This document shows, piece after piece, positions 1 through 64,000 of a stretch of DNA of 64,000 nt (positions are counted from its first letter, which is position 1; each line of letters starts with the position of its first letter). The translations under genes and the position numbers were made by a program. Below the pieces are notes generated by a model. It searched no databases, had not been told where the DNA came from, and worked only from the letters and a program-made list of their open reading frames with translations. Source of the DNA: Thermoanaerobacterium aotearoense (GTDB lineage Bacteria > Bacillota > Thermoanaerobacteria > Thermoanaerobacterales > Thermoanaerobacteraceae); assembly GCF_009905255.1 (NCBI RefSeq), contig NZ_CP047602.1:1240001-1304000 (forward strand), read 5' to 3'.

Positions 1-408
1 ATAGATGAAGTTTATGAAGCGGGCATTGTGCTTTTTGGTACAGAAGTCAAATCTGTACGGATGGGCAAAGTGAATTTGAAGGACAGTTTTGCACGTATAG
101 AAAACAATGAGGTTTTCCTATACAATATGCATATAAGCCCATACGAAAAAGGCAATATCTTCAACAAAGATCCGCTTAGAACGAGGAAATTGCTTCTTAA
201 CAGAAGAGAGATTAATAAACTGACTGGTTATGTTACTCAAAAAGGATATACATTAGTTCCTTTAAGAGTTTATCTTAAGCATGGGCTTGTAAAAGTGGAA
301 TTAGCAGTTGCCAGAGGCAAAAAATTGTATGATAAACGTGAAGATATGGCGAAAAGAGACGCTAAGAGGGAGATAGAAAGGCATTTTAAAGAAAGCCAGC
401 ATATATGA
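1..408 (+). CDS. smpB: SsrA-binding protein SmpB (5' end cut by the window)
   Basis: SmpB binds the tRNA-like part of tmRNA and brings it to stalled ribosomes for trans-translation. The frame is open from base 1 ([18 protein letters not shown]...), so the start lies upstream; the first internal ATG at 28 is not the true start. Family features seen are GTEVKSVR, the [11 protein letters not shown] segment, [22 protein letters not shown] and the basic C-terminal tail with [14 protein letters not shown]. The tmRNA gene begins 5 bases after the stop, which is the common smpB-ssrA pairing and supports the call. Confidence 0.97.
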
Positions 409-413
409 TATAC

Positions 414-763
414 GGGGGTGTACTGGTTTCGACGGGGGTAGTTGAGGTAAAAGTAGCGAGCCGAGGTTCCATCTGCTCGTAAAACGGTGGACTTAAATAT
501 AAACGCAAACGATAATTTAGCTTACGCTGCTTAATTACAAGCAGCCGTTCAACCTTTGATTCCCACATCAAAGGATTGGGCGTCGATTTAGTGGGGAACT
601 GATTTATCAAAGCTTTGAGATAAATCGGATTTTATGAAGCTACCAAAGCAGTTATCCTGTCACTGGGAGAGCTGCAGAGGGAATGTCAAAACAGTGACTG
701 CGCTCGGAGAAGCTTTTACTGTGACACCTTCGGACCGGGGTTCGACTCCCCGCACCTCCACCA
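414..763 (+). ncRNA. ssrA: transfer-messenger RNA (tmRNA)
   Basis: The 5' end GGGGGTG (414-420) pairs with CACCTCC (753-759) to make the acceptor stem, followed by ACCA at 760-763. The alanine-type start GGGGGTGTACTGGTTTCGAC and the T-arm GGTTCGACTCC are present. The resume codon is GCA at 505, and the tag reading frame 505-534 encodes ANDNLAYAA followed by TAA, so the peptide added to stalled proteins would be (A)ANDNLAYAA. It lies directly after smpB and 9 bases before a tRNA-Ala, so the three may share a transcript. Confidence 0.97.
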
Positions 764-772
764 TACATATTC

Positions 773-845
<73 letters not shown>

Positions 846-850
846 TATTT

Positions 851-878
851 AAAAAAAGCCTTGAGAATGAGGCTTTTT
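851..878 (+). terminator. intrinsic terminator after tRNA-Ala
   Basis: AAAAAGCC ... GGCTTTTT hairpin followed by a T-rich run. It ends the smpB/ssrA/tRNA transcription unit. Confidence 0.7.
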
Positions 879-940
879 ATTATTTTTATTATCCTTATTG
901 ATTATCCTTATTGATTTGAAATTTAAACTAATATTATATA

Positions 941-977
941 AAAAACTATTGAGGTAAAACCCCAATAGTTTTTTTAT
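941..977. terminator. bidirectional terminator downstream of glnN
   Basis: AACTATTG/CAATAGTT stem extended by GG/CC, with A-rich and T-rich flanks on the two sides so that it can work on both strands. It sits just beyond the glnN stop on the minus strand. Confidence 0.7.
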
Positions 978-984
978 ATGGTGA

Positions 985-3087
985 TTATACGTAGAAAAGC
1001 ATGTCGGCATATGTTGGAAGTGGCCAAATATCAGCGTCAACTAATGTTTCTAATTTGTCGCCTATTTCTCTAAGCTCTCCCATTTTTACAAATACTTCAT
1101 CTCTATAATATTTAGCTAAAGCAAAAGAATCTCCTTCAATATTTGATGCATTGTTTAAAGCCTTTTCAAGATTGTCGGTTCTCCTCTTAAATTCGGCTGT
1201 CAATGAAGAAACTTCCTTCAATAAATCGGCTTGCGCCTCAATCGAAGCATCTAATCCAGTTTCTTTTACTGCATTTATGGAGTCTGCGACATTTTTAATG
1301 AATTTTAAGACCGCTGGAAGGATTTGCTTTTTAGCCATGTCAAGCATTGTCAAAGCTTCTATGTTTATAGTCTTTGAGTAGTTTTCAAGCATTATTTCAT
1401 AGCGAGCTTCTAATTCTATCTTGCTTAATACGCCGTGTTTTTCCATGACCTTCACATTTTTGTCTTTTAAAAGGGCAGGAATAGCATCGACTGTTGAAGC
1501 TATATTTGGAAGCCCTCTTTTCTCAGCTTCTTTTACCCATTCTTCTGAATATCCGTTTCCGTTGAAGATAACTCTTTTATGATTTATTACGATCTCTTTT
1601 AATATTTTTTGGACTTCTTCATCAAAGTTATCAGCTTTTTCAAGTCTATCTGCAATTTCTGATAAAACTTCTGCCACAATCGTATTTAAGATGTAATTTG
1701 CAGTTGCTACTGATGATGAAGAACCTACCATTCTGAATTCGAATTTGTTTCCTGTAAATGCAAAAGGTGATGTTCTGTTTCTGTCAGTAGAATCTTTGTA
1801 AAGCGTAGGAAGCGTTGTTACGCCGATTTTTAATTCTCCACCTTGCTTTGAGTTTGTAGCACCGCCAGTTTCGCCTATTTGTTCCAAGATATCAGTTAAT
1901 TGATCGCCTAAGAAGATCGAGATTATTGCTGGTGGAGCTTCATTTGCACCAAGCCTGTGATCATTTCCAGGTGTTGCACATGATACTCTTAATAAATCAG
2001 CGTATTCATCGATTGCCTTGATAACTGCGCACAGGAAAACCAAAAATTGTGCATTTTCATGCGGAGTCTTTCCAGGATCTAATAAGTTTAAACCATCATC
2101 TGTGCTCATTGACCAGTTATTGTGCTTTCCAGATCCGTTGACGCCGGCGAATGGCTTCTCGTGCAATAGGCATACCAAATCATTTCTCAAAGCCACTTTT
2201 TTCATTATATCCATTGTCAATTGATTGTGATCCGTTGCTATGTTTGTCGTATTGAAGATTGGCGCTAATTCATGTTGAGCAGGGGCAACTTCATTGTGTT
2301 CGGTTTTAGCTGATATTCCTAACTTCCAAAGCTCTTCATCAAGCTCTTTCATGAATTCGAAAACTCTTTCCCTGATGGTTCCGAAATAATGGTCTTCCAT
2401 TTCCTGTCCTTTTGGTGGCTTTGCGCCAAATAATGTTCTACCTGTTAATATTAAGTCTTTGCGTTTTTCATACAATTTTTTGTCTATCAAGAAATACTCT
2501 TGTTCTGGACCAACAGTTGTTATGACTCTTTTTGAAGTGCTATTTCCGAATAATTTAAGAACTCTCAATGCTTCCTTTGACAATGCTTCCATAGAACGCA
2601 ATAAAGGTGTCTTTAAATCCAATGCCTCGCCAGTGTATGAGCAAAATGCAGTTGGGATGTATAAGACATTATCTTTGACAAATGCAGGAGATGTGCAATC
2701 CCATGCTGTATAACCTCTGGCCTCAAATGTAGCCCTTAATCCGCCTGAAGGGAATGATGATGCATCAGGCTCACCTTTTATGAGTTCTTTGCCTGAAAAT
2801 TCTGTGATGACTTTACCGTCTGGTGTAGGAGAGATAAAAGATTCATGTTTTTCTGCGGTGATACCTGTCAATGGTTGAAACCAATGTGTGAAGTGCGTTG
2901 CTCCTTTTTCAATGGCCCAGTCTTTCATAGCGTTTGCTACTACGTCTGCAACTTTTGGGTCAAGTGGCAAACCTTCGTCGATTGTCTTTCTTAAAGCATT
3001 GTATGTTTGCTTTGGCAGACGCTCTCTCATTACTGCGTCATTAAACACGTTGGCACCAAAAATATTTTTCAAAGAATTTTCTGACAT
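985..3087 (-). CDS. glnN: type III glutamine synthetase
   Basis: Makes glutamine from glutamate, ammonia and ATP in the cytoplasm. At 700 aa it is the length of the GSIII (GlnN) class rather than the roughly 450 aa GlnA class. Visible blocks are [20 protein letters not shown], a [11 protein letters not shown] segment near mid-protein, [10 protein letters not shown] and [17 protein letters not shown]. The start is supported by AAAGGGGA upstream of the ATG. The gene is monocistronic and convergent with tRNA-Ala. Its leader holds a recognisable promoter and a long hairpin, described separately, so expression may be attenuated in response to nitrogen status (inference). Confidence 0.95.
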
Positions 3088-3138
3088 AAAAAATCCCCTT
3101 TCATTTATTTTTTAGTAATAATGGAAAATATAAACAAA

Positions 3139-3187
3139 ACAAGGACGCCATTAATACACTCAAAATATATTAATGAAACGCCCTTGT
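3139..3187 (-). promoter_or_regulatory. long leader hairpin upstream of glnN
   Basis: Read on the minus strand, ACAAGGGCG pairs with CGTCCTTGT (9 bp with one G-U), then there is a small asymmetric internal loop (3 against 1), then a 10-bp stem CATTAATATA/TGTATTAATG closing a 7-nt loop. A U-rich run follows toward glnN, so it could act as an attenuator or antitermination target. It lies between the promoter and the glnN start. No known family was recognised. Confidence 0.6.
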
Positions 3188-3229
3188 CTCATTTTTACCT
3201 ATTAAATTTTTTCACAAATAATTAATTAA

Positions 3230-3258
3230 ATATTATCACAAACTTCACGCAAATGCAA
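3230..3258 (-). promoter_or_regulatory. sigma-A-type promoter of glnN
   Basis: On the minus strand TTGCAT, a 17-bp spacer, then TAATAT. The implied transcript begins about 130 bases upstream of glnN and includes the leader hairpin. Confidence 0.6.
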
Positions 3259-3290
3259 GTACTTCATTTTTAAAAAGTCGTGTGTTTTTC

Positions 3291-3319
3291 TTGGTTATAT
3301 GAATGACTTGTTATATAAT
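3291..3319 (+). promoter_or_regulatory. sigma-A-type promoter of the oxidoreductase gene
   Basis: TTGGTT, a 17-bp spacer, then a perfect TATAAT, about 65 bases before the chosen start at 3385. Confidence 0.65.
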
Positions 3320-3384
3320 ATGCATAAAGATGCCGAGGTTTACAAATTTTCTAAAAACAGCAAATGAATTATAGAGGTGATGTT

Positions 3385-4311
3385 ATGAAGAAGTTTAAAG
3401 CTATAATTGTAGGACCTGGCAATATATTTAAAAAAGCATATTTACCATTCATATTTAATGTAGATATGATTAAAATAGTTGGTATTGTAGGCAGAGATGA
3501 AAAAAAGCTTTTAAAGTATAAAGAGAATTACAAAGTTAAGACATATGTTTCGACAGATGAAGCAATTGCTTTAGAGCCTGATTGTGCTTTTGTTCATGCT
3601 TCTACTGATAGCCATTATGAGATTGTAAAAAAACTTCTCACAAACAATATTCATGTTTATGTGGATAAACCATTGACAGATGATTATAAAAAGACTGAAG
3701 AACTTTATGATGTTGCGCTTAACAATTCACTTGTTTTAACTGTTGGTTTTAATAGAAGATATGCACCATTGTATATTAAAGCATTAGATCATTTTAGAGA
3801 TAGAAAACCTGAATTGTACATTATGAAGAAAAATAGAAGTGGCGGTGTTGGAGATGATAGTAAATTCACCATTTACGATGACTTTATACACGTAGTTGAT
3901 ACACTGTGTCATCAAATTGGCGATGTTGAAAGCCTAAATATTTCACACGTAAAAGTAATAAAGGAAAATAATAGCTTAAAATATATAAACGTTGAAATTT
4001 CTTCGGATAATAAAGTCGCAATTGGTGTAATGCACAGAAACAGCGGCATAGATGAAGAAGTGCTGGAGTTGCATGGTCATGGAAGAAGTGTAATAATTGA
4101 AAATCTCGAAAAATTACGGGCGTTTGATGGGGAAACAGTATCTATTTATAGTCATCATTCTTGGGACAGCGTATCGTACATAAGAGGTTTTGAAAGTGCA
4201 GTAGATAGTTTTTTGTGTTCTATAAATTCTAAAGAAATAAATTATGATGAAATAAAACTTTCTTTAAAGACGCATCAATTGGTTGAAGATATTGTGAAAA
4301 AGATAAAATAA
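3385..4311 (+). CDS. Gfo/Idh/MocA-family NAD(P)-dependent oxidoreductase
   Basis: Probably a cytoplasmic sugar-type dehydrogenase; the substrate is unknown. An N-terminal Rossmann segment (KAIIVGPGNIFKKAYLPF), the catalytic-region motif VDKPLTDD (the family usually has EKP) and GFNRRYAP are visible, followed by the C-terminal alpha/beta domain. The length of 308 aa is slightly short for the family. The ATG at 3385 is preferred to the one at 3364 because AGAGGTGA lies just upstream of it. The neighbours (glnN, an HlyD-like protein) give no pathway hint. Confidence 0.85.
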   Translation: MKKFKAIIVGPGNIFKKAYLPFIFNVDMIKIVGIVGRDEKKLLKYKENYKVKTYVSTDEAIALEPDCAFVHASTDSHYEIVKKLLTNNIHVYVDKPLTDDYKKTEELYDVALNNSLVLTVGFNRRYAPLYIKALDHFRDRKPELYIMKKNRSGGVGDDSKFTIYDDFIHVVDTLCHQIGDVESLNISHVKVIKENNSLKYINVEISSDNKVAIGVMHRNSGIDEEVLELHGHGRSVIIENLEKLRAFDGETVSIYSHHSWDSVSYIRGFESAVDSFLCSINSKEINYDEIKLSLKTHQLVEDIVKKIK

Positions 4312-4393
4312 AAAGTTTATAAAATAAGTGCAAAAGAGTGAATTTAAAGGAGGAAAAATTGATTTTTTATAGAATATTATCTTAGGTGGTTTT

Positions 4394-5578
4394 ATGAAGA
4401 GAATATTGAATATCATCATAGCAATTGTAGTCATACTTTACATAGGGAAGGTTGCAGTAAATACTATAAGCGGAAAAGATAAGACTATACCACTTAAACC
4501 GGGCAATTTATCTGAATCAATAGATACTTACGGTTACATAGTGGTTGATGAAATGGTCATAAATTCTCCGATTAATGGAGAAGTTAATATGTTAGTAAAG
4601 AATGGGACAAGAGTGCCGAAAGGCAAGGAAATAGCTGAAGTTGTATCGCCAAACTTTGATAAGTCGAAGTTGAATGAGCTGAATTCTGTAGATGAAAAGA
4701 TTCAGAGCATTAAGGATGATAAAGACACAAATCCCTATGCAAAAGATATAGAAAGCATAAATGCTCAGATAGATGAATTAAATAAGGAATATCAGCAGGC
4801 AAAAGACAAAAGCGTTTTAAATAGTTTAAGAAAAAAAATAGATGATTTGACCAGCAAAAAAGAGCAGATAATCAAAAATGGTCCTTCGTCGATTAGAAAT
4901 TTAGATGACCTTTATAGCCAAAAAAAACAATTAGAAAGCATTATTTCTAATGGCTTATACAAGATATATTCGCCTGAAGCAGGGGTCGTCAGCGATTATT
5001 TTGATGGATATGAAAAGATGTTTAATGTAAACAAATTGTTTAACATTACATCCAATGATATCAACGCGATACAAAAAGAACCAACAGAGATAAAAGGTGA
5101 AGTAAAGCAAAGTGAACCTATATTAAAATTAATAGACAATTACGATTGGTATGTGTTGTCTGTATTGGACAAAAGTCAGAGCCAAAAATTAAAAGAGGGG
5201 AACAACATAAAAGTAGAAATAGATAATGACGACAGTCAATTGTTAGATGGACACATAATGAAAATATATTCGATATCTGACAATTTGTTTGGCGTAGTTA
5301 TAAAAATGGATGATGCTTATAATGATTTTTATAAAAAAAGAAAGGTCAAAGTCAACATAACAGTAAATAACTATGAAGGTTTTATTGTGCCAAATACGGC
5401 TATCGTAAAAGTTGATGGAAAATATGGCGTGTATAAATTAAACAATGGCATTCCTGCCTTTGAAGAAGTCGATGTAAAAGCGCAAAATTCAGAAAGTGCC
5501 GTTGTAGAAAGTACAGATGGAAATTTAAAAATGTATGACGAAATATTAGTATATGGCAAAGACTATTTAAAGAAGTAA
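4394..5578 (+). CDS. HlyD/membrane-fusion-like protein
   Basis: 394 aa with one N-terminal membrane anchor (about residues 4-22), a short beta/lipoyl-like segment, a Lys/Glu-rich coiled coil (about residues 85-175), a second barrel-like half and the C-terminal block NTAIVKVDGKYGVYKLNNG typical of efflux adaptor proteins. No matching ABC or RND partner is adjacent. It stands directly before the yggS-sepF-yggT-ylmH-divIVA cluster with 11 bases to yggS, so it is probably part of that division operon. A function in secretion or envelope organisation is inference only. Confidence 0.75.
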   Translation: MKRILNIIIAIVVILYIGKVAVNTISGKDKTIPLKPGNLSESIDTYGYIVVDEMVINSPINGEVNMLVKNGTRVPKGKEIAEVVSPNFDKSKLNELNSVDEKIQSIKDDKDTNPYAKDIESINAQIDELNKEYQQAKDKSVLNSLRKKIDDLTSKKEQIIKNGPSSIRNLDDLYSQKKQLESIISNGLYKIYSPEAGVVSDYFDGYEKMFNVNKLFNITSNDINAIQKEPTEIKGEVKQSEPILKLIDNYDWYVLSVLDKSQSQKLKEGNNIKVEIDNDDSQLLDGHIMKIYSISDNLFGVVIKMDDAYNDFYKKRKVKVNITVNNYEGFIVPNTAIVKVDGKYGVYKLNNGIPAFEEVDVKAQNSESAVVESTDGNLKMYDEILVYGKDYLKK

Positions 5579-5589
5579 GAGGGATTATT

Positions 5590-6291
5590 ATGGATATACG
5601 TTATAATATTGATGAAGTAAAAGAAAATGTTAAGAAGCATGCATTAAAAGTTAACAGAAATCCTGACGATATATTAATTGTGGCAGTGACTAAAACCGTC
5701 GATGTATCAAGAATAGAAGAAGCAATAAAATACGGCATTACGGATATTGGAGAAAACAAAGTACAAGAGTTAGAAGACAAATATCCAGCATTGATGGATA
5801 AGGTTCAGTTCCATTTTATAGGTCATCTTCAAACAAATAAGGTAAAATACATAATAGATAAAGTGAAGATGATCCATTCGCTTGATAGCGTACGCCTTGC
5901 AGAAGAAATAGATAAAAGAGCCAAAAAGTGCAATAGGATTATGGACTGCTTGATCGAGGTAAATGTAGGCTCAGAAGAATCAAAGTATGGAATTGAACCG
6001 TCAAACTTATTGGAATTCATAAAGGAGCTTGACAGCTTTGAGAACTTGAAAATAAAAGGTTTGATGACGGTGGCACCTTATGTAGAGGCTGAAGATGTAA
6101 GGCCTTATTTTAGAAAAATGAAGCAATTATTTGATATCGCTAAGTCTTTAAATCAAAGAAATTTAGATTTTAAGTATTTATCTATGGGTATGACAAATGA
6201 TTACACTGTTGCTGTTGAAGAAGGTGCCAACATCATACGTATAGGTACAGGAATTTTTGGGAAAAGATTATATGATATGGAGGTAAAATAA
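5590..6291 (+). CDS. YggS/YlmE-family pyridoxal phosphate homeostasis protein
   Basis: A PLP-binding single-domain TIM-barrel protein of 233 aa. The family is involved in free PLP and amino/keto acid balance, not in a known catalytic step. VAVTKTV carries the PLP lysine (about residue 36); IGENKVQE, FHFIGHLQTNK, LIEVNVGSEESKYG and LSMGMTNDY are family blocks. The sepF ATG follows the stop with no gap, so the two are translationally linked, as in other Firmicute ylm operons. Confidence 0.93.
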   Translation: MDIRYNIDEVKENVKKHALKVNRNPDDILIVAVTKTVDVSRIEEAIKYGITDIGENKVQELEDKYPALMDKVQFHFIGHLQTNKVKYIIDKVKMIHSLDSVRLAEEIDKRAKKCNRIMDCLIEVNVGSEESKYGIEPSNLLEFIKELDSFENLKIKGLMTVAPYVEAEDVRPYFRKMKQLFDIAKSLNQRNLDFKYLSMGMTNDYTVAVEEGANIIRIGTGIFGKRLYDMEVK

Positions 6292-6702
6292 ATGGCTGTA
6301 AAAGTGATTGAAAAGCTTATGAATTTTTTTGGATTTGATGAGCAGGAAGACGAAGTGAACGTTGAAAAAGTTGAAAACGAAGTGCCTTTTAGCCAAAAGC
6401 CCAAAATAGTGAATATACATACACAATCACAGATAAAAGTTATTATTTTGAAGCCAGATAGTTTTGAACAGGCGCAGACAATCCTTGAAAACATAAAAAA
6501 CAAAAAGCCTATAATTATTGATCTTCAAAATATGGAAAGAAATGATGCTCAAAGGCTCATAGACTTTTTAAGCGGCGCTGTTTTTGCGTTAAATGGGGAA
6601 ATTAAGAAAATTGCCAATAGCATATTTTTAATTGTGCCGGACAATTTTGATATTGCTGGCGATATACAAGATGAAGTCGATTCAATGTTCAATTTAAAGT
6701 AA
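6292..6702 (+). CDS. sepF: cell division protein SepF
   Basis: Membrane-tethering partner of FtsZ at the septum. 136 aa, with an N-terminal amphipathic helix (MAVKVIEKLMNFFGF), a charged linker, then the conserved DUF552 core (residues about 45-130) including IIDLQNMERNDAQRLIDFLSGAVFALNG and the end IFLIVPDNFDI. Its place between yggS and yggT is the classic ylm order. Confidence 0.95.
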   Translation: MAVKVIEKLMNFFGFDEQEDEVNVEKVENEVPFSQKPKIVNIHTQSQIKVIILKPDSFEQAQTILENIKNKKPIIIDLQNMERNDAQRLIDFLSGAVFALNGEIKKIANSIFLIVPDNFDIAGDIQDEVDSMFNLK

Positions 6703-6717
6703 TGAGGAGGGTATGAT

Positions 6718-7008
6718 TTGACGACAAACTATGCTTTGATCTTAACATTAAACTACTTTTTTGAGATCGTAAATTGGCTTATTGTAATAAGGGTGGTATT
6801 ATCACTTTTGAGAATGGAGAATATGGGAAACCCTATATCGCGATTCGTCATCATCGTTACAGAGCCTATTTTGGATCCTTTCAGGAGATTGCAATTTAAG
6901 TCATCTATTGGAAGGAATATGATGATAGATTTTTCGCCTATCCTTGCCATGTTGGCTATCCAATATGTGATAAGACCAATATTATTAAGCTTAATATCGT
7001 TAATATAA
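6718..7008 (+). CDS. YggT/YlmG-family membrane protein
   Basis: 96 aa with two hydrophobic spans (about residues 8-28 and 70-94) joined by the family signature NPISRFVIIVTEPILDPFRR. It starts with TTG at 6718 preceded by GAGGAGG. Family members are linked to division and envelope organisation; the biochemical role is unknown. Confidence 0.9.
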   Translation: MTTNYALILTLNYFFEIVNWLIVIRVVLSLLRMENMGNPISRFVIIVTEPILDPFRRLQFKSSIGRNMMIDFSPILAMLAIQYVIRPILLSLISLI

Positions 7009-7020
7009 AAGGGTGAAGGA

Positions 7021-7764
7021 ATGGAATACAGTACTGCAAGACTTAGTGACATAATAAACTGGGTACAAAAAAATAGGCGCGATAGATTTACAGATTTTCT
7101 TAGCATGAAAGATCAGAAAATACTGCTAAAGTTGATTGCAAAACATGACGATATAGATTGTAGATTTGATGGTGGATTTAAGGAGGCTGAAAGAAAGATA
7201 GCCTGTATATATCCGTCGCTTTTACCGATTTATGATGGTGAACATTTTAATGTAATAAAGGGGATAAGGATAAATGGCGACTTAACGAAGTTGTCACATA
7301 GAGATGTGTTAGGTTCACTGTTAGGATTAGGTATAAAAAGAGAAAAAATTGGTGATATAATTAAAAGACAGGAAATCTGTGATGTAATAGTGCATAATGA
7401 TATAGCCGATTATGTTTTGATGAATTTGAAAAAGGTAGGCAGAGAGAAGGTTATTGTTAGTTCGATTGACTTAGATGAGGTTATAGAGCCTGTAATAGAG
7501 TACGAGGACATTAAAACGACCGTTGCATCTATAAGGCTTGACAGCATAGTCGCATCAGGATTTAAAATATCCAGGACAAAGGCTTCCGAAATGATAAAAG
7601 CTGGACTTACTGAAGTGAATTGGGAGACAAATATGTCGCCTTCATTTGAGGTAAAGGAAGGGGACATCATGTCTTTAAGAGGCTATGGAAGGATCAAACT
7701 CCAAGAAGTTTTGGGCACATCGAGAAAAGGCAGGGTATATGTTCATATTTTAAAATACAAATAA
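7021..7764 (+). CDS. YlmH-family RNA-binding protein (S4 domain)
   Basis: 247 aa. The N-terminal two thirds match the YlmH family (GGFKEAERKIACIYPS, GSLLGLGIKREKIGDI), and the C-terminal S4 RNA-binding domain starts near residue 175 (IRLDSIVASGFKISRTKASE). YlmH homologues act on stalled or split ribosomal complexes in quality control; here that is by family only. It lies between yggT and divIVA as in related genomes. Confidence 0.92.
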   Translation: MEYSTARLSDIINWVQKNRRDRFTDFLSMKDQKILLKLIAKHDDIDCRFDGGFKEAERKIACIYPSLLPIYDGEHFNVIKGIRINGDLTKLSHRDVLGSLLGLGIKREKIGDIIKRQEICDVIVHNDIADYVLMNLKKVGREKVIVSSIDLDEVIEPVIEYEDIKTTVASIRLDSIVASGFKISRTKASEMIKAGLTEVNWETNMSPSFEVKEGDIMSLRGYGRIKLQEVLGTSRKGRVYVHILKYK

Positions 7765-7790
7765 TATAAGATGACAAGGAGTGGATTGGC

Positions 7791-8279
7791 ATGTTAACAC
7801 CGATGGACATACACAACAAGGAGTTTAAGCGTTCATTTAGAGGCTACAATGAAAATGAAGTTGACGAGTTTTTGGACAAAGTCATGGAAGACTATGAACT
7901 GTTGTACAAAGAAAACTCTGATCTAAAGGATAGAGTAAATATATTAAATGATAAATTGCAGAATTATACCGATATAGAGAAAACGCTAAATAATACGCTG
8001 GTGGTTGCTCAAAAGTCGGCTGAAGATTTAAAGTTAAATGCCAAGAAAGAAGCTGATTTGATAATACAGCAAGCGCAACAAGAAGCAGAAAAAATAATGC
8101 AGAAAGCCAATCAAGAAGTAGTAAGGATTAGAGCAGAGCTTGAAAATCAAAGGAAAAAATTGAATGTGTTTAAGGCTAAATTCAAAACACTCCTTGAAGG
8201 AGAGCTTGAAGCTATATTATCTATAGACGACAGAGAATTTTTTGATGATGAGAACGATGTGAGAAATGATGAGGAATAG
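7791..8279 (+). CDS. divIVA: DivIVA-domain cell division protein
   Basis: 162 aa. The N-terminal membrane-curvature motif LTPMDIHNKEFKRSFRGYNENEVDEFLD is followed by a long coiled coil (about residues 30-145) and an acidic tail. It would mark poles and division sites. It is the last gene of the ylm block and its end overlaps the next gene by 14 bases. Confidence 0.94.
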   Translation: MLTPMDIHNKEFKRSFRGYNENEVDEFLDKVMEDYELLYKENSDLKDRVNILNDKLQNYTDIEKTLNNTLVVAQKSAEDLKLNAKKEADLIIQQAQQEAEKIMQKANQEVVRIRAELENQRKKLNVFKAKFKTLLEGELEAILSIDDREFFDDENDVRNDEE

Positions 8280-8514
8280 ACTTGCTGTAATCGGAATCTT
8301 AGTCCAAAATAGAGAGTTGGCGTCTGAAAAAGTCAATCATATTTTAAGCGAATATGCCGATATCATAGTGGGCAGAATGGGTATTCCATATAAAGAAAGA
8401 AATGTGTCAATCATCTCGCTGATTGTCGACGGTACGACGGATGACATCGGTGCTTTAACTGGCAAGCTTGGCAGCATTGAAGGTGTAAAAGTAAGGTCTG
8501 CCATTACAACGTAA
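8266..8514 (+). CDS. TM1266-family small protein (putative iron-hydrogenase regulator)
   Basis: 82 aa with an ACT/CopG-like layout. RLAVIGILVQNRE and YKERNVSIISLIVDGTTDDIGALTGKLGSIEGVKV match the family annotated as iron-only hydrogenase system regulators. The ATG lies inside the end of divIVA (another ATG is at 8269), so translation is coupled. There is no hydrogenase gene in the window, so its role here is unclear. Confidence 0.8.
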   Translation: MMRNRLAVIGILVQNRELASEKVNHILSEYADIIVGRMGIPYKERNVSIISLIVDGTTDDIGALTGKLGSIEGVKVRSAITT

Positions 8515-8533
8515 GATGTTGACGTCTTTTTTT
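8513..8533 (+). terminator. terminator of the ylm/divIVA operon
   Basis: AAGATG TTGA CGTCTT followed by a T run. The tetraloop and 3' arm double as the -35 region of the ileS promoter. Confidence 0.65.
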
Positions 8534-8547
8534 ACATATTGTATAAT
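8519..8547 (+). promoter_or_regulatory. promoter of ileS
   Basis: TTGACG, a 17-bp spacer made mostly of the terminator T tract, then TATAAT. It drives the Ile T-box leader. Confidence 0.7.
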
Positions 8548-8554
8548 TATTTAA

Positions 8555-8790
8555 AATGCGAAAAAGCGATGAAGAGGACAATTTATGCAAACAAAACTTT
8601 TAAGAGAGTTGGCGGTCGGTGAAAGCCAATAAGTTAGTTTGTCATATATCACCTCGAAGCTGCTGGCTGAAATTCAGTAGGCTAAGCCGGGAAAACCCCG
8701 TTATCTCATGAGTGATTAAGGCATTGTGCCTTAATAATTAGGGTGGTACCGCGACTTCTCGTCCCTTTGGATGAGAGGTTTTTATTTTTT
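8555..8790 (+). promoter_or_regulatory. T-box leader, isoleucine specifier (AUC)
   Basis: A stem I with AGAGGAC ... ACCTC closing pairs holds the specifier ATC at 8648-8650 (isoleucine). The T-box core AGGGTGGTACCGCG begins at 8740, and the terminator arms ACTTCTCGTCC/GGATGAGAGGT (8754-8779) are followed by T-rich sequence. The UGGU bulge would pair with an ACCA tRNA end. Uncharged tRNA-Ile should favour read-through into ileS. Confidence 0.95.
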
Positions 8791-8824
8791 CTGCATTACG
8801 CAATTTGAAATAGGAGGTATGTTT

Positions 8825-11608
8825 ATGGATTACAACAAAACATTAAATCTGCCAAAGACTGATTTTCCAATGAAGGCGAATTTGCCGACGAGAGAGCCAG
8901 AAATATTAAAGAAATGGGAGAACATGGACATATACCACAAAACTTTACTTAAAAATAAAGGGAAGGAGAAGTTCATTCTTCATGATGGCCCGCCATACGC
9001 AAATGGCAATATACACCTTGGCACTGCTATGAACAAAGTTTTGAAGGACATGGTGGTTAAATATAAGACGATGAGGGGGTATGAATCACCATATGTGCCA
9101 GGTTGGGATACTCATGGCTTGCCAATAGAACAGCAGGCGATTAAGACATTAGGGATAAAGAGAAATGATGTAGGTCCAGTAGAATTTAGAAGGGTGTGCC
9201 GTGATTTTGCTTTTTCGCAAATTGAAAAGCAAAAAGCGCAGTTTATTAGATTAGGTGTAAGAGGAGATTGGCAAAATCCATATTTGACATTGAAACCAGA
9301 ATATGAGGCAAAGCAGATAGAAGTATTTGGAGAGATGGCAAAGAAAGGATATATATATAAAGGACTTAAGCCTGTATACTGGTGTACAGATTGTGAGACT
9401 GCATTGGCAGAAGCAGAAATAGAGTATTCTGATGAAAAATCTGATTCAATCTACGTTAAATTTAGAGTTGTAGACGATCTTGGAAAATTTAAAGGCATTG
9501 TTGATGATTTAAGCAATTTGTACTTTGTAATATGGACTACAACAACTTGGACAATCCCTGCTAATCTTGCAATTTGCTTGAATCCAGATTTTGATTATGC
9601 TTTAGCAAAGTACGGAAATGAAATTTACATAATGGCAAAAGATATGCTTGACAGCATTGAAAAAGAGACTGGGCTTTCAAACAGCCAAATAATTGCTACT
9701 TTTAAAGGCTCAGAACTGGAAGGAATGAAAGCTAAGCATCCTCTTTTTGACAGGACATCGCTTATAATATTAGGCGAACACGTAACGCAAGAAGCAGGTA
9801 CAGGATGTGTGCATACAGCACCTGGCCACGGCGAAGAGGACTTTGTAGTTGGTCAAAAATATGGACTTGATGTTTTGAATCCTGTTGACGATAAGGGGCG
9901 ATTTACTGAAAAAGCAGGAAAATACAATGGGCTATTTTACTCTGATGCAAATAAGGTCATAAAAGAGGATCTTGAGAGAGCCAATGCGTTATTGGCTTCG
10001 AAGACTTTCACGCATTCGTATCCTCATTGCTGGAGATGCAAAAATCCTGTTATATTCCGCGCCACAGAGCAGTGGTTTGCATCTGTAGATGGATTTAGAA
10101 ATGAAGCGCTGAAAGCGATAAAAGAAGTAAATTGGATTCCTGAGTGGGGCGAAGATAGGATTACAAACATGGTTAGAGATAGGCACGACTGGTGCATATC
10201 CAGACAAAGGATATGGGGCGTCCCGATTCCTATTTTTTACTGCAAACACTGTGGGAAAGAATTGATAAACGATGATACGATAAATGCGGTAAAGAAGTTG
10301 TTTGCCGAAAAGGGTTCCGATGCATGGTATGAATTATCGGCTGAAGAAATACTGCCACAAGGCACAAAGTGTGAATGTGGTTCTGCAGAATTTAGAAAAG
10401 AAACGGACATCATGGATGTCTGGTTCGATTCTGGTTCCAGCCATGTAGCGGTTTTAGAGACAACTGATGGACTTAGATGGCCGGCAGATTTGTACTTGGA
10501 AGGCTCTGATCAACACAGAGGATGGTTCCAGTCATCGCTTCTGACATCTGTCGCTACAAAAGGTGTCGCTCCGTATAAAAATGTATTGACACATGGTTTT
10601 GTTGTAGATGGTGAAGGGCGGAAAATGTCAAAGTCCCTTGGAAATGGAATCGATCCAGCCGATGTTGTAAAAGAGTATGGTGCTGATATATTGAGGCTGT
10701 GGGCTGTTTCTGCAGATTTCACTTCAGACATGAGGATATCAAAAGAAATTTTAAAGCAGATGACGGAATCATATAGAAAAATCAGAAACACAGCAAAGTT
10801 TTTATTAAGTAACCTTTACGATTTTGATGCTGATAAAGATTTGTTGCCATATGATGAATTGTTAGATATAGACAAATGGGCTTTGTACAAATACAATGAA
10901 CTTGTGAAGGATGTAACTGAAGCTTTTGATAAATATAAATTTTATGAGTTCTTGCATCTTGTTCATACTTTCTGTATTGTAGATATGAGCAATTTGTACC
11001 TTGACATATTGAAAGACAGGCTGTATACTTTCCCAGCCGCATCAAAGGAAAGAAAGGCAGCTCAGACTACTTTGTACACAATATTAAACGGTTTTGTAAG
11101 AATCATAGCACCAGTGCTGACATTTACAGCAGACGAAATATGGAGCTATATGCAGCACGATGCAAAAAATAATTTCGAGAGCGTTCAATTGGCTGATTGG
11201 CCAGAGCCTAATGATATCTACGACAATAAACAGATAATAGACAACTGGAATAAGCTTTTTGACATACGAAAAGACATTTCTAAGGCATTGGAGATATCCC
11301 GCTCAAACAAGGAAATAGGACATTCTTTGGAAGCTCAAGTCGATATTTATGCGTCCAGAGAACTGTATGAATTTTTGAAGCAGTTTGAAGAAGATTTTAA
11401 TACAGTCTTTATCGTATCAAAGACTGTTCTTCATGAAAATGATGAAGTTATACCTGATGATGCGTACAAAAGCGAAGATTATGACATCGCTATAAAAATA
11501 AGTCATGCACCTGGTGAAAAATGCGAAAGATGCTGGATGTACAGCGAGACTGTCGGGGAAGATAAAGAGCATCCAACAATTTGCAGTAGGTGTGCTGCAC
11601 ATATCTAA
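8825..11608 (+). CDS. ileS: isoleucyl-tRNA synthetase
   Basis: Class I synthetase charging tRNA-Ile, 927 aa. It has HDGPPYANGNIHLGTA (HIGH motif), the editing domain with WTTTTWTIPANLA and HTAPGHGEEDF, GRKMSKSLGN (KMSKS loop), and a C-terminal zinc site CERCWMY ... CSRC. The ATG at 8825 is chosen because AGGAGGT (8812-8818) has good spacing to it; the upstream frame through the T-box terminator is not coding. Expression is controlled by the T-box. Confidence 0.98.
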   Translation: MDYNKTLNLPKTDFPMKANLPTREPEILKKWENMDIYHKTLLKNKGKEKFILHDGPPYANGNIHLGTAMNKVLKDMVVKYKTMRGYESPYVPGWDTHGLPIEQQAIKTLGIKRNDVGPVEFRRVCRDFAFSQIEKQKAQFIRLGVRGDWQNPYLTLKPEYEAKQIEVFGEMAKKGYIYKGLKPVYWCTDCETALAEAEIEYSDEKSDSIYVKFRVVDDLGKFKGIVDDLSNLYFVIWTTTTWTIPANLAICLNPDFDYALAKYGNEIYIMAKDMLDSIEKETGLSNSQIIATFKGSELEGMKAKHPLFDRTSLIILGEHVTQEAGTGCVHTAPGHGEEDFVVGQKYGLDVLNPVDDKGRFTEKAGKYNGLFYSDANKVIKEDLERANALLASKTFTHSYPHCWRCKNPVIFRATEQWFASVDGFRNEALKAIKEVNWIPEWGEDRITNMVRDRHDWCISRQRIWGVPIPIFYCKHCGKELINDDTINAVKKLFAEKGSDAWYELSAEEILPQGTKCECGSAEFRKETDIMDVWFDSGSSHVAVLETTDGLRWPADLYLEGSDQHRGWFQSSLLTSVATKGVAPYKNVLTHGFVVDGEGRKMSKSLGNGIDPADVVKEYGADILRLWAVSADFTSDMRISKEILKQMTESYRKIRNTAKFLLSNLYDFDADKDLLPYDELLDIDKWALYKYNELVKDVTEAFDKYKFYEFLHLVHTFCIVDMSNLYLDILKDRLYTFPAASKERKAAQTTLYTILNGFVRIIAPVLTFTADEIWSYMQHDAKNNFESVQLADWPEPNDIYDNKQIIDNWNKLFDIRKDISKALEISRSNKEIGHSLEAQVDIYASRELYEFLKQFEEDFNTVFIVSKTVLHENDEVIPDDAYKSEDYDIAIKISHAPGEKCERCWMYSETVGEDKEHPTICSRCAAHI

Positions 11609-11631
11609 AGGGAGATTTCTCCCTTTTTTAA
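11607..11631 (+). terminator. terminator of ileS
   Basis: AAAGGGAGA TT TCTCCCTTT hairpin running into Ts; it begins inside the ileS stop codon. Confidence 0.75.
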
Positions 11632-11656
11632 TTAAAGATGAAAGGAGAGTATAAGT

Positions 11657-12361
11657 GTGAAAAAGATAGGCTTTATTGGCGCTATGGAGGAAGAAGTAGA
11701 GCTACTCAAGGAAGCTATTGTTAATAAGCTTACGATAAATAGGGCAGACATGGATTTTTTTAGCGGTATACTTAATGGAGTAGATGCTGTTGTTGTAAAA
11801 TCAGGTATAGGAAAGGTAAATGCAGCGATCGCAACACAGATATTGATATCTGAATTTAAAGTCGATTGCATAATAAACACAGGTGTTGCTGGAGGATTAA
11901 AAAAAGGCATAAATGTTGGAGATATAGTCATTTCTTCTGATGCGATAGAGCATGATTTCGATACAACAGCATTTGGAGATGAATTAGGAGTAATACCTCG
12001 CATGAAGACAAGCGTATTTAAAGCCGACGAATATCTCATAGATGTGGCTTATAAGGCTGCTAATGATAATATTGATGGGAAAGTGTATATTGGCAGGATC
12101 GTTTCAGGCGATAAATTTATCTCATCAAAAGATGAAGCTTTAAAATTGGGAAAGCTTTTTAACGCATCAGCAGTCGAAATGGAAGGCGCAGCAATTGCTC
12201 ATACTTCATATCTCAACAATGTGCCATTTGTTGTAATAAGAAGCATTTCAGACAATGCTGATGGAAATGCTGCGAAAGATTTTAGTCAATTTGTTAAGGA
12301 AGCAGCAATAGTGTCCAGCAATATAGTTAAAGAGATGATAAATCTAATCAAGGAGAATTAG
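11657..12361 (+). CDS. mtnN: 5'-methylthioadenosine/S-adenosylhomocysteine nucleosidase
   Basis: Cleaves MTA and SAH to adenine and the thioribosyl product for methyl-cycle salvage. 234 aa. Family blocks are KIGFIGAMEEEVELL, INTGVAGGLKKGINVGDIVIS, GDKFISS and the substrate/catalytic segment VEMEGAAIAH ... RSISDNAD. The start is GTG at 11657 with AAAGGAGAG upstream. The next gene starts 3 bases after the stop. Confidence 0.95.
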   Translation: MKKIGFIGAMEEEVELLKEAIVNKLTINRADMDFFSGILNGVDAVVVKSGIGKVNAAIATQILISEFKVDCIINTGVAGGLKKGINVGDIVISSDAIEHDFDTTAFGDELGVIPRMKTSVFKADEYLIDVAYKAANDNIDGKVYIGRIVSGDKFISSKDEALKLGKLFNASAVEMEGAAIAHTSYLNNVPFVVIRSISDNADGNAAKDFSQFVKEAAIVSSNIVKEMINLIKEN

Positions 12362-12363
12362 AT

Positions 12364-12669
12364 ATGAGCATTGTAAATGTAAGCTTACAAGTATTGCCTA
12401 TAGTTGAAGAAGAAAGAATTTATCCAGTCGTAGATAAAGTTATTGATTACATAAAATCAACAGGCGTTAAGTATTTTGTAAGCCCGATGGAAACAACTAT
12501 GGAAGGAGACATCGATGTTCTCTTGGATATTGTGAAAAAGGCTCAAAATATATGCGCGGATGAAGGTGCCAAGAGAGTAATTTCGATCGTTAAGATAGAC
12601 TTTAAACCTGATGGTGTGACGATTGAGGAGAAAATAGGCAAATATAGAAATAGTGCTGATGTGAGATAA
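12364..12669 (+). CDS. MTH1187-type thiamine-binding-fold protein (UPF0045)
   Basis: 101 aa with the whole-length pattern of the MTH1187/YkoF-like ferredoxin-fold family (VSLQVLPIVEEERIYPVVDK, VSPMETTMEGD, RVISIVKIDFK). Some relatives bind thiamine or HMP; the role here is not known. It forms an operon with mtnN. Its last three codons lie inside the 63-bp repeat made by the insertion sequence, so the insertion left the gene intact. Confidence 0.85.
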   Translation: MSIVNVSLQVLPIVEEERIYPVVDKVIDYIKSTGVKYFVSPMETTMEGDIDVLLDIVKKAQNICADEGAKRVISIVKIDFKPDGVTIEEKIGKYRNSADVR

Positions 12670-12722
12670 TTTATATTTTAGACAAGATTAAAACTATTGA
12701 CATATATTTTAACACGTTATAT
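12660..12722. repeat. 63-bp direct repeat, left copy (target duplication)
   Basis: Identical over all 63 bases to 14697-14759. It holds the end of the preceding gene and a TTGACA box followed at 17 bp by TATATC, a damaged copy of the trp promoter. Confidence 0.95.
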
Positions 12723-12741
12723 CCTGACTTTTGCAGCAAAA
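12723..12741. repeat. left terminal inverted repeat of the IS
   Basis: CCTGACTTTTGCAGCAAAA; matches the reverse complement of 14678-14696 at 15 of 19 positions, with all mismatches in the first six bases. Confidence 0.75.
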
Positions 12742-12749
12742 AAGGATAA

Positions 12750-12800
12750 AAAAAGCCCCTAAGCCCTTTAAAATGAAGGCTTTCGGGCTTTCTGTTTTTG
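12750..12800. terminator. hairpin inside the left end of the IS
   Basis: AAAGCCC/GGGCTTT outer stem with an inner AGCC/GGCT stem and T-rich flanks. It may stop the transposase transcript or shield the element from outside transcription. Confidence 0.55.
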
Positions 12801-12822
12801 TCAAAAAGTTGTAGTGGAAATG

Positions 12823-14534
12823 TCATTTTTTTACTTCTCCTAAAATTTTTTTAATCTCTCCTAATGTCATAATCTTTTTCCCAAAATCAATGCCTAATTC
12901 TTTACCTATATCTTCAAGAACATCATTATTAAAATCAAACAGATAATAATTTTCTTGTATGTAACTGCAGGATGCTTTTGCTAGACTCTCAAGTATAGCT
13001 GAAACAGAATATTTTCCTTTTAATCTATATTCAAGTATTCTCACAATTACAAGTGATATAAAGCATATCAGAAAATGAGCATCAATATGTTCCCTCAGTG
13101 ATAAATAAACTGGTCTGCTTTCGATATCACTTTTAGTTATCTTAAAAGATTCTTCTATCTTCCAAAGTCCACGGTACATTTCAATAATTTTATCATCAGA
13201 TTCTTTGTATTCACTAGTAACTATTGCATAATATCCATCAAATTTTTCTTCTTCTTTTAGCCTTTCCTCATCAAATGTTAAATGCTGATGAGCACTTTCT
13301 AATATTTCGCCGGTTTCTTCATCAAAAATGAGATTCTTTACATATTTGGAAGCACCGTATGATGTAGCTCTATTGTATTTTGCTGGATTTTTAATTAGGT
13401 CTTTTGCTTTCTCTATGGTAGCAGCTCGTTCATATTTTGCTTTTAAAGCATATTCTTCACTATAGAAAATAACCTGTTTTTCATCAACTACCTTTTTCAT
13501 TTTTTTGCCTTTAGTGGTGGTTACTAATATTTCTCTTGGATAAAGTCTGGATTTTATCTTGAAGCTATCTCCTCTGTGTGTATATCCGTTTTCGTCAAGG
13601 ACATATTTCTTAAATTCCTTATCTGCACAACGAACAGAATAGCTGAATACATAACCATTACCAGCAGATAAAGTATACCAAATGTTATCGCCAGTGATGA
13701 TACCTTTATCAGCAACTACAATAATTCTTCCCAAAGAATAATCATGTTGTATTTTCCTTAACATAGGCATAAATGTAGTTTTATCTAGAGCATTGCCAGG
13801 AAAAAGTTTATATGTAATAGGTATACCATTGGTGTCCATAAATAATCCCATCTGCACAATTGGATCTGGCCTGTGTTCTTTAGAAACGCCTTTTTTACGC
13901 AATTCGTCTTGTTCATCAATTTCAAAATAATAGTTGGTAACATCGTAATAAACCAGATTAGTATTTCGTTCATATAAAGACTTAATATGCTCATGAACCC
14001 AAAGTTGCAAAGCATTACTATGTTTGTTAAAAAAGATAGACATCTGTAGACATCATCCAAAGAAAAATCAAACCTCTCAAAGAATATATCTCTATTCTCA
14101 TAAGTCTTTTTCTTTGAAGCAGGATACAATAAACGTGAAAATACGAGAAGTTTCATAATAGCATTAGAATCATACTCTTCTTTTGAATGACGCTGCCTGT
14201 TTTTCAAAAATTTGTCCAATTCAAGTTCATGATAAATCTTACTAAATGCAGCGTAGCCAAAGTTTTTACGATCATTCGTATTAATCAAAAGTCTTTCATT
14301 AGGAGAAAAACTAAGAGTAATTGGAGTCTTTTTCATGGCTTTTTGTTCATTCAATTCTTTAACCTTTTGTTCAAAAAAAGCGATTGGATCATCGTATTGT
14401 TTTTGAAGCTCATCGAGGTATCCAAGCGATTCAATAGTAACAGTCCTTGTATGCCCTCTTTCTTTATCACGATATCCATCTGCAATAGATAGGTATATTC
14501 TTCCGGAACTGCGTCTACTTTTCTTTAAATACAC
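12823..14534 (-). CDS. IS1634-family transposase, split by a -1 frame change
   Basis: Two overlapping frames together make one DDE transposase of about 570 aa. The N-terminal frame begins at GTG 14534 (GGGGGAG upstream) and carries the SGRIYLSIADGYRD start region. The second frame carries YYDVTNYYFEID, VVADKGI and YRGLWKIEESFKITKSDI, which supply the D, D and E. The frames join at the minus-strand heptamer T TTT TTA (about 14028-14034), where a -1 slip changes LSFLT to a continuous LSFFNKHSN reading. This is either programmed frameshifting or loss of one T from a T7 tract. A promoter (TTGCGG-17-TATAAT) lies upstream. Confidence 0.8.
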
Positions 14535-14568
14535 ATTAAACTCCCCCAATAAAATTCAATATAACTAT

Positions 14569-14597
14569 ATTATACCACAATCCATAATAATCCGCAA
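14569..14597 (-). promoter_or_regulatory. promoter of the transposase
   Basis: On the minus strand TTGCGG, a 17-bp spacer, TATAAT, about 35 bases before the transposase start. Confidence 0.5.
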
Positions 14598-14677
14598 CCA
14601 AAATATGACAAAAATTTAAAAAAATTTTACCCAAAATCGTTAGTAAAATTGCTGGTTCCGGGTTACGCTACATAAAA

Positions 14678-14696
14678 TTTTGCTGCAAAACTAGGG
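14678..14696. repeat. right terminal inverted repeat of the IS
   Basis: Reverse complement reads CCCTAGTTTTGCAGCAAAA, sharing the 13-base core TTTTGCAGCAAAA with the left end. Confidence 0.75.
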
Positions 14697-14759
14697 TGTG
14701 AGATAATTTATATTTTAGACAAGATTAAAACTATTGACATATATTTTAACACGTTATAT
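14697..14759. repeat. 63-bp direct repeat, right copy (target duplication)
   Basis: Identical to 12660-12722. It carries the intact -35 box and spacer, plus the first three bases of the -10 box, of the trp promoter. Confidence 0.95.
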
Positions 14760-14762
14760 AAT
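14734..14762 (+). promoter_or_regulatory. consensus promoter of the trp operon
   Basis: Perfect TTGACA, 17-bp spacer, perfect TATAAT. The repeat ends inside the -10 box at 14759, and the final AAT comes from the original downstream DNA. The left copy reads TATATC at the same place. Confidence 0.85.
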
Positions 14763-14768
14763 TAAATC

Positions 14769-15103
14769 AATCGAAACAAAAAAATCGATGAGCAGGAATA
14801 GTAAATATCGCATTAGGTTAAAGCGAGCTTGGGATGGTGGAAGCCAAGTACTGACGGCGTTATTGAATGGGCCTGCGAGATGGCGTGTGAAATAAAAGTA
14901 GCATTGCCCGGTAGTCTACCGTTAAAATGACAGGGTATCGAGAAATCCGTACCTTCAATGAGAGGTTTTGTACTTAGGTGGCAAAGCGAAATGAAAGCAT
15001 TTCGTCCTTAGTGGATGAGATGCTTTTTTTAACCACATAAGTATAAAACAATTTGGGTGGCACCACGAAGTCACTTCGTCCCATTGGATGAAGTGACTTT
15101 TTT
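14769..15103 (+). promoter_or_regulatory. tryptophan T-box leader with two terminator/antiterminator modules
   Basis: One stem I (GCAGG ... CCTGC) carries the specifier TGG at 14868-14870. Two T-box modules follow: AGGTGGCAAAGCG (14976-14988) with terminator arms AAGCATTTCGTCC/GGATGAGATGCTT (14995-15026) and a T run, then GGGTGGCACCACG (15055-15067) with arms AAGTCACTTCGTCC/GGATGAAGTGACTT (15069-15098) and a T run. Both bulges are UGGC, which would pair with the GCCA end of the tRNA-Trp encoded at 23.4 kb. Two stacked checkpoints should tighten control of trp. Confidence 0.92.
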
Positions 15104-15125
15104 GCATATTAAGGAGGTGTATTGA

Positions 15126-16550
15126 TTGAATATAACTGAAAAAGAATATGAAAGGCTTGTGAACAAGAAAACTGTCTTTCCTGTTTACGAGGAGATAAAC
15201 GGTGATGAATTGACGCCAATCAACATTTTTTACAATTTGGATGGTGAAAATAAATTTCTCCTGGAAAGTGCTGAAAGCAGTAAAATGTGGGGCAGGTATT
15301 CGTTTGTCGGCTCAAATCCGTATTTGAAGATCAGATGTAGTGGTGACATAATCCATATTGATGGTGATAAAACGGAAATAAGATACGGCAGAATTCTTGA
15401 CTATATAAAGGAAAATATGATGTACGATTATGATAATTATGGACTTGAATTTCCGTTTACTGGCGGAGCAATAGGCTATGCTGGATATGATATTATAAGA
15501 CAATATGAATATCTTCCTTCGAAAAATGTTGATGAAATAGGAATACCTGATGCGTATTTTATGTTTTACAAGATTATAATCTGCTATGATCACTATAAAC
15601 ATAATGTATCTGTTATTTACAACGTATTTCCTGATGAAAATGAAAAGTATGGTTTTATAAGAGAAAAATTGGAGAGAATAATTTTAAACATAAAGAGTAA
15701 TGTTAAAATTCACGATATAAAACCAAAACAACCCACTTCCGATATTGATTGTAATTTTACCAAAGAAGAATTTTGCAATATTGTAATTAAAGCAAAGGAA
15801 TATATAAAAAACGGCGACATATTTCAAGTAGTGCCTTCCCAAAGACTTAAAATCAAAACTGATTCCGAACCTTTTGATGTATACAGGAGGCTGAGGATTG
15901 CAAATCCATCACCATATATGTTTTACATCGATTTTGACGATTTCCAATTGATAGGTTCGTCGCCAGAAAGTCTCGTATCCGTATTTGGCAATAAAGTCAC
16001 TACAAATCCGATTGCAGGAACCAGAAGAAGAGGGAAAAACGCTGAAGAAGATTTAATATTGAAAGATGAGCTTTTAAACGATGAAAAGGAAAAGGCGGAA
16101 CACGTCATGTTAGTTGACCTTGGAAGAAATGATATAGGAAAAGTAAGCGAATTTGGCACTGTAAGATTGGATAGATTCATGGAAGTCGATTTTTATTCGC
16201 ACGTAATGCACATTGTATCGAAAGTTTCAGGCATTTTGAGAAGGGGTCTTACAGCGTTTGATGCACTAATTGCATGTCTTCCTGCTGGAACGGTTTCAGG
16301 TGCACCGAAAATAAGGGCCATGGAGATAATTGATGAATTGGAGAATGTGAAAAGATCATTTTATGCTGGAGCAGTCGGCTATTTTTCATACAACGGAGAT
16401 ATGGATATGTGCATAGCAATAAGAACATTGCTATTAAAAAGCGGCACTGCATTTATTCAAGCTGGGTGTGGAATTGTATATGATTCTCAACCAGAAGCTG
16501 AATACTATGAAACTATAAATAAGGCAATGGTCTTAAAGGAGGTGCTTTGA
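15126..16550 (+). CDS. trpE: anthranilate synthase component I
   Basis: Converts chorismate with ammonia or glutamine nitrogen to anthranilate, the first tryptophan-specific step. 474 aa. The N-terminal feedback region has LLESAESSKMWGRYSFVG (the LLES element seen in Trp-sensitive enzymes). The catalytic half has IFQVVPSQR, GSSPESLV, NPIAGTRRRG, DLGRNDIGK and AGTVSGAPKIRAMEII. It starts at TTG 15126 with AAGGAGGTG upstream. The stop overlaps the trpG ATG by one base. Confidence 0.97.
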   Translation: MNITEKEYERLVNKKTVFPVYEEINGDELTPINIFYNLDGENKFLLESAESSKMWGRYSFVGSNPYLKIRCSGDIIHIDGDKTEIRYGRILDYIKENMMYDYDNYGLEFPFTGGAIGYAGYDIIRQYEYLPSKNVDEIGIPDAYFMFYKIIICYDHYKHNVSVIYNVFPDENEKYGFIREKLERIILNIKSNVKIHDIKPKQPTSDIDCNFTKEEFCNIVIKAKEYIKNGDIFQVVPSQRLKIKTDSEPFDVYRRLRIANPSPYMFYIDFDDFQLIGSSPESLVSVFGNKVTTNPIAGTRRRGKNAEEDLILKDELLNDEKEKAEHVMLVDLGRNDIGKVSEFGTVRLDRFMEVDFYSHVMHIVSKVSGILRRGLTAFDALIACLPAGTVSGAPKIRAMEIIDELENVKRSFYAGAVGYFSYNGDMDMCIAIRTLLLKSGTAFIQAGCGIVYDSQPEAEYYETINKAMVLKEVL

Positions 16551-17137
16551 TGCTTCTTCTCGTAGATAATTACGACTCATTTACTTATAACTTGTACCAA
16601 TTCATAGGCGAAATTTACAGCGATATATTAGTTGCCCGCAACGATAAAATAGGGTTAAATGACATAGCTTTAATGAATCCAAAAGGAATAATTATATCGC
16701 CTGGGCCGGGAAGGCCAGAAAATGCAGGAATTTCAGTAGATATAGTCGATGAGTTTGAAGGCAAAATACCTATATTAGGGATTTGCCTTGGCCATCAAGC
16801 TATTGGATATGCTTATGGCGCAAAAATAATCAGAGCAACCACCATAATGCACGGGAAGACTTCATCTGTCAATCATGTTGGTGAAGGAGTGTTTGAAGGC
16901 ATAAAAAATCCTATAAAAGCCATGAGATATCATTCACTTGTAATTGACAAAGACTCATTGCCAGAATCATTAGAAATAATTGCAGAAACGGATGATGGAA
17001 CTATTATGGCAATTAAGCATAAGTGCCATCATGTATATGGACTTCAATTTCATCCTGAGTCTATTTTAACAGATGATGGTAAAAATATATTAAAAAATTT
17101 TGTGGAGGGGATCTGCAATGTTAAAGGAAGCCATTGA
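16550..17137 (+). CDS. trpG: anthranilate synthase component II (glutamine amidotransferase)
   Basis: Supplies ammonia from glutamine to TrpE. About 195 aa, class I amidotransferase: [12 protein letters not shown], the oxyanion segment [11 protein letters not shown], the nucleophile Cys in [10 protein letters not shown], and the His-Glu pair in FHPESILT. The ATG at 16550 is favoured by spacing from AAAGGAGGTG. It could also serve folate synthesis as PabA, since no separate pab genes are in view. Confidence 0.95.
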
Positions 17138-18137
17138 AAAGATCGTCAAAGGGGAGAATTTGTCTGAAACAGAGGCAAAGAGCGCTATGGATGCAATAAT
17201 GAAGGGGGAATCAAGCCCGCCATTAATTGGTGGTTATCTTATAGGATTAAGGATGAAAGGTGAATCAATCGATGAGATAACCGGTTCTGCAAGGTCAATG
17301 ATAGAAAATGCAAAAAAATTAAATCTTGATTCTCCATATGTAATAGATACCTGTGGAACGGGAGGTGATGGCGGAAAGACATTTAATATTTCTACTGCGG
17401 TAGCAATAATTGCTTCGTCTGCTGGAATCAAAATAGCCAAACATGGAAACAAAGCTGTCTCCAGTAAAAGCGGCAGTGCTGACGTATTAAATGAATTAGG
17501 TGTAAAAATCGATGTAGAACCAGAGGTGACAAAGAAATTCATCGATGAAGTAGGATTTGGGTTCCTTTTCGCACCTTTGTATCATTCAGCTATGAAAAAC
17601 GTAGCTCCCATAAGAAGAGAACTGGGTTTAAGAACAGTTTTTAATATATTAGGGCCATTGACAAATCCAGCTTCTGTTAAAGGCCAAGTTTTAGGCGTTT
17701 ATGATAAAAGCCTGACACATATATTAGCAGAAGTTTTGCTAAAACTGGGATGCGAAAGAGCTTTAGTCGTTCATGGAAATGATGGGCTTGACGAAATAAC
17801 CACCACTACCACTACAACTGTTTCAGAAGTGAGAAACGGTATGGTTATTGATTACACAATTGATCCTGATGATTACGGTATTAGGCTGTCGAAAGGTACG
17901 GATATCGGCGGTGGCGATGCAAAAGAAAATGCAAAAATCATTTTAGATATATTAAATGGCGAAAAAGGCCCTAAGAGAGACATTGTAGTTTTAAATAGCG
18001 CTGCAGCTTTATATGTCGGTAAAGCAGTTGATAGCATTAAGGAAGGTGTCAAGCTTGCAGAATATCTCATTGATTCAGGCAAGGCATTAGGCAAGCTGAA
18101 TGATATATTAAGTTTTCAGAAGGTGTATTTGCAATGA
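17118..18137 (+). CDS. trpD: anthranilate phosphoribosyltransferase
   Basis: Transfers phosphoribose from PRPP to anthranilate. About 339 aa. It has [17 protein letters not shown] (PRPP loop), [18 protein letters not shown] (anthranilate site), [10 protein letters not shown] and [10 protein letters not shown]. The ATG at 17118 follows GGAGGGGAT and lies inside the end of trpG. A run of eight threonine codons broken by one ([10 protein letters not shown] region) is present near residue 240, at the usual DE-TTTT position but longer than common. Confidence 0.96.
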
Positions 18138-18916
18138 TACTTGATGATATTATCGTTAAGAAAAAAATACAGGTGGAAATAAAAAAAATCGAAAAACCGC
18201 TGGATGGTATATTAAAAGAAATTAAAAATGATAAAAATATGAGGAATTTTAAAGAAGCGTTGATTGGTGATGATATATCGATAATAGCTGAAATAAAAAA
18301 AGCTTCTCCATCTAAAGGGATAATGGTAGAAGACTTTGATCACATAAAAATTGCTAAGCTATATGAAAATGTTGATGTTGATGCCATATCTGTTCTTACA
18401 GAAAAAAATTATTTTAAAGGAGATGATGCATATATAAACGATGTAAAAGAAGTAACATCAAAACCTATTCTCAGAAAAGACTTCATATTTGACGAATACC
18501 AAATATACGAAAGCAAATTAATTGGTGCAGATGCTGTCTTGCTTATAGTGACTGTACTTGGAGATGATTTAAAGAAGTTTTACGATACTGCTAAAAAGAT
18601 TGGATTAGATGCTATTGTTGAGGTTCATGACGAACGTGAACTTGAAATAGCATTAAATGCGAATGTGGATATTTTAGGCATAAACAACAGAGATTTAAAG
18701 GATTTTCACGTTGATTTAAGGACGACAGAAAGGCTTGTTAGATACGTGCCAAGCGGTGTTTTACTGGTGTCTGAAAGTGGCATAAAGACTTCTGATGACG
18801 TAAAATTCTTAAAATCATTAGGTGTGAATGCTGTCCTAATCGGTGAAACATTTATGAATATAATCAAAAATGGCGGTAAAATTGATGATTTCGTAATTCA
18901 ATCAAAGGGTGTTTAA
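18134..18916 (+). CDS. trpC: indole-3-glycerol phosphate synthase
   Basis: Closes the indole ring from CdRP. 260 aa TIM barrel with [59 protein letters not shown] and LIGETFM. It overlaps trpD by 4 bases (ATGA). Confidence 0.96.
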
Positions 18917-18917
18917 A

Positions 18918-19538
18918 ATGACATTGGTGAAAATATGTGGAATAAGGCGGGCAGAAGATATAGAATACCTTAATAATTTAAAGCCTGATTATGCTGGTTT
19001 CGTTTTTGCTGAAAGCAAGCGAAAAGTAGATGTAAATACGGCATATAACCTTATTAAAAATCTCGATAGACAAATAAAAAAAGTCGGTGTTTTTGTAAAT
19101 GAAAAAGTTTCGGTAGTAAAGGATGTTGCTGATTATTTAAATTTAGATGTTTTACAATTTCATGGCGATGAGTCACAAGATTATATAGACAATTTTGATG
19201 ATTATACCGTATGGAAGGCGATTCGGATTAGCGAAAAAAGCGATGTTTTTAGATTACAAGATTATCATGCTGATGGTATTCTCCTTGACAGTAAGATAAA
19301 GGGTTTTTATGGTGGTTCAGGTGTGAAATTTGATTGGAATTTAGTTAAGGATGTAAAGGACAACTTAAAGTGCAAGTTTATTTTAGCAGGTGGCATTAAT
19401 CCTGGCAATGCTTTAAAAGCTGTAGAAACAGTTAGACCGGATGTAATAGATGCATCCAGCGGTGTTGAAGTGGACGGCTTTAAAAATTATCAATTGATGA
19501 AAGATTTAATATGTAAAGTGAGGAGTGTAAAATGGTAG
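18918..19538 (+). CDS. trpF: phosphoribosylanthranilate isomerase
   Basis: Isomerises PRA to CdRP. About 206 aa, with [11 protein letters not shown] (catalytic Cys), [41 protein letters not shown] and IDASSGVE. The ATG at 18918 is preferred to GTG 18909, since AAAGGGTG sits at proper distance. It overlaps trpB by 7 bases. Confidence 0.95.
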
Positions 19539-20707
19539 GGAGATTTGGTAAATTTGGCGGTCAATACGTACCGGAAACGATTATGAATGCATTGATAGAA
19601 CTTGAAGACGAATTTTACAAGGCAATAAATGATAAAGATTTTATTGATGAATACAAATATTATTTAAGAGAATATTCTGGAAGGCCTACACCGTTGTATT
19701 TTGCAAGAAACTTAACTGAAAGATTGGGTGGCGCAAAAATATATTTGAAAAGAGAAGATTTAAACCACACTGGCGCTCATAAAATAAACAACGTTTTAGG
19801 GCAAATATTGCTGGCTAAAAGAATGGGCAAAAGGAAAGTCATCGCTGAAACAGGTGCAGGACAACACGGTGTAGCGACTGCAACAGGCGCTGCGATGTTT
19901 GACATGGAATGTGAGATATTTATGGGAGAAGAAGACATAAAAAGACAGTCATTGAACGTATTTAGAATGAAGTTATTGGGTGCAAAAGTTACTCCTGTTA
20001 AGACGGGGACTGGCACATTGAAAGATGCTGTTAACGAAGCGATACGCAATTGGGTCACGAATATCGATGATACATTTTATGTGATGGGCTCTGTTGTAGG
20101 ACCGCATCCATATCCGATAATGGTTAGAGATTTTCAGAGGGTGATCGGCGACGAGACGAGAGAACAAATTTTAAGCAAAGAAAAGAGATTGCCTGATTAT
20201 ATTGTTGCATGTGTGGGCGGTGGCAGCAATTCTATGGGTATATTTTACCCTTTTATAAACGATTCATCAGTTAAACTTATAGGGGTAGAAGCTGCAGGCC
20301 TTGGAATAGATACAAATAAACATGCCGCTACAATGGCAAAAGGAAGCATTGGCGTCCTCCATGGCATGATGACGTATCTGCTTCAAGATGATGAAGGACA
20401 GATAATGCCTGTGTACTCAATATCAGCAGGACTTGATTATCCTGGTGTAGGGCCTGAACATGCTTATTTGAGGGATACCGGCAGAGCACAATATGTGTAT
20501 GCAACTGATGAAGAAGCTTTGTCAGCTTTTATGGATTTATCTCAAATTGAAGGAATCATACCGGCATTGGAAAGTGCCCATGCTGTTGCCTATGCAATGA
20601 AACTTGCTCCAAGTCTTAGCAAAGATGATATTATAGTTGTAAATTTATCAGGCAGAGGAGACAAAGACGTCAATACAGTAGCGAATGTTTTGGAGGTTGA
20701 GCTATGA
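19532..20707 (+). CDS. trpB: tryptophan synthase beta chain
   Basis: Joins indole and serine on PLP. 391 aa, TrpB1 type. [10 protein letters not shown] at the N-terminus, the PLP lysine in [21 protein letters not shown], the phosphate site [10 protein letters not shown] and the C-terminal SGRGDKD are present. It overlaps trpA by 4 bases (ATGA), which suits balanced subunit synthesis. Confidence 0.97.
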
Positions 20708-21528
20708 TGTTGTCAAGTGTAGAAGTTAACAATGCAAGGGAAAACAGGATTGATAAAAAATTCAATGAATTAAAGAAAAAAGGGCGTAAAGCGCTGATTG
20801 CATTTATAACCGCTGGAGATCCCGATATAAATATAACCATCAATTTAGTGTATAAGATGGTTGAAGGCGGGGCTGATATCATAGAGATTGGAATTCCATA
20901 TTCGGACCCGCTGGCAGATGGACCTATAATACAAGCTTCATCTGCAAGGGCATTGAAAAAGGGCACTAAAATAGATGATATAATGAGTGCTGTTAATATA
21001 ATAAGACAAAATACAGATGTACCGCTTGTGTACCTTGCCTATTACAATTCCATTTATAAATATGGAATGGAGAAATTTTTAAAGAATGCAAAGGATTCTG
21101 GCATAGATGGACTAATTATACCTGATTTGCCATTGGAGGAAAGAAAAGACATAAAAGAATTATCAGAAAAACATGATATTTATTTGATACCATTAGTTGC
21201 ACCTACTTCAAATGACAGGATAAAAAAGATTTGTGAAAATGGCAAAGGATTTGTGTATTGTGTTTCCACAAAAGGTGTCACAGGTGTAAGGAATTCTATT
21301 GAAACTGATATTGAAAAGTACATGGATTTGGTATCAAAGTACACTGATTTGCCAAAAGCAATTGGATTTGGCATATCTGGACCTGAGATGGCAAAAAAAT
21401 TTGCTCCGTACTGTGATGGAATAATAATTGGCAGTGCAATAGTTAAAATGATAAGTGATTCAAGAAATAATGATGAAATATTTGATAGTGTGGCAAATTT
21501 CATATCATCAGTCAAAGAGGTAATTTAA
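20704..21528 (+). CDS. trpA: tryptophan synthase alpha chain
   Basis: Releases indole from indole-3-glycerol phosphate for the beta chain. 274 aa TIM barrel with [12 protein letters not shown] (catalytic Glu region follows), [56 protein letters not shown] and [10 protein letters not shown]. It is the last gene of the seven-gene trp operon and is followed at once by a terminator. Confidence 0.97.
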
Positions 21529-21553
21529 AAGGAGGCTATTTGCCTCTTTTTAA
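21524..21553 (+). terminator. terminator of the trp operon
   Basis: TTTAAAAGGAGGC TATTT GCCTCTTTTTAAA, overlapping the trpA stop. Confidence 0.8.
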
Positions 21554-21562
21554 ATTTAGGCA

Positions 21563-21590
21563 TTGATTATTATTTTAAAATTGATATAAT
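21563..21590 (+). promoter_or_regulatory. promoter of bcp
   Basis: TTGATT, a 16-bp spacer, TATAAT, about 50 bases before the bcp start. Confidence 0.55.
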
Positions 21591-21639
21591 TAAGATAAGA
21601 AATATTAAAGGAGAATAATTATCAAAGGAGGAAAAGTTG

Positions 21640-22104
21640 ATGGTTGAATTAGAAAAAGAAGCCCCTGATTTCACGCTTATGTCCAGTGAGGGAAAGAATG
21701 TCTCTTTAAAAGATTACAGGGGTAAAAAAGTTGTTCTTTACTTTTATCCCAAGGACAACACGCCTGGATGTACAAAGGAAGCTTGCCAGTTTAGGGACAA
21801 CCTAAATTCTATTGAAGATAATGATGCGGTTGTGATAGGGGTAAGCTTAGATGATTTAGAGTCTCATAAAAAATTTATTGAAAAATTTGATTTGCCATTT
21901 ATACTCTTAAGTGATGGTGATGCCAAAGTATCAACAGAGTACGGTGTTTATAAAGAAAAAAATATGTATGGAAAGAAAAAAATGGGCATAGAAAGATCTA
22001 CTTTTGTAATAGATAGAAAAGGCATAGTAAAGAAAATTTTTAGGAAAGTGAAAGTTGAAGGACACGTTGATGAAATATTGAAAGTGCTTAAAGAGATTGA
22101 TTAA
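21640..22104 (+). CDS. bcp: thioredoxin-dependent peroxiredoxin (Bcp/PrxQ type)
   Basis: Reduces hydroperoxides with electrons from thioredoxin. 154 aa. YPKDNTPGCTKEACQFRD places the peroxidatic Cys at residue 44 and the resolving Cys at 49, the five-residue spacing of the PrxQ class. ATG 21640 is chosen over TTG 21637 by spacing from AAAGGAGGA. A thioredoxin gene lies at 33.0 kb. It has its own promoter and terminator. Confidence 0.94.
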   Translation: MVELEKEAPDFTLMSSEGKNVSLKDYRGKKVVLYFYPKDNTPGCTKEACQFRDNLNSIEDNDAVVIGVSLDDLESHKKFIEKFDLPFILLSDGDAKVSTEYGVYKEKNMYGKKKMGIERSTFVIDRKGIVKKIFRKVKVEGHVDEILKVLKEID

Positions 22105-22111
22105 GAGATTT

Positions 22112-22133
22112 AGTGCGCTTTATGCGCACTTTT
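22112..22133. terminator. terminator shared by bcp and the small minus-strand gene
   Basis: AGTGCGC TTTAT GCGCACT followed by Ts; it can serve both converging genes. Confidence 0.7.
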
Positions 22134-22269
22134 AATAATTTAGAATCGGCAGACTGAAAGCAGCTATTAATGCAACTATCATCACAATGACAATAGTCAA
22201 AGCTACATATTTATGCCATTTTCTGTTGTAAAAAGGGTTTAAAAAATCTTTGTTTTTCTTTTTTTTCAT
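22132..22269 (-). CDS. 45-aa single-pass membrane protein, unknown function
   Basis: The minus-strand ATG at 22269 has AGGGGA six bases upstream. The product begins with a strongly basic head (MKKKKNKDFLNPFYNRKW), then has one hydrophobic helix of about 20 residues (ALTIVIVMIVALIAAF) and ends SLPILNY. Basic-in topology is expected. It resembles small DUF4044-like Firmicute proteins in layout, but that is not established. Converges on the bcp terminator. Confidence 0.65.
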   Translation of the reverse strand: MKKKKNKDFLNPFYNRKWHKYVALTIVIVMIVALIAAFSLPILNY

Positions 22270-22416
22270 TTTATTCCCCTCATCAATTTTACTAAGGTAA
22301 TTTTATTAAATTATACATCTTCTTATTACTAATTTAAGCATATTTAAATTTAAAAAACAATAAATTATTAATAAACTTCACCTAAAGAGAGAAAATAATT
22401 TATAGGAGGAATGGGC

Positions 22417-22701
22417 TTGGATAATAAATTATTAAATGAAATGAAGAAGCAAATTGAAAAAATGTCTGATATGATGGAAAAAATGAAAATAGCAGACTAT
22501 GTAGAATTGATGCAAAGCCCTTATAGACTCCTATGGCTTAACTTTGTCGGTGGGCTTGCGCGTGGTTTTGGAATGGCTATAGGATTTACATTGCTTGGAG
22601 CAATTGTAATATACATATTGCAAAGAGCGGTTTTATTGAATTTGCCTATTATAGGCAATATTATTGCTCATATAATTAAAATTGTTCAACAAAATTTGTG
22701 A
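22417..22701 (+). CDS. DUF5665-like small membrane protein
   Basis: 94 aa. An N-terminal Lys/Met-rich helical region (residues 1-35), then SPYRLLWLNFVGGLARGFGMAIGFTLLGAIVIYILQ with one or two membrane spans. Function unknown. TTG at 22417 has ideal spacing from AGGAGG (22404-22409); an ATG at 22411 is too close. Confidence 0.75.
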   Translation: MDNKLLNEMKKQIEKMSDMMEKMKIADYVELMQSPYRLLWLNFVGGLARGFGMAIGFTLLGAIVIYILQRAVLLNLPIIGNIIAHIIKIVQQNL

Positions 22702-22720
22702 TAGAAAGGCATGTGGTAAA

Positions 22721-23344
22721 ATGGATGACGAAAAATTAGAGTATTTTAGAAAAAGACTTATTGATGAAAGAAATAGAATTTTGCATACTCTAAACGAGAT
22801 GGATGATAATAACGGAACCGGGAGAATTGGGGAGAGGGAGTATTACCAAGAACTATCGATGGCGGACAACCATCCAGCGGATATTGCTTCGGAAGTATAC
22901 GAATTAGAGAAAAATTACGCATTAAAAGATAATGAACAGCACATTTTGAGGCAGATTGATGATGCTCTTTCGCGAATGGCTAATGGCGAATACGGTATAT
23001 GCAATCATTGTCATAAAGAAATTGAAATGGAAAGGTTAGAAGCGTTGCCATATGCACCTTTATGTGCAAAATGTGCAAAAGACAATGATTTAAAATTAAG
23101 CGATCTCAGGTTTTCACGCCCTAACGAAGAAAGAACTATTAAGTATCCTTTTGGGTGGGGATACATGGATTCCAAAGAAGAAAATCAATTTGATGCCGAG
23201 GATTCGTACCAATCAGTAGCAAGGTATAATAAAACTAAAGCAGGACTTGACAATTATGATGACGATTACGATGATTATAATTCAGGATATGTGGAAGAAG
23301 TAGATAAAATAAGCAATGAAGATTACAAAAAAACATTAGAGTGA
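22721..23344 (+). CDS. TraR/DksA-type zinc-finger protein (YteA-like)
   Basis: About 207 aa. An N-terminal coiled-coil (residues 1-85, with GEREYYQELSMADNHPADIASEVYE), then a four-Cys zinc finger CNHCHKEIEMERLEALPYAPLCAKC, then an acidic Tyr/Asp-rich tail. DksA-like proteins act on RNA polymerase through the secondary channel; the YteA group in Firmicutes has no firm role. ATG 22721 is preferred over an upstream frame start at 22682 that overlaps the preceding gene. Confidence 0.85.
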   Translation: MDDEKLEYFRKRLIDERNRILHTLNEMDDNNGTGRIGEREYYQELSMADNHPADIASEVYELEKNYALKDNEQHILRQIDDALSRMANGEYGICNHCHKEIEMERLEALPYAPLCAKCAKDNDLKLSDLRFSRPNEERTIKYPFGWGYMDSKEENQFDAEDSYQSVARYNKTKAGLDNYDDDYDDYNSGYVEEVDKISNEDYKKTLE

Positions 23345-23373
23345 TGATAAATCTTACTATAATGTAGATTAAT

Positions 23374-23420
23374 AAAAAAGCCTTGCAAATTCGGAAAGAA
23401 AACGCAGGCTTTATTTTATT
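23374..23420. terminator. hairpin between the DksA-like gene and tRNA-Trp
   Basis: AAAGCCTTGC and GCAGGCTTT arms with A-rich and T-rich flanks; it may end transcription from both sides. Confidence 0.6.
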
Positions 23421-23436
23421 ACAATGGCATAAAAAA

Positions 23437-23512
<76 letters not shown>

Positions 23513-23524
23513 GCGACGAATTTT

Positions 23525-23553
23525 ATTATAACATAGTATTTACATGTAGTCAA
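23525..23553 (-). promoter_or_regulatory. promoter of tRNA-Trp
   Basis: On the minus strand TTGACT, a 17-bp spacer, TATAAT, 12 bases before the mature tRNA. Confidence 0.75.
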
Positions 23554-23723
23554 TAACTAAGTGCATCTATTTCGTTGTTATTCTGTCATAAAACTCAGCA
23601 AAAAAAGTGTGCAAAATATAAAAATAATTCATAACTTACCCGAATTTTAAGTTAAATTCTTTTATTACGATTTGTCCAATGATATAATATTAATGGTAAT
23701 TAAAAAGCAAAGGAGAGTTAAGT

Positions 23724-25709
23724 ATGAACAGGATTGATGAATTAGCAATTAATACTATACGTATACTATCAATTGAACAGGTGCAAAAGGCGAACTCCGG
23801 ACATCCAGGTATGCCAATGGGTTCTGCTCCAATGGCATATACATTGTGGGCCAAATATTTAAAGCACAGTCCAAGAAATCCTAAATGGGCTGGGAGAGAT
23901 AGATTTATACTATCTGCTGGACATGGTTCTGCGCTTTTATATTCACTGTTGCATCTCTTTGGCTATGGACTTACAATAGAAGATCTTAAAAATTTTAGGC
24001 AATGGCAGAGCTTGACTCCAGGGCATCCAGAATACGGACATACACCAGGTGTTGAAATCACCACAGGGCCATTGGGGCAAGGTATTTCAAATGCTGTTGG
24101 CATGGCAATCGCTGAGACTTACATGGCAAGCAAATTCAACCGCCCAGGGTATGATATAGTAGACAATTATACATATGCTATAGTTGGCGATGGATGCCTT
24201 ATGGAGGGTATTTCATCTGAAGCATGTTCTTTAGCTGGAACGTTAAAGCTTGGCAAGCTGATAGCATTGTATGATTCAAATAATATTTCCATAGAAGGTG
24301 GTACTGACATTGCATTTACAGAAGACGTCGGCAAAAGATTTGAAGCATATGGCTGGCAAGTGATAAAAGTAGATGACGGAAATGATGTAGAAAAGATAGG
24401 AAAAGCTATTGAAGAAGCAAAAGCGGATAAGGAGAGGCCGTCGCTTATCATAGTAAAGACGGTGATTGGATACGGCTGCCCAGAGAAGCAAGGCAAAGCT
24501 TCAGCACATGGAGAGCCGCTTGGAGATAAAAATGTAGAGGCAACTAAAAAGTTTTTAGGATGGGAATACGAGGAGGAATTCTATGTTCCTGATGAAGTGC
24601 GTAAACACTTCGAGAATATCATAGAAGAATTAAACAAAGAAGAAGAAAAATGGAATAGAATGTTTGAAAATTACAGAAAAGAATATCCTGAATTGGCAGA
24701 AGAATGGGATAAATGGCACAGTGAGAAATTGCCGGTTGATTTAGTCGCTGATGAAGGCCTTTGGAACTTTAAAGCAAAGACAGCTACAAGGTCCTCATCT
24801 GGAGATGTTTTGAATTATTTGGTTAAGCTTGTCCCAAATCTGATCGGTGGTTCTGCAGATCTTGCTCCATCCACAAAGACTTATACAAAAGATAGAGGCG
24901 ATTATAGCAGCCAAAACAGAGGTGGCTCCAATTTCCACTTTGGCGTTAGAGAACATGCAATGGCAGCAATTGCAAATGGAATGGCCGCTTATGGAGGAAT
25001 TATACCTTATGTATCTACATTCCTTGTATTCAGTGATTATATGAAAGGTGCTGTAAGGTTGTCTGCATTGATGAAGCTTCCTGTGATTTACGTATTTACT
25101 CATGACAGCATTGGCGTTGGTGAGGATGGTCCAACACATGAGCCGATAGAACATTTGCCAATGTTAAGAAGCATTCCAAACTTGACGGTTATAAGACCTG
25201 CAGATTCAAAAGAAGTATCTGCTGCATGGTGTTATGCTCTTAACAAAAAAGACGGTCCAACAGCATTGATATTGACAAGGCAAAATCTTCCTGTATACGA
25301 CGAGACGTCAAAAGATGCTCTAAAAGGCGGATATGTATTGTGTGATGCAGAAGATGGAAATCCTGATTTGATATTATTGGCCAGTGGTTCAGAGGTCAGC
25401 TTGATCTACGAAGCATACAAACTGCTTAAAGAGAAAGGTGTTAAAGCGAGGGTAGTAAGTATGCCTTCGATGGAGATATTTGATACGCAACCAGATGAAT
25501 ACAAAAAAACAGTGCTTCCTGATAATGTAAGAGCCAGAATTGCAGTAGAGGCTGCAAGCACTATGAGCTGGTATAAATACGTTGGACTTGACGGATGTGT
25601 AATTGGACTTGACCATTTTGGAGCATCTGCACCTGGTGAAATACTCTTTAGAGAATTTGGGTTCACTGTTGAAAATGTCGTCAACAAGGCATTAGAGCTA
25701 TTAAAATGA
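23724..25709 (+). CDS. tkt: transketolase
   Basis: Thiamine-diphosphate enzyme of the pentose phosphate pathway. 661 aa, full length. The N-terminal domain has [10 protein letters not shown] and [14 protein letters not shown]; the TPP/Mg site is GDGCLMEG ... NNIS; the middle domain has [15 protein letters not shown] and [17 protein letters not shown]; the C-terminal domain ends [18 protein letters not shown] lies upstream of the ATG. TATAAT at 23683-23688 may be the -10 box, but its -35 is weak. Confidence 0.97.
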
Positions 25710-25710
25710 T

Positions 25711-25745
25711 GAATAAGAGCGCTTTATTGCGCTCTTATTCAAAAA
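25711..25745 (+). terminator. terminator of tkt
   Basis: GAATAAGAGC/GCTCTTATTC stem followed by an A/T-rich tract. Confidence 0.6.
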
Positions 25746-25792
25746 TTTTTAGGAATCATACAAGTATGCTATATTAAGAAAGGAATGGTATT

Positions 25793-26695
25793 ATGAGTGT
25801 TACGATTAAAAAAGTTTCATTTTCTGGCTGGAATGATTGCATTGAAGTTTCAAATGGGGTAGTTGATTTTATAGCCACGACGGAAATAGGTCCCAGGATA
25901 ATGAGATTTGGATTTGTAGGGCAAGCAAATGAATTCAGCATTAACGATGAAGATGCAGGCAAAAAAGGTGAAAACATTTGGAGAAATTATGGTGGACATA
26001 GACTGTGGCATAGTCCTGAAGCCATGCCAAGAACTTACACGCTTGACAACTTTCCAATAAAATACGAAGAAATAGAAAACGGCATTAAGCTTATTCAAGA
26101 GCCTAATGATTATGCCTACATAAAAAAAGAGATTGAAGTAACTTTAGAGCCAGATAAACCTGTTGCAAAGGTTAAGCATACGCTTACAAATAAAGGCGCT
26201 TGGGCGGTGGAGCTTTCACCATGGGCTATATCTGTCATGGCAACAGGAGGTCTTCAGGTCGTTGAGCAACCTATGAAAGACACTGGACTTTTGCCAAATA
26301 GAGCATTGGTATTGTGGCCGTATTCCCATATGAAAGATCACAGAATACATTTTGGCAACAAGTACATAATTTTTGAGCAAGATCCTAACAAAAAAGAGCC
26401 ATTTAAATTTGGAATTCAAAATGAAAAAGGATGGGCAGCGTACTTTAATCATGGACATCTTTTCATAAAGAAATTCAAACATGATGAAAATGCGACTTAT
26501 CCGGATTACAACGCTTCTTATGAAACATATACGACAGATTGGATGATGGAAATGGAGTCATTAGGCCCTATGGTAAAGTTAAATCCTGGTGATTCCACAA
26601 TCCATACAGAAGAATGGTTATTATATGACAATGTAAAAAGACCGTCTATAAACGAAGATGAAATAGAAGAATTGTTGTCACAATATATAAAATGA
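25793..26695 (+). CDS. galactose-mutarotase-fold protein, DUF4380-like
   Basis: 300 aa, probably cytoplasmic (no signal peptide). Blocks such as TTEIGPRIMRFGFVG, NYGGHRLWHSPE, SPWAISVMATGG and the end TTDWMMEMESLGP ... EEWLLYD are typical of aldose-epimerase-like beta-sandwich proteins. The catalytic residues of true mutarotases cannot be confirmed by eye. A link to sugar metabolism is suggested only by the transketolase next door. It has hairpins on both sides, so it is probably transcribed alone. Confidence 0.65.
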   Translation: MSVTIKKVSFSGWNDCIEVSNGVVDFIATTEIGPRIMRFGFVGQANEFSINDEDAGKKGENIWRNYGGHRLWHSPEAMPRTYTLDNFPIKYEEIENGIKLIQEPNDYAYIKKEIEVTLEPDKPVAKVKHTLTNKGAWAVELSPWAISVMATGGLQVVEQPMKDTGLLPNRALVLWPYSHMKDHRIHFGNKYIIFEQDPNKKEPFKFGIQNEKGWAAYFNHGHLFIKKFKHDENATYPDYNASYETYTTDWMMEMESLGPMVKLNPGDSTIHTEEWLLYDNVKRPSINEDEIEELLSQYIK

Positions 26696-26725
26696 TTAAT
26701 TAGGGCTTGCAAAAGCCCTAATTAA
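26696..26725 (+). terminator. hairpin after the DUF4380-like gene
   Basis: TTAGGGCTT ... AAAGCCCTAA stem, with a T6 run a few bases later. Confidence 0.55.
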
Positions 26726-26745
26726 GGTTTTTTAGGAGGATAGAA

Positions 26746-27180
26746 TTGGAACTAATTACTGTCATTTTAGCTATTTTAATTGACCAAATTTCAAAATATT
26801 TTGTGGTGAGATATTTAAAACCCATTGGAACTTTTCCTATAATAGACAATGTTTTTAATTTTACATATGTTGAAAACAAAGGGGCTGCTTTTGGAATATT
26901 GCAAAATAAAACATTGTTGTTTATAATAATAACGATTATTGTTGGAACAATATTGGTATACTCAATTATAAAAGTACCCAGCAGTACATTTTATAAATTT
27001 ACTTTGTCCATGATTCTTGGGGGAGCTATTGGAAATTTGATTGATAGAGTTAGATTAGGGTATGTTGTAGATTTCATTGATTTTAAGTTTTTTCCAGCAG
27101 TATTTAACTTGGCTGATTCCATGATAGTAGTAGGAGCCATATTGTTATGCTATACCTTGATATTAAAAAGAGAAAATTAA
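26746..27180 (+). CDS. lspA: lipoprotein signal peptidase (signal peptidase II)
   Basis: Removes signal peptides from prolipoproteins in the membrane. 144 aa with four spans. IDQISKYFVV, NFTYVENKGAAFGIL, GGAIGNLIDRVRLGYVVDFIDF and NLADSMIV hold the two catalytic aspartates. It starts at TTG 26746 after TAGGAGGAT. The rluD-type gene follows, the usual Firmicute pair. Confidence 0.95.
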   Translation: MELITVILAILIDQISKYFVVRYLKPIGTFPIIDNVFNFTYVENKGAAFGILQNKTLLFIIITIIVGTILVYSIIKVPSSTFYKFTLSMILGGAIGNLIDRVRLGYVVDFIDFKFFPAVFNLADSMIVVGAILLCYTLILKREN

Positions 27181-27216
27181 ATACATCTGGCTGCATGTTT
27201 GAAAGGATTGTATCTC

Positions 27217-28137
27217 ATGAATATAGCTGATACTTTAAACATAATCGCAGAAAAAGATGATGAAGATAAAAGAATAGATTCTTTTTTAGCTTCAGAAGTA
27301 GATTTTACAAGATCGTATTTGAAAAAATTGATATTGGATGGACTTGTTAAAGTCAATGGTGCACCAGTGAAGCCTAATTATAAGATAAAGGAAGGCGATA
27401 CAATAGACGTAAATATACCTGAAGCAGAAGAAATAGACTTAAAGCCAGAGAACATTCCTCTTGATATTATTTACGAAGATGATGATATAATTGTTGTAAA
27501 CAAGCCTCAAGGCATGGTGGTTCACCCTGCTCCTGGCAATTTAAGCGGTACACTTGTCAATGCGCTTTTGTACCATTGCACGAATTTGTCAGGCATAAAT
27601 GGAGAGTTGAGGCCAGGGATTGTTCACAGACTTGATAAAGATACTTCTGGTGTAATGGTCGTTGCCAAAAATGACAAAGCTCATTTGGAACTTTCAAATC
27701 AAATAAAAAATAGGACTATTTTAAAAAAATATTTAGCGATCGTTGAGGGAGTAATTAAAAGCGATGAAGGAGCTGTAGAGGCTCCAATAGGAAGAGATCA
27801 TATTGAGAGAAAAAAGATGGCTGTTGTAAAAGATGGACGTTATGCTTTAACATTGTACAGAGTCCTCGAAAGGTACAAAAACAATTCTCTTGTAGAAGCG
27901 GTAATAAAAACCGGTCGTACTCATCAGATTAGAGTTCACATGGCATATATTGGACATCCAATTGTAGGTGATGAAGTTTACGGATATAAAAAACAGAGAT
28001 TTAATCTTTCGGGTCAGGCACTACATTCAAAACTTTTAGGCTTAATGCATCCGTCTAAGAAAATTTATATGGAATTTGAGGCGCCGGTCCCTGACTATTT
28101 TGAAAAGTTAATGAAAGTATTAAAAGAAAAGCAGTAG
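27217..28137 (+). CDS. RluD-type 23S rRNA pseudouridine synthase
   Basis: 306 aa: an N-terminal S4 domain (RIDSFLASEVDFTRSYLKKLI), then the RluA-type catalytic domain with GIVHRLDKDTSGVMVVAKN (catalytic Asp), RTHQIRVHMAYIGHPIVGDEVYG and ALHSKLLGLMHP. The exact uridine target is not readable from sequence. ATG 27217 is chosen over TTG 27199 because AAAGGA precedes it. Paired with lspA. Confidence 0.92.
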   Translation: MNIADTLNIIAEKDDEDKRIDSFLASEVDFTRSYLKKLILDGLVKVNGAPVKPNYKIKEGDTIDVNIPEAEEIDLKPENIPLDIIYEDDDIIVVNKPQGMVVHPAPGNLSGTLVNALLYHCTNLSGINGELRPGIVHRLDKDTSGVMVVAKNDKAHLELSNQIKNRTILKKYLAIVEGVIKSDEGAVEAPIGRDHIERKKMAVVKDGRYALTLYRVLERYKNNSLVEAVIKTGRTHQIRVHMAYIGHPIVGDEVYGYKKQRFNLSGQALHSKLLGLMHPSKKIYMEFEAPVPDYFEKLMKVLKEKQ

Positions 28138-28149
28138 TTCTTTTCTGGC

Positions 28150-28178
28150 TTGACACGTCAATATATTAAAGTTATAAT
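28150..28178 (+). promoter_or_regulatory. promoter of hisS-aspS
   Basis: Perfect TTGACA, 17-bp spacer, TATAAT. Confidence 0.85.
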
Positions 28179-28184
28179 ATCAAA

Positions 28185-28430
28185 TAAATAGTTTGATATG
28201 ATGATGCGATGAGTAGGAGAGTAGCAAAAGCACATATACAAGGGAGAAGATACCGTGACTGAGAGTATCTTTATATCACTGCTTTTGTGAAAGACGCCTA
28301 TTAGCATATTGGTCGATATGTAGGCCAAATACGTAGACCTGCGTTAAAGGAAAGAGTTGTAATCAGGGTGGCACCACGGGAAATTCTCTCGTCCCTGCAA
28401 TTTATTTGCGGGATTGAGAGAATTTTACAT
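28185..28430 (+). promoter_or_regulatory. T-box leader, aspartate specifier (GAC)
   Basis: Stem I base TAGG ... CCTA; the 3' strand reads GACGCCTA, so by the same register as the Ile and Trp leaders of this window the specifier is GAC at 28293-28295 (Asp). The T-box AGGGTGGCACCACGG starts at 28365, and the terminator (28381-28425) has arms AAATTCTCTCGTCC/GGATTGAGAGAATTT. The bulge UGGC fits a tRNA with discriminator G, as tRNA-Asp usually has. So hisS and aspS would respond to Asp charging, although hisS comes first. Confidence 0.88.
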
Positions 28431-28466
28431 TTATATAATACTTAAGTATAAAGAGGAGTTGATTTT

Positions 28467-29720
28467 ATGCTTACAAAAGCACCAAGAGGAACAAAGGATG
28501 TACTGCCATCGGAAGTCTATAAATGGCATTATTTAGAAAATATGATTAAAGAAATATGTGCTGATTTTGGATTTAAAGAAATCAGGACACCTGGATTTGA
28601 ACACACAGAGCTATTTTTAAGAGGTGTTGGTGAATCAACCGATATTGTCAGAAAAGAAATGTATACATTTAATGACAAAGGCGGAAGAAGTATTACTTTA
28701 AAACCTGAGGGGACGTCGCCTGCTGTAAGAGCATTTGTTGAACACAATCTGTATGCAGAGTCAATGCCAGTTAAGCTTTACTACATAACACCAGTTTATA
28801 GATACGAAAGGCCTCAATCCGGAAGGCTTAGGGAACATCACCAATTTGGAATAGAAATGTTTGGTTCACATGATGCATTGGCTGATGCTGAAGTAATCAG
28901 TGTTGCCATGACTTTATTTAAAAGATTAGGACTTAAAAATTTGGAGCTAAATATCAACAGCATTGGATGTCCTAATTGCAGAAAAGAGTATAACGAAGCA
29001 TTAAAGGAATTTTTAGGAGAAAATATTGAAAATTTATGTGATGATTGCAAGGAAAGATATAAGATAAATCCGATGAGAGTTCTTGATTGCAAAGTTGAGA
29101 ATTGTAAAAAAATATTGAAGGATGCACCTTTGATGCTTAACTACCTTTGTGATGATTGCAAAGACCATTTCGAAAATCTTAAATCTTATTTAAAAGAGGC
29201 GGGATTTAGCTTTGTTGTCAATCCTAAGATAGTCAGAGGACTTGACTACTATACTAAGACAGCTTTTGAAATAATATCGAACGATATCGGTGCACAAGGT
29301 ACCGTTTGCGGCGGAGGAAGATACGACGGATTGGTAGAAGAATGTGGAGGCCCTTCTATACCTGGTGTAGGGTTTGGATTGGGACTTGAACGTTTGTTAC
29401 TTACGCTTGAGAACAGCGGTATTGAAATACCCGTTCCAAAACGTCCAGATCTTTTCGTATGCACAGTCGGGGATGAAGCAAAAAAATATGCGTTTTCTAT
29501 GGCTACAAAACTTAGAAGTTTAGGAATTTCAGTTGAAATAGATAATATGGGAAGAAGCCTAAAAGCGCAGATGAAATACGCTAACAAACTAAATGTAAGG
29601 TATACGATAATTTTAGGTGAAGACGAAGTTAAGAACAATAAGGTGAAACTGAAAAACATGGACACTGGAGAAGAAAATACAATTGAGATTGATAAAATTT
29701 ATGATAAAATATCAGAATAG
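28467..29720 (+). CDS. hisS: histidyl-tRNA synthetase
   Basis: Class II synthetase, 417 aa. Motif 1 region near GFKEIRTPGFEH, motif 2 VYRYERPQSGRLREHHQFGIE, the histidine signature RGLDYYTKTAFEI, GGGRYDGLVEECGG, motif 3 GFGLGLERLLL and a C-terminal anticodon-binding domain. A Cys-rich insert (CPNC, CDDC, CKVENC, CDDC, residues about 170-235) could bind zinc; clostridial HisRS often has such a segment. It starts at ATG 28467 after AGAGGAG, 12 bases ahead of aspS. Confidence 0.96.
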   Translation: MLTKAPRGTKDVLPSEVYKWHYLENMIKEICADFGFKEIRTPGFEHTELFLRGVGESTDIVRKEMYTFNDKGGRSITLKPEGTSPAVRAFVEHNLYAESMPVKLYYITPVYRYERPQSGRLREHHQFGIEMFGSHDALADAEVISVAMTLFKRLGLKNLELNINSIGCPNCRKEYNEALKEFLGENIENLCDDCKERYKINPMRVLDCKVENCKKILKDAPLMLNYLCDDCKDHFENLKSYLKEAGFSFVVNPKIVRGLDYYTKTAFEIISNDIGAQGTVCGGGRYDGLVEECGGPSIPGVGFGLGLERLLLTLENSGIEIPVPKRPDLFVCTVGDEAKKYAFSMATKLRSLGISVEIDNMGRSLKAQMKYANKLNVRYTIILGEDEVKNNKVKLKNMDTGEENTIEIDKIYDKISE

Positions 29721-29734
29721 ATGGAGGTATATTG

Positions 29735-31516
29735 ATGGGAGAGCAATTAGCAGGCATGAAAAGAACACATATGTGCGGAGAACTTACGATTAACGATGTT
29801 GGGAAAAATGTCGTCGTTATGGGATGGGTTCAGAGAAGAAGAGATCTTGGAGGACTCATATTTTTAGAATTGCGTGATAGGACTGGGCTTATACAGATTG
29901 TATTTAGTGAGCAGCTTTCAAAAGAAGCATTTGATAAAGCACAGCATGTGAGAAATGAATATGTTTTGGCTGCATCAGGCAAAGTTGTAAAAAGGTCTGA
30001 AGAAAATGTGAATCCAAATCTTGAAACTGGAAACATAGAAATTTACGTAAACGAATTTAAGATTTTAAGCAAAGCTGAAACACCACCATTTATGGTGGAG
30101 GATAGAAACAATGTATCCGAGGCGATTAGATTAAAGTACAGATATTTGGATTTAAGAAGACCATCGATGCAGAAAATTTTGCTTACAAGGTATAAGATAA
30201 CAAGAATTGTGAGAGACTTTTTAGATAAAAACGGCTTTATTGACATAGAGACACCGCTTCTCATAAAAAGCACTCCGGAAGGAGCCAGAGATTATCTCGT
30301 TCCAAGTAGAGTGCAGCCTGGTAAATTTTTTGCGTTGCCACAATCGCCGCAGATATTTAAGCAGCTTTTGATGATATCGGGGTTTGATAGGTACTATCAG
30401 ATTGCAAAATGCTTAAGAGATGAGGATTTAAGGGCAGATAGACAGCCTGAGTTTACTCAAATTGATATGGAGATGTCGTTTGTTGAAGAAGATGATGTTA
30501 TTGCTCTTAATGAAAAGATGATAGCACGTATATTTAAAGAAATATTGGATATAGATTTGGAAGTGCCATTTAAGAGAATTTCTTGGCAGGAAGCAATGGA
30601 CAGGTTTGGCTCTGATAAGCCTGATTTAAGATTTGGAATGGAGTTAAAAAATCTTTCATCAATATTTGTGGATTCTGAATTTAAAGTCTTTAAAGATGCA
30701 ATAGACAATGGTGGTTCTGTAAGGGCAATAAATGTGAAAGGTGCAGCATCTATCCCCAGAAGGCAATTAGATGAGCTTGTGGAATATGTAAAAACATATA
30801 AGGCAAAGGGACTTGTGTGGATACAGATGTCAGATGATGGGCCAAAATCTCAAATATCGAAATTTCTAAAAGAAGATGAATTGACACAGGTCTTAAACAC
30901 GATGGAGGCAGAAAAAGGCGATTTGATATTGATAGTGGCTGACAGAAACAATATGATAGTTTACGATGCTTTAGGCCATTTAAGATTGGAAATGGGGAGA
31001 AGATATAATCTCATCGACGAGAACAAATATGAATTTTTGTGGGTTGTAGATTTTCCATTGTTGGAGTACAGTGAAGAAGAAAAAAGATATGTTGCGATGC
31101 ACCACCCGTTTACTGCTCCAAAAGATGAGGATATAGAAATGCTTGACAAAAATCCTGGACAAGTAAGAGCAAAAGCGTATGACATTGTATTAAATGGCAT
31201 GGAAATAGGTGGCGGCAGTATTAGAATACACGATACAGAGTTGCAAAAAAAGATGTTTAAAGTGCTGGGATTCACCGATGAGGATGCTGAAGCACGATTT
31301 GGGTTTTTGCTGAATGCTTTTAAATATGGAGCACCGCCACATGGTGGTATCGCATATGGGCTTGATAGATTGACAATGATACTTACAGGTACAGATAACA
31401 TAAGAGATGTTATCGCATTTCCAAAGACTCAGAATGCGTGCGATCTTATGTCGGATGCGCCATCTGAAGTGTCGAAAGAGCAATTGGAGGAATTGCACAT
31501 AAAGGTTGACCTATAA
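29735..31516 (+). CDS. aspS: aspartyl-tRNA synthetase (bacterial type)
   Basis: 593 aa class IIb enzyme with an N-terminal OB-fold anticodon domain (VVMGWVQRRRDLGGLIFLELRDRTGLIQIVF), RYLDLRRPSMQ, the flipping-loop region STPEGARDYLVPSR, motif 2 CLRDEDLRADRQPEFTQID, the bacterial insertion domain, and motif 3 YGLDRLTMIL. ATG 29735 is preferred to TTG 29732 by its spacing from GGAGG. Whether it also charges tRNA-Asn cannot be told here. Confidence 0.96.
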   Translation: MGEQLAGMKRTHMCGELTINDVGKNVVVMGWVQRRRDLGGLIFLELRDRTGLIQIVFSEQLSKEAFDKAQHVRNEYVLAASGKVVKRSEENVNPNLETGNIEIYVNEFKILSKAETPPFMVEDRNNVSEAIRLKYRYLDLRRPSMQKILLTRYKITRIVRDFLDKNGFIDIETPLLIKSTPEGARDYLVPSRVQPGKFFALPQSPQIFKQLLMISGFDRYYQIAKCLRDEDLRADRQPEFTQIDMEMSFVEEDDVIALNEKMIARIFKEILDIDLEVPFKRISWQEAMDRFGSDKPDLRFGMELKNLSSIFVDSEFKVFKDAIDNGGSVRAINVKGAASIPRRQLDELVEYVKTYKAKGLVWIQMSDDGPKSQISKFLKEDELTQVLNTMEAEKGDLILIVADRNNMIVYDALGHLRLEMGRRYNLIDENKYEFLWVVDFPLLEYSEEEKRYVAMHHPFTAPKDEDIEMLDKNPGQVRAKAYDIVLNGMEIGGGSIRIHDTELQKKMFKVLGFTDEDAEARFGFLLNAFKYGAPPHGGIAYGLDRLTMILTGTDNIRDVIAFPKTQNACDLMSDAPSEVSKEQLEELHIKVDL

Positions 31517-31526
31517 ACGTTTAACC

Positions 31527-31555
31527 TTGAAAAATCCTTAAAAATGTGCTAATAT
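31527..31555 (+). promoter_or_regulatory. promoter of 6S RNA
   Basis: TTGAAA, a 17-bp spacer, TAATAT, followed about 7 bases later by the predicted 5' end of the RNA. Confidence 0.65.
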
Positions 31556-31561
31556 ATTTTT

Positions 31562-31740
31562 AGAAACCCTATGGTGTGCGTGAAATGCGGTAATGTTTTG
31601 AGCCAACACCTATAAAAAGGGAGCCTGGGCTCTGGTAATGGAATATAAGCCATCTTTGAATGGACATATGAAGTTATCAGGAGGGCACCCACCTGCGAGA
31701 GCAGGTTCAAAACCACCGACTTAACGGCACTATGGGGATT
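31562..31740 (+). ncRNA. ssrS: 6S RNA
   Basis: A closing stem CCCTATGGTG/CACTATGGGG (31567-31576 with 31728-31737) encloses a long, rod-like RNA with the typical 3' part GCACCCACCTGCGAGAGCAGG then TTCAAAACCACCGAC. 6S RNA mimics an open promoter and holds sigma-A RNA polymerase. The order aspS-6S RNA-tcdA is the same as for bsrA in Bacillus subtilis, which supports the call. A T run follows. Confidence 0.85.
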
Positions 31741-31760
31741 TTTTATTGGAGGAATCAGCA

Positions 31761-32513
31761 TTGCTACACGCTTTTTCGAGAACAGAATTATTAATAGGAA
31801 AAGATAATTTAGATAAATTAAAAAGATCTACTGTCGCTGTTTTTGGAATGGGCGGCGTAGGCTCGTACACAGCAGAAGCTTTAGCAAGAAGCGGCATCGG
31901 GAGATTAGTAATAGTAGACGATGACACAGTCTGCTTAACTAACATAAATAGACAAATACATGCAACAAGAAAAACAGTTGGCAAGCCGAAAGTTGAAGTG
32001 ATGAAAGAAAGACTTTTAGAAATAAATCCTAAACTTGAAGTTACTGCTTATCAAACATTTTATAGCAGCGAAAACAGCAATATGCTATTATCTCCTGATT
32101 ATGATTATGTCGTTGATGCAATTGACACAGTATCGTCAAAGATAGATCTTGTTGTAAAATGCAATGATATGGGTATTCCAATAATAAGCTGTATGGGTGC
32201 AGCTAATAAAATGGATCCTACAAAATTTGAAGTGGCTGATATATACGATACGAGCATATGTCCACTTGCAAAAGTCATGAGGTATGAATTGAGAAAACGC
32301 GGTATAAAATCGCTAAAAGTAGTTTATTCTAAAGAAAAGCCTATAAAACCTCTGTTAGATGTGGAAACATGTAAAGAACAGTGTATATGCACAAATAAAG
32401 AGAGAACTTGTGTCAAAAGAAGACAGATACCAGGCAGTGTATCTTTTGTGCCGCCTGTAGCTGGTTTTATTTTGGCAGGTGAAGTCATAAAGGATATACT
32501 TGGGTACAAGTGA
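31761..32513 (+). CDS. tcdA: tRNA threonylcarbamoyladenosine dehydratase (TcdA/YrvM)
   Basis: ThiF/E1-like enzyme that cyclises t6A37 of tRNAs with ATP. About 250 aa. HAFSRTELLIGKDNLDKL, VAVFGMGGVGSYTAEALARSGIG (nucleotide site), NRQIHA, and a Cys-rich segment with CKEQCICTNKERTC late in the protein, which is unlike the usual family tail and may be a metal site. TTG 31761 is chosen, since GGAGGA (31748-31753) lies correctly before it. Confidence 0.9.
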   Translation: MLHAFSRTELLIGKDNLDKLKRSTVAVFGMGGVGSYTAEALARSGIGRLVIVDDDTVCLTNINRQIHATRKTVGKPKVEVMKERLLEINPKLEVTAYQTFYSSENSNMLLSPDYDYVVDAIDTVSSKIDLVVKCNDMGIPIISCMGAANKMDPTKFEVADIYDTSICPLAKVMRYELRKRGIKSLKVVYSKEKPIKPLLDVETCKEQCICTNKERTCVKRRQIPGSVSFVPPVAGFILAGEVIKDILGYK

Positions 32514-32521
32514 AAAATCTG

Positions 32522-32572
32522 TTGACAAATTTTCGTAGAAGAATTATACTAAATTTGTACCTAATAGGGGTA
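32522..32572 (+). promoter_or_regulatory. promoter and CsoR-type operator
   Basis: TTGACA (32522-32527), 17 bp, TATACT (32545-32550), then GTACCTAATAGGGGTA (32557-32572), an imperfect TACC/GGTA dyad like CsoR operators. It overlaps the transcription start region, suggesting autorepression. Confidence 0.6.
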
Positions 32573-32584
32573 TAGGAGGTAAAT

Positions 32585-32857
32585 ATGAATTCGTATCAAG
32601 ATGAGAAAGACGATTTGCTAAGAAGGCTAAAAAAAATCGAAGGACAAATAAAGGGAATACAGAAAATGATAGAAAAAGACATATATTGCGTAGATGTCTT
32701 GATTCAAGTTGCTGCCGTAAGATCAGCTATAAATAGCGTAGGTAAAATATTGCTTAAAAGTCATACTCTTGGATGTGTGAAAGATGCCATAAACACTGAA
32801 AAGCAAGATGATATGATTGACGAGCTTGTTGAGACATTCATGAAATTTATGAAATGA
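32585..32857 (+). CDS. CsoR/FrmR-family metal-sensing repressor
   Basis: 90 aa all-helical repressor. Cys35, His60 and Cys64 (YCVDVLIQ ... SHTLGCV) form the C-H-C triad of Cu(I)-sensing CsoR proteins, so Cu(I) is the likely signal, though CstR or RcnR-type sensing is not excluded. No copper exporter follows; the next gene is trxA after 108 bases. It stands at the start of the accessory stretch between tcdA and rarA, 1.7 kb before the Cys-rich module. Confidence 0.88.
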   Translation: MNSYQDEKDDLLRRLKKIEGQIKGIQKMIEKDIYCVDVLIQVAAVRSAINSVGKILLKSHTLGCVKDAINTEKQDDMIDELVETFMKFMK

Positions 32858-32965
32858 CTTAAAGATTTTTAGCTTTTAGTTTTTAGATTTATTCGTTGGA
32901 TAAAATAAATCTAAAAGAAAAAGCTAATAATTAAAGAAATTTTAATAAAATTAGGAGGTAGAAAA

Positions 32966-33286
32966 ATGGCTGAAGTTACAATAACAAAAGATAATTTTCA
33001 GGAAGAAGTTGTTAATTCGAATATACCAGTATTGGTAGACTTCTGGGCTGAGTGGTGTGGTCCATGCAGGATGGTATCACCTATAATAGAAGAGTTAGCT
33101 GAAGATTATGAAGGGAAAGTGAAAGTTGGCAAAATCAATGTTGATGAAGAAAACGAGCTTGCAATGCAATTTAGAATAATGAGCATTCCTACGATAGCCC
33201 TTTTCAAAGACGGCAAAATGGTGGATAAAATCATAGGCGCAAGGCCAAAATCTGATTTTGAAGATTTTATAAATAGGAACATATAA
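32966..33286 (+). CDS. trxA: thioredoxin
   Basis: General disulfide reductant, 106 aa, with the active site WCGPC (Cys31, Cys34), the cis-Pro in MSIPTIALF and the usual start VTITKDNF. TTAGGAGGT lies before the ATG. Ends at a strong terminator. Could reduce the Bcp peroxiredoxin and thiols of the nearby Cys-rich proteins (inference). Confidence 0.96.
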   Translation: MAEVTITKDNFQEEVVNSNIPVLVDFWAEWCGPCRMVSPIIEELAEDYEGKVKVGKINVDEENELAMQFRIMSIPTIALFKDGKMVDKIIGARPKSDFEDFINRNI

Positions 33287-33290
33287 CCAT

Positions 33291-33328
33291 AAAAAAACTG
33301 TTATGCTTTTATGCATAACAGTTTTTTT
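33291..33328 (+). terminator. terminator of trxA
   Basis: AAAAAAACTGTTATGC / GCATAACAGTTTTTTT, 16-bp perfect stem. Confidence 0.85.
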
Positions 33329-33410
33329 AGTTAAAAACATTTGTATTTAGAGTATAATAGCAATTAAATTGGAAAAACTGTATATATCAAGGCAAAGAAA
33401 GGAGGACAAA

Positions 33411-34061
33411 ATGTATCGAATTCCTAATCATATTGGTATTATACCTGATGGAAATAGGCGCTGGGCACAAAATAGAAATATGCCTAAAGAAGCTGGATAT
33501 TCATACGGTTTAGAACCGGGAATAACATTGTATAAGATGTGCAGAGAGATTGGCGTCAAAGAATTAACTTTCTATGGATTTACGCAAGATAACACAAAGC
33601 GACCTTCTGTTCAAACAGAAGCATTTAAAAGAGCGTGCATTGATGCCGTTAAAATGCTTGAAAAAGAAGATGCAGATCTTTTAGTCATAGGAAACTATAA
33701 TTCTCCTATGTTTCCGCAAGAATTGCTGCCGTATTGTAAACGAAAAAAGATTGGCAGTGGAAAGATGAAAGTCAATTTTCTTGTCAATTATGGATGGCAG
33801 TGGGATTTGAACAATGCATTGAAAGCTTTAAGCAGTGGTGAAAAAAGCGATATATTAGATCTAATTTCATCAAAAGAAATATCGCGAATAGATTTAATCA
33901 TAAGGTGGGGTGGCAGAAGGAGGTTAAGCGGATTTTTGCCTGTCCAGTCGATATATTCCGATTTTTATGTGATTGATGATTATTGGCCGGATTTCAAGCC
34001 TCAACATTTTTACGATGCCCTTGAATGGTATTCAAAACAAGATATTACACTTGGTGGATAA
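33411..34061 (+). CDS. cis-prenyltransferase homologue (UppS-like)
   Basis: 216 aa. HIGIIPDGNRRWAQNR holds the catalytic Asp and diphosphate site; TFYGFTQDNTKRP, VNFLVNYGWQWDLNNAL, DLIIRWGGRRRLSGFLPVQSIYSDFY and WPDF are the later family blocks. It is shorter than usual UppS (about 240-250 aa), and the family's common RTGGE is RWGGR here, so it may be a paralogue with a different product length or acceptor rather than the housekeeping undecaprenyl enzyme. ATG 33411 follows AAAGGAGG. Confidence 0.82.
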   Translation: MYRIPNHIGIIPDGNRRWAQNRNMPKEAGYSYGLEPGITLYKMCREIGVKELTFYGFTQDNTKRPSVQTEAFKRACIDAVKMLEKEDADLLVIGNYNSPMFPQELLPYCKRKKIGSGKMKVNFLVNYGWQWDLNNALKALSSGEKSDILDLISSKEISRIDLIIRWGGRRRLSGFLPVQSIYSDFYVIDDYWPDFKPQHFYDALEWYSKQDITLGG

Positions 34062-34090
34062 ATGTCATCATTAAAGGTGGCATTTTTTAT
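34060..34090 (+). terminator. terminator of the UppS-like gene
   Basis: AAATGTCATC/GGTGGCATTT stem with a T run. Confidence 0.6.
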
Positions 34091-34155
34091 TTTTGCTCAA
34101 AGTATAATTTTTGTAATACAAATACAATTTTAAGAAAAAAATTACCAACAACTAC

Positions 34156-34184
34156 TTGACAGTAAAAAGAAAAAAAGTTAAAAT
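34156..34184 (+). promoter_or_regulatory. promoter of the Cys-rich ATP-grasp operon
   Basis: Perfect TTGACA, 17-bp A-rich spacer, TAAAAT. It lies about 380 bases before the first gene. Confidence 0.65.
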
Positions 34185-34564
34185 TTTATCAAATAAGTGT
34201 TGAACTGTTATAAAAACAACAATACAATTTACGGTAAGTTAACTTAGAAGTGTACTATAACATTGAAAACTGCATTGAAGAACATTTCCGAATCTTTAAG
34301 AACATCAATTGTCATCAGCTTTAAATAAGCAAGATTTCCGAAGATATGGTATAGCTTTATGAAATTGTAATAAAAATAGGGAATTTATAATTAAGCAACT
34401 ACTTTGAAGAAAATTCAAAGACATTTAAGAAATGTATGTTTTTAAAACTTTCTCTGAAAACTTTAATGAGATTATTGTTGGAATTTTTAAAGTAAAGAAA
34501 AAAAGAGGCATTAGTGACACGATGATATCTTCCGGAAAGGCACTAAAAAATAAGGAGGTTAAGT
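34185..34564 (+). other. long untranslated leader of the ATP-grasp operon
   Basis: About 380 bases with no intact gene. A short open stretch (GTG 34252 to a stop about 25 codons on, YNIENCIEEHFRIFKN) and two ATTTCCGAA words are visible; it may be decayed coding DNA. Near the end TTAGTG ... CACTAA (34510-34547) can form a hairpin just before the ribosome site AAGGAGG. No known riboswitch was recognised. Confidence 0.4.
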
Positions 34565-35821
34565 ATGCAAGCTGATAATTATGTATTGTTTGTTTCCATT
34601 AGTAAATATTTGGATTATTATGTCAACCTTGTTCATCGGTTAGGGCATAAAGTTATTCTTTTAAGCAGAAAAATAGATATGGATGCATTGATAATGGTAG
34701 ATATTCCTGTAGAAATTGAATTAAATGATAAGGAATTAGTGATGCAAAAAGTCAAAGAACTGCGAAACAAGTTCAATATTTGTGCTGTGTTTACAACAAA
34801 TGAGTACCGTGTTCCTCTAGCAAAGGAGATTGCTGTGTTGCTTGGTTTGGCACATCCTGCCGATCTTGATGCAGTCTTGAAATGCCGCAATAAGAAACTT
34901 ACAAGGGAAAAGTTAGCAGATAAAAGAATTTCACCTGTTAGGTATCAAGTCGTGACTTGTAGTTGTAGTGCAAAAAAGTTTGCGTCGGAAATTGGTTATC
35001 CCGTCGTTGTAAAGCCTTCTAATGATTCTGGAAGTCGCGACGTATTTTGTTGCCGAAATGAGGCTGAACTAATAGAGGCATTTAATATTATTACCAATAC
35101 TAAAGTAAATCATGTAAATGAAAAGCTTGATTCAGACATTATAGTAGAAGAGTTTTTAGAAGGTCCAGAATTTAGTGTGGAGGCTGGAACTGATGATGAG
35201 AAAACGGTTATATATTCGATTACTGCTAAAATGACAACTCCTCTCCCTTATGCTGTAGAGATTGGTCATCTAAGCCCTGCTAGATTAGAGCCTCTTATAA
35301 AGCAACAAATTGAGGATCTGGTTAGGCAGGCCATAGATGCTATAGGTCTTAGAAGATGTGTAACACATACGGAAGTCAAATTTACGCCTAATGGGCCCAG
35401 GATTGTTGAAGTCAATGCTCGTCCGGGAGGTGATGAAATACCACGACTTGTACATCTTACTACAGGTTACGATATTCGTCAGATTGCACTTTACTTGGCT
35501 TTAGGGTACAGTCTTGAGGAAATGCCTCGTGATTCCATTGTGGCAAGATCGGCAGCAATTCGTTTTTTTACCAGTGAGATGGATGGTGAAGTTATGAAAT
35601 TTTATCCTGACAATATAAAAGATAATAGCCATGTTTTGGAGTTGGAGTTTTATGTTAGTCCTGGTGACTATGTTACAAAAACAGTCGATAATTTTTCACG
35701 TTTAGGCCATATTATTTGTTATGACCCAGATGGGGAGATGGCAGATCAGCTTGTTAATGCATTGGCTGAGCAAGTACAAATTATTATAAATCCAAAAGCA
35801 AAAGGAGGATGTATATGTTAA
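34565..35821 (+). CDS. ATP-grasp ligase with Cys-rich features, substrate unknown
   Basis: 418 aa, cytoplasmic. An N-terminal pre-ATP-grasp domain (residues 1-110), then the ATP-grasp fold: GYPVVVKPSNDSGSRDVF (ATP lysine), DIIVEEFLEGPEFSVE, HTEVKFTPNGPRIVEVNARPGGDEI (metal site), and a C-terminal domain like that of BacD/carnosine-synthase-type amino-acid ligases. It would form a peptide or amide bond from a carboxylate with ATP. Unusual cysteines are C132-x-C134, C162-C163 and the tail C416-x-C418. The tail is written by the same bases as the ribosome site and start of the next gene, so its role needs caution. Confidence 0.75.
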   Translation: MQADNYVLFVSISKYLDYYVNLVHRLGHKVILLSRKIDMDALIMVDIPVEIELNDKELVMQKVKELRNKFNICAVFTTNEYRVPLAKEIAVLLGLAHPADLDAVLKCRNKKLTREKLADKRISPVRYQVVTCSCSAKKFASEIGYPVVVKPSNDSGSRDVFCCRNEAELIEAFNIITNTKVNHVNEKLDSDIIVEEFLEGPEFSVEAGTDDEKTVIYSITAKMTTPLPYAVEIGHLSPARLEPLIKQQIEDLVRQAIDAIGLRRCVTHTEVKFTPNGPRIVEVNARPGGDEIPRLVHLTTGYDIRQIALYLALGYSLEEMPRDSIVARSAAIRFFTSEMDGEVMKFYPDNIKDNSHVLELEFYVSPGDYVTKTVDNFSRLGHIICYDPDGEMADQLVNALAEQVQIIINPKAKGGCIC

Positions 35822-36132
35822 ATTTTATCTCTCAACTGGAAAAAAGTTTTGCTGAATTTATTACTGAAGCTTATCAAAACCAAACTCTTTGCAACAAAAG
35901 TAAGGCGATAGTGCTTTTGACATTTGCTCTTTCAGAAGAAAATCCAGAACTTGTAAAAGAGGGTCTTATGAAAGCAAAGCAAGAAGGATTGACTAACGAA
36001 GAGATTGCACAAATTGAAGCAATGGTAATTGCATTGAAAGGTCGAAAAATTGTACAGCTTTTGACAACAGGAACTTCCACAAATCCAGGAAGTAACGAAA
36101 GAACGAACAAAAGTTCATGTTGCTGTCAATAA
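35815..36132 (+). CDS. small AhpD/CMD-like helical protein ending in CCCQ
   Basis: 105 aa. All-helical; KSKAIVLLTFALSEENPELVKEGLMKAKQEGLTNEEIAQI resembles the carboxymuconolactone decarboxylase/AhpD core, but the CxxC redox pair is missing (only Cys26 precedes the core). The last four residues are Cys-Cys-Cys-Gln after a flexible NPGSNERTNKSS linker, suggesting soft-metal or metalloid binding. ATG 35815 sits 7 bases after AAAGGAGG and overlaps the ATP-grasp stop, so the two are translationally coupled. Function unknown. Confidence 0.6.
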   Translation: MLNFISQLEKSFAEFITEAYQNQTLCNKSKAIVLLTFALSEENPELVKEGLMKAKQEGLTNEEIAQIEAMVIALKGRKIVQLLTTGTSTNPGSNERTNKSSCCCQ

Positions 36133-36334
36133 TGGGGAATAGAGCCACCAGAATATTTCTTAATAAAGATGTTGAATAGAATGTTACTTATAAATACACT
36201 ATTGTGCAGCGTTAAATGAAAAAATAAAATATTGAGTGGTTGGTTATTCTCATAAAAAGCATTTAAATGAAGAATGTATTAAGGGATTTGTTGCTGATTT
36301 TTTAAGTTAATGTTTAAGAAGGGGGAGAAAAAAT

Positions 36335-37606
36335 ATGAGTGTAGCTACTATTTTTTATGAACTACTCAGAATAGGGAAGTTTATTTGGGATTCTTTTATG
36401 CACATCTGGTGGCTACTTTTAATTACCATTCCTTTGGCGGTGTGGGTGAATATCAGTGACACTGGAAAGTATGTAAAAAAACTAACAAATTACAATGTTT
36501 TTTTGTCAATATTTTTTGCTACTGTTATTGGAGCATTTAGCCCATTTTGTTCATGTAGTGTTATACCCGTAATTACTTCTTTTTTAATAGCAGGTGTTCC
36601 TCTTGCTGCTGTAATGTCTTTTTGGATTGCTTCGCCCTCAATGGATCCAGAAATCTTTTTTCTTAGTGTCGCATCTCTTGGTTGGCCGCTTGCTATTGCA
36701 AGATTGGTTGCTACTTTCTTATTAAGTCTTGGTGGAGGATTAATCACACACTTTTTTGTTTCAAAAGGATGGATAGGTAAAGACTATCTAAAGCTCAACA
36801 GGGAGCCACAACATACCATCTTTTCTTTGCAAAATCTAAAAGGAAAGATAAAAGCAATTTCGTATAAATTATCCAATGCAAAGAAACAACAAATCTCCAA
36901 TAGCAAAAATTCTTGCTGTGAAGAAGCTATACCTAACATAGGTGTTGTAAATGAAGGAATGAATCTTCTTGAGATTAATTTTACAGCAAAACCACAGAAA
37001 AATTTTTCACAGCAAGAAAAAGCAAAAGCATCATGCTGTTCCAAAATCAATATGTTGCCTTCTATTACAAATTTGACTTCAGTACAAAAGCAAGAAACTA
37101 ATTGTTGCTCAATCTCAAAAGTACAAGAAGCGGAATCATCTTGTTGCAACGATATTCTTTCAGAAAAGGACAACAAAAAATTTACCTGGAAAGCCTTTTG
37201 GAAAGAACTTATGGATGTTCTATGGATGGTTGGGAAATATCTCTTTATTGCTTATTTCTTGGAGGCGGTTATTTCATTTTATATGCCTAAGGAATGGATC
37301 CAGAACCTGTTGGGAGTTCGCAATCCTTTTTCTGTACTATATGCTACAATTCTTGGTGTTCCTCTCTATACCACAAATCTTACAGCACTTGGTTTGATTG
37401 GAGGACTACTTGCAAAGAATATGAGTCGAGGAGCTGCTCTGGCCTTCTTGATTTCTGGAGCAACTACCACACTTCCTGCAATGTCCGCTGTATATGGAAT
37501 TGTCTCGAAGCGTGTCTTTTTACTTTACTTGGGTATTATTGCAGTCGGTGCTATCTTTTTTGGTTATACATACCAAATAATAGAGATGATTTTACTAAAG
37601 ACGTAA
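36335..37606 (+). CDS. ArsP/DUF318-type permease with a cytoplasmic loop of Cys pairs
   Basis: 423 aa, two bundles of hydrophobic spans (about 20-145 and 285-415) of the UPF0718/ArsP permease family. GAFSPFCSCSVIPVITSFL carries C72-x-C74 in the first half and ISGATTTLPAMSAV the repeat in the second. The 135-residue central loop is Lys/Ser-rich and holds four Cys-Cys pairs (194-195, 234-235, 257-258, 270-271). ArsP relatives export trivalent organoarsenicals; the ligand here is inferred to be a thiophilic metalloid or metal. It follows the CMD-like gene by 202 bases with GAAGGGGGAG before the ATG. Confidence 0.8.
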   Translation: MSVATIFYELLRIGKFIWDSFMHIWWLLLITIPLAVWVNISDTGKYVKKLTNYNVFLSIFFATVIGAFSPFCSCSVIPVITSFLIAGVPLAAVMSFWIASPSMDPEIFFLSVASLGWPLAIARLVATFLLSLGGGLITHFFVSKGWIGKDYLKLNREPQHTIFSLQNLKGKIKAISYKLSNAKKQQISNSKNSCCEEAIPNIGVVNEGMNLLEINFTAKPQKNFSQQEKAKASCCSKINMLPSITNLTSVQKQETNCCSISKVQEAESSCCNDILSEKDNKKFTWKAFWKELMDVLWMVGKYLFIAYFLEAVISFYMPKEWIQNLLGVRNPFSVLYATILGVPLYTTNLTALGLIGGLLAKNMSRGAALAFLISGATTTLPAMSAVYGIVSKRVFLLYLGIIAVGAIFFGYTYQIIEMILLKT

Positions 37607-37828
37607 TCACTGATCCTATTTATTTTTTTGTGTTTTAGCTTTTACTTCGAGGATTTTGAAGAAGATGGATTATTTCTTAGAATGAAAGAATTGTAAGCTG
37701 GATTTATGTCAACATAGTAGAAAAAAACTCAATATATATTGACTTGTATTTACACAATATAAAATGGCATAGATTTGTCCATGATGTTCTTATACAAATC
37801 ATTTTAAAAAATAAACAGAAAGTAAAAA

Positions 37829-37877
37829 GAAAACCTTCAAGAGATTATATAATTGTTCTTCTCTTGAAGGTTTTTTT
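37829..37877 (+). terminator. terminator downstream of the permease gene
   Basis: AAAACCTTCAAGAGA / TCTCTTGAAGGTTTT with a T run. Confidence 0.75.
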
Positions 37878-37904
37878 AAATAATAAAATCAATGACGAAA
37901 GGAA

Positions 37905-37970
37905 CATTTGTTTCTGTTTTTTATTAAAATTTTTCATGTGAGATTATTATTGCAATTTATGCAAGTGAAT
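37905..37970. repeat. 66-bp dispersed repeat, copy A
   Basis: Begins CATTTGTTTCTGTTTTTTAT and ends GCAAGTGAAT. About four fifths identical, by hand alignment, to 46072-46137. Possibly a scar of an insertion sequence or MITE. Confidence 0.6.
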
Positions 37971-38105
37971 TTTCTAATCTATAGTTTAAAAAAATTTACC
38001 TAAAACTACTTGACACAAACTTTATTTTTGCTCCCTTTTATATATATACATATGTATAGTATAATAATGCTGATGTATGAATAAAGTTTGTAAAAGGTGA
38101 AAATC

Positions 38106-39434
38106 ATGGATATGTTTCAATTTGCACAAGACAATTTTAGAAAAAGCAATGCGCCGTTGGCAGATCGCATGAGGCCTACTACTCTTGATGAGTTTGTTGG
38201 GCAAAAGCATATATTAGGGCATGATAAGCTTTTATATAGAGCCATAAAAGCTGACAAAGTCAGATCGCTTATATTTTATGGGCCACCTGGTACAGGTAAG
38301 ACAACGCTTGCAAATATAATAGCTAATACTACAAAATCAAGTTTTGAAAAGCTAAATGCAGTAACATCTGGTGTGGCAGATATAAAAAAGATAGTAAATG
38401 AGTCAAAAGATAGATTGTCGATGTATGGCAAAAGGACAATTTTATTCGTAGATGAGATACATCGCTTCAATAAATCGCAGCAGGATGCACTTCTTCCATA
38501 TGTTGAAGATGGAACGATAATTTTGATCGGTGCTACAACTGAAAATCCATATTTTGAGGTTATTCGTCCTTTAGTATCAAGGTCTATGATATTTGAACTT
38601 TATCCACTTAGCGATGATGAGGTAAAGGAAATAGTTTTACGAGCGTTAAATGATGGAAAGCGGGGACTTGGAAATGAAAAAATTAAAATTACGGATGATG
38701 CATTAAATCATATAATTACATATTCTGATGGTGATGCAAGAACTGCACTTAATGCAATAGAATTAGCATTTTTAACTACAGAGAGAGATGTAGATGGAGT
38801 AATTAACATAGACATAGAAGTAGCTCAAGAATGTATCCAAAGAAAAGTGCTAAAGTATGATAAAAATGGTGACAATCATTACGACACTATTTCTGCTTTT
38901 ATCAAAAGTATGAGGGGATCTGATCCTGACGCTGCTTTATATTGGCTTGCGAAAATGATTTATGCTGGAGAAGATCCCATGTTTATCGCAAGGAGAATAG
39001 TTATTTGTGCAGCAGAGGATGTTGGAAATGCTGATCCAAATGCGCTTAATATAGCAGTATCTGCCATGCAGGCAGTAAATCAAATCGGGATGCCTGAGGG
39101 CAGAATAATACTTGCACAAGCTGCAATTTATGTTGCCTGTGCTCCTAAAAGCAATTCATCGGTAGTTGGCATTGATAAAGCACTTGAAGATATCAAAAGT
39201 CAAAAAACTGGTGCAGTTCCAAAGCATCTTCAAGACGCTCATTACAAAGGTGCTGAAAAATTAAATCGAGGAATTGGGTATAAATACGCACATGATTTTA
39301 AAAATCACTATGTAAAGCAGCAATACCTTCCAGATGAATTGATAGGGAAAAAATATTATTGCCCATCTGCAATGGGGTATGAAAAGAAGATTTCAGATTG
39401 GCTTAGATTTATAAATGATGGCGGTGATAATTAA
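38106..39434 (+). CDS. rarA: replication-associated recombination protein RarA (MgsA/YrvN)
   Basis: AAA+ ATPase acting at stalled forks, about 442 aa. PLADRMRPTTLDEFVGQKHIL, Walker A FYGPPGTGKTTLA, Walker B LFVDEIHRFNKSQQD, sensor GATTENPYFEV, and the C-terminal MgsA region with KSMRGSDPDAALYWLAKMI and RRIVICAAEDVGNADP. ATG 38106 lies after AAAGGTGA. In Bacillus the orthologue yrvN directly follows yrvM (tcdA); here about 5.6 kb of other genes separate them. Confidence 0.95.
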   Translation: MDMFQFAQDNFRKSNAPLADRMRPTTLDEFVGQKHILGHDKLLYRAIKADKVRSLIFYGPPGTGKTTLANIIANTTKSSFEKLNAVTSGVADIKKIVNESKDRLSMYGKRTILFVDEIHRFNKSQQDALLPYVEDGTIILIGATTENPYFEVIRPLVSRSMIFELYPLSDDEVKEIVLRALNDGKRGLGNEKIKITDDALNHIITYSDGDARTALNAIELAFLTTERDVDGVINIDIEVAQECIQRKVLKYDKNGDNHYDTISAFIKSMRGSDPDAALYWLAKMIYAGEDPMFIARRIVICAAEDVGNADPNALNIAVSAMQAVNQIGMPEGRIILAQAAIYVACAPKSNSSVVGIDKALEDIKSQKTGAVPKHLQDAHYKGAEKLNRGIGYKYAHDFKNHYVKQQYLPDELIGKKYYCPSAMGYEKKISDWLRFINDGGDN

Positions 39435-39491
39435 GGATAATTATTTACTATAGGGATACAATAACATTTAGTTTTACATTCATATAAATTA

Positions 39492-39553
39492 TTGACAAAA
39501 TAAATTTATAATGTTATTTTATTTAGTAGAAATCCGAGCAGAATAGTCGGTAT
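39492..39553 (+). promoter_or_regulatory. promoter and dyad operator of the Rrf2-iscS operon
   Basis: TTGACA (39492-39497), 17 bp, TATTTT; then ATCCGA-(9)-TCGGTAT at 39532-39553, an inverted repeat of the kind bound by IscR/CymR-type Rrf2 proteins. Its place between promoter and gene suggests autorepression. Confidence 0.6.
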
Positions 39554-39567
39554 TAAGGAGGGTCTAT

Positions 39568-40017
39568 ATGAAATTATCGACAAAAGGAAGATATGGAGTT
39601 CAAGCTATGTTTGAGCTTGCATTGTATTACGGTGAGGGACCGATATCCTTAAAGGTTATAGCTGAAAATGAAGGATTATCAGAACATTATTTAGAACAGC
39701 TTATTGCAGTCTTGAGGAAAGCTGATTTGGTAAAAAGCATACGTGGAGCACAAGGTGGCTATATGTTGTCTGCTCCTCCAGATAAGATTACAGTAGGAGA
39801 TGTCATTAGAACTTTGGAAGGGTCACTTGCTCCGTCAGACTGTGTTGTAGAGGATATACCATTTGAGTGCAGTAGATCAGGTGGATGCCCAACAAAAGTA
39901 GTATTAGAGAAAATCAGAGATGCTATAAACAAAGTGATTGATTCGATCACATTACAGGATATGGTTGATGATTACAAAAAGATGATTCAGAAAAATTCTT
40001 ACATGTATTATATATAG
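39568..40017 (+). CDS. Rrf2-family regulator (IscR/CymR type)
   Basis: 149 aa. A winged-helix start MKLSTKGRYGVQAMFELALYYG, recognition region LSEHYLEQLIAVLRKADLVKSIRGAQGGYML, then three cysteines in CVVEDIPFECSRSGGC (roughly residues 92-107), the pattern that binds a 2Fe-2S cluster in IscR; CymR lacks them. It therefore probably senses cluster status and controls itself and iscS, which starts 9 bases later. Confidence 0.9.
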   Translation: MKLSTKGRYGVQAMFELALYYGEGPISLKVIAENEGLSEHYLEQLIAVLRKADLVKSIRGAQGGYMLSAPPDKITVGDVIRTLEGSLAPSDCVVEDIPFECSRSGGCPTKVVLEKIRDAINKVIDSITLQDMVDDYKKMIQKNSYMYYI

Positions 40018-40026
40018 GAGGCTTTT

Positions 40027-41208
40027 ATGAATAGGATTTATCTCGACAATGCAGCGACTACTCCAATAAGATCGGAAGTTTTAGATGCAATGATGCCGTA
40101 TTTAAGCAATCGCTTTGGCAATCCCTCTTCACTTTACTCTTATGGGCAAGAAGCTAAAAAGGCAATTGAAGAAGCCAGAGATAAAGTGGCCAATGCAATT
40201 TACGCTAATTCAGATGAAATTTTTTTTACAAGCGGAGGTACAGAGTCAGACAACTGGGCTTTAAAAGGTGCTGCATATGCCTTAAAAGGCAAAGGCAACC
40301 ACATAATAACATCCAGTGTGGAGCACCACGCAATACTGCATACATGCCAATACCTTGAGAGCCAAGGATTTGAAATAACTTATTTGCCTGTAGATGAGTA
40401 TGGATTAGTAGATCCAAATGAACTGAAAAAAGCTATAAAAGACAGTACAATACTTGTATCGATAATGTACGCGAACAATGAGATAGGTACTATAGAGCCA
40501 ATCCAAGAGCTTGCAAATGTATCTCATGAGAAAGGTGTATTGTTTCATACAGATGCAGTACAAGCAGTTGGAAATGTGCCTATCGACGTAAAAAAATTAG
40601 ATGTGGATATGTTGTCAATGTCAGCTCATAAAATATATGGGCCTAAAGGAGTTGGAGCACTTTACATTAGAAAGGGCTTAAGAATTGATACACTTTTACA
40701 AGGTGGCGCACAGGAGAGAAACAGGAGAGCAGGGACAGAAAATGTAGCTGGAATTGTGGGATTTGGAACGGCGATAGAACTTATCACTAAAAACATCGAT
40801 GAACATATAAAGAAATTGACAGTGCTTAGAGATAAGCTTATTGATGGGATACTAAAAATACCGTATACCCGTCTAAATGGACATCCAGTAAAGAGACTTC
40901 CTGGAAATGTCAATGTTTCTTTTGAATTTGTTGATGGCGAATCGCTTATACTAAGCCTTGATATGGAGGGAATTTGTGTATCCAGCGGTTCTGCATGTAC
41001 CGCAGGAAGCATTGACCCATCTCACGTACTATTAGCGATTGGGCTGCCAGAAGAAATAGCCCATGGTTCATTGAGACTTACCATAGGAGAAGAAAATACA
41101 GAAGAAGAAATCGATACGGTAATAAATAAACTGCCTAAAATAGTAGATAGATTGAGGCAGATGTCGCCACTTTTTGAAAGGATTAAAGAGGAGAAAAAAC
41201 TTGTATAA
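40027..41208 (+). CDS. iscS: cysteine desulfurase (IscS/NifS type)
   Basis: PLP enzyme giving sulfur from cysteine for clusters and tRNA thiolation. 393 aa, with YLDNAATTPI, TSGGTESDNWALKG, SVEHHAIL, HTDAVQAVGNVPIDV, the PLP lysine in SAHKIYGPKGVGALY and the catalytic Cys in SSGSACTAGSIDPSHVL. No iscU or mnmA follows; the next gene is on the other strand, so the scaffold must be elsewhere. Confidence 0.95.
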   Translation: MNRIYLDNAATTPIRSEVLDAMMPYLSNRFGNPSSLYSYGQEAKKAIEEARDKVANAIYANSDEIFFTSGGTESDNWALKGAAYALKGKGNHIITSSVEHHAILHTCQYLESQGFEITYLPVDEYGLVDPNELKKAIKDSTILVSIMYANNEIGTIEPIQELANVSHEKGVLFHTDAVQAVGNVPIDVKKLDVDMLSMSAHKIYGPKGVGALYIRKGLRIDTLLQGGAQERNRRAGTENVAGIVGFGTAIELITKNIDEHIKKLTVLRDKLIDGILKIPYTRLNGHPVKRLPGNVNVSFEFVDGESLILSLDMEGICVSSGSACTAGSIDPSHVLLAIGLPEEIAHGSLRLTIGEENTEEEIDTVINKLPKIVDRLRQMSPLFERIKEEKKLV

Positions 41209-41213
41209 TTACC

Positions 41214-41252
41214 TGTGATGGATTCATTGCTGAACCATCACAATATTTTTTC
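41214..41252. terminator. terminator between converging iscS and the HTH-TPR gene
   Basis: TGTGATGG ... CCATCACA stem followed by a T-rich run; it overlaps the end of the minus-strand gene. Confidence 0.7.
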
Positions 41253-42519
41253 TCCCATTTTTATTCATAATCTCATTTTGCTTTGCTTTGTAAGAAATGT
41301 CTTTTGTCATGTTATATAAATCATCATAGAGCAATGATAAATCGCGATAATAGTATTGTGCTGAAAAATACTTCTCACATTTTTTAAATAAACCATAAGC
41401 CCCATTAAAGTCATTATGCAAATATTTTATATGGCCCATCATAAATTCATAATTGTGTTTACTCATTTCAGAGAGTTGATTGACTTCTATATTGCTTGAA
41501 ATCTCCATTACTTTTTCGTAATTGCCTATATTAAAATATAATATCATTTCTTGAATGAAAAAGCTTAAGTATAGCTTATTATATTTTTTATATTCATCTT
41601 TACATCTATTGACTACTTCAAAAGCTTTATCAAAATTACCGCTATATCGTAGAGAATTTATATAGTTTAGATGACATCTTCCGACATCATATTCATCATC
41701 AAAAAATTTAAACAACAATATCGCCTTTTCTATGTATTTAATGGACTTATCGTAATCACCCACATTATAGCAAGCTATGTTTAAAGACATATAAATATGT
41801 GGCATAGCTCTTACATATATAAAATTGTCATGCGTATTAATAAAACTTTCCAGCAAATTTATAACCTTTTGAAATTGATTAGTATTAAGGTATAGATAAG
41901 CAAGATTATTATGTATAATAAAGCAGATAGAATGGTTCAAAGAATCAAATTCGCATAAATATTTTTTAGCCAGTTCTAAATAGCATATTCCTTTTTCATA
42001 ATTATGATTTTTAAGCATTATTTTAAATAGTATATTTAAAGCCTGACAAAAATTGTCTATATTTAACTTTTGAATATCTTCCTTTGATTTAAGAAATAAA
42101 TTAACATATCTTTTTAAATATTTTAAAGCGTCATTATATAACCCTATATTAAAAAAAGATGCGCCAGCATAATAATATTTGTTAAAATCTTGTATTTTTA
42201 AAAATTCATCATGATTGTACTCGATTAATTTTACTATTTCATAATAATTCTGACTATTAAATAAATCGCCGATGATAGAAGATGAGTTATCAGCATATTC
42301 TATCAATTTGTCGTATTTGACGTCGCTAATAAAATAACTTAAAGGTACTTCAAGCCTTTCAGATATGTGAATAAGTTGTTCTAAAGAAGGTAAAGCTTTA
42401 TTATTCTCAATCCTGCTTAAAACAATCCTATTCATAAAATTATCGCACAATTGGCTTTGAGAAATTTTCTTTTGAAGCCTTAAAGTCTTTATTTTACTTC
42501 CTATGTAAAGATCCAACAA
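41224..42519 (-). CDS. HTH-TPR transcriptional regulator (RRNPP/Rgg-like architecture)
   Basis: About 431 aa. An N-terminal XRE helix-turn-helix (IGSKIKTLRLQKKISQSQLC ... MNRIVLSRIENNKALPS, residues 4-60) followed by a long array of TPR-like helical pairs rich in Tyr, Asn and Asp to the C-terminus. Such proteins often respond to short peptides. No peptide gene was found next to it. TTG 42519 (or 42516) is chosen because AAGGCGG precedes it; the frame runs on upstream but through the operator-like palindrome. It faces away from a protease/transporter block it may control. Confidence 0.78.
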   Translation of the reverse strand: MLDLYIGSKIKTLRLQKKISQSQLCDNFMNRIVLSRIENNKALPSLEQLIHISERLEVPLSYFISDVKYDKLIEYADNSSSIIGDLFNSQNYYEIVKLIEYNHDEFLKIQDFNKYYYAGASFFNIGLYNDALKYLKRYVNLFLKSKEDIQKLNIDNFCQALNILFKIMLKNHNYEKGICYLELAKKYLCEFDSLNHSICFIIHNNLAYLYLNTNQFQKVINLLESFINTHDNFIYVRAMPHIYMSLNIACYNVGDYDKSIKYIEKAILLFKFFDDEYDVGRCHLNYINSLRYSGNFDKAFEVVNRCKDEYKKYNKLYLSFFIQEMILYFNIGNYEKVMEISSNIEVNQLSEMSKHNYEFMMGHIKYLHNDFNGAYGLFKKCEKYFSAQYYYRDLSLLYDDLYNMTKDISYKAKQNEIMNKNGRKNIVMVQQ

Positions 42520-42529
42520 TAACACCGCC

Positions 42530-42548
42530 TTGTAACTATTAGTTACAA
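42530..42548. promoter_or_regulatory. 19-base palindrome upstream of the HTH-TPR gene
   Basis: TTGTAACTA T TAGTTACAA, a perfect dyad about 10 bases before the regulator start; likely its own operator. Confidence 0.6.
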
Positions 42549-42753
42549 TTTTGTATTTTTTAATTGATGGCATATAAAAGTATAAGAAAAAGCGCAAATT
42601 AGAGAAGTATATTACATTGGTGAAATATTACAATTATTTTTAAATATTATACTACTTTTACAAAAAAATATAAAGATACTATAATAAAATCCAGAAATTT
42701 ATTATATTGAATAATAGCTTTTGAAAATAAAATTGAACAATAAGGTGAGGTAT

Positions 42754-43584
42754 ATGATAAAAAAATTAGGAATTTTAATTTTAATATTTATTATTTTTGT
42801 CATGGCTTTATATTTTTATCAATTTATGATGATGTATTTGTTTGAAGGTATATATCATTTTTTTAATATAAGAAATAATGATCCATTAGTTATGACAAGT
42901 AGTAATTTAGTTTACAATTTTATTACGGAAATTTTGTTGTTAGTTTTAGCTATATTTATACTAAAAAAATTTAATTATACAAAATATATTAAGACGTCTT
43001 TTAAATCTATAATCAAAGCATTACTATTCATGACATTGTCGCTGATTTTTACCAAGTATATACTGGATATATTTAAAATATATAATATTTTTTTGTTGAC
43101 CGATTTTAAGAATATTATTGCAAGCTGGAACAAGGTAGATTATATTGTTGCAATATCACAAATGATTTTATTTATTTTAGTTGCTTTATCAGAAGAATAT
43201 TTATATAGAATTACTCTTTATTTTAAAATATCTGAAATATTAAATTTAAAAAGCAACATCTTAAAAATAGTATTTAGCGTGATATTAACAAATATTTTAT
43301 TCTCAATTGCCCATTATCCTATACGTCATTATAATATTTCTAAACTTTTTGAAATATTTATAACAGGTATCTATTTCAGTTATCTTTTTTTACGAAGTGG
43401 AAATATATACTTAGCTTGCATGATGCACTTTTATTTTGACTTTCCGATTTTAACAACAATTGACATCGGGTATTACCGTTATGAGGAAATTATTCTTTTA
43501 ATGATTTCAATTATGTTAATAGAAAGTTATTATATGGTTAAACGCTATTATCTAAGACTATATAGCAAATACGAACAAAGTTAG
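42754..43584 (+). CDS. CPBP-family intramembrane protease
   Basis: 276 aa with about seven membrane spans. ALSEEYLYRITLY (EExxxR motif), FSIAHYPIRH and CMMHFYFDFP give the metal-binding Glu and His residues of the CPBP/Abi family. In Firmicutes such proteins process prenylated or peptide substrates or give bacteriocin self-immunity. ATG 42754 follows AAGGTGAGG. Very AT-rich, more so than housekeeping genes around it. Confidence 0.85.
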   Translation: MIKKLGILILIFIIFVMALYFYQFMMMYLFEGIYHFFNIRNNDPLVMTSSNLVYNFITEILLLVLAIFILKKFNYTKYIKTSFKSIIKALLFMTLSLIFTKYILDIFKIYNIFLLTDFKNIIASWNKVDYIVAISQMILFILVALSEEYLYRITLYFKISEILNLKSNILKIVFSVILTNILFSIAHYPIRHYNISKLFEIFITGIYFSYLFLRSGNIYLACMMHFYFDFPILTTIDIGYYRYEEIILLMISIMLIESYYMVKRYYLRLYSKYEQS

Positions 43585-43619
43585 ACTATATTATTTTATA
43601 AAGATATGGAGGATTTGAT

Positions 43620-44414
43620 ATGATAAATGTAAAGAAATTAATAATGATAATTTTAATTGTATTTGCTATTGTAGTAGCATTATATCCAATCTTAGCTGGA
43701 ATAGAAATTTTTATATTAAAAAGCAATATTCCAGATGTAAAAATAATAGTAAACTATATTATACAAATTGTGTTATTAATTATTGCAATTTATTTGTTGA
43801 AAAAATTTAATTATATGAATTATGTAAAATTATCTTTAAAAACAATTCTTGAATTGATGGTCTATATATTGTTACTATTGTTATTAACAATAATATTAGT
43901 GAATATATTTCATTTAAAATATTATTTAATATGGAATACAAGTGAAAGCTATGTAACATTAATTTTTCAAAATTTTTATTTTCTTTTTGTAGGATTGGGC
44001 GAAGAATTTTTATTTAGAGTAATTTTATATTATAAAATTTTAGATACAATTATACTAAAAAATAAAAGACTTAGAATGATAATTGCTGTTGTTATTACAA
44101 GTTTTTTATTTACCATGGCGCATATACCGATATTAAGTGTTAGAAATATACAAATATTTAGTACTTTAAATATATTTATGTGGGGTATATTTGCTAGTTA
44201 TCTTTATTTGAGAACAAAAAATATATATGTTGCAGCAATTGCACATTTTTTTGCAGATGCTGGAATTATAATAGATTATACTGAAATATATTACGGTATT
44301 TTAAGTACGTTTATTAATATAATTACATCTGTTATAATAATTGAAATATACAATATTTGCAAGTATTTTTACAATAAAAAAATCTACGGAATAGAAAATT
44401 TCAATTCAAAATAA
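43620..44414 (+). CDS. second CPBP-family intramembrane protease
   Basis: 264 aa, paralogous to the gene 36 bases upstream (same IYLLKKFNYMNYVK region after the second span). Motifs are LGEEFLFRVILYYKI, FTMAHIPI and AIAHFFADAGI. GATATGGAGGA precedes the ATG. Tandem CPBP genes beside transporters suggest a peptide-processing or immunity role. Confidence 0.85.
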   Translation: MINVKKLIMIILIVFAIVVALYPILAGIEIFILKSNIPDVKIIVNYIIQIVLLIIAIYLLKKFNYMNYVKLSLKTILELMVYILLLLLLTIILVNIFHLKYYLIWNTSESYVTLIFQNFYFLFVGLGEEFLFRVILYYKILDTIILKNKRLRMIIAVVITSFLFTMAHIPILSVRNIQIFSTLNIFMWGIFASYLYLRTKNIYVAAIAHFFADAGIIIDYTEIYYGILSTFINIITSVIIIEIYNICKYFYNKKIYGIENFNSK

Positions 44415-44473
44415 TTGCTTTTTGAGTTTTAAAAGTTTATTTGTCATATTGTAAGAAAGGAAGACACGTTATT

Positions 44474-44677
44474 ATGAAGAAAGGTGATTTTAAGTACATA
44501 TTTAAAATCATAAAGCCATTTATAGCTAAAGAGATTATTGGTTTTTCAGTGATCATAATATCGACTGTTTTATCTTTGGCTAAACCCTTTGTAATAAAAT
44601 TAATCATTGATAATTCTATAGCACAAAAGAATGTGCAGAATTTGATTGTATTTGGACTTTTAAGATTCGTCAATTGA
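44474..44677 (+). pseudogene. N-terminal stub of an ABC exporter (permease-ATPase type)
   Basis: About 67 aa from ATG 44474: KGDFKYIFKIIKPFIAKEII ... STVLSLAKPFVIKLIIDNSI is the usual start of a type-1 half-transporter (first span, then IIDN.I). The frame then ends in RFVN and a stop; the rest of the membrane domain and the ATPase are missing. The MFS gene follows after 26 bases, so a deletion probably joined the two. Confidence 0.7.
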
Positions 44678-44703
44678 TATAAATACTTACGGGAGGTAAA
44701 TAG

Positions 44704-45987
44704 ATGAATCTCTCTCTCTTTAGAAAAAAGAATTTTTTATTTCTTATTACTGGGAAATTTGTATCTCTTATTGGAAGTGAAATGCAAAATTTTGCATTAT
44801 CGTTGTACGTTTTAAAAATTACGGGCTCTGCAACAAAATTTGCATCAGTATTGGCTATTACTTTAGTACCTCAAATAGTATTTGGCAATATTGCAGGTGT
44901 CATTGCCGACTGGTTTGATAAAAAGAAATTACTTATGATGTTAGATTTACTAAGCGCAGCAATTGTTGCAATTTATGCTATCATTTATAAAATAAATGGC
45001 GTTTTAACATTAACTCAAATTTATATTTTATCAGTTTTACTTTCTACTATCTCCTCAATGTTTAATCCTACAATAACAGCAGTTATGCCTTTCATTGCAG
45101 AAGATTATGAATTAGCGGATGTTAATGGTATTAATACGATGTTTATGAATATAGCAAATTTGATTTCACCTGTTATAGCTGGTATTTTATTAGAAGTTTT
45201 TAATATATTCATAATATTGACAATTAATGCTATAAGTTTTCTTCTTTCATTTATGTGTGAGTCTATGTTAGAAATACAGAAAACAAATGATGATCCAGGA
45301 AAAATAAACCTAATTTCGTTTTTAAATGACTTCTTAACGGGTATTGATTTTATTAAAAGTAAAAGGCTAATTTTGAATATATTAATTATAGGTATAATTA
45401 TTAACTTCACATCAAATCCTATATTATCTGTAGGGTTGACATATATATCGAAACAAATATTAAAAATTACAGATTATCAATATGGAATTTTGCAATCTAC
45501 ATTTGCTATTTCTATGATCGCATCACCATTCATATCTAGTATAATTACAAAAAAATATAAATTAGGTAAAATATTATTCTTAGATATATTTTCGGTTTCT
45601 ATATTATATTTTTTATTGTCATTTACAATTTCTCCTATCTATTTGCAGGGCTTTTCTTACATTCTTAAACCATACATAAGCTTAATGATAATAATATTTT
45701 TTGTCGGATTAATTACATCCATCGGGAATATAGCTTTGACTACTATGTTGCAAATAGTAATACCTTTAAAGTTAATGGGAAGAATAATAGCAACGATAAG
45801 TACTTGCTTAATGATAGTGACTCCATTAGGGCAAATGATATTTGGAATTTTACTTGACAAAATTCCCGGTTGGATAAATATCATTATATGTGCTTCTATA
45901 AATTTTGTTGTAATATTGTTTTTTAAAAATTATTTATTATATGGTGATCAGGAACACTTTGTAACTACAAATGATGGAATAGGGTAA
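44704..45987 (+). CDS. MFS transporter
   Basis: 427 aa with twelve predicted spans. LFRKKNFLFLITGKFVSLIGSEMQ at the start and GVIADWFDKKKLL after span 2 (motif A) place it with drug/peptide-exporting MFS proteins of the MefA/enterobactin-exporter-like group. Substrate unknown. ACGGGAGGT precedes the ATG. Probably co-transcribed with the CPBP genes. Confidence 0.88.
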   Translation: MNLSLFRKKNFLFLITGKFVSLIGSEMQNFALSLYVLKITGSATKFASVLAITLVPQIVFGNIAGVIADWFDKKKLLMMLDLLSAAIVAIYAIIYKINGVLTLTQIYILSVLLSTISSMFNPTITAVMPFIAEDYELADVNGINTMFMNIANLISPVIAGILLEVFNIFIILTINAISFLLSFMCESMLEIQKTNDDPGKINLISFLNDFLTGIDFIKSKRLILNILIIGIIINFTSNPILSVGLTYISKQILKITDYQYGILQSTFAISMIASPFISSIITKKYKLGKILFLDIFSVSILYFLLSFTISPIYLQGFSYILKPYISLMIIIFFVGLITSIGNIALTTMLQIVIPLKLMGRIIATISTCLMIVTPLGQMIFGILLDKIPGWINIIICASINFVVILFFKNYLLYGDQEHFVTTNDGIG

Positions 45988-46002
45988 TAAATTTTGTGAC
46001 AG

Positions 46003-46044
46003 TATCACTATAACTCTTTTGAGTGGTATTATTATAGTGTGATA
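46003..46044. repeat. inverted repeat after the MFS gene
   Basis: TATCACTATAA ... TTATAGTGTGATA, arms of 11-13 bases with one bulge. No clear T run; could be a terminator, operator or element end. Confidence 0.5.
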
Positions 46045-46071
46045 ACAACATATTAATACCATAGAAGTGAG

Positions 46072-46137
46072 CATTTGTCTCTATTTTTTATTAAATTTTT
46101 TTATATAAGTTTATTATGGGAGTTTATGTCAGTGAAT
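46072..46137. repeat. 66-bp dispersed repeat, copy B
   Basis: Begins CATTTGTCTCTATTTTTTAT and ends TCAGTGAAT; counterpart of 37905-37970, same orientation. Confidence 0.6.
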
Positions 46138-46171
46138 CGGAATATAATAAAATTTAAGGAGTTAATATGAT

Positions 46172-46537
46172 ATGATTAAAAAATTTTATATTATTTCAAT
46201 GTATTTTTATTTGTTAATCAGCGCTTTAATAATCAAAAGGATAGATTTAGTGCTTTCACAGTCATTCAACATACGTACGGCATTTTTGAGCATGTCATTA
46301 ATTTATTTTGTTTTTGGGATCTTGATAGGCTTTTCAAAGCTGTTATATAAACCTATTAATGACAGTAAATTAAAATTTGATATATGGAACTTCATTCCTC
46401 TTATGTTGCCGTCTGCTATGATTTATATTTTATCGTTTAATGGAATTTTAAATAGGAATATAATATCATCGAATGTAATAGCACTTTTGACAATATTATC
46501 CGGATATTCTATATCGTCATCTTTGTATTGGAAATAA
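46172..46537 (+). CDS. small four-span membrane protein, unknown
   Basis: 121 aa with four hydrophobic segments (about 5-22, 37-56, 72-88, 98-117). I do not recognise a family. TAAGGAGTT precedes the ATG region. It follows repeat copy B and precedes the conserved alaS block, so it may be either accessory or chromosomal core. Confidence 0.65.
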   Translation: MIKKFYIISMYFYLLISALIIKRIDLVLSQSFNIRTAFLSMSLIYFVFGILIGFSKLLYKPINDSKLKFDIWNFIPLMLPSAMIYILSFNGILNRNIISSNVIALLTILSGYSISSSLYWK

Positions 46538-46655
46538 TAAAATGACAGGTTTACTAATTTAAAAAAGTGGAATACTAAAATCATCGATATGTTGAATTAA
46601 AGTTTTTGTACTTGCAGGTTTACGCTTGATTGAAATTTAAGATAGGAGGATTATC

Positions 46656-46802
46656 ATGGAGGACAAAGGCAAATATTTAAAGGGTTTCTTGACTGGCGCA
46701 GCGGCAGCGGCATTTATTTTACCGAGAATTAATTCAAAAAAAATGAGGCAATTAATTCAGATGGGTTTAACCAAAATTGCGCGTAGGGCAAATAAAATGT
46801 AA
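46656..46802 (+). CDS. 48-aa small protein, unknown (YtxH-like layout)
   Basis: ATG 46656 follows ATAGGAGGA. The product has an Ala-rich hydrophobic helix (FLTGAAAAAFILPRI) and a basic amphipathic C-terminal half ending ARRANKM. Stop at a terminator. Likely membrane-associated; no function known. It lies just before the AI-2E family gene. Confidence 0.7.
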   Translation: MEDKGKYLKGFLTGAAAAAFILPRINSKKMRQLIQMGLTKIARRANKM

Positions 46803-46825
46803 AAGGGCTTTTAGCCCTTTTATTT
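46801..46825 (+). terminator. terminator of the 48-aa gene
   Basis: AAAAGGGC TTTTA GCCCTTTT, starting within the stop codon. Confidence 0.65.
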
Positions 46826-46838
46826 AAAGGTGTTTTAT

Positions 46839-47870
46839 ATGAGAATATGCAAAGGATATATTAAATACATTATATGGATAATTATATCGATCATTGCTTT
46901 GTATTTTTTTTATAGAAATGCTAATAAAATAAAAGAAATTTTGTTACCTTTGTTGGTTTCTGTTATACTTGCATATCTCATAAATCCGATTGTGACATAC
47001 CTTGAAAGGAAAGGTATAAAAAGAGTGCAATCTATAATAATTGTTTATTTTTTGCTGATGATTGTATTATCACTTTTTGCTATTTTTATATTTCCAGTAA
47101 TTGCGAATGAAATATCGAATCTTTTTAAAATGATACCAGATTATGTTAGTTTGCTGACTTACAAAATCAATAATATAAAAAATGATTATTTATCATATTT
47201 GCCAAGAGAATTCAATAATATATTTGCAAAACGAGCGAATATGTTTAATAGACAAATGGAATTAATAATCGACAGAGCAATGCAAGGCATTATCTCGATG
47301 ACAAATCATCTTGTAAATTTGATATTGTCACCTATTATTACTTTTTACTTACTAAAAGACAAAGAAGCTTTAAAGAATGGCATCAACCAATTTATACCGC
47401 AAAAAATGAGAGGAAGTTTTTTGAAAATCTTAAAAGACATTGACTATGTCTTAAGTAATTACATTAGAAGTCAAATATATATTTCGTTAATAGTGACAAT
47501 TTTGACGTCAATAGGACTAATGATATTAAGAGTAAAATATTCATTGCTGATAGGAATATTAGCCGGTATATTAAATATAATACCATATTTTGGGCCTATA
47601 CTGGGTTCGATTCCAGCAGTTGTTATGGGACTTATGGATTCTTTTTATAAAGGCATATGGTCATTTGCTATATTTTTTTTAGTACAACAAATCGAAAGTG
47701 CCATAATAGCTCCCAAAATAATGAGCGACAATGTAGATTTGCACCCTATAACAGTCATAATTGCTCTTTTGGTGGGAGAGCAGTTTTTCGGAGTATTAGG
47801 TATGCTTTTGTCAGTTCCTGTCGTAGCGGTAGCAAAAGTGATATTTAAAGATATTTTTATGGAGGTATAA
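46839..47870 (+). CDS. AI-2E-family membrane transporter (YrrI-like)
   Basis: 343 aa with about seven or eight spans; SVILAYLINPIVTYLERKGI, LSPIITFYLLKDKEAL and GILNIIPYFGPILGSIPAVVMGL are family blocks. The family name comes from AI-2 export by TqsA, but many members move other solutes. ATG 46839 lies after AAAGGTG. As in Bacillus (yrrI), alaS follows. Confidence 0.9.
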   Translation: MRICKGYIKYIIWIIISIIALYFFYRNANKIKEILLPLLVSVILAYLINPIVTYLERKGIKRVQSIIIVYFLLMIVLSLFAIFIFPVIANEISNLFKMIPDYVSLLTYKINNIKNDYLSYLPREFNNIFAKRANMFNRQMELIIDRAMQGIISMTNHLVNLILSPIITFYLLKDKEALKNGINQFIPQKMRGSFLKILKDIDYVLSNYIRSQIYISLIVTILTSIGLMILRVKYSLLIGILAGILNIIPYFGPILGSIPAVVMGLMDSFYKGIWSFAIFFLVQQIESAIIAPKIMSDNVDLHPITVIIALLVGEQFFGVLGMLLSVPVVAVAKVIFKDIFMEV

Positions 47871-47879
47871 TTGCAATTG

Positions 47880-47908
47880 TTGACTTTAATTAGGCTTTCT
47901 TGTAAAAT
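47880..47908 (+). promoter_or_regulatory. promoter of alaS
   Basis: TTGACT, a 17-bp spacer, TAAAAT. Confidence 0.65.
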
Positions 47909-47932
47909 ATACATAAAAAGAGAAGGTTTCTG

Positions 47933-47956
47933 CCGTCCCTTGTAGGGCGTTTTTTT
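47933..47956 (+). terminator. attenuator-like hairpin in the alaS leader
   Basis: CCGTCCCT TGT AGGGCG followed by seven Ts, placed between the alaS promoter and its ribosome site. No T-box sequence is present. Confidence 0.55.
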
Positions 47957-47977
47957 GTAAACATAAGGAGGATATTT

Positions 47978-50611
47978 ATGGAAAAACTCGGAATGAATGA
48001 GATAAGGGAGAAATATCTTAGTTTTTTTGAAAGCAAAGGACATTTAAGATTGCCAAGTTTTTCGCTTGTACCTAAAAACGACAAAAGTTTACTGCTTATC
48101 AATGCTGGAATGGCTCCTTTGAAACCGTATTTTACCGGTAAGGAAATTCCGCCAAGCAAAAGAGTTACTACATGCCAGAAATGCATTAGGACTCCTGATA
48201 TAGATAGAGTTGGAAAGACAGCAAGGCATGGGACTTTTTTTGAAATGCTGGGCAATTTTTCTTTTGGCGATTATTTTAAGAAAGAAGCAATTCCATGGGC
48301 ATGGGAGTTTGTGACAAAAGTTTTAGAGTTGCCTGAAGACAGATTATGGGTGACTATTTATGAAAACGATGATGAGGCATATGAAATATGGAATAAAGTC
48401 GTTGGACTTCCACCAGAGAAGATTGTTAGAATGGGTAAGGAAGATAATTTTTGGGAGATTGGTACAGGACCATGTGGGCCGTGCTCAGAAATATATTTTG
48501 ACAGGGGAGAGGACAAAGGCTGTGGAAAGCCTACTTGCGGTGTTGGATGTGATTGCGACAGATTTATTGAGTTTTGGAATCTCGTATTTACGCAATTTGA
48601 CAAAGATGCAGAAGGGAACTACAATCCACTGCCTAAGCCAAATATAGATACAGGTATGGGGCTTGAAAGAATAGCGACCATAATGCAAGAGGTTGACAGC
48701 ATATTTGACGTGGATGTGATTCGCGGCATTACTGATTATGTTGGCGAGATGGCTGGTGTAAAATATGGCGATGATAAGAAAAATGATGTGTCATTAAGAG
48801 TTATAACAGACCATATAAGAGGAGTTACCTTTATGATCTCTGATGGGATATTGCCGTCAAATGAAGGTAGGGGTTATGTTCTAAGGAGGTTATTAAGGAG
48901 GGCAGCAAGATATGGCAAGTTATTAGGACTTGATAGGCCATTTCTATATAATGTAGTGGATGTTGTTGTCGAACACTATAAAGGTGCGTACCCTGAAATA
49001 CAAGAAAGAAAAGATTACATAAAAAATGTAAAAAAAAAAGAAGAGGAGCGGTTTAAAGAAACGATTGACCAAGGATTAGATATACTTGATGAATATATCA
49101 ATGATTTGAAAGCTTCTGGAGGAAATGTACTGGATGGTATCAAAGCATTTAAATTATATGATACATACGGTTTTCCTATTGAGCTTACTAAAGAGATACT
49201 GAATGAATCTGGTATGTCAATAGACGAAAATGGATACCAACAAGAATTAGAAAAGCAAAGACTAAGGGCCAGAAACAGCAGGAAAGAGGACAATGCCCTT
49301 TGGGAAAAAGATATTTATTCAACTATGAAAGACATTGAAACAAAATTTATAGGCTATGATGTATTTAAATCGGATGCAAAAGTTTTGGCTATTATAAAGG
49401 ACAATGAGATAGTGGATTCTGCTGAAGCTGGAGAAGAAGTAAATATCATTTTAGATACGACGCCGTTTTATGCAGAAAGCGGTGGTCAAGTTGGAGACAG
49501 CGGTGTAATAAAAAACGAAGATGTCTATATTAACATAAAAGATTGCAAAAAAGCCGGTGGAAATAAATTTATCCATATTGGTACTGTCGAAAGAGGCATT
49601 TTAAATGTAGGAGACACAGTAGAGGCTATCATAGATGAGAAAAGCAGAATGAGCACAGCCAGAAATCACACTGCAACACACCTGCTGCACAGTGCATTGA
49701 GAAAGTTTATAGGTGATCATGTACATCAGGCAGGATCTTTGGTTACTCCAGAGAGGCTTAGATTTGACTTCACCCATTATCAAGGTCTTACCTCTGAGGA
49801 AATAAAGACGATAGAAGATGAGGTAAATAAAAAGATTTACGAAAGCATTGATGTATCTGTAGACATTATGTCACAGGATGAAGCTATTAAGAAAGGTGCG
49901 ATGGCACTCTTTCAAGAAAAGTATGGTGATATGGTAAGGGTCGTAAATATTTCTGACGATAGTAAGGAGCTTTGTGGAGGAACCCATGTCACTAATACTA
50001 TTCAAATTGGAGCTTTTAAAATCATTGCAGAAAGTGGTGTTGCTGCAGGTGTCAGGAGAATTGAAGCTGTGACAGGATTAGGTGCTTTGGAGTTTTTGAA
50101 TAAAAAAGGAGAATTAATTTCTAATATAGAACAGATACTAAAGGTCAATGAAAAAGACATTGTGAATAGGATTGCTGATTTAAGTCAAACTATAAAAGAT
50201 TTAGAAAAGCAATTAGAACAGCTAAAATCAAAAGTAGTTATATCAATGTCGGATAAGTTAATTAATTCTGCAGAGGATATAAGTGGAGTAAAGTTTGTCA
50301 GTGCTGTATTAAATGATTTGGATGTAGATGAGCTTAAGATGATGGGAGATATACTAAAGGATAAATTAAAAAGCGCTGTTATAATATTTGCTACAACAAA
50401 AGATCAAAAAATTAATTTTGTAGGAATGGCGACAAAAGATGTTGTTGAACGTGGAATTAACGTTGGCAATATCATAAAGGAAATATGCCGAGTTGCAGAT
50501 GGCAAAGGCGGTGGACGGGCTGATATGGCTCAAGGTGTTGGCAATAATTTGGAAAAGATAAATATAGCTATAGAAACTTCAAGATCTTTGACAGTTGAAA
50601 GGCTTCAATAA
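47978..50611 (+). CDS. alaS: alanyl-tRNA synthetase
   Basis: 877 aa class II enzyme. Catalytic core with [10 protein letters not shown]-type start, [41 protein letters not shown] and LGLERI; the editing domain has [12 protein letters not shown] and CGGTHV; the C-Ala domain ends [23 protein letters not shown] precedes the ATG. It heads the conserved alaS-ireB-ruvX-yrzB group. Confidence 0.98.
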
Positions 50612-50694
50612 AAATTTAACTTGACTACCATTCATAGTTTAATATATTATAGTCGTATAATATATTAAATGAAAATCCCATAGAGGTGATAAAG

Positions 50695-50946
50695 ATGACC
50701 GACCGCAATGACGAAACCGTAAGATTTCATTTTGAAAATGAAGACAGTAAAGCGAAAGACATACTGAATTCTGTCTATGATGCTTTGTTGGAAAAGGGGT
50801 ATAATCCTATAAATCAGATAGTCGGTTATATTCTGTCAGGTGATCCTACATATATAACAAGCCATAAAAATGCTCGAAATCTTATAAGAAAGATTGAGAG
50901 AGATGAATTAGTGGAGGAATTAGTAAAAAATTATTTAGAGAAATAA
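50695..50946 (+). CDS. ireB: IreB-family regulatory phosphoprotein (UPF0297, YrzL)
   Basis: 83 aa. [45 protein letters not shown], the family core, is complete. In enterococci IreB is a substrate of the PASTA kinase IreK. ATG 50695 follows AGAGGTGAT; GTG 50686 overlaps that site. Sits between alaS and ruvX as usual. Confidence 0.93.
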
Positions 50947-50953
50947 AAATTTA

Positions 50954-50980
50954 GCCTCACACATCATATACGTGTGAGGC
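50954..50980 (+). promoter_or_regulatory. hairpin between ireB and ruvX
   Basis: GCCTCACACA ... CGTGTGAGGC stem without a T run; may be an RNA-stability or weak termination element. Confidence 0.5.
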
Positions 50981-51010
50981 ATATTGTATGCGTGAATGGA
51001 GAGAGTAGAA

Positions 51011-51433
51011 TTGCGCACAATAGGGTTAGACGTTGGTGATAAAACAATAGGAATTGCAGTAAGCGATCCATCAGGGCTTATAGCACAGGGGATTAAAACC
51101 ATAAGAAGAGAAAGCTTAGATAATGATATAGTTGAGATAAAGAAGATTATAGATGCATTTAAAGTAGAGGAAATTGTCATTGGTTTTCCTAAAAATATGA
51201 ATGGTACAATAGGAACTCAAGGGCAGAAAGTCATTGATTTTGTGGAGCATTTAAAAAAAGAGATTGATTTACCCATTATGTTGTGGGATGAAAGATTGAC
51301 GACAGTCGAGGTTAATAGGATGCTTGTGGAAAGTGCTGACATGAGAAGGGACAAGAGAAAGAAAGTCATAGATAAATTGGCAGCGACGATAATTTTACAA
51401 GGATATCTTGATTATAAAAGAAAATCAATTTAA
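51011..51433 (+). CDS. ruvX: RuvX/YqgF-family pre-16S rRNA nuclease or Holliday junction resolvase
   Basis: About 140 aa RNase H-fold protein. [21 protein letters not shown] (first catalytic Asp), [29 protein letters not shown] (Glu) and [19 protein letters not shown] (Asp) are present. TTG 51011 gives the family's usual start and has GGAGAG before it; ATG 50996 would place the ribosome site inside the gene. Confidence 0.93.
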
Positions 51434-51496
51434 CTTGACAGGAAATTTTTTGTATAATACAATGGGATTATCGGTATAAGAAATGAGGTGATTTTG

Positions 51497-51802
51497 TTGG
51501 ATAATGAATTTAATAATGACATTATTGAGCTTATCGACGAAGATGGCAATGAAGTAGATTTTGAACTCATTTCATCTTTTGAACTTGATGACACAAGATA
51601 TGCCGTTGTTGCTCCGATAGATAGTGACAGCGATGATGCGTATATTTTGAGAGTTGAGCAGGATGAAAATGGTGAAGACATATTTGTCGGAATAGATGAC
51701 GAAGATGAGTTTAATGATGTAGTAGAAGCTTACAATGAATTATTGGAAGAATATGAATGTGATGATGACTGTGATTGCCATCACCATCATGACGACGAAT
51801 AG
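51497..51802 (+). CDS. DUF1292 (YrzB-like) acidic protein with a Cys/His tail
   Basis: About 101 aa and very acidic. IIELIDEDGNEVDFELISSFELDDTRYAVVAP and DIFVGIDDEDEF match DUF1292. It ends CDDDCDCHHHHDDE, a three-Cys four-His cluster likely to bind Zn, Ni or Cu. The tail may be a metal store or buffer (inference). TTG 51497 is chosen after GAGGTGA; the function of the family is unknown. Confidence 0.85.
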   Translation: MDNEFNNDIIELIDEDGNEVDFELISSFELDDTRYAVVAPIDSDSDDAYILRVEQDENGEDIFVGIDDEDEFNDVVEAYNELLEEYECDDDCDCHHHHDDE

Positions 51803-51832
51803 ATATACCTGGAAGGTATATCTATTTTTTTA
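51799..51832 (+). terminator. terminator of the alaS-ireB-ruvX-yrzB group
   Basis: AGATATACC TGGAA GGTATATCT followed by T7. Confidence 0.8.
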
Positions 51833-52125
51833 AGCTAAGCCATATCTTATAACAAATATTACCTGGGAAATAACACCATTCAAATCTTTCTATTTTTATT
51901 GTCGTTTTCAAAAAATACGTTATTTATCTTAAAAGATCTATGCTTTATGTGCAAATAAAGGATTTATAAAAATATTTTTAATTTCAATTGAAAATACATC
52001 TTTTTTTGTGTTAATATAAGGTTATATTAATGATAAAGCTAATTTTATTTTTGCAAAAATAGTTGACAATTGAGAATATAATGCATAAACTTTTATAAAC
52101 AGGTAAAATGTAAGGTGGTGAAAAA
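51833..52125. other. AT-rich gap before fur
   Basis: No supported gene. TTGACA at 52060 region with TAAACT 17 bp later could be the fur promoter; the intervening TATAATGCATAA is AT-rich and could hold a Fur/PerR-type box, but no clear 7-1-7 dyad is seen. Confidence 0.35.
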
Positions 52126-52566
52126 GTGAACGAAATAGATGATATAAAGGAGAATTTGAAACAAAAAGGATTTAAGTTGACCACACAGAGAAGGGCGATA
52201 CTTGACGTTATAATAGAAAATCGTGAAAAGCATTTGTCTTCAGAGGAAATATACGACCTTGTAAAGGAAAAGTATCCAGAGATAGGCCTTGCTACTGTCT
52301 ACAGAACGTTACAGCTTTTTGATGAAATGGGCATAATATACAAATTAAATTTTGATGATGGACGCAGCAGATATGAACTTTATCACAATGAAGATCATCA
52401 GCATCACCATTTGATTTGTTTAAAATGTGGCAGTGTGATTGAAATGGAGGGAGATTTGCTGGAGAATTTAGAAGAAGCGATAGAAAATACAAAGAATTTT
52501 CAAATAATCGATCATAATGTAAAATTTTTTGGATATTGTAGCAAGTGCAAACAAAATAAAAATTAG
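52126..52566 (+). CDS. Fur-family metal-dependent repressor
   Basis: 146 aa. Winged-helix domain FKLTTQRRAILDVIIE ... LSSEEIYDLVKEKYPEIGLATVYRTLQLFDEMGII, then the regulatory site DHQHHHLICLKCG and a C-terminal CSKC, giving the structural zinc site of Fur/PerR proteins. Fur versus PerR cannot be settled by eye. GTG start after GGTGGTGA. Confidence 0.92.
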   Translation: MNEIDDIKENLKQKGFKLTTQRRAILDVIIENREKHLSSEEIYDLVKEKYPEIGLATVYRTLQLFDEMGIIYKLNFDDGRSRYELYHNEDHQHHHLICLKCGSVIEMEGDLLENLEEAIENTKNFQIIDHNVKFFGYCSKCKQNKN

Positions 52567-52596
52567 GCCTGTCAGATTGACGGGCTTAATTTTTTA
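52562..52596 (+). terminator. terminator of the Fur-family gene
   Basis: GCCTGTC AGATT GACGGGC stem with TTAA flanks, then T6. Confidence 0.7.
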
Positions 52597-52603
52597 TATC
52601 TAC

Positions 52604-52632
52604 TTGAAGATGAGCACTAAATAAAGTATAAT
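52604..52632 (+). promoter_or_regulatory. promoter of the RNase J gene
   Basis: TTGAAG, a 17-bp spacer, TATAAT. Confidence 0.65.
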
Positions 52633-52721
52633 ACAATTAATTAGTGTGTTGTACGGGTAATGTTTTATTGTTGTTGGTTAAAATATTATTAGCGATATTA
52701 ACGAAGAAGGGAGATATGTAT

Positions 52722-54386
52722 TTGACAAATAAGACAAAATTAAAAATCATACCTTTGGGCGGGTTAAATGAAATCGGGAAAAATATGACCGTAATTGAGT
52801 ACGGAAATGACATTATTGTCATTGACTGCGGTCTTGCTTTTCCTGATGACGAGATGTTGGGTATAGATCTTGTCATCCCAGACATTTCGTATTTATTGAA
52901 GAACAAAGAAAAAGTCAGGGCTATCGTTTTGACGCACGGGCATGAAGACCACATTGGAGCTTTGCCTTATGTTCTAAGGCAATTAAATGTGCCTGTGTAT
53001 GGGACACGTTTGACGCTTGGCTTAGTTGAGTACAAATTAAAAGAAAATGGGCTTTTAAGAGATAGCAAATTGGTAACGGTGAAACCTCGAGAGACAGTGA
53101 CGTTTGGGCAACTTAAAGTAGAATTTATAAGAACATCTCACAGCATTGCTGATTCGGCAGCGTTGGCTATTCATACACCTGTTGGAGTCGTATTTCACTC
53201 TGGCGATTTTAAGATAGACTTTACACCAATTGGTGGAGAAGTGGCTGATTTTCATAGATTTGCCGAATTAGGAGAACAAGGCGTTCTCGTCATGATGTGT
53301 GATAGTACAAATATCGAAAGACCAGGTTATACGATGTCTGAGAAAACTGTTGGAGACACATTTGACAATATATTCAGAAAAGCTGAACAGAGGATAATCG
53401 TAGCTACATTTGCATCAAACATTCATCGCGTTCAGCAGATAATCGATTCTGCTTACAAGTATGGAAGAAAAGTTTCGATTTCAGGGCGAAGTATGATAAA
53501 TGTCATAAATGTTGCCAATGAATTAGGGTATTTAAGCATACCAGAAGGTACACTTGTAGATATCGATGAAGCTAATAAACTTCCGTATAATGAAGTAGTC
53601 ATTATTACTACTGGCAGTCAAGGAGAGCCTATGTCAGCATTGACAAGAATGGCATCTTCAGAACACAAAAAAGTTGAGATAGTGCCAGGTGATACAGTTG
53701 TGATATCTGCTTCTGCTATACCTGGCAACGAAAAATTAATATCAAGGGTGATAAATCAACTGTTCAAAAAGGGTGCAGAAGTAATTTACGATGCACTGGC
53801 TGATGTACATGTATCCGGACATGCATGCCAAGAAGAAATCAAGCTGCTCCACACACTAATAAAACCGCAATTTTTTATTCCCGTACATGGAGAATACAGG
53901 CATTTGAAACAACATGCCAAACTGGCAGAAGATCTTGGTATGGATCCTAAAAACATATTCATTGCTGATAATGGTACAGTGATTGAATTTACGAAAAATT
54001 CGGGTCGGATTGCCGGTACAGTAACTGCAGGCAAAGTATTGGTTGACGGATTAGGAGTTGGCGATGTAGGAAATATAGTCTTGAGAGATAGGAAACATCT
54101 TTCTCAGGATGGTTTGTTGGTGGTTGTTGTCACCATATCTAAAGAAAAAGGTTCTGTAATCGCTGGACCTGATATAATATCGAGAGGCTTTGTATATGTG
54201 AGAGAATCAGAAGATTTGATGGAGGAAGCTAAAAATCTCGTTAAAGAAACTCTTTCACAATGTGAGAAGGATGATATAACAGAATGGTCGTCTATAAAGA
54301 CTATGATTAAGGAATGTTTAAGCAGCTTTTTATATGAAAAAACAAAGAGAAATCCAATGATATTACCTATAATAATGGAAATATAG
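52722..54386 (+). CDS. rnjA: ribonuclease J
   Basis: Metallo-beta-lactamase/beta-CASP nuclease with 5'-3' exo- and endonuclease action on RNA, about 554 aa. IIPLGGLNEIGKN, LTHGHEDHIGALPY (metal site), HSIADSAAL, FHSGDFKID, TTGSQGEPMSAL, SGHACQEEIKLLHTLIKP and FIPVHGEYRHL are present. TTG 52722 has better spacing from AAGGGAG than ATG 52716; the frame runs upstream to 52644 but is leader. Confidence 0.95.
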   Translation: MTNKTKLKIIPLGGLNEIGKNMTVIEYGNDIIVIDCGLAFPDDEMLGIDLVIPDISYLLKNKEKVRAIVLTHGHEDHIGALPYVLRQLNVPVYGTRLTLGLVEYKLKENGLLRDSKLVTVKPRETVTFGQLKVEFIRTSHSIADSAALAIHTPVGVVFHSGDFKIDFTPIGGEVADFHRFAELGEQGVLVMMCDSTNIERPGYTMSEKTVGDTFDNIFRKAEQRIIVATFASNIHRVQQIIDSAYKYGRKVSISGRSMINVINVANELGYLSIPEGTLVDIDEANKLPYNEVVIITTGSQGEPMSALTRMASSEHKKVEIVPGDTVVISASAIPGNEKLISRVINQLFKKGAEVIYDALADVHVSGHACQEEIKLLHTLIKPQFFIPVHGEYRHLKQHAKLAEDLGMDPKNIFIADNGTVIEFTKNSGRIAGTVTAGKVLVDGLGVGDVGNIVLRDRKHLSQDGLLVVVVTISKEKGSVIAGPDIISRGFVYVRESEDLMEEAKNLVKETLSQCEKDDITEWSSIKTMIKECLSSFLYEKTKRNPMILPIIMEI

Positions 54387-54398
54387 GAGGATTAATGT

Positions 54399-54728
54399 AT
54401 GAACGTATATGATAAAGCGTATGAATTAAAAAGAGCAATAGAAGAGCTGCCTGAATATAAAGCATTTAAAGATGCATTCAAAAAAATTGAGTCTAATGAA
54501 CAAAATAAAAAAATGTTAGAAGATTTTAGGAAAAAACAATTAGAAATTCAGACGAAAGAACTGACGGGAAAAGAAATAACAAAAGAAGATGAAGAAATGC
54601 TGAAAAAGCTTTATGATATACTAAGCTTAAATCCTGAATTAAATGCTTATCTTTCTGCAGAATACAGTTTTTCCAGGATAATGGATGACATTACAAAGAT
54701 TATAATGGATGTTGTTAATTTAAAATAA
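54399..54728 (+). CDS. YlbF/YmcA-family protein
   Basis: 109 aa all-helical. VYDKAYELKRAIEELPEYKAFKDAFKKIESNEQNKKMLEDFRKKQ is the family core. YlbF-YmcA-YaaT form the complex that tunes RNase Y in Bacillus; here the gene lies 12 bases after RNase J, which fits a role in RNA turnover (inference). Confidence 0.88.
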   Translation: MNVYDKAYELKRAIEELPEYKAFKDAFKKIESNEQNKKMLEDFRKKQLEIQTKELTGKEITKEDEEMLKKLYDILSLNPELNAYLSAEYSFSRIMDDITKIIMDVVNLK

Positions 54729-54733
54729 CAAAT

Positions 54734-54770
54734 AAAAACAAGTAGGCTAAAAACCTTACTTGTTTTTATT
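54734..54770 (+). terminator. terminator of rnjA-ylbF
   Basis: AAAAACAAGTAGG / CCTTACTTGTTTTT stem, symmetric A and T flanks. Confidence 0.75.
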
Positions 54771-54827
54771 TGTATATAATTATATAATCTTTGTATAAAG
54801 TGTCGATTTTTGATTTGAGGAGAGCTC

Positions 54828-55856
54828 ATGATGATAAATGTAAAGGGGAAAGTAAAAAAAAGATCGCTTGTTACGATTGTCATTGTAGTTTTTTTTATCA
54901 TATCAGCGGCTATATATTATGAGAGTTTGTTTAAGCCTGTTGATAATAACCCGACTGAAAAAGAAGTTGTCATACCGCAAGGTGCGTCTACTTTAGAAAT
55001 AGCTAAGATATTGCGAAATAAAGACTTAATAAAAAGCGAGTGGTTTTTTATTTTTCGTTCAAAATTTTACGATGATGGCGTCCAAATGAAAGCAGGAAAG
55101 TATCTTTTAAGTTCAAATATGACTACGGATGAGATAATTGAGAAGCTAAAAGAAGGAAAGGTTGTATTAGATACTGTCAAATTTACTATACCTGAAGGAT
55201 TTACTGTAAGTGAGATTGCAGACCGTTTGCAGCAGATGGGGATAGTCAAGAAAAGCGATTTTATGAATGAAGCTCAAAATGGTGTGTTTAATTATGAATT
55301 TTTAAAAGATATTCCTAAAGATAGACCTGATCGCTTAGAGGGATATCTTTTCCCTGACACATATATAATAAAAAGAGGAACCAGCGCTCATGATATTATA
55401 AATCTTATGCTGGTAAGGTTTGACGAAATATATAAATCTTATATAAAAGGGAAAGAGACAAATGTTGGCATGACTACCGACAAAATTGTGATAGTAGCCT
55501 CAATGATTGAAAAAGAAGCTAAAATAGACAAAGACAGACCACTTATTGCTGGTGTAATATACAACAGATTAAATAAAAACATGAAATTGCAGATTGATGC
55601 TACCGTTGAATATGCCATAGGAGAGCACAAAGACAAATTGTCTCTTGATGATTTGAAAGTTAATTCACCATATAATACCTATTTGCATTACGGATTGCCG
55701 ATAGGGCCGATCAGCAATCCGGGTTTAAAATCCATAGAAGCAGCTATAAATCCTGCGAAACATGATTATTACTACTATGTGGCTCAAAGTGATGGCTCTC
55801 ATATTTTTAGCAAGACGTATTTAGATCAGTTAAATGCAGAAAAAAAGGTCAATTAA
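54828..55856 (+). CDS. mltG: endolytic murein transglycosylase MltG
   Basis: Cuts nascent glycan strands at the outer membrane face. 342 aa: one N-terminal membrane span (LVTIVIVVFFIISAAIYY), a LysM-like part (IPQGASTLEIAKIL), then the YceG domain with LEGYLFPDTY, VASMIEKEAKIDKDRPLIAGVIYNRL (catalytic Glu) and SPYNTYLHYGLPIGPISNPG. GGAGAG precedes the ATG pair 54828/54831. Confidence 0.94.
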   Translation: MMINVKGKVKKRSLVTIVIVVFFIISAAIYYESLFKPVDNNPTEKEVVIPQGASTLEIAKILRNKDLIKSEWFFIFRSKFYDDGVQMKAGKYLLSSNMTTDEIIEKLKEGKVVLDTVKFTIPEGFTVSEIADRLQQMGIVKKSDFMNEAQNGVFNYEFLKDIPKDRPDRLEGYLFPDTYIIKRGTSAHDIINLMLVRFDEIYKSYIKGKETNVGMTTDKIVIVASMIEKEAKIDKDRPLIAGVIYNRLNKNMKLQIDATVEYAIGEHKDKLSLDDLKVNSPYNTYLHYGLPIGPISNPGLKSIEAAINPAKHDYYYYVAQSDGSHIFSKTYLDQLNAEKKVN

Positions 55857-55873
55857 AATAAGAGGTGCCGTTT

Positions 55874-56503
55874 ATGATAGATAGCGACATAAAATTTATA
55901 AGGCAATTGTTTGATGTAAGTCAAGGGCTGCTTAGAGAAATCGAGAGTTATGCAAGTGATAATTTTATTCCAATCGTAAAACCTGAAGTTGCGAAATTTT
56001 TGGAGACAATTATAAAAGTCAAGCAGCCAGAAAATATTTTAGAAATAGGCACAGCCATTGGATATTCTTCTATCGTGATGCTATTAGCTTATGAAAAATG
56101 TAAAATCCTTACTATTGAAAAAGACATGGATATGGCTGAGATGGCAAAAAATAATTTTATTAAAGCTTCTCTTTTAGATAGGGTCGAACTTATAAAAGGC
56201 GATGCTTTGGACGTTTTGCCTTGCCTTAATAAAAAGTACGACTTAATATTTATTGATGCAGCGAAAGGCCATTATAAGGAATTTTTTGACGAATCTTTAA
56301 GATTATTAAATGATAGAGGCATTTTGATTTGCGATAATATTTTGTATAAAGGTTATGTTGCTGCTGAAAAGCATGTAAAACATAAGCCAAGAACAATAGT
56401 TTACAGGATGAGAGATTTTATCTTGTATGTTTTAAACAAGACAGAGATATCTACGACAATTATACCCATAGGTGATGGACTGTCTATAAGCGTAAAGGAG
56501 TGA
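55874..56503 (+). CDS. SAM-dependent O-methyltransferase (YrrM/TrmR type)
   Basis: About 209 aa Rossmann methyltransferase: ENILEIGTAIGYSSIVML (SAM motif I), ILTIEKD, RVELIKGDALDVL, YDLIFIDAAKGHY, GILICDNILYKG. The Bacillus orthologue TrmR methylates 5-hydroxyuridine in tRNA wobble position; its partner U32 protein TrhP-type lies just downstream here, 4 bases apart, supporting the same joint role. Confidence 0.88.
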   Translation: MIDSDIKFIRQLFDVSQGLLREIESYASDNFIPIVKPEVAKFLETIIKVKQPENILEIGTAIGYSSIVMLLAYEKCKILTIEKDMDMAEMAKNNFIKASLLDRVELIKGDALDVLPCLNKKYDLIFIDAAKGHYKEFFDESLRLLNDRGILICDNILYKGYVAAEKHVKHKPRTIVYRMRDFILYVLNKTEISTTIIPIGDGLSISVKE

Positions 56504-56507
56504 AAAG

Positions 56508-57719
56508 ATGGTTGAATTATTGTCGCCAGCCGGTGATATAGAAAGAGTGAAAGTTGCGATAAATTATGGAGCCGATGCTGTTTATTTCGGCGGAAACAAT
56601 TATGGACTTAGAGCTACAGTCGGCTTTAGCATGGATGAGATAAAATATGCAGTTGAGTACGTTAAAAATCATGACAAAAAAGCTTATTTAACTGTAAACA
56701 TATTTCCTCACAATGATGACCTTATTGGATTGCCAGAATATATACACGAAGTTAGTAAAACGGGAATAGACGCAGTGATAATTTCTGATCCTGGTGTGTT
56801 TTCAATAGTTAAGGAAGTTGCGCCAAAGCTTGAAATTCATATAAGCACACAGGCTAATAACGTTAATTACAGAAGCGCAATTTTTTGGCATGACTTAGGT
56901 GCGAAGCGCATTGTTTTGGCTAGAGAATTGTCACTGCAAGAAATAGAGCAGATTAGACAAAAGACTCCAGATGATTTGGAATTGGAAGTGTTCGTCCACG
57001 GTGCAATGTGCATTTCATATTCTGGCAGATGTCTTCTTAGCAATTACTTAACGGGAAGAGATGCAAATAAAGGTGAATGTACACATCCATGCAGATGGAA
57101 ATATTATCTTGTTGAAGAGAAAAGACCTGGACAGTACATGAGGATAGAAGAAGATGACAGAGGAACGTATATAATGAATTCAAAAGATCTGTGCATGATA
57201 AAGTATATTCCGGATGTCATTAAAGCAGGTGTTACCAGCCTAAAGATAGAAGGCAGAAACAAAAGCTCGTATTATGTTGCTGTTGTGACAAAAGCTTATA
57301 GAAAAGCAATTGATGATTATCTGGAATTTGGCGATAAATATGTTTTTGATGAAAGTCTTTTGGAAGAATTAGGCAAAGTAAGCAATAGAGATTTTACGAC
57401 TGGTTTTTATTTCGGAAAGCCTGGCTCTGAATCACACAATTATGATTTTTCATCATACATCAGAAATTACAATATTGTTGGAATGGTGATGGATTACGAT
57501 GATAAAAGCGGAATGGCTGTAATTGAGCAAAGAAACAGATTTTTTTCAGGTGATGTAGTAGAGATCGTAGGTCCTAAAGATATGTTTACGGAAACTATTG
57601 ATAAAATGTATGATATAGAAGGCAATGAAATCGAAGTTGCGCCACATCCACAGATGATTGTGAAGATTCCATTAAAGAGGAAGGTAGAAAAATATTACAT
57701 TCTTAGGAAAAAAGTATAG
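56508..57719 (+). CDS. U32-family peptidase-like tRNA hydroxylation protein (YrrO/TrhP type)
   Basis: 403 aa. VELLSPAGDIERVKVAINYGADAVYFGG at the start, HISTQANNVN, and the family signature ELEVFVHGAMCISYSGRCLLSNYL with further cysteines in KGECTHPCRWKY, which bind an iron-sulfur cluster in relatives. Despite the peptidase name, these proteins take part in tRNA U34 hydroxylation. Pairs with the methyltransferase upstream. Confidence 0.9.
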   Translation: MVELLSPAGDIERVKVAINYGADAVYFGGNNYGLRATVGFSMDEIKYAVEYVKNHDKKAYLTVNIFPHNDDLIGLPEYIHEVSKTGIDAVIISDPGVFSIVKEVAPKLEIHISTQANNVNYRSAIFWHDLGAKRIVLARELSLQEIEQIRQKTPDDLELEVFVHGAMCISYSGRCLLSNYLTGRDANKGECTHPCRWKYYLVEEKRPGQYMRIEEDDRGTYIMNSKDLCMIKYIPDVIKAGVTSLKIEGRNKSSYYVAVVTKAYRKAIDDYLEFGDKYVFDESLLEELGKVSNRDFTTGFYFGKPGSESHNYDFSSYIRNYNIVGMVMDYDDKSGMAVIEQRNRFFSGDVVEIVGPKDMFTETIDKMYDIEGNEIEVAPHPQMIVKIPLKRKVEKYYILRKKV

Positions 57720-57732
57720 TTTTGTGAATGTT

Positions 57733-57772
57733 AAACTCCTTTGTGGGAAATAATAAACCCAGAAAGGAGTTT
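57733..57772 (+). promoter_or_regulatory. terminator-like hairpin enclosing the PBP ribosome-binding site
   Basis: AAACTCCTTT (57733-57742) pairs perfectly with AAAGGAGTTT (57763-57772), with GGG/CCC inside and a 10-nt loop. The 3' arm is the ribosome site of the next gene, and five Ts follow just before its ATG. It may end the U32 transcript and hide the PBP ribosome site. Confidence 0.75.
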
Positions 57773-57775
57773 TTT

Positions 57776-59380
57776 ATGAATAAGAAAAACCTTAGGTTTA
57801 TTGTTTTAAATACTACAACGACACTTCTTATCTTATCTTTATTGATAAGGCTTTTTTATATACAATACGTAAAAGGCGAAACATACGCTAAAATTGCTGT
57901 AGACCAAAAAATTCAAAGTTTAAATTTAGACAAAAAACGTGGTGAAATCTACGATAGAAATTTAATACCTTTTACAGACAGAACTTCAATAAAATACGTG
58001 TATGCAATTCCCGGCTTGATCATCAATAAAAAAGCAGCATCACAAATCATAAATAAACTGACAGGCATTTCAGAAAGTGAGATATATAAAAATCTAAATA
58101 CTGGGAAAGATATTCTTAGTTATAAAGTAAAATATACATACGACGAAAAGTTGCCTGTCGGAATCTTTATACTCAATATTCCTCAAAGATATGACTCTAA
58201 TTCATTGGCGAGACACATAATAGGATACAGTGGCAGCACTAATTATGGATTGGAAGATACATTCAACAAAGTTTTAAGCACTAACGGATATGATTTCATA
58301 GCTGTATTTAAAGACAACAATAATGACTATTTAAAAGGATTGGGTGTAAAAATAAGAAGCACTGATAAAAATGTATATTCGATTCAAACTACACTCGATT
58401 ATCATATTCAGAAAGCGGTAGAAAATATTTTGGATAAAAACAATATTAACGGTGCTGCAGTTGTTTTAAGTGTAAAAAATGGAGATATTTTGGCAATGGC
58501 TTCAAGGCCCAACTACGACCAAAATAAAGTTAGCGATTATCTAAACAGCAAAAACGAAGAACTGCTAAACAAAGCAGTGATGAATTATCCGCCGGGATCC
58601 ATTTTTAAAATAATAGTGGCATCTGCTGCATTAGAAAATAAAAAGGTTAATATATACGATAACTTTATTGACGAACCGTACATAAACATCGATGGAGTGA
58701 TTTACCATAATTTTATGGATGAGTCAAATGGATTGATTAATATGATTAAAGCATTTGAAGTCTCATCGAATACGACATTTATAAAGATTGGGCAAAAGAC
58801 AGGTGGCGGCGATATAATAGAAATGGCAAAAAAATTTGGAATAACAAAGGACGATAATCTGCCGATAGAGGAACAAATTGGCACATTGCCATCATTGGAA
58901 AATACATTAGGTGCTGGGATAGGTAATCTTTCGATTGGGCAGGGAGATGTCACAATGACTCCGTTGCAAGCTGCCGATGTTGCAGCGACCATTGCCAATA
59001 ATGGTATAAGAAATGTTCCTAATCTTTTAAAAGCTATTGTAGACGAGAATGGCAATATTGTGGAAAATTTACACAAAGTAAATTCATACAGAGTTGTAAG
59101 TGAAAGTACAGCAGAAAGTGTAAAAGAAATGATGAGAGATGTTGTAGTAAATGGAACCGGAAAAAACGCAGAAACTGAGTATAAGTCGGCGGGAAAAACT
59201 GGTTCGGCTGAAGTAAACAGAGAAAAAAATATATATCATGCATGGTTTACTGGCTTTGTTCCTTATGATGAGCCTGTTTATGCAATATCAGTTTTTGTTA
59301 AAAATGGTGATATTGGTGGGATTAAAGCAGCTCCAATATTTAAACAAATAGCTGAAGAAATAATGAAATACTATAAATGA
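57776..59380 (+). CDS. class B penicillin-binding protein (transpeptidase)
   Basis: About 534 aa. One N-terminal anchor (about residues 9-30), a dimerisation domain starting LDKKRGEIYDRN, then the transpeptidase domain with PPGSIFKI (SxxK), VSSNTTF (SxN) and YKSAGKTGSAE (KTG). It crosslinks peptidoglycan; whether it belongs to the elongation, septal or sporulation group is not clear. No PASTA repeats. ATG 57776 is chosen, since AAAGGAG is 6-7 bases upstream. Confidence 0.92.
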   Translation: MNKKNLRFIVLNTTTTLLILSLLIRLFYIQYVKGETYAKIAVDQKIQSLNLDKKRGEIYDRNLIPFTDRTSIKYVYAIPGLIINKKAASQIINKLTGISESEIYKNLNTGKDILSYKVKYTYDEKLPVGIFILNIPQRYDSNSLARHIIGYSGSTNYGLEDTFNKVLSTNGYDFIAVFKDNNNDYLKGLGVKIRSTDKNVYSIQTTLDYHIQKAVENILDKNNINGAAVVLSVKNGDILAMASRPNYDQNKVSDYLNSKNEELLNKAVMNYPPGSIFKIIVASAALENKKVNIYDNFIDEPYINIDGVIYHNFMDESNGLINMIKAFEVSSNTTFIKIGQKTGGGDIIEMAKKFGITKDDNLPIEEQIGTLPSLENTLGAGIGNLSIGQGDVTMTPLQAADVAATIANNGIRNVPNLLKAIVDENGNIVENLHKVNSYRVVSESTAESVKEMMRDVVVNGTGKNAETEYKSAGKTGSAEVNREKNIYHAWFTGFVPYDEPVYAISVFVKNGDIGGIKAAPIFKQIAEEIMKYYK

Positions 59381-59390
59381 GACTTGCACC

Positions 59391-59435
59391 AAAGATTTTA
59401 AGTTGCATATATTTAATATGTGACTTAAAATCTTT
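59391..59435 (+). terminator. hairpin after the PBP gene
   Basis: AAAGATTTTAAGT / ACTTAAAATCTTT, 13-bp perfect stem with a 19-nt loop. Confidence 0.6.
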
Positions 59436-59474
59436 AAAGGTATCATCAAATCCAGTATTTTAAGGCATTTTACA

Positions 59475-59503
59475 GGTATCGATATTTTATCGATACCCTT
59501 TTT
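59475..59503 (+). terminator. terminator at the edge of the mobile element
   Basis: GGTATCGAT ATTTT ATCGATACC then T5. Right after it is the tandem word TTGATTGCGA (twice, about 59502-59522), where an attachment site might lie. Confidence 0.65.
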
Positions 59504-59619
59504 GATTGCGAATTGATTGCGAGTTGGAGAAAAATATAACTTAATTATGTACGATTTTGCAGGATTTCAAATTCAATCTTGCAAAAAATATATAAATCCA
59601 TGTAAATACAAATAAATGC

Positions 59620-59648
59620 TTGACAAAAAAACTCAAATGAGGTAAAAT
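59620..59648 (+). promoter_or_regulatory. promoter of the mobile-element operon
   Basis: Perfect TTGACA, 17-bp spacer, TAAAAT; about 240 bases before the first gene. Confidence 0.7.
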
Positions 59649-59654
59649 TAAAAG

Positions 59655-59810
59655 GTAAAGTGAAGCAAGGGCAAAGTAGGGTTATGTTTAGTAAAGTGAA
59701 TATTGTAGAGCCAGAGACCAGAGCCGGTCATCCTAATGGATGATTTAGTGAGCCAGAGTCCTGAGCCGATGTTTTTATGCAGAAAAAGCATAAAGCGTCG
59801 GCTCTTTTTT
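59655..59810 (+). ncRNA. structured leader RNA with repeated GAGCCAGAG words and a terminator
   Basis: Two 19-nt units, GAGCCAGAGACCAGAGCCG (59708-59726) and GAGCCAGAGTCCTGAGCCG (59750-59768), flank a small hairpin TCATCC TAAT GGATGA (59728-59743). The GAGCCGA end of the second unit is the 5' arm of a strong terminator (59763-59804, TCGGCTC plus TTTATGC/GCATAAA) with T6. The first unit has the same GAGCCG and could pair instead, so switching is possible. Family not recognised. Confidence 0.6.
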
Positions 59811-59886
59811 ATTTGCCCCTCAAAAACATATAAAAGGTATTTAGGCGAGGTTCAATATTTATCATTGTTATAGGAGGTGATTTGAA

Positions 59887-60087
59887 GTGGAAAAACGGTT
59901 ACTACGATTGCCAGAGGTAGCAAGAATACTTGACCTAAAGGAGGATCGAGTTTATGCATTGGCAAGGCAAGGTATTATTCCAGTAGTTCGTATAGGACGC
60001 CAATTGCGGATTGACCCCACTAAACTTCAGCAGTGGATTGACAACGGTGGGCAAGGTTTTGCAGGCGGATGGAAAAAGGAGGCTTAA
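59887..60087 (+). CDS. MerR/excisionase-type helix-turn-helix protein
   Basis: 66 aa. RLPEVARILDLKEDRVYALARQGIIPVVRIGRQLRIDPTKLQQWID is the HTH_17 (excisionase/TnpA-like) fold. GTG start after TAGGAGGTGA. Such proteins regulate or direct excision of integrated elements. It heads the operon behind the leader RNA. Base composition is visibly more GC-rich from here on than in the chromosome to the left. Confidence 0.85.
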   Translation: MEKRLLRLPEVARILDLKEDRVYALARQGIIPVVRIGRQLRIDPTKLQQWIDNGGQGFAGGWKKEA

Positions 60088-60090
60088 AAA

Positions 60091-60270
60091 ATGAAAGCAT
60101 TACGACCACTTAAGGCGATTAGGCAAAAGTGCTTACAATGCAGTAATGACCAGCCTGCGGAGGTGAGGAAATGTCCGATAACGACATGTCCTCTTTACCC
60201 CTACAGGTCTGGCCATAAGCCTTCCAAAAAAGGGAAGGAAAAAGAAGAAAAGGAGTGTTACCATCAATGA
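60091..60270 (+). CDS. 59-aa Cys-rich phage/plasmid-type small protein
   Basis: LRPLKAIRQKCLQCSNDQPAEVRKCPITTCPLYPYRSGHKPSKK holds CxxC-(x)n-C-(x4)-C, a four-Cys zinc-binding pattern common in small proteins of phages and integrative elements. The ATG follows AAAGGAGGC by 8 bases, and the stop overlaps the next gene start. Function unknown. Confidence 0.78.
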   Translation: MKALRPLKAIRQKCLQCSNDQPAEVRKCPITTCPLYPYRSGHKPSKKGKEKEEKECYHQ

Positions 60271-60866
60271 CTTCTAACTTTATTGTAGCTGATAAATTTC
60301 AAGAAGTCAAAACATCGGTTACACTCCTAGAGGCGATTGAACGCTATGGGCTTAATCCTATAAAGAAAGGCTCACGTTATTGGGCATTATGTCCGTTCCA
60401 TGCCGACAAAAATCCTTCTATGGCAATTTATGATGAAGCCTATCATTGCTATGGATGCCAAGCACATGGCGATGTAATAGACTTCACAGCAAGGTATTTT
60501 AATATCACACCATTAGAAGCAACCAAAAAGCTAGCGAGTGATTTTGGCATACGCCTAGAAGGGAGTAAACCCAGCAAAGAGGCACAGCGAAAGATTAGGC
60601 AAAAGCAGGAGTTAGACAAGCTTTATAAAGAGTACAACAAAAAATTCAACGAAGTTTATGATTATCTTTGTCGGCTTAATCAATTATATCAAAAGATTAA
60701 GCAAGCTATAGAAACACCTGAAGATATGGATATTCCCGAATTTGTAGAAGCATGCCATATGCAGGACATAGTCCAATATTGGCTCAATGTCTTGTTAGAT
60801 GGCAACATAAAAGAAAAAATTCAAGTGTTGAAGGAGGTACAGGAATGGAAACAAAGGAGGAAGTAA
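60267..60866 (+). CDS. CHC2 zinc-finger primase-like protein
   Basis: 199 aa. The DnaG-type zinc-binding domain is complete (ALCPFHADKNPSMAIY ... YHCYGCQAHGDVIDF; C-x2-H ... C-x2-C), followed by a helical Lys-rich region (residues about 95-199) with no TOPRIM polymerase domain. It probably recognises DNA for the element's replication together with the DUF3987 protein downstream. ATG 60267 is preferred over GTG 60255, which touches the ribosome site. Confidence 0.85.
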   Translation: MTSNFIVADKFQEVKTSVTLLEAIERYGLNPIKKGSRYWALCPFHADKNPSMAIYDEAYHCYGCQAHGDVIDFTARYFNITPLEATKKLASDFGIRLEGSKPSKEAQRKIRQKQELDKLYKEYNKKFNEVYDYLCRLNQLYQKIKQAIETPEDMDIPEFVEACHMQDIVQYWLNVLLDGNIKEKIQVLKEVQEWKQRRK

Positions 60867-62176
60867 TTAGAGCGATCCGAGAGTTACATGCCGAAGATAT
60901 TTTTTCGGATAAGGTTACCAGCATACCAACAGAAAACAAGCAAAATTCCCTATTAAATGAAGCCGTACCTTATCCACAAGATTTTGCTCCTGAAGCATAC
61001 AGCGGAATAGCTGGGAAATTTGTCAAGGAAATACAAGACTATACGGAAGCCGATCCAGCGGCAATATTAATGAGTTTTTTGACCGCATGCAGTTGCTACG
61101 TAGGCAAAGGGGCTTATTTACAAATTGGAACCGAAAAATTTACGCCGAATATTTTTTGCCTCCTAATTGGCGACAGTGCAAAATCAAGGAAGGGAACAAG
61201 CTGGACACCTATTAGGGAAATATTTTTGAGGCTAGACCCTGTCTTTGAACGAGAACACATCAAAGGTGGTTTCGGAAGCGGAGAAGGCATTATTGCTAAA
61301 ATAAAAGACGATGACGATGGTGATGAAGAAAACAGACCAGACCAAAGACTGCTAATATACGAGCCCGAATTTTCTTCAATCCTCAAGGTAGCTTCACGAG
61401 AAGGGAATTTATTAAGCGATATTATCCGCAAAGCGTGGGATAATCTTCCGCTTGAAAATAACACAAAGCTTGAAGGCACATCTATAAGGGCAAGCAATCC
61501 ACACGTAGCGATATTGGCACATATCACAATGGCAGAATTGCTCAAACTGACAAAAGAAGTTGATATAAGCAATGGATTTTTGAACAGGTTTCTAACCATG
61601 TGCGTCAGGCGAAGCAAATTATTGCCACTAGCCGACCCAGTGCCAAATTGCATTTATAACGAGGCTGTGCAAGCCCTAAAAGGAGTAAAGGATTGGTTAG
61701 AAAGATTAGACGATAGAAGGCTTCAATTCGACCCTATTACGTCAGAGCTGTGGCAGGAAATTTATTCAACGCTGGCAAATGTCGATTACGGTGAGAGAGT
61801 AAACGCCCTGACAGCAAGGGGAGAACCATATATTTTAAGGCTTGGGTTGCTGTACGCAATATTGAACAAAAGTAAAATTATTATGCCAAGTCACCTATTA
61901 GCGGCACAGGCTATTTGGGATCGGAACGTGCAGTCCATAAGATTTTTGTTTGGCGAAGATACCAAAGAAAAAAAGATAATGGATGCAATCATTGAGGGAT
62001 TGAGGAAATACGGGAGCATGTCACAGACTGACATATATCGGAAAATATTTGGTTGCAACGTAAGTGCCGATAAAATTAAACATGCACTTCAACGATTATC
62101 AGCTAAAGGGCTGATTTCTGAAAATACAAATCATGATGGTCGGAGCAAGAAGACCATCATTTGGAAATTGAAATAG
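60845..62176 (+). CDS. DUF3987-family replication protein
   Basis: 443 aa. A P-loop-like segment FCLLIGDSAKSRKGTSW (about residues 98-114), a Walker B-like RLLIYEPEFSSIL, HVAILAHITMAELL, NGFLNRFLTMCVRRS and a C-terminal winged-helix region (YGSMSQTDIYRKIFGCN ... LSAKGLISE). DUF3987 proteins sit with primases in plasmids, phages and satellites and probably act as helicase/ATPase. AAGGAGGT precedes ATG 60845; it overlaps the CHC2 gene by 22 bases. Confidence 0.82.
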   Translation: METKEEVIRAIRELHAEDIFSDKVTSIPTENKQNSLLNEAVPYPQDFAPEAYSGIAGKFVKEIQDYTEADPAAILMSFLTACSCYVGKGAYLQIGTEKFTPNIFCLLIGDSAKSRKGTSWTPIREIFLRLDPVFEREHIKGGFGSGEGIIAKIKDDDDGDEENRPDQRLLIYEPEFSSILKVASREGNLLSDIIRKAWDNLPLENNTKLEGTSIRASNPHVAILAHITMAELLKLTKEVDISNGFLNRFLTMCVRRSKLLPLADPVPNCIYNEAVQALKGVKDWLERLDDRRLQFDPITSELWQEIYSTLANVDYGERVNALTARGEPYILRLGLLYAILNKSKIIMPSHLLAAQAIWDRNVQSIRFLFGEDTKEKKIMDAIIEGLRKYGSMSQTDIYRKIFGCNVSADKIKHALQRLSAKGLISENTNHDGRSKKTIIWKLK

Positions 62177-62184
62177 CTTATCCT

Positions 62185-62383
62185 TACGTAATAAACGTAT
62201 TTACGTATTAAATGTTTACTTTGGCTTGAAATCAAGGTTAATTAATACGTAATCGCCTACGTATTAATTACGTATTATATATCAATTGATAGGTGAATTA
62301 ATAAATACGTAATTAATACGTAATTAATACGTTCCCGCAAACCCGCATGAATACTGCAAATACGTAAATACGTAAAATACGTA
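62185..62383. repeat. TACGTA iteron-like array (candidate replication origin)
   Basis: Ten perfect TACGTA palindromes start at 62185, 62202, 62246, 62258, 62269, 62306, 62317, 62361, 62369 and 62378, plus near matches at 62195 (AACGTA) and 62328 (TACGTT). Many sit in AATTAATACGT units at 11-12 bp spacing, about one helical turn. The surrounding DNA is very AT-rich. It follows the DUF3987 gene. Confidence 0.8.
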
Positions 62384-62409
62384 AGGATATAAAAAGAAGG
62401 TGGTAAAAG

Positions 62410-62829
62410 ATGGAACAGCATGAGAGTTATTGGAATTATGATAATTTGCTAGATAAAATAAAACGGAAGTACAGAGAGCTAAACCAATGGAGCGAGGAAA
62501 AGGCGTTTAAATATATTCAAGATAAATTACACGAGATAGAAGAAAAGCATAAAGGTGGCGATACCTTTGGCATTGAGTGGGTTGAAAAACATCACCAACC
62601 CCTAAATAGGAAGCATAATGAAGCCATTGAAAAAATCAATCGTTCCTTTAAAGTTAAAGACATGACACTTCTTTGTAATAGTATGGCAGAATTTGAAGGC
62701 GTGATAAGCGAGATTGTAGAAGCCTGTAAAAAGGCGAAGCAGTTGGCGGAGAAGTATGAAGTAGATATAAATTCTATCTATTGGGACGAAGCACAGCAAG
62801 CCTATGTAATAAAATACAATCAGAAGTAA
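62410..62829 (+). CDS. hypothetical protein of the mobile element
   Basis: 139 aa, charged and helical, no membrane span or Cys motif. It has two Lys/Glu-rich helical regions (residues 12-50 and 70-120) and the end IYWDEAQQAYVIKYN. GAAGGTGGT precedes the ATG, directly after the TACGTA array. I do not recognise a family. Confidence 0.7.
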   Translation: MEQHESYWNYDNLLDKIKRKYRELNQWSEEKAFKYIQDKLHEIEEKHKGGDTFGIEWVEKHHQPLNRKHNEAIEKINRSFKVKDMTLLCNSMAEFEGVISEIVEACKKAKQLAEKYEVDINSIYWDEAQQAYVIKYNQK

Positions 62830-62841
62830 GGGGGAAACACA

Positions 62842-63450
62842 ATGAACGCAAGTTTTGCAATATATAAAAAAGCTTATGTTAATACCTTAAAGGCATATCA
62901 AATAGGTCAAGACACATTGCCTATTATAAAAAAGGCTATATTTTACGGTGTTAAGATGATTAATACAATGAAAGATGAGATCATAGGCGAGGATTTAATA
63001 TGTAATTTTAAACTGATAAATTCAATAATTGATATGATGTCAACAATAACGCCAAAGGAGTTTATCAATATATTCCCGATAAAAAAGGACTATAAAGGCT
63101 ATAAATTCGATACAAAAGATTACTTTTATACAATAGATTATTTAAAAACACTTGACCTTGATACATCTATAGGGGATAAGATATTGGACTTCTTATGGGA
63201 ATATGTGAATGACGATATTCACGAATTTGTTGTGAAAATGTTATTAACTATGAGCCATTTAAGGCAGATGGAAGGACAGCCTTCAATTGCGGAAGAATTC
63301 GCTAACATGATGGGCATTAAGACCTATAAAGTTTATACAGACAATAAAGGCAAGAAGTTTTTATATGATAGTGAAACAGGAAAAACAATGCCGATTAAAG
63401 ATAAAAAATCGTTTAAGATCATTAAAAGCAATAGTGTGAAAGTGGGGTGA
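62842..63450 (+). CDS. hypothetical protein of the mobile element
   Basis: 202 aa, no membrane span. Ile/Lys/Asp-rich, with DEIIGEDLICNFKLINSIIDMMSTITPKEF-type helices and a more ordered C-terminus (KTYKVYTDNKGKKFLYDSETGKTMPIKDKKSF). AAGGGGGAAA precedes the ATG. Family not recognised. Same operon as its neighbours (12 bases from the previous gene). Confidence 0.7.
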   Translation: MNASFAIYKKAYVNTLKAYQIGQDTLPIIKKAIFYGVKMINTMKDEIIGEDLICNFKLINSIIDMMSTITPKEFINIFPIKKDYKGYKFDTKDYFYTIDYLKTLDLDTSIGDKILDFLWEYVNDDIHEFVVKMLLTMSHLRQMEGQPSIAEEFANMMGIKTYKVYTDNKGKKFLYDSETGKTMPIKDKKSFKIIKSNSVKVG

Positions 63451-63454
63451 GAGT

Positions 63455-63589
63455 ATGGTGGATCATCAAAGATTAGAAAAGCTACTGAAAGAGATTGAAA
63501 AACTATCAGATGACGACCTTGATGCCTTGCTAAAAGTGATTGATGAAAGACGATGGGAAATGTTTTTCGGAAGAAATAACAATAAATAA
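63455..63589 (+). CDS. 44-aa acidic helical small protein
   Basis: ATG 63455 lies 4 bases after the preceding stop, with GGGGTGAGAG upstream. RLEKLLKEIEKLSDDDLDALLKVIDERR reads as two amphipathic helices like small phage or toxin-antitoxin regulators; then EMFFGRNNNK. Function unknown. Confidence 0.6.
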   Translation: MVDHQRLEKLLKEIEKLSDDDLDALLKVIDERRWEMFFGRNNNK

Positions 63590-63947
63590 ATTGGCGAAAT
63601 ATTCTTAAAAATGTCAAGAAATGTCATAAAAATAGAGGTCTTAAAAATCATGAAACACAGTTGTATCAGGCATTTGAAGAATTTTGCTATTCAAAAGTTT
63701 AACATGTAAGTGCCATAAGTATAAAAGCGGTCAATTTGTCCGAATTTTTTAAGAAAGTTTACAAAAGTTTACAAAATCGGGGGCTTTTAAATCGATGAAA
63801 ACCACATATATCAAGCCTTCAAGGAGAATGGAAGCAATAAGAGTGTAACATTTGAAAGCGTAAAAATTTTTTTAATCTGACTTTTCTGACGCTATAAAAA
63901 AAGCTGCTAGTATTTTTATACTAGCACCTAAAAAGAGGCGGTTTTAA
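63590..63947. other. non-coding stretch of the mobile element
   Basis: No intact gene. It contains two similar segments (about 63640-63700 and 63785-63850) that in one frame read NHETQLYQAFEEF and DENHIYQAFKENG, a tandem AAAGTTTAC (63756 and 63766 regions), and a hairpin TGCTAGTAT TTT TATACTAGCA (63904-63925 region). Confidence 0.5.
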
Positions 63948-64000
63948 ATGGGCTATAAAGGGCGGTTGATAATTAGGGCGATATTAAAATATGCCAAAAG
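63948..64000 (+). CDS. start of an open frame cut by the window end
   Basis: ATG 63948 follows AGAGGCGG with good spacing; 17 codons are visible (MGYKGRLIIRAILKYAK) and basic. Too short to assign. Confidence 0.4.
   Translation, partial: MGYKGRLIIRAILKYAK

Follow-up and report, generated by a model that had tools for sequence, protein, structure and literature searches.

A GAGCC-repeat terminator leader upstream of an excisionase-like operon in an integrative element of Thermoanaerobacterium aotearoense

The leader RNA upstream of the excisionase-like (xis) operon of a small integrative element in Thermoanaerobacterium aotearoense appears, with good support from comparative analysis, to belong, as an orphan copy, to an unnamed RNA element whose GAGCC repeats run into an intrinsic terminator. 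It displays the defining feature of that element, namely, at least two copies of GAGCC, the last of which lies within the 5′ arm of the terminator. The anatomy of the leader, its membership in the RNA element, and the link of this element to genes for zinc-ribbon proteins related to Com of phage Mu can be read directly from the sequences. Our preferred reading, to which we assign a probability of roughly 0.52, is that the leader acts as a transcription attenuator, with default termination before xis being relieved by a Com-like protein that covers the terminator arm.

The leader and its integrative element

The leader is located inside an integrative element of ∼6.8 kb, which extends beyond the window, that is, the whole stretch of 64,000 nucleotides analyzed here. 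The relevant features within the window are as follows:

59410-59431, strand not given: attL core, a 22-bp direct repeat, with the partner attR at genome positions 1306189-1306210, beyond the window
59620-59648, + strand: sigma-70-type promoter of the leader, TTGACA-17-TAAAAT
59685-59744, + strand: 19-codon ORF MFSKVNIVEPETRAGHPNG, identified from the sequence and compared by eye with zinc-ribbon C termini
59708-59726, + strand: repeat unit 1, GAGCCAGAGACCAGAGCCG, putative binding site of a zinc-ribbon protein
59727-59749, + strand: inter-unit hairpin TCATCC/GGATGA and TTTAGT linker, common to the G017 contig (see below)
59750-59768, + strand: repeat unit 2, whose final GAGCCG forms the terminator 5′ arm
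59763-59813, + strand: intrinsic terminator, GAGCCGATG...CGTCGGCTC followed by a U-run, -23.3 kcal/mol
59872-59879, + strand: ribosome-binding site AGGAGGTG, from the sequence
59887-60087, + strand: HTH_17/excisionase-family protein, 66 aa, first gene of the operon
60091-60270, + strand: small Cys-rich protein, 59 aa, without a family match
60255-60866, + strand: CHC2 zinc-finger primase
60752-62176, + strand: helicase/primase-type replication protein (PHROG helicase, primase; ORF as listed, scanned from 60842)

The first-pass annotation of this DNA had described a strong promoter, two near-identical 19-nt units, a small hairpin between them, and a strong terminator before the excisionase-like gene, and each of these components is borne out by our analysis. 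The promoter matches the consensus at 11 of 12 positions and is the best of nine sites listed, the chance expectation for the region being 8.4 sites with at least nine matches. The two GAGCCAGAG..GAGCCG units are 89% identical, start 42 nt apart, and flank the TCATCC/GGATGA hairpin, whereas the terminator stem-loop was missed by a simple pattern scan, probably because its stem is bulged. The xis-like gene starts with GTG at 59887, with AGGAGGTG located 7 nt 5′ of this codon. The 19-codon ORF, which reads MFSKVNIVEPETRAG across unit 1, resembles, by eye, the last strand of zinc-ribbon proteins (e.g., ESIITIEPKSR) and may be what remains of the C-terminal strand from a gene of this kind.

The left flank is matched in eight of nine genomes of the genus, this genome counted, and the homology of the congeners ends at 59431 or slightly before; in all seven congeners read, the site is uninterrupted, with the flank passing from the repeat directly into a gene that, from the look of its protein, we take to be sigK. 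A tyrosine-type integrase, beyond the window, is the last gene of the element, and just before it, on the minus strand and opposite to the operon, lies a second small excisionase-like helix-turn-helix ORF, recognized by eye (L019:5403-5582). The element is directly flanked by a penicillin-binding-protein gene and the sigK-like gene (59380-59431; genome 1306189-1306226). Given that attR lies just 5′ of the ribosome-binding site of the sigK-like gene, the insertion separates this gene from its original upstream DNA by 6.8 kb, a skin-like arrangement in which excision of the element could restore sporulation control.

The earlier statement that the leader matches no known RNA family holds as well. 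At gathering scores, Rfam produced no match on the leader, while recognizing T-boxes, 6S, tmRNA, and tRNAs elsewhere in the window, and a search at E values up to 10 returned only three weak matches; T-box and known riboswitches were rejected for the leader. Rfam likewise gave no match on the motif itself at 20 and 10 further motif loci, a plasmid search with the leader sequence gave no match, and no description of a GAGCC-repeat terminator element was found in the open-licence literature. Among 101 genomes, this one included, a single convincing relative of the leader was detected by BLAST (83% identity over 63 nt, E = 1.6e-8), on contig C103 of genome G017, a member of the same bacterial family; the other BLAST matches look spurious, judging from the two that were read (L005 and L010). 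The G017 contig is phage-like and carries three units 3′ of a 49-aa zinc-ribbon ORF, the last unit running into a terminator, and it has the unit, the inter-unit hairpin, and a TTAGT linker in common with the leader. The closest relative of the leader follows a zinc-ribbon gene, of which the leader itself seems to retain only the last codons. A relaxed pattern matched 12 of 149 genomes, and, as far as these were read, only the two sites in this genome are in a leader; the match in L030, the only one read from the other matched genomes, is coding. The GAGCC repeats are absent from the leaders of seven near relatives of the xis gene (L047-L050 and L052-L054, with L051 and L055-L058 left out), which argues that the leader is specific to this element.

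A wider GAGCC-repeat element and its zinc-ribbon neighbors

Scanning viral_contigs with the pattern AGAGCCN{1,14}AGAGCCGN{12,42}CGGCTCTTT yielded 95 stretches, compared with five and two for two permutations of the same composition. Loci L196-L307 contain 100 matches with 68 distinct cores; four loci thought to be chance matches (L234, L279, L289, and L296) were counted among the 68 cores and left out of the spacing counts and of model R1 described below. Three of the six genome_contigs stretches (L229, L232, and L234) also look like chance. Of the first viral patterns, one gave three stretches of GC-rich DNA without the anatomy of the leader and the other gave none, and the matches listed for GAGCC.GAG..GAGCC..GAGCC.GAG in viral contigs are nearly all low-complexity repeats of the GAGCC/GAGCCG type, with one C..C ORF upstream.

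Because the search patterns fixed GAGCC, its constancy among the relatives is not evidence. In the first set, the covariation score of the three pairs that extend the stem past GAGCCG exceeds that of each of 500 shuffles. The sixth pair is G-C in the first scan and mostly A-T later and is therefore swapped as a whole pair, as a stem demands. With the sixth pair left free, the 75 nonredundant cores among the matches listed comprise 50 A-T, 4 C-G, 2 T-A, and 19 non-Watson-Crick combinations, and the 56 Watson-Crick pairs represent a modest excess over the 45.4 expected from the make-up of the columns. This swap between G-C and A-U among the relatives supports the terminator stem, not an alternative RNA fold.

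The motif is often found 5′ of scaffold, terminase, or tape-measure genes: 15 of the 63 downstream proteins scanned match a head scaffolding protein, and single terminase, tape-measure, and HNH families are matched by two to four each. At least nine viral contigs carry two or more copies of the motif, within one stretch (L241, L269, L368, L422, and L423) or across loci (L204/L270, L278/L287, L199/L378, and L385/L402/L412), as a regulon would. At two loci, matches to known Rfam families lie between the motif and a scaffold-type gene without overlapping the motif, namely, GP20-b (L252:3366-3422, below the gathering score) and RAGATH-21 (L230:3222-3291). A type II hammerhead ribozyme match was also observed on a motif-bearing viral contig (L200:9217-9284).

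To characterize the neighboring genes, we recorded ORFs of 30-130 aa with the pattern C2xC..C2xC ending within -300 to +80 nt of the motif. Such zinc-ribbon ORFs occur at 21 of the 68 distinct cores (5 of which have less than the full 300 nt of upstream DNA) versus 65 of 9,368 background positions (0.7%) in the same stretches, and, in the second scan, at 23 of the 75 nonredundant cores among the matches listed versus 203 of 11,126 background positions; the nominal P value of this association is not to be taken literally because the cores are partly related. Many of these ORFs terminate inside the repeat, and about two-thirds of the motif copies have no adjacent zinc-ribbon ORF. At E values up to 0.01, 14 of 22 zinc-ribbon proteins match Cys_rich_KTR and 6 of the 22 match the PHROG category “translational regulator,” and profile A4 of the zinc-ribbon proteins matches phage Mu Com with an hhalign probability of 92% (E = 5.6e-7). 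The AlphaFold model of the zinc ribbon is all-strand (pLDDT 77.7, pTM 0.49), and a PDB search with this predicted fold gave no significant match (best E = 0.41).

The spacing of the repeats also points to Com. In vitro selection is reported to have identified two kinds of site bound by Com, GAG(N)2CC and, as a single site within a loop, CC(N)2-3GAG (PMC6483171). Among two-copy cores, N is 2 or 3 in 29 of 45 (2 to 15 allowed), compared with 6.4 expected under an even distribution, so that the favored spacing among the relatives is that of the published Com site. The copies in the window are spaced with N = 1 and do not form the CC(N)2-3GAG site; this spacing is a minority one, seen for the last pair in 5 of 58 cores and in 10 of 75 among the matches listed.

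There is no adjacent small zinc-ribbon gene at the leader itself, only the 19-codon remnant-like ORF being present in the window, and searches of this genome with profile A4, the 49-aa G017 protein, and PF14205 as queries did not find a Com-like zinc ribbon. Within the class, G017 is the only strong match to profile A4, and PF14205 was detected in 0 of 37 genomes, with the control searches also silent. The RNA itself can be recognized from its relatives. Model R1, constructed from 45 viral-contig and MAG sequences with the window, G017, and the spaced-type KTR genes excluded (and with L245, L254, L273, L274, and spacings over 5 also removed from the input), gave a single match in the window at E values up to 1, a modest one at 59756-59809 with a score of 21 bits (E = 0.0022). 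With the same model, G017 scores 19.4 bits at E = 0.006, and the E values for three KTR loci range from 2.5e-6 to 5e-6. In a genome-wide search with stricter filters, R1 matched 3 of 149 genomes, at KTR loci, and did not recover this genome.

Folding, a candidate mechanism, and its rivals

The predicted fold of the leader is more stable than those of all 200 dinucleotide shuffles (z = -5.0), and the GAGCCG of either unit can indeed pair with CGGCTC, as had been pointed out. On this basis, alternative folds through pairing of the two units with CGGCTC were suggested, which would amount to an RNA-only switch sensing a small molecule or another RNA. Such a switch has in its favor that GAGCCG is present in both units, but neither pairing is an antiterminator: both compete for the same 3′ arm adjoining the U-run, and, therefore, either would still terminate. 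Forcing the pairing of unit 1 costs 6 kcal/mol (-46.9 vs. -52.9 kcal/mol for the leader), and no Rfam family matches the leader. Because the pairings of units 1 and 2 both give a terminator-like hairpin, we regard the RNA-only switch as highly unlikely and favor protein-dependent read-through. Of the attenuator or riboswitch arrangement originally suggested, the attenuator-like character of this mobile-element leader and its lack of an Rfam match stand, whereas the small-molecule riboswitch is unsupported.

Under the attenuator reading that we prefer, transcripts would by default stop before xis. A zinc-ribbon protein would bind the GAGCC repeats while they are still single-stranded, on their emergence from the polymerase; with the terminator-arm copy also occupied, the hairpin would be blocked, so that the presence of a Com-like protein would result in read-through and switch on xis and the replication genes. 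Holding the GAGCCG of unit 2 single-stranded changes the computed leader energy from -52.9 to -42.1 kcal/mol, a cost that the bound protein would have to pay or pre-empt, most easily during transcription. Among the relatives in phages and ICEs, the gene for the protein frequently lies immediately 5′ of the RNA, which would amount to autogenous control. In the present element, no more than the final codons of a zinc-ribbon gene seem to be left, and the protein would thus be supplied in trans, most simply by a co-resident or incoming phage. We infer the binding of the zinc ribbon, the direction of its effect, and its source; binding that prevents and binding that aids termination are both compatible with the evidence, and prevention is the direction adopted here. 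Several results weigh against this reading, namely, the failure to find a Com-like zinc ribbon in the genome, the N = 1 spacing, the modest R1 match together with the outcome of the genome-wide R1 search, the repeat-free leaders of the seven xis relatives, the many motif copies that lack a neighboring zinc-ribbon ORF, and the PDB search with the predicted fold.

Several other explanations have to be weighed against this attenuator. The leader might be a decayed relic, left behind when a zinc-ribbon gene was lost except for its 3′ end, with an unregulated terminator that only lowers expression of the xis operon and insulates it. We consider this a real, if rather unlikely, possibility, consistent with the failure to find a zinc ribbon in the genome, with the resemblance of the leader ORF to only the C-terminal strand of zinc-ribbon genes, and with the N = 1 spacing. 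However, a near-consensus promoter lies just 5′, and both units are nearly intact and accompanied by a strong terminator stem, although drift should erode unused repeats. It is improbable, in our estimation, that a zinc-ribbon protein binds but acts otherwise, through stronger termination, RNA decay, or translation control, as in autogenous repression. The overlap of the site with the end of the zinc-ribbon gene in many phages fits such feedback, and Com itself is reported to work on translation (PMC6483171), but the last copy, both in the window and, owing to the search design, in the relatives, forms part of the terminator's 5′ arm, where binding competes with the hairpin. Finally, the overlap of the 19-codon ORF (59685-59744) with unit 1 raises the prospect of translation-coupled attenuation. 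This we deem very improbable given that the ORF has a poor ribosome-binding site and that its stop codon lies 19 nt before the terminator stem, so that a ribosome halted there would not be expected to extend as far as the 5′ arm.

Com/mom, KTR genes, and other systems

The Com/mom system of Mu is similar in the nature of the protein, with the zinc-ribbon profile of the motif partners matching Com, and resembles the motif in layout. The native Mu site (1076-1094 of L335) falls within com (969-1157), where mom begins (1078), so a zinc-ribbon gene with its own RNA site, next to the controlled gene, is common to Mu and the motif. The two differ in that Com is reported to open a translation-inhibiting structure (PMC6483171), whereas the GAGCC repeats lead into a terminator of transcription, and the window lacks the gene for the protein.

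Cys_rich_KTR genes (PF14205) offer a second parallel. They were identified in 6 of 199 genomes in a phylum sample, at 10 loci, 4 of which have a GAGCC terminator; the other 6, from two genomes, have none. As in the leader, repeats lead into a terminator: the end of the KTR gene encodes GAGCCAGACGC..GCAGAGCCGATAA, followed by a terminator with the 5′ arm GAGCCGAT, and at the four loci the gene end reads GAGCCAGACGC..GCAGAGCCGAT, with the last GAGCCGAT serving as the 5′ arm. In contrast to the window, the repeats are more widely spaced, and the gene is intact. To our knowledge, KTR proteins have no known function. An annotated plasmid record contains a KTR gene with the RNA element directly after tet(M) in a Tn916-type region (L334:4543-4743), and the terminator of this gene is followed by genes for regulatory proteins, excisionase, and integrase. 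For the activity of Tn916, transcription beyond tet(M) is important.

Two other systems invite comparison. Like the proposed leader mechanism, canT of Tn916 involves an RNA through which transcription of an integrative element passes terminators, but it is processive and cis-acting (PMC11658703); in the passages covered, that work deals with terminators other than the one considered here, and its main text does not mention orf6. The canT region in L334 contains one GAGCC and no repeat array. In TRAP (mtrB) regulation, GAG repeats overlap an attenuator, a feature shared with the leader. TRAP attenuation was rejected for the leader, which differs in having too few repeats, and mtrB (PF02081) was not found in this genome, the control being positive in Bacillus subtilis.

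Taken jointly, these observations allow a tentative and rather speculative scenario, more likely wrong than right, in which many phages and some ICEs would share an antitermination system, with Com-like zinc ribbons reading through GAGCC-tagged terminators that stand 5′ of genes for packaging, scaffold, and tape-measure proteins and, in elements of the Tn916 type, 3′ of tet(M). The element in the window would then be an eavesdropper that has kept the RNA tag and lost the protein gene, and its xis and replication genes would depend on a phage-supplied protein to be switched on. If so, a small overlooked family, Cys_rich_KTR and its relatives, would gain a function, Com regulation would become one case of a wide transcription-control system, the terminator that directly follows tet(M) in these elements would be a regulated point, and small integrative elements would have a simple phage-sensing route.

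Two loci (L201 and L213) contain a KTR-type motif without a KTR gene, located directly 3′ of a methyltransferase-like ORF, which, from its appearance, we take to be a Cfr-type rRNA methyltransferase.
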